Below, one piece after another: positions 1 through 22,737 of a DNA stretch of 22,737 nt. Every line of letters starts with the position of its first letter. Positions within the stretch are counted from its first letter, which is position 1. The notes below the pieces were generated by a model, which saw only the letters and a list, made by a program, of their open reading frames with translations, was not told where the DNA came from and made no database searches. The translations under genes and the position numbers were made by a program. This stretch comes from a virus, in IMG/VR virus record IMGVR_UViG_3300026531_000012, positions 1-22,737 of that record; one strand, given 5' to 3'.

Positions 1-2
1 AC

Positions 3-335
3 GTGGGCCTGCCGCCATCCAGCGACCGGGCGCGCCTGTCTGGCAGCGACCCGGGTCCCCAGGTGCTGGACGTGGTCGTTCCGGCCGTAGAGGCTCTTGG
101 GTGGCCCGAGGAGCGCTACCGCGTGGGTTGGCACGAGTACCGGGCGGCCCTGACGGCGCTGACCGAGGCGGAGCGGAGCGAGTTGCTGTCGTGGCTGCGG
201 CGGAGTAATGGCGGGGCGGTGTGGCGGCTGCGGCGTCGGAATGGGCGGGTATACGTCGAGCCGGTGAGTTACTACGGTGACAACGACCCGTTGCTTTCGG
301 CGCTGCTGGTATTGGCGGCGGAACTGCTGCGGTGA
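3..335 (+). CDS. Hypothetical protein upstream of the late genes (possibly 5'-truncated)
   Basis: This frame is open from a GTG at base 3 to a TGA at 333-335, giving 110 residues. The window begins two bases earlier, so the true start may lie outside. The protein has a WPEERYRVGWHEY stretch, an Arg-rich WRLRRRNGRVYVEP segment and a hydrophobic Leu/Ala-rich C-terminus. I do not recognise the family. It sits directly before a candidate late promoter-terminator pair and the terminase genes. In lambdoid phages that slot is held by a late antiterminator (Q) or another late regulator, so that role is possible, but it rests on position only. The codons show the same high third-position GC as the structural genes. 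Confidence 0.6.
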   Translation: MGLPPSSDRARLSGSDPGPQVLDVVVPAVEALGWPEERYRVGWHEYRAALTALTEAERSELLSWLRRSNGGAVWRLRRRNGRVYVEPVSYYGDNDPLLSALLVLAAELLR

Positions 336-357
336 CTTTTCCCCAGGATTTGACATG

Positions 358-371
358 TGGTATGCTATAGT
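358..371 (+). promoter_or_regulatory. Candidate late promoter (extended -10)
   Basis: An extended -10 element, TGG followed by TATGCT (358-366) and then ATAGT, lies in the only non-coding gap before the terminase genes. The -35 region expected 17 bases upstream (about 338-343, TTTCCC) is poor, as is often tolerated with an extended -10. A perfect TTGACA at 350-355 is too close to serve this -10 and has no -10 about 17 bases downstream. Transcription would start near 373, about 20 bases before an intrinsic terminator. Confidence 0.45.
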
Positions 372-391
372 CGCGACAGCTAGTAAACCAG

Positions 392-413
392 GGCCCCGGA
401 AGGGGCCTTTTTT
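392..413 (+). terminator. Intrinsic terminator before terminase small subunit
   Basis: A perfect 6-bp stem, GGCCCC (392-397) with GGGGCC (402-407), closes a GGAA tetraloop and is followed by six T (408-413). It lies 15 bases before the terminase small-subunit GTG. It could end transcription from the upstream early region, or control the candidate late promoter at 358 in the manner of lambda pR'-tR'. Confidence 0.75.
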
Positions 414-427
414 GTTGGGGGTATACG

Positions 428-841
428 GTGGCCAGAGCATTCAATTACGAGCGCGCAGCGCAGATTCTGGCCGAGGCGGCAGTTCTCGGTGACCGGAAAG
501 CAGTTGAGCGGTACGGGATAACGATACGGACGCTGCAAAACTACCGTAAACGCCTCACCGAAGATCAAAAACTTTCGCATCTTTTCGTTGAGAAAAAGGC
601 CCTGCTCGAGCGCGAGTGGGCCGGTGAGCTCGCCCCTGCAATCCGTGAGGGGATCGAGTTTCTGCGCCGCGCCGCGCAAGCGGCCGACCCCAGCGATCCG
701 AACGCCATCCATGCGGTGGCAGGGGCGTTGAAGATCTTGAGCGAGGTGGCGTTGACGAAGGAGGTGTTAGATGCTCGATTCGCTAAGGCGAGTAGATCTA
801 ATGACCAAGCGCCTGGAGCGCTGGTTGCCGCGCGAGCCTAG
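428..841 (+). CDS. terS: Terminase small subunit (putative)
   Basis: The 137-residue product begins with a helix-turn-helix-like region (about residues 8-40; key pieces AVERYGI and TLQNYRKRL). Phage terminase small subunits use such a domain to recognise the packaging site. A longer helical part follows (about 50-115), suited to oligomerisation. The GTG at 428 is the first start in frame, with only a weak GGGGG before it. The assignment rests on the N-terminal HTH, the size and the position directly before the large subunit. Its last 71 bases overlap the large-subunit gene in another frame, so the two are probably translationally coupled. Less sure than the large subunit because small subunits diverge strongly. 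Confidence 0.75.
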   Translation: MARAFNYERAAQILAEAAVLGDRKAVERYGITIRTLQNYRKRLTEDQKLSHLFVEKKALLEREWAGELAPAIREGIEFLRRAAQAADPSDPNAIHAVAGALKILSEVALTKEVLDARFAKASRSNDQAPGALVAARA

Positions 842-2018
842 CACTATTACCCTCGACCTGCCGGAGCCGCACCCGGCCCAAGCTGAGGTGCTGGCCGAGG
901 CCAAGCGCTTTAACGTCCTGGCGATGGGCCGCCGGTGGGGCAAGACGACGTTGGGCATCCGGCTCCTTAGACGCGCCCTCGATGAGCGTCGCCCCGTAGC
1001 CTGGTTCGCCCCGACGTACAAACTCCTCGACGAGGCGTGGCGCGAGGCGCTGCGCCGCTACGGCCCCGCGGTCACCCGGCAGGACGTGCAGCAGCGGCGG
1101 CTCGAGCTCATCGGCGGCGGGGCCATCGAGTTCTGGTCCCTCGACCGGCACGACCCCGCCCGCGGCCGGAAGTACGCCCTGGTCATCATCGACGAGGCCG
1201 CGATGGTCCGCGACCTGGCCGACAAGTGGCAGGCGGCCATCCGGCCGACGCTCACCGACTACCGCGGCTCGGCTTGGTTCTTGAGCACGCCCCGGGGCCA
1301 GGACTACTACTACGAGCTCTACGAGCGCGCGGGCGAGGAGGAGGACTGGGCGCGCTGGCAGATGCCCACGGCGGCCAATCCGTACATCGACCCCGACGAG
1401 ATCGAGGCCGCGCGGCGCGAGCTGCCGGAGCTGGTGTTCGCCCAGGAGTACCTCGCGCAGTTCGTGGACGTCTCAGGCGGCCGGATCCGGCGCGAGTGGA
1501 TCCGGTACGGCGCGCCGCCAGACGGGCTCGAGCCCGTCATGGGGGTGGACCTGGCCATCAGCGAGCGCCAGGGAGCCGACTACACCGCGGTGGCTGTATT
1601 GGCACGGGACAAGGACGGCCGGGTTTGGGTGCTGGCCGTCGAGCGGGTGCGCACCGGGTTCGCCGGGGTGCTCCAGTTCATTCGCCAGCAGGCGGAGCGC
1701 TGGAGCCCGCGGGTGATCGCCATCGAGCAGACGCAGTACCAGGCCGCGGTGGTGCAGGAGCTGGCCCGCACGACCACGCTCAACGTGCGTGGGGTGCGGC
1801 CGGACCGGGACAAGGTCACGCGGTTCATGCCGCTGGAGACCAGGTATCAGCAGGGGCTTGTCTACCACGGGCCCCAGGTGACGCGGGAGTACGAGGACGA
1901 GCTGGTGGCGTTCCCGCTGGGAGCGCACGACGACCAGGTGGACGCGGTGGCGTACGCGTGGCGGGCGCTGGACATGGCCGCCTCGCCGGAGGATTTGCAG
2001 CGGGCTTACGGGTGGTGA
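771..2018 (+). CDS. terL: Terminase large subunit (packaging ATPase/nuclease)
   Basis: This is the motor that pumps DNA into the prohead and cuts it. The 415-residue protein has both classic domains. The N-terminal ATPase shows a Walker A (MGRRWGKTT, residues 52-60), a Walker B with catalytic acid (LVIIDEA, 137-143) and a coupling motif LSTPRG (171-176). The C-terminal RNase H-like nuclease shows MGVDLA (Asp260), AIEQT (Glu319) and AHDDQVDA (Asp387/388 and Asp391) as metal ligands. The start at 771 is supported by AAGGAGGTG at 758-766; a later ATG at 801 has no ribosome site. It overlaps the small subunit by 71 bases and is followed 3 bases later by the portal gene. The Terminase_6-like architecture and length are normal. 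Confidence 0.96.
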   Translation: MLDSLRRVDLMTKRLERWLPREPSTITLDLPEPHPAQAEVLAEAKRFNVLAMGRRWGKTTLGIRLLRRALDERRPVAWFAPTYKLLDEAWREALRRYGPAVTRQDVQQRRLELIGGGAIEFWSLDRHDPARGRKYALVIIDEAAMVRDLADKWQAAIRPTLTDYRGSAWFLSTPRGQDYYYELYERAGEEEDWARWQMPTAANPYIDPDEIEAARRELPELVFAQEYLAQFVDVSGGRIRREWIRYGAPPDGLEPVMGVDLAISERQGADYTAVAVLARDKDGRVWVLAVERVRTGFAGVLQFIRQQAERWSPRVIAIEQTQYQAAVVQELARTTTLNVRGVRPDRDKVTRFMPLETRYQQGLVYHGPQVTREYEDELVAFPLGAHDDQVDAVAYAWRALDMAASPEDLQRAYGW

Positions 2019-2021
2019 GAG

Positions 2022-3317
2022 ATGATCGATGTGACCGACAACGTGGTGCGCGCGGCGCTGGCCTCGGTGGAGGCGCGCGCGGCCCAGCATGCCGAGGCCT
2101 ATGACTGGGCCTTGGGGCGCCTGACGTCGCCGCCTGTGGACCTGCTGCCTCCGGTCCAAACCGAAGAGGGGCGACTCGAGCTCCCGCGAATCTGGCGTCA
2201 GTCCCAGACGTTCGGCCCCCGCATCATCGACCGCATCATCTGGGGCACGATCGGCGAGGTCAACTGGGGCGGCGAGGGCGGCAAGATTGACGCGGAGCTC
2301 GAGGCGCTGCAGCTCGACCTGATGGCCCAGCGGCTGCTCGTTGACCTGCTCGTTGGTGGGATAGCTGCGGTCTGGGCTTACGTCGACGAGCGCACCGGCC
2401 GGCCGCGCGTGAGCCGCTTGTCCGGCTACCTGCAGCCGCTCACCGACCCCGACGACGTCGACCGCGTGGTGGCCATCTACCAGGCCTGGCAGTCGGCAGA
2501 CGTGCGCTCGAGCCGTTGGCACGTGCGCATCTACGACCTCGAGGAGGGCGTGCTGCGCGAGTGGCGCGACCTGCGCACGCCGACCAACCTGGCGGCCCCA
2601 CCGGCCGAGTATCCCGGCATCCGCCCGCCCAGTTACCGCATGCTGCACCTCGGCGACGATGGCCTGCCCCAGGGGCCGCTGATGTCGGCGCTCCCGGTGC
2701 TCAAGGCCGAGCTGGCCCAGCAGATGCGCATCACCCGCGTGGCCGAGCAGTCGGCCTGGCCGGTGCTGGCGATCCGCGGCCAGATCAACCCCGACCACCG
2801 TGGGCCCGCGCGCGTGTTGCAGCTGTCGGAGCAGGGGAGCGCAGAGTACCTGCGGCCCGGAGACCTGAGCCAGCTCGAGGGGCTGCACGACCGCACCCTC
2901 GAGCGCCTGCGCGAGGACCTGTCCCTACCCGGTGGCTTTTTGGGCCGCCAGACGCCAAGCGGCGAGGCCTTGCGTGAGGCCAATCTCAAGTTCGTGCAGG
3001 CGTGCTCTAGCTACGCCCGCCTGCTGAGCGGCCTCCTGACCGAGGTTGTCACCGAGTACGCAGGCCTGGCCGGGCTGAGCAACCCGCCCGAGGTGTCGGT
3101 CCTCATCAACCGCGAGTTCGACCGCGCAGAGCGCATCGGTAGCGTGCTCGAGCTCTACCGCGAGGGTCTGATCCCGCTATCCGTGGCCGTCAACGAGATC
3201 AGCGTCTACCTGCCCACGTGGTCCGACGAGGAGGCGGCCGACTGGATCGCCCAGAACGAGCGCAAGCTGACCCCGGAGGACCTGGCTAGAGCCCTCGGAG
3301 GAGGTGGCAATGCGTGA
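2022..3317 (+). CDS. Portal protein
   Basis: The 431-residue product forms the dodecameric ring at the capsid vertex through which DNA passes and onto which the terminase docks. Its place directly after terL, its length, and the segment around residues 300-335 (LSLPGGFLGRQTPSGEALREA) match SPP1 gp6-like portals, where a Ser-Gly-x-Ala-Leu motif precedes the long crown helices. An N-terminal region with PRIIDRIIWG and the conserved-looking YLRPGDLSQLEGL also fit. The ATG lies three bases after the TerL stop with GTGAGAG just before it, so coupling is likely. The stop overlaps the next start (GTGA). Confidence 0.9.
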   Translation: MIDVTDNVVRAALASVEARAAQHAEAYDWALGRLTSPPVDLLPPVQTEEGRLELPRIWRQSQTFGPRIIDRIIWGTIGEVNWGGEGGKIDAELEALQLDLMAQRLLVDLLVGGIAAVWAYVDERTGRPRVSRLSGYLQPLTDPDDVDRVVAIYQAWQSADVRSSRWHVRIYDLEEGVLREWRDLRTPTNLAAPPAEYPGIRPPSYRMLHLGDDGLPQGPLMSALPVLKAELAQQMRITRVAEQSAWPVLAIRGQINPDHRGPARVLQLSEQGSAEYLRPGDLSQLEGLHDRTLERLREDLSLPGGFLGRQTPSGEALREANLKFVQACSSYARLLSGLLTEVVTEYAGLAGLSNPPEVSVLINREFDRAERIGSVLELYREGLIPLSVAVNEISVYLPTWSDEEAADWIAQNERKLTPEDLARALGGGGNA

Positions 3318-3988
3318 GCCGAGAGGAGTTCCGGCCCCTCGGCGTCGCGATGACGCGTCTACTGGCGCGCATCCGGCGCCTAATCGAGGGCCGCCTGATC
3401 CCTGACCTGCTCGAGCGCCCAAGCGCGGCGCGCGGCACCATCGTGGACGTCATCACCGAGGCCTGGATGTCTGGTGCGCTGACCGGCTACATGGTGCACG
3501 GCGCCTACCTCGAGGCCCCGGCCAGCATGCCCCCCTCACTGGCGCAGCCGCTGGCCGAGCAGGCGCTGCAACACGGCGAGTGGACGGCGACGCGCATCCG
3601 CGACTCCCTGGAGGATCGCGAGGTGACGCAGGCCGTCGTGGCCCTGCTGGCGCGCTCGAGCACGGAGGCCTCTGCCTGGATGGGCCACGATATCGTGGCC
3701 CGCGGCGTGGCCAACATGATGGAGGCCGGTTTCAAGAGGTGGGTCCGTTCGTGGCCTCGCAAGGAGGAGCGCGAGCACTCGGTGCTTGAGGGCCAGGTGC
3801 TGCCCGAGTCCGAGCTGTTCACGCTCCCTGATGGCCGCCTGGTCTACGGACCACGCGATTGGGACCGCGTGCCGGACCCCGGCGAATGGATCAACTGCGG
3901 CCACGCCCTCGTCTACTTGCGCGAGGCGACCGTGGCCGACGTGCTGTACAACCCGCCGACGCAGTCGGCGATCTACGGCAGGCCGTAA
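3314..3988 (+). CDS. Minor head / head morphogenesis protein (SPP1 gp7 / Mu gpF-like)
   Basis: The 224-residue protein starts at a GTG overlapping the portal stop by 4 bases. The C-terminal third carries the family signature: KRWVRSWPRKEEREHSVLEG, then ELFTLPDG, GPRDWDR and finally EWINCGHALVYLRE, the equivalent of the NCRC-type ending of Mu gpF/SPP1 gp7 proteins. Members are present in a few copies per head, bind the portal and help early prohead assembly or DNA ejection. The N-terminal 110 residues are mostly helical with no motif I know. Two hairpins follow directly, separating packaging/portal genes from the scaffold and capsid genes. Confidence 0.82.
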   Translation: MSREEFRPLGVAMTRLLARIRRLIEGRLIPDLLERPSAARGTIVDVITEAWMSGALTGYMVHGAYLEAPASMPPSLAQPLAEQALQHGEWTATRIRDSLEDREVTQAVVALLARSSTEASAWMGHDIVARGVANMMEAGFKRWVRSWPRKEEREHSVLEGQVLPESELFTLPDGRLVYGPRDWDRVPDPGEWINCGHALVYLREATVADVLYNPPTQSAIYGRP

Positions 3989-4003
3989 CGGGGCCCAGCC
4001 CCG
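3989..4003 (+). other. Hairpin after the minor head gene
   Basis: A perfect 6-bp stem, CGGGGC (3989-3994) with GCCCCG (3998-4003) around a CCA loop, starts one base after the stop codon. It has no T tract of its own and stands directly before the stronger terminator hairpin, so it may stabilise the upstream mRNA 3' end. Confidence 0.5.
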
Positions 4004-4008
4004 TGGCA

Positions 4009-4033
4009 GCCCGGCCCAGGCGGCCGGGCTTTT
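4009..4033 (+). terminator. Intrinsic terminator between minor head and scaffold genes
   Basis: GCCCGGCC (4009-4016) pairs perfectly with GGCCGGGC (4022-4029) around a CAGGC loop, followed by TTTT (4030-4033). Inside a late operon it probably acts as a partial terminator or mRNA-processing boundary that sets scaffold and capsid levels apart from portal levels, unless antitermination operates. Confidence 0.7.
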
Positions 4034-4056
4034 CTATGCGACCCAGGAGGTCGAAA

Positions 4057-4626
4057 ATGGCGGACGAAAACACCAACGAAACGCCCACCAACGAGCAGCC
4101 CAACACGCAGGAGGGCGCGCCCCAGGAGGGCAACCAGGCGCCGGCCCCGGAGGCCGGGGGGAACGACGACGGCAACTCCTTGCCCGATTGGGCGCAGAAG
4201 AAGTTGCGCGAAGCCAACGCTGAGGCGGCCAAGTATCGGGTGAAGGCGAAGGAGTACGCCGAGAAGGCGGCCAAGGCCGAGACCCTCGAGGAGAAGGTCA
4301 AGGCGCTCGAGGCGGAAAAGGCGGAGCTGGCCAAGGCTGCAGAGGTAGCAAAGCGGCTCGAGCGCCGCCTTGAGCTGACGACCGTCCTCGGCGACGCCAA
4401 GCTAGCCGAACTCGTCGAGCCCCACGCTGAAAAGTACACCGGCGAGGACGGGAAGTTCGACGCAGACAAGTTTTTCGCCGACTTCCCAAACCTCAAGCAG
4501 GCCCAAAGCAGCCCCGTCCGCGGGGCAAACCCGGGGCGACCACGCGGTGAGCTGACCCTCGACGAGCTTGACAAGATGAGCCCTGAGGCAATCAACGAGT
4601 GGTTCGCCAAACGGAAAAAGGAGTAG
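4057..4626 (+). CDS. Scaffolding protein
   Basis: The 189-residue protein is highly charged, with an acidic, Asn/Gln/Pro-rich N-terminus (about 1-45), a long Lys/Glu/Ala coiled-coil stretch (about 50-105) and a C-terminal region ending EWFAKRKKE. This is the usual build of siphophage scaffolds, whose basic C-terminus binds the coat protein and which leave the prohead before packaging. The ATG at 4057 has AGGAGG at 4045-4050; open sequence upstream in the same frame is out-of-frame reading of the minor head gene and the terminator. The next gene is the major capsid protein, the standard partner. Confidence 0.88.
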   Translation: MADENTNETPTNEQPNTQEGAPQEGNQAPAPEAGGNDDGNSLPDWAQKKLREANAEAAKYRVKAKEYAEKAAKAETLEEKVKALEAEKAELAKAAEVAKRLERRLELTTVLGDAKLAELVEPHAEKYTGEDGKFDADKFFADFPNLKQAQSSPVRGANPGRPRGELTLDELDKMSPEAINEWFAKRKKE

Positions 4627-4629
4627 TGC

Positions 4630-5457
4630 ATGAGCATCGCGAACTTCAAGCCCAACATCTGGAGCGCCCGGCTTCAGGCCAACCTGGACAAGGCCCTCGT
4701 CTTCGGCGGGCTCGTCACCCGTGACTGGGAGGGCGAAATCCGCGAGCAGGGCGACAGCGTGCGCATCAACCGCCCCAACAACCTCACGGTCAACGACTAC
4801 GCGGGCAGCGTCACCTACGAGTCGCCCACCAGCGCGCAGACCATCCTCACCATCGACCAGAAGAAGTACGTCGCCTTCAAGGTCTCCGACATCGACCAGG
4901 CCCAGGCGAACGTCGACCTGATCGACGCCTACGCCAACCGCGCGGCCTATGCCCTGGCTGACGCGGTCGACCAGTACCTGGCCAGCCTCTACACTGCGGC
5001 CGGTGCCGGCACCGTGACCCTGGACCTCACCGCCGCCACTCCCGACGTCTACGGCGCGTTCGTCGAGGCGCGCAAGCTGCTCAACAAGAAGAACGTGCCC
5101 CAGAACGGCCGCTGGGTCGTGGTCAGCCCCGACGTTGAGGCCGCCCTGCTCCAGGACGACAAGTTCGTGCGCGCCACCGACCAGGGCGACAACATGCGCA
5201 TGACCGGGCTCATCGGCGGCATCGCCGGGTTCGACGTCTACGTCTCCAACAACGTGCCCGAGGTCGTGGCCACAGGCACCTTCCACAAGGTGCTCTTCGG
5301 CTACAACGACGCCATCGCCTTCGCTGGCCAGTTCACGAAGGTGGAGGCGCTGCGCGGCGAGTCCAGCTTCGACGACCTCTTCCGCTCGCTGTACCTCTTC
5401 GGCGCGAAGGTCATCGAAGCCAATGGCCTCGGCGTCATCGACGCCCAGGTGGCGTAA
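4630..5457 (+). CDS. Major capsid protein (HK97 fold, P22-coat-like family)
   Basis: The 275-residue protein directly follows the scaffold gene and has a strong AAAGGAG site (4617-4623). An early stretch (RDWEGEIREQGDSVRINRP) and the later GRWVVVSPDVEAALLQDDKF then IAGFDVYVSNNVP are typical of a P22-gp5-like coat family found in many siphophages: a spine-helix/A-domain core, then a conserved FDVYVSNN strand. It should be the most abundant virion protein. Codon use is strongly biased to GC-ending codons, as expected for high expression. The assignment is firm as major capsid, less firm for the exact subfamily. Confidence 0.9.
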   Translation: MSIANFKPNIWSARLQANLDKALVFGGLVTRDWEGEIREQGDSVRINRPNNLTVNDYAGSVTYESPTSAQTILTIDQKKYVAFKVSDIDQAQANVDLIDAYANRAAYALADAVDQYLASLYTAAGAGTVTLDLTAATPDVYGAFVEARKLLNKKNVPQNGRWVVVSPDVEAALLQDDKFVRATDQGDNMRMTGLIGGIAGFDVYVSNNVPEVVATGTFHKVLFGYNDAIAFAGQFTKVEALRGESSFDDLFRSLYLFGAKVIEANGLGVIDAQVA

Positions 5458-5468
5458 GGAGGAGCGTC

Positions 5469-5618
5469 ATGGCCAAGTGCGTCAAGAACAAGGCCGGCGT
5501 CGTCCACACCGTCAACGACGACCACTGGTCGCTCAAGGACGACGACTACAAAGTGGTACCCTGCCCCAAGCAGGACACCAAGAAGGGCGGCAAGCAGGAC
5601 ACCAAGAAGGAGGAGTAG
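5469..5618 (+). CDS. Small Lys/Asp-rich protein after the capsid gene
   Basis: This is a 49-residue ORF starting at ATG 5469, preceded by AAGGAGGAG (5457-5464). It is hydrophilic with two Cys (residues 4 and 32) and a duplicated KQDTKK tail, produced by an exact 18-base repeat at 5568-5585 and 5592-5609. The next ORF lies in the same frame after TAG ACG but has its own SD. Small genes in this slot are common between capsid and head-tail connector genes and may encode head accessory proteins. I do not recognise a family. Confidence 0.7.
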   Translation: MAKCVKNKAGVVHTVNDDHWSLKDDDYKVVPCPKQDTKKGGKQDTKKEE

Positions 5619-5621
5619 ACG

Positions 5622-5774
5622 ATGTACCTCGTCTACCCCCCGGAGGGCGACCCCATCCGCGTCGCCGACCGGCGGCTGGCCGAGCACCTGGCCAGCCGCA
5701 CCGGCTGGCGCATGGAGGAGGAGTCCTCCAAGCCCGAGCCCAAGCGCGGGCGCAAGCCTGCAGGAAAGGAGTAG
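5622..5774 (+). CDS. Small basic protein, head/neck region
   Basis: A 50-residue ORF starts at ATG 5622 with AAGGAGGAG at 5607-5615, inside the end of the previous gene. It opens with YLVYPPEGDPIRVADRRLAEHL and ends in a Lys/Arg/Pro-rich tail (PKRGRKPAGKE). Its N-terminal part resembles the small hypothetical proteins often found before the first head-tail connector. The function is unknown. It ends 3 bases before the next GTG start, so it is part of the tightly packed neck operon. Confidence 0.7.
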   Translation: MYLVYPPEGDPIRVADRRLAEHLASRTGWRMEEESSKPEPKRGRKPAGKE

Positions 5775-5777
5775 CCC

Positions 5778-6167
5778 GTGGCCCGCACCTACGACCCCAC
5801 CAACCTGGCCGGCACCGACGCCACCAACAAGACGTGGGCGGCGGCGTGGGTGCGGTTTTTGCTCCGCGACATCCCCAACTCCAACGGGGCGTGGCCGCCG
5901 GGTGGCGTTGACGACGCCGAGATCGACGCGCACCTCAACCTGACCGCGGTGGACTACGACGGCTCGACCTACTACCTCCCGCACGAGGCGGCCATCATGC
6001 TGCTGCAGGCGGACCCCGAGCGGGTCAAGACGTGGCGGATGCCCGGCATGACCGAGGAGTACTCGAGCATCGCCGACGTCGCCGCGGCCATCCGCACTCT
6101 CTACGGCGGGCGGCTCGAGGCCTTGCTGCCAGACGGCGCCCGCCCGTACCGGGGGGTGGAATGGTGA
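5778..6167 (+). CDS. Head-tail connector (adaptor) protein
   Basis: The 129-residue product, started by GTG 5778 with GGAAAGGAG (5763-5771), has the profile of the adaptor that binds under the portal in HK97/SPP1-like phages. It is mainly helical, with WVRFLLRDI near residue 25, the motif VDDAEIDAHLN near 45-55, and HEAAIMLLQ near 75. In such proteins the 'D(D/E)AEI' helix follows a disordered, Thr/Ala-rich start. It is followed with a 7-base overlap by the stopper, then gp10-like and terminator genes, the standard neck order. The role is inferred from order and overall build. Confidence 0.75.
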   Translation: MARTYDPTNLAGTDATNKTWAAAWVRFLLRDIPNSNGAWPPGGVDDAEIDAHLNLTAVDYDGSTYYLPHEAAIMLLQADPERVKTWRMPGMTEEYSSIADVAAAIRTLYGGRLEALLPDGARPYRGVEW

Positions 6168-6460
6168 GGCGCTGGGCAAACGGCCTGACCGTGGAGCGCC
6201 AGACGCCGCAGGCCAACGCCTACAACCCGCCGGCGACCGCCACCTATGGCCCCTACCCGGCCGTGGTCACGCCGGCCGACGAGCGCACGGTCTACTACTC
6301 CGAGCTGCGCGGGCAACGGGTCACCCACGTGGCCGTGCTCGACGCCGGGGCCAACATCCAGGCCGGCGACCGGGCCACCGTGGCCGGCACCAGTTACCTG
6401 GTGCGCGAGGTGCGCGAGGCCGGCCGCCGCATGACCGTGATGCTGGAGGTGCGGCAGTGA
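6161..6460 (+). CDS. Head-closure / stopper protein
   Basis: The 99-residue, beta-rich protein starts at ATG 6161, overlapping the adaptor stop by 7 bases. Pieces such as VYYSELRGQRVTHVAVLDAG, IQAGDRATVAGTSYLV and MTVMLEV match the small beta-barrel head-closure (stopper) proteins that plug the portal after packaging and receive the tail. Its size and its position second in the neck cluster agree. The start is fixed by length and neighbour overlap, since upstream sequence in this frame is antiparallel to the adaptor's codon bias. The next gene starts within its stop codon (GTGA). Confidence 0.75.
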   Translation: MVRRWANGLTVERQTPQANAYNPPATATYGPYPAVVTPADERTVYYSELRGQRVTHVAVLDAGANIQAGDRATVAGTSYLVREVREAGRRMTVMLEVRQ

Positions 6461-6867
6461 GGCGTGAGAACCGGCGCAAACAGGTCGAGGCCAAGCTGCA
6501 GCGCCTGGCGCGCCGCGTGATCCGCGTGCGCGCCGACAGCCTGCGCTCGGAGGAGTACGGCATCCTCGAGGCCTACCGTGTAGGCCGCGGCGAGCACTGG
6601 CCCGGGCAACCCAACCCTTCGAGCGCCCCAGGTGACCCGCCGGCGCGCCAGACCGGGCACCTGATGGAGAGCGTGCGCTACATCATGCACCCCACCGAGT
6701 TGCGCGCCATCATCGGGCCGCTCGAGCGCGGCAGCACCATCGACGGGCCCCGGCCGGTGCCGTACGCGGCGCCGCTCGAGTACGGCAGCCTGCACGTCGA
6801 GCCGCGGCCGTGGATCCGCCCGGCTTACGAGCGCTGGCGAGCCAAGTGGGCAGGAGGTGGCCGGTGA
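6457..6867 (+). CDS. HK97 gp10-like neck / tail-completion protein
   Basis: The 136-residue basic protein begins with GTG 6457 in a 4-base overlap. Its C-terminal motif, VPYAAPLEYGSLHVEPRPWI then RPAYER, is the hallmark of the HK97 gp10 family (Y-A...E.G......PRP(F/W)...A). Members take part in joining heads to tails. An N-terminal helix (about 1-35) is rich in Arg/Lys. Placement between the stopper and the tail terminator is exactly that seen in HK97-like phages. Confidence 0.87.
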   Translation: MRRENRRKQVEAKLQRLARRVIRVRADSLRSEEYGILEAYRVGRGEHWPGQPNPSSAPGDPPARQTGHLMESVRYIMHPTELRAIIGPLERGSTIDGPRPVPYAAPLEYGSLHVEPRPWIRPAYERWRAKWAGGGR

Positions 6868-7214
6868 GCCAGTACGACGTCGTTCGCGCCCTCATCGCCG
6901 ACATCGTGGCCGCGGGCCACACCGTTCGCACCACGGGGCAACCCCCGCCCGCGGCCCCGTTCGTGGCCGTCTACGAGGTCGCCGACACCCCGCGCTACTC
7001 CCTCGACCCTCCGCCGGAGGCCATCAGCGAAACGCGGGTGCAGGTTGAGGCCTGGGCGGCCACCCTGCAGGATGCGCACCAACTGGCCGACGCGGTGCAG
7101 TCCATCTGCCACTCCGGCGGGTGGACCCGCGTCCAGTCCCTGAGCACGCAGTACGACGAGGCGGCCGGGCTCTACCGCGCCGTCCGCGACTACCGGCTGC
7201 TGAGGCAGCCGTAG
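6864..7214 (+). CDS. Tail terminator protein (DUF3168-like)
   Basis: I start this at GTG 6864 (116 residues), with AGGAGG at 6852-6857 and a GTGA overlap with the gp10-like gene; open frame upstream of it lies inside that gene. The alpha/beta layout fits the tail terminator/gpU-like family that caps the tail tube and binds the head: an N-terminal helix DVVRALIADIVAAG, the strand PFVAVYEV, RVQVEAWA near residue 58, a helix AHQLADAVQSIC, then a C-terminal strand. Its position just before the tail tube gene is canonical. Confidence 0.8.
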   Translation: MSQYDVVRALIADIVAAGHTVRTTGQPPPAAPFVAVYEVADTPRYSLDPPPEAISETRVQVEAWAATLQDAHQLADAVQSICHSGGWTRVQSLSTQYDEAAGLYRAVRDYRLLRQP

Positions 7215-7223
7215 GAGGCACGC

Positions 7224-7625
7224 ATGGCCGTAAAATCTCGTGGTAACGTCAAGGTTGAAATCTCGACCGATGGCGGAACGACGTACAACGCAATCCCAGA
7301 GCCCACGCAGCTCAACTACAAGGGGGCTCTCGGCACCATCGACATCCGGCACTTTGACAGCACCTCTCAGGAAGCTATCGCCGACATCCACGCTGCCAGC
7401 GCCGATTACACCGGGTATTTCATCCCTGGCAACACCGTCCTGGCGGCGCTGCGCTCGGCCAACGAGGCCGGGACAAAAATCAAGGTAAAGCTGACCTATG
7501 GCGACAGCGGCAACCAAGAGCTGTTCGTTTTTGACGCCTACGTCGCCGACTTCAACATGTCCAGCGGTGAGGTCCAAGAGGTTTCCTGCACCTTCAAGGG
7601 CGACGGGGTTGTTAGCTCCAGCTGA
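7224..7625 (+). CDS. Major tail (tube) protein
   Basis: The 133-residue protein follows the tail terminator and is read from ATG 7224 after a TAGGAGGC site. It is a beta-rich small tube protein: VKVEISTDGGTTY, then TIDIRHFDSTSQEAIADI near residues 40-60 (the typical Ile-Asp-x-Thr-Ser-like segment preceding the alpha-helix/loop) and FVFDAYVADFNMSSGEVQEV near 105-125. Hexamers of such proteins build the tail tube. Its codons are somewhat less GC-biased than its neighbours (AAA, ATT and TTT occur), suggesting a separate origin or mosaic exchange of the tube gene. Confidence 0.87.
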   Translation: MAVKSRGNVKVEISTDGGTTYNAIPEPTQLNYKGALGTIDIRHFDSTSQEAIADIHAASADYTGYFIPGNTVLAALRSANEAGTKIKVKLTYGDSGNQELFVFDAYVADFNMSSGEVQEVSCTFKGDGVVSSS

Positions 7626-7876
7626 TGCTGCTAACTGCTAAACTGCGGAGCTGGCGCGGCAACCCGCCCAGCTCCGCGCCCATCGTGGGCCTGGGATGCG
7701 AGGAGGTAGACGGGGGCGTCTGGTGCGAGCTCGTCTACGTCGCCCGCCGCACCCGGGCCAAGACCGTCAACGCCACCTTGCACGACTCCCAGCGCCGCCG
7801 GGTGCGGTTGCGCTGGCCCGGCCTGGAGCCGGGGCTGCATGAGGGGGTCAGTTTTGAGCAAAACGAAAAAGTCTGA
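7625..7876 (+). CDS. Small tail-region protein of unknown function
   Basis: The 83-residue ORF starts in the TGATG overlap with the tube gene, so it is probably translated by re-initiation; no clear SD is present. It has two Cys, an Arg-rich middle (ARRTRAKTVN, then DSQRRRVRLRW), and its last 38 bases overlap the tail chaperone gene. Third-position GC is high, which supports real coding. I do not recognise a family; small genes between the tube and chaperone genes occur in many siphophages. Confidence 0.65.
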   Translation: MLLTAKLRSWRGNPPSSAPIVGLGCEEVDGGVWCELVYVARRTRAKTVNATLHDSQRRRVRLRWPGLEPGLHEGVSFEQNEKV

Positions 7877-8150
7877 CTACATCGAGGTTTTTGGCTACAA
7901 GATCCCGCGCTGGCCGGTTTGCAGCATGGGCGAGCTCGAGGCTCTGGAGGCCTACCACCGTACGCCCGGGGCGACCGAGACCGGCGCCGCGCTTGTGGCC
8001 ATCGCCGCGGCCATTCGCTACCGCCTCGGCGAGGAGGTGACCCCGGACGACCTGCGGCGCAAGCCGGCGGACGCCGCGGCCATCCGTGACGCCATCGAGG
8101 CGCTGACCGAGAGCTACCCGCGCGGAGATGAGCAGGCAAAAAACGCCTGA
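7839..8150 (+). CDS. Tail assembly chaperone, short form (gpG-like)
   Basis: The 103-residue, mostly helical protein lies between tube and tape-measure genes, where siphophages encode the chaperone pair that coats the tape measure. ATG 7839 is the annotated start. A TTG at 7854 (giving MSKTKKSDY) has a better-spaced GAGGGGG site and is a good alternative. The 3' end carries a slippery A AAA AAC (8138-8144), two codons before the TGA, so a fraction of ribosomes should enter the -1 frame and make the longer G-T fusion. The pairing is as in lambda G/GT. Confidence 0.85.
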   Translation: MRGSVLSKTKKSDYIEVFGYKIPRWPVCSMGELEALEAYHRTPGATETGAALVAIAAAIRYRLGEEVTPDDLRRKPADAAAIRDAIEALTESYPRGDEQAKNA

Positions 8151-8183
8151 AGGGGCGCGCCGATTGGAATCGGATCCGCGCCC
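8138..8183 (+). promoter_or_regulatory. Programmed -1 ribosomal frameshift signal
   Basis: The slippery heptamer A AAA AAC (8138-8144) is in the zero-frame phase of the short chaperone ORF. Eight bases later a strong hairpin starts: GGGCGCG (8153-8159) pairs with CGCGCCC (8177-8183), and inside it CCGAT (8160-8164) pairs with ATCGG (8169-8173) around a TGGA loop, leaving a 3-base ATC bulge. Heptamer type, spacing and a 12-bp stem all match known stimulators of -1 frameshifting. Confidence 0.9.
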
Positions 8184-8530
8184 TGGTCTCCCACTACTAC
8201 GCCACGCCGCTCGATCGCGTGGCCTATCTGCCGTGGGACGTGGTGCAGACGGCGCTCGAGACAACGCAGGAGCTCGAGTACCGGCGGCACGCCCACACCG
8301 CCGCGCTGATGCTGATGGTAGCCCAGGTCGCCGGCAGCACGGAGCGCGACCTGGACGCTTACCTGCTCCCATACGCCAAGCTCGACCCTGAACCGCCGCT
8401 GCCGCTCGCCGTCGCCCGCGACCTGCACGAGGCACTGAACCTTGGCCTCGTGCCGCAGGAGATGGTGGATGCCATCGGCGGCCGCACCGTGGCCCTCTCA
8501 CTGAGGGCATTGGAGGGCTCCCATGCCTGA
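8144..8530 (+). CDS. Tail assembly chaperone, frameshifted T domain (gpGT C-terminus)
   Basis: The -1 frame relative to the short chaperone is open from the slippery site to TGA 8528-8530, adding 128 residues after 102 zero-frame codons (fusion about 230 residues). It begins RLKGRADWNRIRALVSHYY and is helical throughout. A GTG at 8219 lies in this frame but has no ribosome site and would cut off the first 25 residues, so I regard it as expressed by frameshift only. By analogy with lambda GT, the T part should bind the tube protein while the G part coats the tape measure. The stop overlaps the tape-measure start. Confidence 0.88.
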   Translation, partial: RLKGRADWNRIRALVSHYYATPLDRVAYLPWDVVQTALETTQELEYRRHAHTAALMLMVAQVAGSTERDLDAYLLPYAKLDPEPPLPLAVARDLHEALNLGLVPQEMVDAIGGRTVALSLRALEGSHA

Positions 8531-11261
8531 GCTGCTCGACCGCGTAATCGTCGAGATCCTCGGCGACGACTCCAAACTCAAACAGGCCCTCGACCGGGCC
8601 GAGCGCTCGGCGACCCGGGCCGCGGGGAAGATCGAGGGCGCCTTCGACCGCGCCGTCGGCCCGAGCACTCGCCTGCTCGGCTCGGTGACGGTGCTCGGCG
8701 GCGCCCTCTCCGCCCTCGGCATCAAGGCCGTTGGGATGGCCGGCGACATGGAGCAGGCCCGCATCGGTTTGACGACCATGCTCGGCTCGGCCGAGGCGGC
8801 CGACAAGCATCTGCGCTCGCTATATGATTTTGCCGCTAAAACCCCGTTCGAGATTAGTGGCCTGATCGATGCTGACCGCCGCCTCATGGCGATGGGGTTT
8901 GCGGCCGAGGAGGTCATCCCGACGCTGACCGCCATCGGCGACGCCGTGGCGGCCGTGGGTGGCTCGGCCGAGCTCCTGGACCGCGTTACCCTGGCCCTGG
9001 GGCAGATGCGGGCCAAGGGCAAGGTCAGCGGCGAGGAAATGCGCCAGCTCGCCGAAGCCGGCATCCCAGCCTGGGAGATGCTGGCCGACGCCATCGGCAC
9101 CGACATCCCCACGGCCATGAAGCTGGCTGAGCAGGGGACCGTTGACGCCGCGACTGGTATAGAGGCCATCCTGAGCGGCATGGAGCAGCGCTTCGCCGGT
9201 TCGATGGAGGCCCAGTCGCGGACCATCCTCGGCATGTGGAGCAACGTCAAGGACAACGTCACTCGCTCCATGATCGCCCTTGGCGAGGAGATCACCGATG
9301 CCCTCGACGTCCGCGGCATCCTGCAGATCAGCCTGCAGGCGCTCGAGCGCTTCCGTGCATGGCTCGAGCGCGGCGGTCTGCGCAAATGGTGGGCCGACTA
9401 CAAGGACACCCTCATCGTCGTGGCGGGGGCCATCACCGGGGCGCTGGTGCCCGCGCTCGTGGCGCTGGGTACCGCCATCTGGGGGGCCCTGGTGCCCGCG
9501 CTCGTGGCGCTGGGTACCGCCATCTGGGGGGCCCTGGCTCCGCTCACGCCGTTCATCGCGGCCGGAGCCGCCCTGGCCGGTGCCTTCGTGTTAATGGGCG
9601 GCACGATGGACGACGTCAAGGTGGCGCTGAAGACGCTAGGCACGCTGTTCAGCGGCCTCTGGGACATCTTCACCGGCTTCGTCCAGGGCACCGTGGGCAA
9701 GCTCAAGGCCCTCGGCGACGCCTGGCGCGCCTACATCGACGGCGTCTCCACCGGCATTGCCAACATGGGCCGCGCCATCGACGCAGTGATTCATGGCCGC
9801 TTCCGTGAGGCGTTGGACTACGCCAAGCAGGCGGTGGGCAGCTGGAAGAGCGGTTTGGCTCGAGCGTTCGGCGAGATTGGCGACGCCGGACAGGAGGGCG
9901 CCGACCGCATCTACCAGGGGCTGCTTAAGGTTTCCGACGTCGTCACCGGCAAGGTTGGCGCGTCGTTTGCCGAGGTCAAGGCCAAGGCGCAGGAAGTGGC
10001 CGACACCGCTGCGAGCGGGTTCGGCGTCACGGTTCCAGCCGCGGCCAAGACTGCCGGCCGGGCTATCACCACCAACGTTGTGCAGCCGCTGAGCACCGCC
10101 GTCGAGAAGGCCAAGGAGCTGGGCGACTACCTCACCGCGGCCTCCGGCACGCTCTACGGCCGCCAGCCGCAACCGGAAGGGCTTGGCCGGCTCGGCGCAA
10201 CGGTTGCCCCGCGCGGCGAGCCGGACATTGCCGGAGGTTGGCCTGAGCTTCCTGATACGTTATGGAACTTCGACCAGGCGGCGCGGGAAGCGGCGCAGGC
10301 CACCGAGGAGCTAAACCGGCGCATCCGCACCATCACGGGCACGGGCTCGAGCGTCTACGGCGGCACCCGTGGCCCTGGCCTCGGCCGTGGTGGGGCCATC
10401 GTGGCCCCTGGGGGCCAGCCAGGCATCGCTGGCGGAGCTGAGTTGCCCCACTGGCTGCGGATGTATGGAGCCAGTGGCTCGGACGCCAAGTTTGGGCGGT
10501 CGGCTCCGGTGTGGTCTCCCGATCCGCGCATCGCCATGTACCAGCGGGCGCAATTCTCTATGACCTACGGCGGCATAAACCGGCTGGGGCAGACGCCGGA
10601 GCCGGAGGCGACGAAAAAAGCCCCCGAGTGGCTGACCGAGTTGGGCGAAAGGGCGCGTAATGTCGTCTCGGCGCTCAATCCGTTCAAGGCGATCCTCGAC
10701 GCCATCAACCCGCTGGGAACCATCGTCCAGTCGATGCTCGAGGAGTTGGGTCCGGTGCTCGAGCCGATCGTCAAGGTCTTCGCCGAGATGGGCAAGATTC
10801 TGGGACGCGTACTGGCCCCGGCGCTCAAGCTGCTCACCCCTGTGGTTCAGTGGCTCGGCAACGTCCTGGGGGCGGTCGCCCGCTTCGTCGCCGGGGTTTG
10901 GAACGCCATCGCCCGCGGCTTGAACGCCGTGCTCGGCTGGCTCGGCGTCAACATCCCAACCGTCGACCTGACGGGTGGCACGCAGACACAGCCTCCAGGC
11001 AGCGAGGAGCCCACGCCAACCTGGTCCTGCTGGGGCGACACCACCAACCAAATCGACACCATCGGCATCGCTGCAGCCCCCACTCCGGTCGTGGCCACAC
11101 CTGGCTGGGTGCACACCTTCGGCAGCCACGTCGACCGGTTCGGACAGTACGTGGCGCGGCTGGTTGAGGAGGGAATCCGTGTACAGATTGGCACAGGTGA
11201 CGTTGCTCCTGCTGGCGCTGGCGGCGTGTGGAACCGCGCCGTCGCCGGTGAGCTCGGATGA
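8523..11261 (+). CDS. Tape measure protein
   Basis: The 912-residue protein sets tail length and is carried inside the tube. The start (ATG 8523) has GGAGGG at 8513-8518. The N-terminal 230 residues match the tape-measure N-terminal domain: AGDMEQARIGLTTMLGSAE, FAAKTPFEISGL, the RLMAMGF region and ALGQMRAKGK, then LAEAGIPAWEMLADAIG. Hydrophobic segments follow at about 300-365, including a recent 45-base tandem duplication, and near 750-810. Residues about 545-650 hold two degenerate Gly/Pro-rich repeats. At about 0.15 nm per residue, the family rule, the tail would be about 137 nm (inference). The 3' end overlaps the reading frame of the next gene. Confidence 0.95.
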   Translation: MPELLDRVIVEILGDDSKLKQALDRAERSATRAAGKIEGAFDRAVGPSTRLLGSVTVLGGALSALGIKAVGMAGDMEQARIGLTTMLGSAEAADKHLRSLYDFAAKTPFEISGLIDADRRLMAMGFAAEEVIPTLTAIGDAVAAVGGSAELLDRVTLALGQMRAKGKVSGEEMRQLAEAGIPAWEMLADAIGTDIPTAMKLAEQGTVDAATGIEAILSGMEQRFAGSMEAQSRTILGMWSNVKDNVTRSMIALGEEITDALDVRGILQISLQALERFRAWLERGGLRKWWADYKDTLIVVAGAITGALVPALVALGTAIWGALVPALVALGTAIWGALAPLTPFIAAGAALAGAFVLMGGTMDDVKVALKTLGTLFSGLWDIFTGFVQGTVGKLKALGDAWRAYIDGVSTGIANMGRAIDAVIHGRFREALDYAKQAVGSWKSGLARAFGEIGDAGQEGADRIYQGLLKVSDVVTGKVGASFAEVKAKAQEVADTAASGFGVTVPAAAKTAGRAITTNVVQPLSTAVEKAKELGDYLTAASGTLYGRQPQPEGLGRLGATVAPRGEPDIAGGWPELPDTLWNFDQAAREAAQATEELNRRIRTITGTGSSVYGGTRGPGLGRGGAIVAPGGQPGIAGGAELPHWLRMYGASGSDAKFGRSAPVWSPDPRIAMYQRAQFSMTYGGINRLGQTPEPEATKKAPEWLTELGERARNVVSALNPFKAILDAINPLGTIVQSMLEELGPVLEPIVKVFAEMGKILGRVLAPALKLLTPVVQWLGNVLGAVARFVAGVWNAIARGLNAVLGWLGVNIPTVDLTGGTQTQPPGSEEPTPTWSCWGDTTNQIDTIGIAAAPTPVVATPGWVHTFGSHVDRFGQYVARLVEEGIRVQIGTGDVAPAGAGGVWNRAVAGELG
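9444..9533 (+). repeat. 45-bp tandem duplication inside the tape measure gene
   Basis: Units 9444-9488 and 9489-9533 are almost base-for-base identical and encode a repeated 15-residue hydrophobic block, LVPALVALGTAIWGA. The unit is a multiple of three, so the frame is kept. Near-identity implies a recent duplication that lengthens a membrane-like helix. Confidence 0.9.
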
Positions 11262-12846
11262 GGTCCGCTACTACACCACTGAGGGGGTGGAGCCATTGAG
11301 CTGGAAACTCGACATCTATACGCCGGACAAATCGAGCCTGCGGGCGAGCTACACCAACAGCTCCCCCGGTGGTATCGTTGCGGGGTTCCAGTGGTCCGCG
11401 CGGGGCGATGGCGCGCCTCTGCAGATGCGTTGGCAAGCCGTCCCGACCGGGGTAGACATTCAGCCGCGAGACGTCGTGCAGCTGACTGTTGATGGCCAGC
11501 CCGCATTCTTCGGCGTCGTCACCCGCACCTGGCCCGACGACGAGCCTGACGTGCGCGAGTACATCGCCCTCGGCGGAATCGAGCTGCTGCGCTACCGGTC
11601 CCACGTTGACCCGGCCAAGTACCCGGAGCAGGACGTGGCCGCCATCGCACGCCAGGTGATCAGCGCCTACAAACACCCAGCCATCACCTACGACGCGGCG
11701 TTGATCCCAGACCTCGGCGACACCATCTCGATGCCGTCGGTGTACCGGCTCGAGCTCGGCCAGATCCTCGACACCCTTGCGCGCACCGTGAGCAGCAAGG
11801 GCGTCACGTGGGGTGTTGACGCTCAGGGCCGTGCGTTTTTTGGCGTACCGTCAGGTTCTGTGCAGGTTGGCTACGAGGAGTCTGACTTGCGCTGGCAGCC
11901 GGAGGCTGGCGATGAAGTTGTGACGAGGGTCGATTTGATATTGGCAACAACAAATAACAATGATCTACAATATTCAACATTTTATGGGGAGATGGTGGCC
12001 GGGGCTCAGGCAGTAAGCTGGATGCCAGTAAACATACCAATTGTTGTTAGCGCATTGCATCAAAACGATGCAATATATGGCTCACATAGAACGTACAGTG
12101 CAACTGGGTTAATAATACATACAAATGACGCGAATTGGTATGATTTCCATTTTACCAATGCAGCGAATGCCTGGGATGGGGATCCTACAACATACGCAGC
12201 TAATGATACATCAGCCGGAACGTGGTCGGAAATACTTACGGGGGAGACTGAAAATACATATGGTGGAATCGTTAAATTCGAGCTTGACGAATCGGCTGTA
12301 GTACAACTCAGAATAGAATACCAATGGAAAAATCCAACTACTAATAAAACCGAGTATGTTGCCCATTGGTCAGACGACTTAGATTTATCACCCGGTCGCT
12401 ACAATTTAAAAATGTTTTTACTTCCCCCATCGCGCCCATATGAATTAGGAGTTCAATGGACGGCACAAGTAACATTTTATTTTAATGGCGTCAAAACTGA
12501 TGGGGGATTGCGCGTATACGATGTAATGCTACTTCAGGTGGATATCCCTGCGGCGATAGAATACGCTAAATCATTGCTTAAGCCCCCAGTACAAAAACCC
12601 GCATCAGTGCGCTGGGATCGCTATCAAGCGCCCACGCCAACGGCAACTATCACCGGTGCCCCCGGGGGGGACCTGACTCATCAGGCGCGCGAATGGCGCT
12701 ACACTTGGACTCCAGAGCGCATCGAGACCGTGGCCATGCTCGGTGAGGCAGCCGACGATGAGATGGCCCGGGCCATCAGCCGCGTGGCTGCGGTCAACCA
12801 GGCCGCTGCGCTCTCGACGGCTCGCGCACTCACGGAGCCAAAATGA
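11179..12846 (+). CDS. Distal tail / baseplate hub protein with an inserted AT-rich domain
   Basis: The longest well-supported start is GTG 11179 (GAGGAGGG at 11166-11173), giving 555 residues. A TTG at 11296 (MSWKLDIYTPD), just after the tape-measure stop, gives 516 and is the more usual tail-protein N-terminus. The extra N-terminal part reads as a lipoprotein signal (LLLLALAAC, Cys17). The conserved body, with VVQLTVDGQPAFFGVVTRTW, REYIALGGIELLRYR and LGQILDTLARTVSSKGVTWG, resembles the hub/Tal N-terminal domains that follow tape measures. Bases about 11930-12610 (residues about 250-475) are sharply AT-rich and hold an inserted module with a discoidin/CBM-like NAWDGDPTTYAAND motif. The conserved tail resumes with a WRYTWTPERIETVAML segment. 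Confidence 0.75.
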   Translation: MYRLAQVTLLLLALAACGTAPSPVSSDEVRYYTTEGVEPLSWKLDIYTPDKSSLRASYTNSSPGGIVAGFQWSARGDGAPLQMRWQAVPTGVDIQPRDVVQLTVDGQPAFFGVVTRTWPDDEPDVREYIALGGIELLRYRSHVDPAKYPEQDVAAIARQVISAYKHPAITYDAALIPDLGDTISMPSVYRLELGQILDTLARTVSSKGVTWGVDAQGRAFFGVPSGSVQVGYEESDLRWQPEAGDEVVTRVDLILATTNNNDLQYSTFYGEMVAGAQAVSWMPVNIPIVVSALHQNDAIYGSHRTYSATGLIIHTNDANWYDFHFTNAANAWDGDPTTYAANDTSAGTWSEILTGETENTYGGIVKFELDESAVVQLRIEYQWKNPTTNKTEYVAHWSDDLDLSPGRYNLKMFLLPPSRPYELGVQWTAQVTFYFNGVKTDGGLRVYDVMLLQVDIPAAIEYAKSLLKPPVQKPASVRWDRYQAPTPTATITGAPGGDLTHQAREWRYTWTPERIETVAMLGEAADDEMARAISRVAAVNQAAALSTARALTEPK

Positions 12847-13499
12847 GCGGAACCTGGTCCCTCCATGCCTCCGGCGCCCAGCTCACCACGCTGGGCGTTT
12901 TGCTGGCGCCGACCCTCACCCTCACCCGCGCCCAGACCGTCACCCTCAGCCGCACCGGCGCGGCCACAGCTACGGGCGACGCCCGCTACCAGCCCGCCCC
13001 GGTGCGGCTGAGGGTCTACATCGAGGAGGCGAGCGCCGCGGCCGCCCTTGAGGCCCTGCGTACCCTCCGCGGCCACGTCGAGGCCGCTGACGAGCTGCGC
13101 TACGACGACGGGACGACCTACGTCACCCGTTCCGGCCTGGCCCAGGCGCTCGAGCCTCGTCTCGACAAGCTGGGTACCGGCTACATCGAGGCCGAGCTGG
13201 TTTGGTTGCCCACTGGGCCGCAATGGGTAAATTGTCCAGGGCCGCTATACCCCGAGCCGACCCAGCCTGGCTGCGAGTATACCTACGTATGCACGAGCCC
13301 TCCCAACTCATCCGGAGTCCGCCACGATATATATGTAGAGCATTGCCAAGGTTCAGTGCCTGGGTATGGAACGCCGTTAAATTGGGACGGCGTTCACATA
13401 CATCACATCAGCAACGTGAAAAAACCCATCGAGGAGTGGGCGGCCATTCTGTGGGATGGTGGGTATTGCGATAGTTGCAATGCGATGGTGATGCCATGA
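12843..13499 (+). CDS. Tail protein with a Cys-rich C-terminal extension
   Basis: The 218-residue protein starts in an ATGA overlap with the hub gene. Residues 1-120 are GC-rich in codon use and beta-rich (LHASGAQLTTLGVLLAPT, RLRVYIEEASAAAALEALRTL), fitting a small distal tail protein. Residues about 120-218 change character: six Cys (VNCPG, PGCEY, YVCTS, EHCQG, YCDSC), several His (HIHHI) and lower GC (29/60 in 13321-13380). This may be a metal-binding or disulfide-bonded module added to the tail tip. I do not recognise the family; the role as a tail component rests on position. Confidence 0.7.
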   Translation: MSGTWSLHASGAQLTTLGVLLAPTLTLTRAQTVTLSRTGAATATGDARYQPAPVRLRVYIEEASAAAALEALRTLRGHVEAADELRYDDGTTYVTRSGLAQALEPRLDKLGTGYIEAELVWLPTGPQWVNCPGPLYPEPTQPGCEYTYVCTSPPNSSGVRHDIYVEHCQGSVPGYGTPLNWDGVHIHHISNVKKPIEEWAAILWDGGYCDSCNAMVMP

Positions 13500-13960
13500 C
13501 CGGCTACCTGATCCTCGACGACCTGAGCACCTACGACCTCGACCTGTTAGACCCCGGCCTCATCGCCGCCTGGCGCCGCCAACTGCGGCTGGCCCGGGCG
13601 GTTGAGTCGGACACTTGGACCGCGGCCGGTGGGGGCAAGGCCGACATGGTCGAGGTTGACCTGGCCGTGCGCATCGAGACCGGCTCGGCCATCGGCGACG
13701 CCGCGGCCATCGAGGCGCTGCTCGACGCTGCGGCCAGGGCCAAGTGGGCCGGGATCTACCTGGGCGGCGGACGGGTGCTCGAGCGCAACGTCCACGGCCT
13801 GCTGCGGACGGCCAGCAGCCCGCTGGGCCGCGGATGGCGCGTCACCATCACCCTGGCCGGCGGTCCCATCGTCTGGGGAGTAGACCGGCGCATCACGAGC
13901 TCTGGCGATGCCCGTGTAACGTCCAGCGGCGACCGCCGCGTAACTGTGGAGGCGATCTAG
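13496..13960 (+). CDS. Small tail protein, hypothetical
   Basis: The start is placed at ATG 13496 in an ATGA overlap with the preceding stop (154 residues). An upstream in-frame ATG at 13475 lies inside the previous gene and is less likely. The protein opens MTGYLILDDLSTYDLDLLDP, has a beta-rich middle with VEVDLAVRIETGSAIGD, and ends with a repeated ITSSGDARVTSSGDRRVTV element. The gene stops exactly one base before the fibre ATG. Its place suggests a baseplate-tip or fibre-attachment protein; I do not recognise the family. Confidence 0.7.
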   Translation: MTGYLILDDLSTYDLDLLDPGLIAAWRRQLRLARAVESDTWTAAGGGKADMVEVDLAVRIETGSAIGDAAAIEALLDAAARAKWAGIYLGGGRVLERNVHGLLRTASSPLGRGWRVTITLAGGPIVWGVDRRITSSGDARVTSSGDRRVTVEAI

Positions 13961-14512
13961 ATGGCGGACAAACGCATCACCGATCTGCCCGATCGGGCAG
14001 TAGCGAGTGACGACTACCTGGAGATCGACGGGCTCACCAACGGGTCCGCGCGGTTGCCGGTTGGGCGGGCCGGAGGCCCGCCCATCCTCAACGCCAATGG
14101 CGAGGTCACCGACCGGCTGGCGCATGAGGGGGTGGCCGACGGCGTAGCCAAACTCAACGCCGCCGGCATGCCCATCACCGCGGCCAACGAGGCCGTGGTA
14201 GAGAGCGGGAGCAACTCCAATGGCTATTGGATCAAGCTGGCCGACGGCACCCAGATATGTTGGCATCGCTTGCCCGTCAGCTGGCCCGACAACTCGGATT
14301 CCACCAGCGTGACGTGGACGTTCCCGGTCGCGTTTGCGTCAACGCCGCAGTATTTCTTGGGCATCGCCGCAGGCGGCAATGCCGCCTATCTGTTCTTGAT
14401 AGGCGCCTACAACGAGTCGACAGGGAGCGTGCAGTTCGTGCTCAAGACCCTCAGCGCGCAACCAGCGGCTAACCGCCAAGTCCTAGTGCAGGCCGTGGGG
14501 CGGTGGAAATGA
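13961..14512 (+). CDS. Tail fibre protein
   Basis: The 183-residue product begins MADKRITDLPDRAVASDDYLEID, a very common phage-fibre N-terminus that docks to the virion. It then has INGLAHEGVAD-like linkers and, at residues about 85-105, SGSNSNGYWIKLADGTQIC, the typical opening of gp53-like fibre C-terminal domains (G-x-W-I-(K/R)-x-(A/P)-D-G-T-Q-x-C-W). The final part is a beta-sandwich with several Ala/Gly-rich strands. It should act in host recognition. It directly abuts its neighbours: ATG right after the upstream TAG, and its stop overlaps the lysozyme start. Confidence 0.85.
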   Translation: MADKRITDLPDRAVASDDYLEIDGLTNGSARLPVGRAGGPPILNANGEVTDRLAHEGVADGVAKLNAAGMPITAANEAVVESGSNSNGYWIKLADGTQICWHRLPVSWPDNSDSTSVTWTFPVAFASTPQYFLGIAAGGNAAYLFLIGAYNESTGSVQFVLKTLSAQPAANRQVLVQAVGRWK

Positions 14513-15156
14513 GCGCCTGGCCCATCGCCCTCGCCATCATCCTCTCCCTCGAGGGCGGCTGCGTCGACCACCCGGACGACCCAGGTGGCGCGACCTGCTA
14601 CGGCATCACGCAGGCCGCCTACGACGCTTGGCGGCGTGACCAGGGGCTGCCACTCCGGCCGGTCACGCAGATCGAACGCGGAGAGGTCGAGGACATCTAC
14701 CGCGAGCGCTACTGGGAGGCGTCCGGCGCCGCCGACTGGGACGAGCGCGGGCATCCCGGCATCGCCCTCTACGTGTTCGACACCGCCGTCAATCACGGGC
14801 TGCGGGGGGCCGCCCGCATCATCGACGAGGACGTTCACGACCGGCTCAATCGCTACCCGCTCCTGGGGCTTGCCATCCTGCACACCGCCAGGATGGAGTA
14901 CTACACCAAGCTGCGCCACTGGAGCACGTTCGGTCGCGGGTGGACCCGGCGCATCGCGCGGGTCTACAACGAGGCCGTACACCTGGAGCACCCGAAGGGG
15001 CTGCTGCGGGTGAAGCGGCTCAACCTCAACGGCGTCGAGTGGGACGTGGGTATCGCCAGGGTGGTCCGCGAGCGGCTGTGGGTACGGGGCTCGAGGGTTG
15101 CCCCGCCGTGCCCCTGGTGGCGGCGGATCTTCGGCAACTGCGTGGAGGAGGCATAA
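14509..15156 (+). CDS. GH108 peptidoglycan muramidase (endolysin or virion lysin)
   Basis: The 215-residue enzyme should cut the N-acetylmuramic acid-GlcNAc bond of peptidoglycan. The N-terminus shows the GH108 signature SLEGGCVDHPDDPGGATCYG then ITQAAYDAW, with Glu15 in the EGG motif as the catalytic acid. The C-terminal region (about 95-185) with TARMEYYTKLRHWSTFGRGW and TRRIARVYN matches the peptidoglycan-binding half of the family. No signal peptide is convincing, although residues 5-14 are hydrophobic. The gene sits between fibre and spike rather than beside the holin candidates 3.4-4.2 kb downstream, so it could be a tail-borne lysin as well as the lysis endolysin. Start ATG 14509 overlaps the fibre stop. 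Confidence 0.9.
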   Translation: MSAWPIALAIILSLEGGCVDHPDDPGGATCYGITQAAYDAWRRDQGLPLRPVTQIERGEVEDIYRERYWEASGAADWDERGHPGIALYVFDTAVNHGLRGAARIIDEDVHDRLNRYPLLGLAILHTARMEYYTKLRHWSTFGRGWTRRIARVYNEAVHLEHPKGLLRVKRLNLNGVEWDVGIARVVRERLWVRGSRVAPPCPWWRRIFGNCVEEA

Positions 15157-17979
15157 ATGGCTGACATCTACTCTAACGGTACTGGCGGGGGACCTGCGGC
15201 TTCGGCGTCGTCGTGGGACGGCGGGGTAGTCCCAGGGGAGGGCGACGCTGTATACATCCGTAACGGTGACACCATCGTACTGGACGGTTCCTACATCTGG
15301 GGAGCGGACTCCTACGACAAGGGCGTCAGGGTCCAGGGCGGCGGCGTGCTCAAAGCGTCGCGGGCGGTGGACACGGACCTGACAGTCAAGGGGTACCTGC
15401 GGATAGACCACGGCGGAACCCTGGACTACGGGCGGCCAGGCGATGAGGTGATAGCCAACGCTGTCATTCGGCTCAATTACTCCGGTTCTTTGGCACGAGG
15501 CAAATACGGCCTGCTCATGCGCGGCAATCTCTACATCGCCGGTACTCCCCGTTCAATCGTGCGGCACCTGGCCGCAGACGCGGCGTCTGGCGATACCACA
15601 ATCTCCCTCGACGACGCCTCGGGCATAGTGGCTGGTGATGAGCTATTGATTATCCCCGCCACTAAGCTGGAGCTATCGCCAGTAACGGTGTCATCAGTGT
15701 CTGGTAACACCGTCACGCTGAACAGCGGTATGCCATATGACGCTCGCAATGGGGCACGGGTTGGAATACTGACCAGCAACGTAACAATCCGCAGCTATGA
15801 CGACTCGGGCGACTATAACGGATTTGTCCGGCTCGACTGCGGAACGGGTGATGAGGTTGACATCGCCAACGTCGCCCTCAGAGGACTAGGGGCAAAAAAC
15901 GCCAGCGGCGACTCGTGGGTATCTGGTACATACAAAGCCTCATCCATAGTGCTAACGACCGGCCAGCCGGACGTGTTTAAGCGACTCGACGACATCGCAG
16001 CGTACAACGCATACCAGCGGTTTACCGGCAGCTCTGATGGCACTTACGTCGGCAACGGGTTCCATCCGTTCGGACTGCGCGACGCCGGGGCGCACTTCCG
16101 CCGTACCGTGATGTACACCAGGGGCGGGTGGGCTAGCTACCGGGGGTCCGTTTACCGGGCCTCTGGCGGTATCAACGCCAGCATATACGGCAACGGGTTT
16201 TCCAGCTCATACAGCCAGGGCACCAGTAACGCTGAGTTCCGTGACATGGTGCTCTACTCGGAGCATGGGCGGGGCGTCTATACAGCCCCGGCGATGACTG
16301 TATCATTTGAGGACTGCGCCATTTTGGGATCTGGCTCAACGTTTAGGGTCGTAGATGCCGGTGTCCTGACGTTCCGCAACTGCGAAATACAGCGGTACCA
16401 GGGGCACGATTACGAGCTTGTTAATTCGAGCGCCCGCATGGTGGAGGCGGGCAGGTATTATGGCGGTGACGTTAGGTTTTTGGATTGCGAGTTCAATCCG
16501 AATTACCAGATGTTCCGCAACACTCAGTTAGACGACACGTCGAACGCATACAAGTTCACGTTGTCAAACAAAAACAAAGACCCGTTACAGCAAGAGATAT
16601 ACACCAACGCCGGTTTGGTGAGCCGAGACAATTCCATCTACCGTGACAGCGCCCCGAGTGTTAGGGCGGAGTTCATCAGCGACGCGAACGCGCTCCAGGT
16701 GTCGTTCGACGTTTTCGCTCCGGCTGGTGAGGCCGTCGTGGTGACGGGGTATGTGCGGGTGGATAGCGACTATGACTGGACCGGTGACATTGTAGTCACG
16801 TTATCTGGGCCTAACGCTGTCACCGACACGTTCATCCTGGACAGCTCGACACCGGTTGACACGTGGGTGCAGTTCAAAGTGGCGACCACTAATACCGGCG
16901 CGACCGACGGGCTTCTGGAGCTTACGATTTCCGGGCGGTCCGCCGCCGGTCATATGTGGGTTGACGACATCGCGTCGCTGGCCCCTAAGCCCGTTCAGAC
17001 CGGTAGGCTCGACTACTGGAGCATGGGGTCGCCGGTGCGTTCAATTCTCGCCAACTACGTAACGGCTGATGATGTGTGGACAGCCCAAACAAGCAGCCTA
17101 ACGGTGCCTGGCAGCATCGGCGACTACCTGGCGCATGTCATAGAGGCCGCCATACGCGGCGCTGACAACGACGACCTCAAGACTCTGAGCGACCAGCTCG
17201 ACGGCGTACAGGCGGACCTCGATAATCCTGACCAGTACAAGGCCGACGTTTCCGGGCTGGCGCTTGAGGCCAACGTCGAGCAACACGTGACCGATGCCCT
17301 GAACGCCTACGACCCGCCAACACGCTCCGAGGTGGCGTCTGATAGGGACGCCATCATCTCCCACGGTGACGCTAACTGGGCCGGGGAGAAAAACACGGAG
17401 GCGGAGCTGCATAGCTGGCTGGATACATACACTAACAAGGACGACTGGAAAACAAACCCAGCGCAGGTCGCTGATGCGGTCTGGGATGAGCCGCAGGCAG
17501 ACCATACTATGGCTGGCAGCACGGGCGAGAGCCTGGAGAACGCAGCTAGCGGCTCCGGCGGTACTACCCCCGCTGACGTGTGGGCCTACGCTAACCGCAG
17601 CCTGACAACCGGGGTTGACGTGGCTAGCGTGTCTGGCACTACCGTTAGCGGTCCCGATGACCTCAAAGCGGACGTGAGCGGGCTCGCTACCCAGGCCACG
17701 GCTGACGCTATCAAGGCAAAAACAGATAATCTACCGAGTGACCCTGCTTCCCGGGCTGATGTGCAGGCGGTGGCGGCCCAGGTCTGGAGTCAGGTGGCCG
17801 AGGGCGCGCTCACGCATGCCGAGGCAGTGCGCATCATGCTAGCAGTGCTGGCTGGCAAGGTGGATGGTGGCAACACCGACATCGAGCAGTTCTACTCGCA
17901 GGATGGGCAGACGGTCCGCGTCCGCTCGCACGTCGACCCGATGGGCAACCGCACTCAGGTGGAGGTGGACGGCTCGTGA
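15157..17979 (+). CDS. Tail spike: G8 domain, beta-helix, carbohydrate-binding-like domain, fibre repeats
   Basis: The 940-residue protein starts right after the GH108 stop, with GGAGGAGG just upstream. Residues about 15-100 look like a G8 domain (SWDGGVVPGEGDAVYIRNGD then TIVLDG). Residues about 100-480 are repeating short strands (VRVQGG, VLTFRNCEIQRYQG, VRFLDCEF), fitting a right-handed beta-helix that binds or cleaves surface sugars. Residues about 500-615 form a jelly-roll, carbohydrate-binding-like unit (VSFDVFAPAGEAVVVTGYV ... HMWVDDIASL). The C-terminus carries tail-fibre repeats: DVWTAQTSSLT, DVWAYANRSLT, and KADVSGLA twice, ending with GNRTQVEVDGS. It probably determines host range; no catalytic residues can be named from sequence alone. 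Confidence 0.87.
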   Translation: MADIYSNGTGGGPAASASSWDGGVVPGEGDAVYIRNGDTIVLDGSYIWGADSYDKGVRVQGGGVLKASRAVDTDLTVKGYLRIDHGGTLDYGRPGDEVIANAVIRLNYSGSLARGKYGLLMRGNLYIAGTPRSIVRHLAADAASGDTTISLDDASGIVAGDELLIIPATKLELSPVTVSSVSGNTVTLNSGMPYDARNGARVGILTSNVTIRSYDDSGDYNGFVRLDCGTGDEVDIANVALRGLGAKNASGDSWVSGTYKASSIVLTTGQPDVFKRLDDIAAYNAYQRFTGSSDGTYVGNGFHPFGLRDAGAHFRRTVMYTRGGWASYRGSVYRASGGINASIYGNGFSSSYSQGTSNAEFRDMVLYSEHGRGVYTAPAMTVSFEDCAILGSGSTFRVVDAGVLTFRNCEIQRYQGHDYELVNSSARMVEAGRYYGGDVRFLDCEFNPNYQMFRNTQLDDTSNAYKFTLSNKNKDPLQQEIYTNAGLVSRDNSIYRDSAPSVRAEFISDANALQVSFDVFAPAGEAVVVTGYVRVDSDYDWTGDIVVTLSGPNAVTDTFILDSSTPVDTWVQFKVATTNTGATDGLLELTISGRSAAGHMWVDDIASLAPKPVQTGRLDYWSMGSPVRSILANYVTADDVWTAQTSSLTVPGSIGDYLAHVIEAAIRGADNDDLKTLSDQLDGVQADLDNPDQYKADVSGLALEANVEQHVTDALNAYDPPTRSEVASDRDAIISHGDANWAGEKNTEAELHSWLDTYTNKDDWKTNPAQVADAVWDEPQADHTMAGSTGESLENAASGSGGTTPADVWAYANRSLTTGVDVASVSGTTVSGPDDLKADVSGLATQATADAIKAKTDNLPSDPASRADVQAVAAQVWSQVAEGALTHAEAVRIMLAVLAGKVDGGNTDIEQFYSQDGQTVRVRSHVDPMGNRTQVEVDGS

Positions 17980-18239
17980 GGCACCTGAGCCAGCGCCATT
18001 TTGCGCCGCGCCATTTTGCCGTCCGTTCGCTCCACGGGCTGGCGGCGGTGGCGGTCTACGTCGCCAGCGCTACGGTAACGGCCTATACGGCCGCCACCGC
18101 CAGCGTGACGGCCAGCTACCAGGCAGCGGCGATGGTGCTGGTACGCACCATTAGCGCAGCTACTGCAACGGCTTACAGGGCCTCTCATGGCGTCGTGACG
18201 GCGCAACAGCAGGTCAAGGAGGTGGTAGAGGGTGGTTAA
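17976..18239 (+). CDS. Small Ala/Thr-rich tail accessory protein
   Basis: The 87-residue product starts with GTG in a GTGA overlap with the spike. It begins MRHLSQRHFAPRHFAVRSLH, a His/Arg/Phe-rich duplicated motif (RHFAPRHFA, from two GCGCCATTTTGC copies) seen at the start of small proteins next to fibre genes in other siphophages. The rest is Ala/Thr/Val-rich (about 60% small residues) with no charges for about 45 residues, which could be helical or membrane-associated. The function is unknown. An AAGGAGG inside its end serves the next gene. Confidence 0.65.
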   Translation: MRHLSQRHFAPRHFAVRSLHGLAAVAVYVASATVTAYTAATASVTASYQAAAMVLVRTISAATATAYRASHGVVTAQQQVKEVVEGG

Positions 18240-18570
18240 GGTACGAGAGGGTGACGCGCTCGAGCTGGTGATGTACCCAGTGGTGCTCGCCAAGGGCGGG
18301 TGCGACAAGACGTACTCGCTAGAGAACAAGGCCGTGCAGATGGTGCTCTACCGGCCGTCTGGCGACCCGCTGACGGTTAATCCAACCATTAGCGCCAGCG
18401 ACGACACCAACCGCTCAGATTGGATGGCCAAGTACACGCTGCCAGGCACGGCTACAGCCGGACAACGCGGCCACTGGCGGGCCGTCCTGGGGGTTGCCGA
18501 CGACGACATCACATTCGGCGTGCTGGAGTTCGAGGTTGTGCACATCACGGCGGAGGTGGGATGGTGCTGA
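18232..18570 (+). CDS. Small Ig/BppU-like tail or baseplate protein
   Basis: The 112-residue beta-rich protein starts at GTG 18232, overlapping the previous stop by 8 bases, with AAGGAGG at 18217-18223. The pattern VREGDALELVMYPVV ... LENKAVQMVLYRPSGDPLTV ... WRAVLGVADDD ... LEFEVVHI fits the N-terminal domain of phage upper-baseplate/fibre proteins (BppU-like: G-D-x-x-x-L, then a Lys/Thr-linked strand, then P-x-G). It may join fibre parts to the baseplate. The resemblance is by pattern only. The stop overlaps the start of a tiny membrane protein gene. Confidence 0.6.
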   Translation: MVKVREGDALELVMYPVVLAKGGCDKTYSLENKAVQMVLYRPSGDPLTVNPTISASDDTNRSDWMAKYTLPGTATAGQRGHWRAVLGVADDDITFGVLEFEVVHITAEVGWC

Positions 18571-18674
18571 GGTTGTACTGCGGGTGGCACAGGGACCCGC
18601 GGAGGTACTGGTTCTGGCTCGCAGGTGTGGTGGTGGCCCTGTGGCTACTGCACCTGCACTTCACGGGGGTTTGA
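18561..18674 (+). CDS. 37-residue single-pass membrane protein
   Basis: ATG 18561 has GGAGG at 18552-18556 and overlaps the previous stop by 10 bases. The product is MVLRLYCGWHRDPRRYW followed by one hydrophobic segment (residues about 16-32, FWLAGVVVALWLLHLHF), so a positively charged N-terminal face precedes a single transmembrane helix. It stops one base before the holin candidate's ATG. Tiny membrane proteins in lysis cassettes are often holin partners, antiholins or pinholin-like, but nothing here fixes the role. Confidence 0.6.
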   Translation: MVLRLYCGWHRDPRRYWFWLAGVVVALWLLHLHFTGV

Positions 18675-18675
18675 C

Positions 18676-19089
18676 ATGAAGAAGACGCTTATGATCGTAA
18701 TCGGGTTGCTCATCGCCCTGGCTGGGTTGGCCTGGGCGGCGGGCGGAATCGAGCCGCGCGGCTGGGGCGACGTGCTCCAGTACGCGCTCACCATCGTGCC
18801 GGCCATCATCGCGGCGGCCGTCGTCGGCATCCGCAACTGGCCGGAGCTCATCCGGTCCAAGACGTTCTGGGCCGGGGTCAGCGCCATCGCCGCCGCGGTG
18901 CAACAGTACGCGGCTGGGGCGATTGACCTACCCACACTCATATGGGCGGTGCTGGCTGGTCTGGCCGTGATATTCATTCGCGACGCGCAGGCGACGGCGG
19001 CCCGCGCGGCTGAGGCTGCAGCGTCTAGCTCTGAGGCTGCACTCAACGCCGCGGCCCGGGCCGGAGCCGATCCCACCCGGAGGCGCTAG
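18676..19089 (+). CDS. Putative holin, multi-pass membrane protein
   Basis: I start this at ATG 18676 (137 residues), directly after the tiny membrane gene; open frame upstream is its overlap region. Hydrophobic segments are at about 4-23 (MIVIGLLIALAGLAWAAGG), 36-53 (YALTIVPAIIAAAVVGI), 64-80 and 86-103 (LIWAVLAGLAVIFI). A hydrophilic Ala/Ser/Glu helix and an Arg-rich end (PTRRR) follow. Three or four short helices plus a charged tail fit a class I/III holin that opens the membrane at lysis. The start codon of the next gene overlaps its stop by one base. Confidence 0.65.
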   Translation: MKKTLMIVIGLLIALAGLAWAAGGIEPRGWGDVLQYALTIVPAIIAAAVVGIRNWPELIRSKTFWAGVSAIAAAVQQYAAGAIDLPTLIWAVLAGLAVIFIRDAQATAARAAEAAASSSEAALNAAARAGADPTRRR

Positions 19090-19394
19090 TGCGCAGCCTC
19101 GTACTCGCCCTCATCCTCGCCGCCGGTCTCGCCTACGCCAGCGGCAGGGGGGGGTACCGGGTCGAAGTCGGCCAGCGATTCACGGTCCGCATCTGGGCCG
19201 AGCAGGTCCTGGCGACGTGGGGGCCCATCGAGCAGGTGGCCGGGGCCGAGCTGGAGTACGGCCCTGCAGGATGGTACTGGAGCCCCTATACCGGTTTGGG
19301 TTGGATAGGGGCTGGATGGTGGTTGCAAGTGCAGGTTAGATACCTCCCTGGCGGCGTAGCTGGAGTAGCACTGCTGGGTGGGGTGAGATGGTGA
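19089..19394 (+). CDS. Secreted or membrane-anchored small protein, lysis region
   Basis: The 101-residue ORF starts with GTG 19089 overlapping the holin candidate's TAG by one base. The N-terminus MRSLVLALILAAGLAYASG is a clean signal peptide (a probable cut after Ala17-Ser18 or Gly19). The mature part is beta-rich and aromatic (WGPIEQVAG, GWYWSPYTGLGWIG, WWLQVQVRY). It lies between two holin candidates, so an envelope role during lysis, such as an outer-membrane/spanin-like partner, is thinkable, but there is no lipobox or coiled coil. I do not recognise the family. Confidence 0.6.
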   Translation: MRSLVLALILAAGLAYASGRGGYRVEVGQRFTVRIWAEQVLATWGPIEQVAGAELEYGPAGWYWSPYTGLGWIGAGWWLQVQVRYLPGGVAGVALLGGVRW

Positions 19395-19738
19395 GGGGGA
19401 GCAAATTGCCGCTCAAAGATCCCGACGCATCTATGTGGACCGTCTTCTCGCTCGGCGCCGCATTCGCGGCGATCTCTGCGTTTTTGAGAGTTCTAGTCGA
19501 TGGGGTGAAGCGCACCCCGCGGCAAGTAATCGCCAAGGTGGTGGTGACCAGCTTCTGGGGTGGCATCGCCGCCTGGACCCTCACTGAGTGGTTGACCGTG
19601 AGTCCAACGCTGCTTGGGTCCATCTCGGCTGTGTTTGGGTGGGCGGGCTACGAGGCCACGGTGTCATCGGTGATGCGACTGCTCGGTGAGCGTACTGGGG
19701 TGGCCCTGGGCCTCGATCGGAGGCAGCATGATCGTTGA
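19388..19738 (+). CDS. Putative LydA-like phage holin
   Basis: The 116-residue protein starts at ATG 19388, 7 bases before the upstream gene's stop ends. It has three hydrophobic helices at about 17-37 (TVFSLGAAFAAISAFLRVL), 47-68 and 74-92 (PTLLGSISAVFGWAGYEA). The middle piece KRTPRQVIAKVVVTSFWGGI then AAWTLTEWL resembles LydA-type holins (a charged R-x-x-x loop, then a Gly-rich helix, then a G-W-x-G end helix). It is the last gene of the rightward late operon before the attachment site. With 18676 it makes two holin candidates. Confidence 0.65.
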   Translation: MVRGSKLPLKDPDASMWTVFSLGAAFAAISAFLRVLVDGVKRTPRQVIAKVVVTSFWGGIAAWTLTEWLTVSPTLLGSISAVFGWAGYEATVSSVMRLLGERTGVALGLDRRQHDR

Positions 19739-19775
19739 CCCCACATGACCCCAATACCCCCAAAATCGACCCCAT
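19736..19775 (+). repeat. TGACCCCA direct repeats, left arm of attP
   Basis: TGACCCCA occurs at 19736-19743 and again, as TGACCCCAAT, at 19746-19755, a 10-base register; GACCCCAT recurs at 19768-19775. The same motif is repeated on the other side of the tRNA-like core (19945-19970). This is the expected pattern for arm-type binding sites of a tyrosine integrase. Confidence 0.7.
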
Positions 19776-19856
19776 TTTTAGCGAGTCTGTAGTGAGATCA
19801 TAAAGTAGAGAATGCGCTAAATATGGGGTAAAAGTTTGCTGCTGGGCAGTAGCCGT

Positions 19857-19906
19857 TGCGCCTGATAAGCGTGAGGTCGGTGGTTCAAGTCCACCATCGC
19901 CCACCA
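19857..19906 (+). other. attP: attP core: 3' half of tRNA-Ile(GAU)
   Basis: From about 19857 the sequence reads as the 3' half of a tRNA: anticodon loop CTGATAA (19862-19868, anticodon GAT), anticodon-stem strand GCGTG, variable loop AGGTC (19874-19878), T stem GGTGG (19879-19883), loop TTCAAGT, CCACC (19891-19895), acceptor strand ATCGCCC (19896-19902), A73 and CCA (19904-19906). There is no D arm or proper acceptor 5' strand (GGGCGAT) in front, so it is not a whole tRNA gene. Phage integrases commonly use such tRNA 3' ends as the core so that insertion rebuilds the host tRNA. Exact left core edge not visible. Confidence 0.85.
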
Positions 19907-19908
19907 CC

Positions 19909-19938
19909 AGGACGGGGTTTAGGCCCCGTCCTCTTTTT
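19909..19938 (+). terminator. Intrinsic terminator after the att core
   Basis: AGGACGGGG (19909-19917) pairs perfectly with CCCCGTCCT (19924-19932) around TTTAGG, followed by C and TTTTT (19934-19938). It ends rightward late transcription on the unintegrated genome and, after integration, would end the rebuilt host tRNA transcript. It overlaps the last codons and stop of the integrase on the other strand. Reading leftward there is no T tract. Confidence 0.88.
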
Positions 19939-21082
19939 GTTGGCTGACCCCAGTGACCCCAATTGGGGTCTCGCCGGGCATCGGGAAAAGCCCGTGCAGG
20001 GCGCGCGCCGCGCGCACGAGCTCGCCGGGCTCCACATGGTGGGTGTAGATGTCGTGAACGTCCCGGATCTGATGGCCGAGGATCTGCATCCGCACCTCGC
20101 GCTCGATGCCAGCCTGGCGCATCAGGTTGGCCGCGGTGTGGCGCATGTCGTGGAGGCGGATGCGCGGCACGCCGGCCTCGGCGATGGCCGCGCGGAGGTC
20201 ACGCCGAACGTTGTTGTGGCTCAGCAGGCGGCCGTTACTGGCCGGGATGAGCCAGCCCTGCTCGTCCCAGCTGGGCAGCCCGGCTTCGGCCTCGCGCCGC
20301 TCCAGCCAGGCCGAGAGGACCGCTGCGAGGTCGTCCGGGGCGTAGACCGTTCGGCGCGCCGCGGGCGTCTTGATCCCGGCCGAGAGGACCGTGTAGGACC
20401 CCTCCACCGTGGCTGTGCGCTCGACGCGCAGCCTCCACAACCCCACCGTGGGGTCATGCGTCCAGTCGTCCAGCTTGAGGGCGATGGCCTCGCCTACGCG
20501 CAGGCCCAGGGTGAGCATGATGCGGTAGAGGGGGTAGAGGCGGCGCCCCTCAGCAGCGGCCAGGAACCTGCGGGCCTCGTCGAGGGTCCAGGCCTGCCCG
20601 CTAGTCTGCCGCGGTTGCCGGGGCAGCTTGACCGGCGCCGCGGCGTTGCGGTGCACCAGCTCCAGGGCCTCGGCTTCGGCCAGGGCGTTGCGTAGCATCT
20701 GCAGCGCGCGCAGCTTGGTTCGGTGCGAGTAGTCGAGGCCATCGAGCCAGTCCTGCACTTGCATGGGGGTCAGGTCCTCGAGGAGGTGGTCTCCGAGCAC
20801 CTGGTTGATGATGCCGGCAAGCCTGCGGTCTTCGCGCACCGTGGTGGGCGCCAGGCCCCGTCTGCTGGCCAGCCGGCGCTCGAGCCAGGCCGCCACCGTC
20901 CACCCAGAGCGCGAGAGCCGCCCCCGCTGGCGCTCGACGGCCAGCTCGGCGTACAGGGCCCAGGCGTCCTCGGGCGACCGCGCGTAGCGGCTGATGCGCC
21001 GCCCGTCCACCTGCACCCGCACCTCGATGCGGCCGTCGCGGCGGAGCTTCGAGTTGGGTGGGAGGGCGGGGCGGCGGGGCAT
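19919..21082 (-). CDS. int: Tyrosine-family integrase
   Basis: The 387-residue recombinase should join attP and attB at a tRNA-Ile gene. It has an N-terminal arm-binding domain (about 10-50, KLRRDGRIEVRVQVDG then RRISRYARSPEDA), a core-binding SAM-like domain (about 62-150) and a catalytic domain with the full active site: Arg195 (TLGLRVGEA), Lys238, His311 and Arg314 (LHDMRH), His337 (ILGHQ) and nucleophile Tyr346 (DIYTHH). It is transcribed toward the att core 13 bases beyond its stop. ATG 21082 follows the lipoprotein stop by two bases with no SD, so it is coupled to the upstream genes. The final codons overlap att arm repeats and a terminator. Confidence 0.95.
   Translation of the reverse strand: MPRRPALPPNSKLRRDGRIEVRVQVDGRRISRYARSPEDAWALYAELAVERQRGRLSRSGWTVAAWLERRLASRRGLAPTTVREDRRLAGIINQVLGDHLLEDLTPMQVQDWLDGLDYSHRTKLRALQMLRNALAEAEALELVHRNAAAPVKLPRQPRQTSGQAWTLDEARRFLAAAEGRRLYPLYRIMLTLGLRVGEAIALKLDDWTHDPTVGLWRLRVERTATVEGSYTVLSAGIKTPAARRTVYAPDDLAAVLSAWLERREAEAGLPSWDEQGWLIPASNGRLLSHNNVRRDLRAAIAEAGVPRIRLHDMRHTAANLMRQAGIEREVRMQILGHQIRDVHDIYTHHVEPGELVRAARALHGLFPMPGETPIGVTGVSQQKEDGA
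19945..19970 (+). repeat. TGACCCCA repeats and 16-bp palindrome, right arm of attP
   Basis: TGACCCCA (19945-19952) and TGACCCCAAT (19954-19963) run in the same direction as on the left arm, and an inverted copy makes GACCCCAATTGGGGTC (19955-19970) a perfect palindrome. All of it lies within the final integrase codons. Confidence 0.7.
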
Positions 21083-21084
21083 GG

Positions 21085-21438
21085 TCAGTAGGTATCAGAA
21101 ACGCTGGCGATCCCGTAAGGCGCCGTTGAGCTCGCCTGCTTGATGAGCCTGCCGTTTTTGTAAAGCTCGACCCTAACGGTTCCTTGTTCGCACTGCTTTT
21201 GAGCACTGATATAAAGAAAATCGTCAGACGATGGGTTAAATTTATACCACCAGCCATCAGACACGTAGTCTTGTTGCAGCGCCTCTCCTTGGGCGTAATA
21301 GGTGGCCAACATCGTGCACGGACCATAGACTCGGTACTCTGCTCTATATTCAGGAAGGGCACTCGACGATCCTGGATCCGCGCACCCCGCCAACAACGCC
21401 ATCAAAAACAGTAGCGATAACCATGCGAATTGCCGCAT
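21085..21438 (-). CDS. Phage-encoded lipoprotein (moron; candidate superinfection exclusion)
   Basis: I place the start at ATG 21438 (117 residues), 6 bases after GGGAGG (21445-21450); the upstream ATG at 21444 abuts that site and is unlikely. The signal, LSLLFLMALLAGC, has a lipobox L-A-G-C with Cys19. The mature part is beta-rich with two further Cys and an MmpS/Ig-like pattern (YRVYGPCTMLATYYAQG ... LYISAQKQ ... VRVELYKNGRLI ... STAPYG), a build also seen in phage membrane lipoproteins. It lies 6 bases after cI and 2 before int, thus probably expressed in the lysogen. GC drops (24/60 in 21181-21240), a mark of a moron gene. Confidence 0.78.
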   Translation of the reverse strand: MRQFAWLSLLFLMALLAGCADPGSSSALPEYRAEYRVYGPCTMLATYYAQGEALQQDYVSDGWWYKFNPSSDDFLYISAQKQCEQGTVRVELYKNGRLIKQASSTAPYGIASVSDTY

Positions 21439-21450
21439 TGGCATCCTCCC

Positions 21451-22116
21451 CTAACTCACCCGCCCGAAGCTCACCTTCCCGTAGACCTGACCGACCACCC
21501 GCACGGCGTCCTCGGCGGGAAAGGAGCCGTTGATGGGGTTGTCGGACATGAACCAAAGCGCGTCGCCGACGCGCCGCAGGCGCTTGACCATGAGGCCCTG
21601 GCCGGGGAGCTCGACGAGGTAGACCTTGCCCGGCGCCAGGTCGGTGAGGGAGGCGTCCACGAGCACCAGGTCGCCGTCACGGATCGCGTCTGGGGTGCCG
21701 TCGTCCATCGAGTCGCCGTGGACCTCGAACGCGATGGCTCCGGGACGCATGATGCTCTCACGGATGGGCACTGCGTACTCCACCGGTTTGCCTCCGTTGG
21801 CTGCGCCTACTACAGGAATCATAGTGTATCCCGCGGGAAGGGTGGGGGGAATTTGAACATCTAGCGCTGAGAGGTTTGGCAGCTCGAGCCCGGTTGCCTT
21901 GGAGAACTCTTCCGGTGTCCAATTCAGGGCGCGCAACAACCCCATCAGCTTGGGGGCGGCTAGGTTCTGCGGATTGGTGTACCCGGCCTCGATCTGGGCA
22001 AGCGTACTGCGGCCGATCCCGGCAACTTTGGCGGCCGCATTCTGCGAGCTGTAAAGCGATCGTCGTCGTTCAGCGATGGCCAGCGCCCACGGTGGCCTCT
22101 GATCCTCCTGGCCCAT
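21451..22116 (-). CDS. cI: CI-like repressor (HTH plus S24 peptidase)
   Basis: The 221-residue regulator keeps the prophage silent. The ATG at 22116 has GGAAGGAGGAGG just upstream; a TTG 15 bases earlier would read through that site. Residues about 15-65 form an HTH (SQNAAAKVAGIGRSTLAQIE, then AGYTNPQ). Residues about 100-221 are a LexA/S24 domain with Ser136 in HGDSMDDG and Lys178 in GLMVKRL. The usual Ala-Gly cleavage dipeptide before GKP is Gly-Gly here (GAANGGKP, 104-111). The product should bind the three 17-bp sites in 22167-22363 and the SOS system may inactivate it by RecA-stimulated self-cleavage. Confidence 0.92.
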   Translation of the reverse strand: MGQEDQRPPWALAIAERRRSLYSSQNAAAKVAGIGRSTLAQIEAGYTNPQNLAAPKLMGLLRALNWTPEEFSKATGLELPNLSALDVQIPPTLPAGYTMIPVVGAANGGKPVEYAVPIRESIMRPGAIAFEVHGDSMDDGTPDAIRDGDLVLVDASLTDLAPGKVYLVELPGQGLMVKRLRRVGDALWFMSDNPINGSFPAEDAVRVVGQVYGKVSFGRVS

Positions 22117-22153
22117 GCCTCCTCCTTCCAATTGTTATCAGGCTATCACATGC

Positions 22154-22182
22154 GCAATATCTTGGTGTTGATTATTGAACAA
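22154..22182 (-). promoter_or_regulatory. Candidate PRM promoter for cI
   Basis: On the minus strand, TTGTTC (22177-22182) and TATTGC (22154-22159) are 17 bases apart, about 40 bases upstream of the cI start. The -35 lies inside operator O1, so repressor could both block and tune its own promoter. The -10 is a weak match. Confidence 0.5.
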
Positions 22183-22183
22183 C
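22167..22183. promoter_or_regulatory. Operator O1 (repressor/Cro site)
   Basis: GTTGATTATTGAACAAC is a 17-bp imperfect palindrome (GTTG...CAAC ends) sharing the GAACAAC half with O2 and O3. It covers the -35 elements of both PR and PRM. Confidence 0.65.
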
Positions 22184-22196
22184 GCGGTGTTATACT
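22168..22196 (+). promoter_or_regulatory. PR promoter (rightward early)
   Basis: TTGATT (22168-22173) and TATACT (22191-22196) are separated by exactly 17 bases, a near-consensus sigma-70-type promoter. Transcription should begin near 22203. O1 sits on the -35 and O2 on the -10, so repressor binding would shut it off. Confidence 0.75.
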
Positions 22197-22205
22197 TCGA
22201 ACAAC
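22189..22205. promoter_or_regulatory. Operator O2
   Basis: GTTATACTTCGAACAAC differs from O3 at one base of 17 and lies 22 bases from O1 (start to start), two DNA turns, which favours cooperative binding on one face. It contains the PR -10. Confidence 0.7.
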
Positions 22206-22332
22206 GGTACGCACCGTTGGGGTTCTTGAAAACCGAGCGACTACGACACCGCTTAAGCGCCGTTGAATGCGGCGAAACATCGACTACATCGTGCGTTAGC
22301 GGGCGAACCACTACGGCCTCTTGGCCGTTTTT
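22203..22332 (+). ncRNA. Structured leader RNA of the PR transcript, ending in a terminator
   Basis: From the predicted PR start (about 22203) to the T run at 22332, about 130 bases hold no convincing gene. A 7-bp hairpin opens it (CAACGGT 22202-22208 with ACCGTTG 22213-22219, loop ACGC), then small stems (GGTT/AACC at 22221-22234; CGCCG/CGGCG at 22258-22274), then the terminator at 22313. It may be a regulatory small RNA or an attenuating leader for cro. The start and function are inferred. Confidence 0.45.
22313..22332 (+). terminator. Intrinsic terminator upstream of cro
   Basis: ACGGCC (22313-22318) pairs perfectly with GGCCGT (22323-22328) around TCTT and runs into TTTTT (22328-22332). 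It lies between PR and the Cro-like gene, 43 bases before the ATG. Confidence 0.75.
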
Positions 22333-22346
22333 CTTGGCCGAGAGCA

Positions 22347-22363
22347 GTTATACATCGAACAAC
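22347..22363. promoter_or_regulatory. Operator O3
   Basis: GTTATACATCGAACAAC matches O2 at 16 of 17 positions but lies about 160 bases downstream, between the terminator and the cro SD (AGGAGG, 22364-22369). It contains TATACA, a possible -10 for a separate cro promoter. Confidence 0.7.
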
Positions 22364-22374
22364 AGGAGGTGAAC

Positions 22375-22617
22375 ATGCCGAACCTGCGAGACCTGCGCCG
22401 ACGCGCCGGGTTCTGGAGTGCCAAGGACCTCGCCAAGGCAACCGGCCTCCACGAACGGACGATCTACAACGTCGAGCGGGGCAACACCGCCCCCAACCTG
22501 GAGACCATGCGCGCCATCGCCCGCGCCCTCGCCGCCCGCACCGGCCGCCCCGTGGCCGAGGTGCTTGCCGAGCTGATGGGGGAGGAGGTGGAGCATGCTG
22601 CTGCCGGACCCAGTTGA
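22375..22617 (+). CDS. Cro-like HTH (XRE family) regulator
   Basis: The 80-residue protein starts at ATG 22375 with AGGAGG at 22364-22369; upstream open sequence in this frame is the leader and operator. It is one HTH_3 domain: LRDLRRRAGFWSAKDLAKAT as helices 1-2, GLHERTIYNVERGNTAPN as the recognition turn (T-I-x-x-(V/I)-E-x-G), then ETMRAIARALAARTGRPVAE. Divergent from cI across shared operators, it should be the early Cro-type repressor that opposes CI, probably by binding the same 17-bp sites. The next gene starts inside its end. Confidence 0.85.
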   Translation: MPNLRDLRRRAGFWSAKDLAKATGLHERTIYNVERGNTAPNLETMRAIARALAARTGRPVAEVLAELMGEEVEHAAAGPS

Positions 22618-22737
22618 AACGCCTGTCCGCCCAACCCGACGCGGCAAGGTGCGCGGTACGCCCAAGCGGCGCGGCGGCTCGAAGCCGCCTTTCCCGAAGC
22701 ACCCCGAGCTCAAGCGCCGCCGTCGGCGCGAGCGCCA
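22595..22737 (+). CDS. Basic protein, early operon (runs off the window)
   Basis: ATG 22595 lies 23 bases before the Cro-like stop ends and follows GGAGGAGGTGGAG (22581-22593). The frame stays open to the window edge (47 codons). The visible part is short on hydrophobic residues and very rich in Arg, Lys, Pro and Gly (RRGKVRGTPKRRGG, then KPPFPKHPELKRRRRRE), like a nucleic-acid-binding protein. It is the second gene of the rightward early operon. The family cannot be told from this fragment. Confidence 0.55.
   Translation, partial: MLLPDPVETPVRPTRRGKVRGTPKRRGGSKPPFPKHPELKRRRRRER

Follow-up and report, generated by a model that had tools for sequence, protein, structure and literature searches.

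The question raised by this locus is how two overlapping reading frames, situated between the genes for the major tail protein and the tape measure of a siphophage, are expressed when the second of them is not preceded by a conserved start with an SD sequence. The analysed DNA, referred to as the window, corresponds to positions 1-22,737 of the IMG/VR virus record IMGVR_UViG_3300026531_000012 (22,737 nt). The answer favoured by the sequence comparisons, with a probability of about 0.88, is that this siphophage, the host of which is probably a member of Thermaceae, expresses a pair of tail assembly chaperones from a single start via a -1 frameshift at A_AAA_AAC.

The window carries a siphophage structural module with a terminase-like protein at 771, capsid at 4630, tail terminator at 6810, tube at 7224 and tape measure at 8523, together with an integrase and a repressor on the minus strand. 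The major tail (tube) protein (7224..7625, plus strand) and the tape measure protein (8523..11261, plus strand) were matched to PHROG 158/1407 and to PHROG 12798 and Pfam TMP_3, respectively. The first ORF of the pair between them, G, encodes a 98 aa G-type tail assembly chaperone candidate (7854..8150, plus strand). Its probable start is TTG 7854, which is kept in the four related genomes and follows the SD-like GAGGGGG at 7841-7847 of the same strand; ATG 7839 was rejected as the start because it is ACG in the related contig L002. The second ORF, T (8144..8530, plus strand), lies in the -1 frame and would be translated only by frameshifting, as the C-terminal domain of a G-T fusion. Its stop, TGA 8528-8530, overlaps the tape measure ATG at 8523. 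A further small ORF was observed between the tube gene and G (7625-7876), the end of which is overlapped by the start region of G; it had no family match.

No Pfam or PHROG family was matched by G or T, no convincing PDB chain was found for G, and tblastn of both proteins against named phages gave no match. The predicted models were modest (pLDDT 68) and the viral fold matches were weak, with E values of 0.02 at best, several of them being named tail assembly chaperone. Altogether, the sequence-family, PDB and fold searches with G gave nothing firm. As neither protein matches a known family profile, the chaperone role rests on the position of the genes and on the recoding architecture.

Read directly, the 0-frame at the end of G is GCA AAA AAC GCC TGA. 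The earlier note, made from the window sequence, had reported an in-phase A AAA AAC close to the stop of the short ORF; the heptamer is indeed found at 8138-8144 on the plus strand, in phase for tandem -1 slippage and with one sense codon (GCC) between it and the TGA at 8148-8150. Another TGA (8129-8131), six bases ahead of the heptamer, closes the -1 frame just 5' of the slip site. Due to these two stops, a productive shift is confined to 8132-8147, about 16 nt. From 8132 the -1 frame is open to TGA 8528-8530, and the 128 open codons claimed earlier were obtained when counted from the shift to this stop. An in-phase XXXYYYZ within the last six codons occurred in 1.3% of codon-order shuffles, and AAAAAAC in 0.01%. 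Across the entire window, the plus strand contains only four A6 runs. Lysine is encoded by AAA at 12 of the 73 positions in the structural genes and by AAG at the other 61; the AAA of the slip site is nonetheless kept.

The decisive evidence for the frameshift signal is its conservation, as judged from the alignment with the close relatives available, which were three viral contigs only (L002, L003 and L004) from three different metagenomes. The fusion is encoded in all three at 74-83% amino acid identity. The heptamer and its flank, CAAAAAACGC, are invariant in the four aligned genomes, the mean identity of the region being 85%. Upstream of the heptamer, 67 of the 94 third positions of the 0-frame were variable, compared with 29/95 and 22/95 at the other two codon positions. 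Downstream of it, the variation was found at the third positions of the -1 frame (82/113 vs 19/112 and 34/113). These patterns indicate that the protein-coding constraint switches from the 0-frame to the -1 frame at the heptamer. The position of the 0-frame stop is not conserved: in L004 (2939-2987) it is displaced to just past the hairpin, as a TAG 42 nt after the heptamer. Since this stop lies past the stem, a stop right behind the heptamer does not belong to the conserved signal.

The putative stimulatory hairpin is located at 8152..8184 on the plus strand. The 12 bp stem at 8153-8183, previously described as beginning 8 bases past the heptamer, was recovered and amounts to 13 bp when the closing G.U pair is counted. 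The pairing comprises 8152-8159 with 8177-8184 and 8160-8164 with 8169-8173, with a 3-nt bulge and a 4-nt loop; the spacer from the heptamer is 7 nt to the closing G.U pair and 8 nt to the first G-C. The predicted energy was -22.2 kcal/mol with a z-score of -1.58, and 15 of the 200 shuffled sequences were equally stable. Stability alone was discarded as evidence, as the value is not significant and barely better than those of shuffles in a sequence with 66% G+C. At 65 °C, the predicted energies were still -8 to -12 kcal/mol.

The seven pairs of the lower stem are paired in 100% of cases in the four genomes, and the upper helix is at least partly kept in three of them. The four T codons that make up the lower stem (GGG CGC..CGC GCC) are identical in all four genomes, whereas of the 77 T codons at which the residue is conserved, only 24 are unchanged at the codon level. 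The covariation that the earlier note had proposed to look for is weak: there is one G.U to A-U change, and the upper helix of L004 is re-formed in another register from different bases (GGACT/AGTCC). The lower pairs are otherwise almost invariant among these four sequences, so that their constant pairing does not amount to proof by covariation.

A possible internal SD-like stimulator, GGAG, is present at 8124..8127 on the plus strand and ends 10 nt before the heptamer. It is found at the same position in the window, L002 and L004 and is absent in L003; the background frequency is about 5% of positions. The same bases also encode the Gly-Asp common to these three genomes, and for this reason GGAG is regarded as a lead only.

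The closest tape measure relatives among named genomes were Thermaceae MAGs. Beside the integrase, about 48 bases of the window (19859-19906) exactly match the 3' half of tRNA-Ile in 32 of 111 Deinococcota genomes, and this segment was matched to the Rfam tRNA family at threshold. It is likely the attP core and a pointer to the host, which is probably Thermaceae.

More distant relatives of the chaperone pair were also detected. The first scan of genome contigs with the chaperone alignment gave no match, and four loci from a DNA-pattern search for the signal (L130, L131, L133 and L135) were dismissed as chance because the match was not at a chaperone pair. Homologues of both halves were found in a distant Deinococcota provirus (genome G099; L125:6349-7061, minus strand) with profile E values of 5e-9 and 5.5e-7. 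T is again in the -1 frame there, and the only in-phase heptamer is CCCTTTC (C_CCU_UUC). This provirus has a Gly/Asp-rich linker ahead of the T domain.

Among the 59 candidate G/T pairs at loci found via the tape measure, 42 heptamers were in the productive phase, compared with 10 and 15 for the two remaining phases; the count is approximate because the automatic ORF-pair picking was wrong for L002 and probably for a few others, and the rows are not independent. AAAAAAC occurred 7 times in phase and never out of phase, and the same was determined for GGGAAAC (7 vs 0). An A6C followed by an immediate 0-frame stop was seen in L081, L087, L095, L096, L098, L103, L104 and L110. Of these, L081, L098 and L110 were tested, and in each the AAAAAAC-terminated ORF was identified as a Phage_TAC_5 (XkdN-like) chaperone. 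By sequence, AAAAAAC before the stop is a widespread shift site among the tape measure relatives. In two proviruses of Thermaceae MAGs, the tape measures of which are related (L059:4600-4616 and L079:4714-4730), a T-like ORF was observed in the +1 frame with a conserved GAATCCTTTCGTG at the switch; +1 frameshifting (TTT_C) is probable in these relatives from the same host family.

The same fusion would be obtained if RNA polymerase added one A to the A6 run, or dropped two, and a normal ribosome then read G-T from the edited mRNA. This has to be considered because, according to passages in PMC1088944 and PMC5009743, dnaX of Thermus thermophilus owes its recoding to RNA polymerase slipping on an A9 run, and two lysine tRNAs exist in Thermus; the host of the present phage is probably of the same family. 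In addition, a passage in PMC5009743 states that in E. coli A_AAA_AAC slips far less readily than A_AAA_AAG, which speaks against a ribosomal frameshift. However, the run here is only six A, while in a large share of genomes runs become prone to slippage at about nine, and 8 A has been called non-slippery. The phase of the heptamer, the C after A6 and the hairpin at ribosome spacing fit the ribosome, as do homologous sites that lack long runs, for example C_CCU_UUC and G_GGA_AAC. On these grounds the ribosome appears to be the better candidate for the slipping agent, and polymerase slippage, the main alternative, is considered improbable.

Even less probable is that T is an independent gene, translated from an internal start or by re-initiation once translation of G has ended, with the heptamer being incidental. 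Possible internal starts do exist at GTG 8219, 8240 and 8243 and at ATG 8309, but none of them has a spaced SD, in agreement with the earlier observation that the -1 ORF has no SD-bearing start, and the first, GTG 8219, is GTC in L003. Moreover, the T-frame constraint reaches the heptamer, 25 codons ahead of the first possible start: at 8145-8218, the third positions of the -1 frame were variable in 16 of 25 cases vs 2/25 and 7/24. As this pattern precedes any possible T start, translation of T appears to begin at the heptamer in each of the four lineages. Almost no credence is due to an artefact of sequencing or assembly, or to the decay of a chaperone gene into two pieces: although homopolymer runs are generally error-prone, no result of this analysis points to an error, the same split is present in three other contigs from three metagenomes, and constraint at the protein level is seen in both halves.

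With -1 frameshifting by the ribosome, expression of the pair would proceed as follows. For most ribosomes, translation would end with G at TGA 8148. In a minority of cases, the hairpin at 8152-8184 would stall the ribosome, perhaps with help from the upstream GGAG; on A_AAA_AAC, tRNA-Lys and tRNA-Asn would then move back by one base to pair with AAA AAA, and reading would go on in the -1 frame. The predicted product is a G-T fusion of 225 aa, the two parts of which meet as ...Q-A-K-N-R-L-K...; slippage of the P-site tRNA alone would give K-K at this point instead. If the proteins act like those of lambda, G would coat the tape measure protein and the T domain of the fusion would recruit tail-tube subunits. 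The sequences themselves show the signal, the frame switch, the conservation and the gene position. The production of the fusion, its ratio, the roles of the stimulators and the chaperone functions are what we infer from this arrangement.

The lambda G/GT-type interpretation of the earlier note is supported by the gene order, the in-phase heptamer, the hairpin, the start-less T, the frame switch and the conservation. Its novelty had been overrated, as frameshifts of this kind are standard among long-tailed phages. The present analysis adds a well-supported frameshift signal for an otherwise unassignable chaperone family of phages probably infecting thermophiles, and allows two small genes without a database match to be named from position and recoding. 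It also provides a natural test case of whether A_AAA_AAC slips well in Thermus, whose known recoding case, dnaX, uses RNA polymerase. A rather doubtful proposal is that in a thermophile with separate AAA and AAG tRNA-Lys the 'mammalian-type' A_AAA_AAC would give the fusion efficiently only when an upstream SD is combined with a hairpin of very high stability, as in dnaX, or that RNA polymerase slippage at only six A contributes part of it. If true, either route would extend the known rules of thermophile recoding.

Several known systems can be compared with this locus. The E. coli dnaX frameshift site consists of an SD-like sequence about 10 nt upstream, A_AAA_AAG and a hairpin. The A6 heptamer and the hairpin at short spacing are similar here, and the GGAG 10 nt upstream in 3 of the 4 related genomes may be a counterpart of the SD-like sequence. 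In contrast, the A site holds AAC instead of AAG, the genes are unrelated, and the product extends past the stop, whereas that of dnaX ends early. A_AAA_AAC has been predicted as the chaperone shift site in sections of the papers on phiCbK (PMC3556154), Acinetobacter phage Loki (PMC5313236), Paenibacillus phage Dragolir (PMC6003738) and halovirus HCTV-2 (PMC5009743). These phages share the heptamer and the gene position with the window but have other hosts and, as judged from the lack of tblastn matches in named phages, other chaperone sequences, and those sections describe no stem conservation. With T. thermophilus dnaX, the locus has in common A-run recoding in the likely host family; the differences are the A9 run, the RNA polymerase slippage and the lack of X_XXY_YYZ phasing in the former (PMC1088944). 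From lambda gpG/gpGT, the pair differs in its A_AAA_AAC with a strong downstream hairpin and in proteins for which sequence profiles give no match to a known chaperone family, while the position between tube and tape measure, the short ORF with an overlapping start-less -1 ORF and the in-phase heptamer near the end of G are the same in both.
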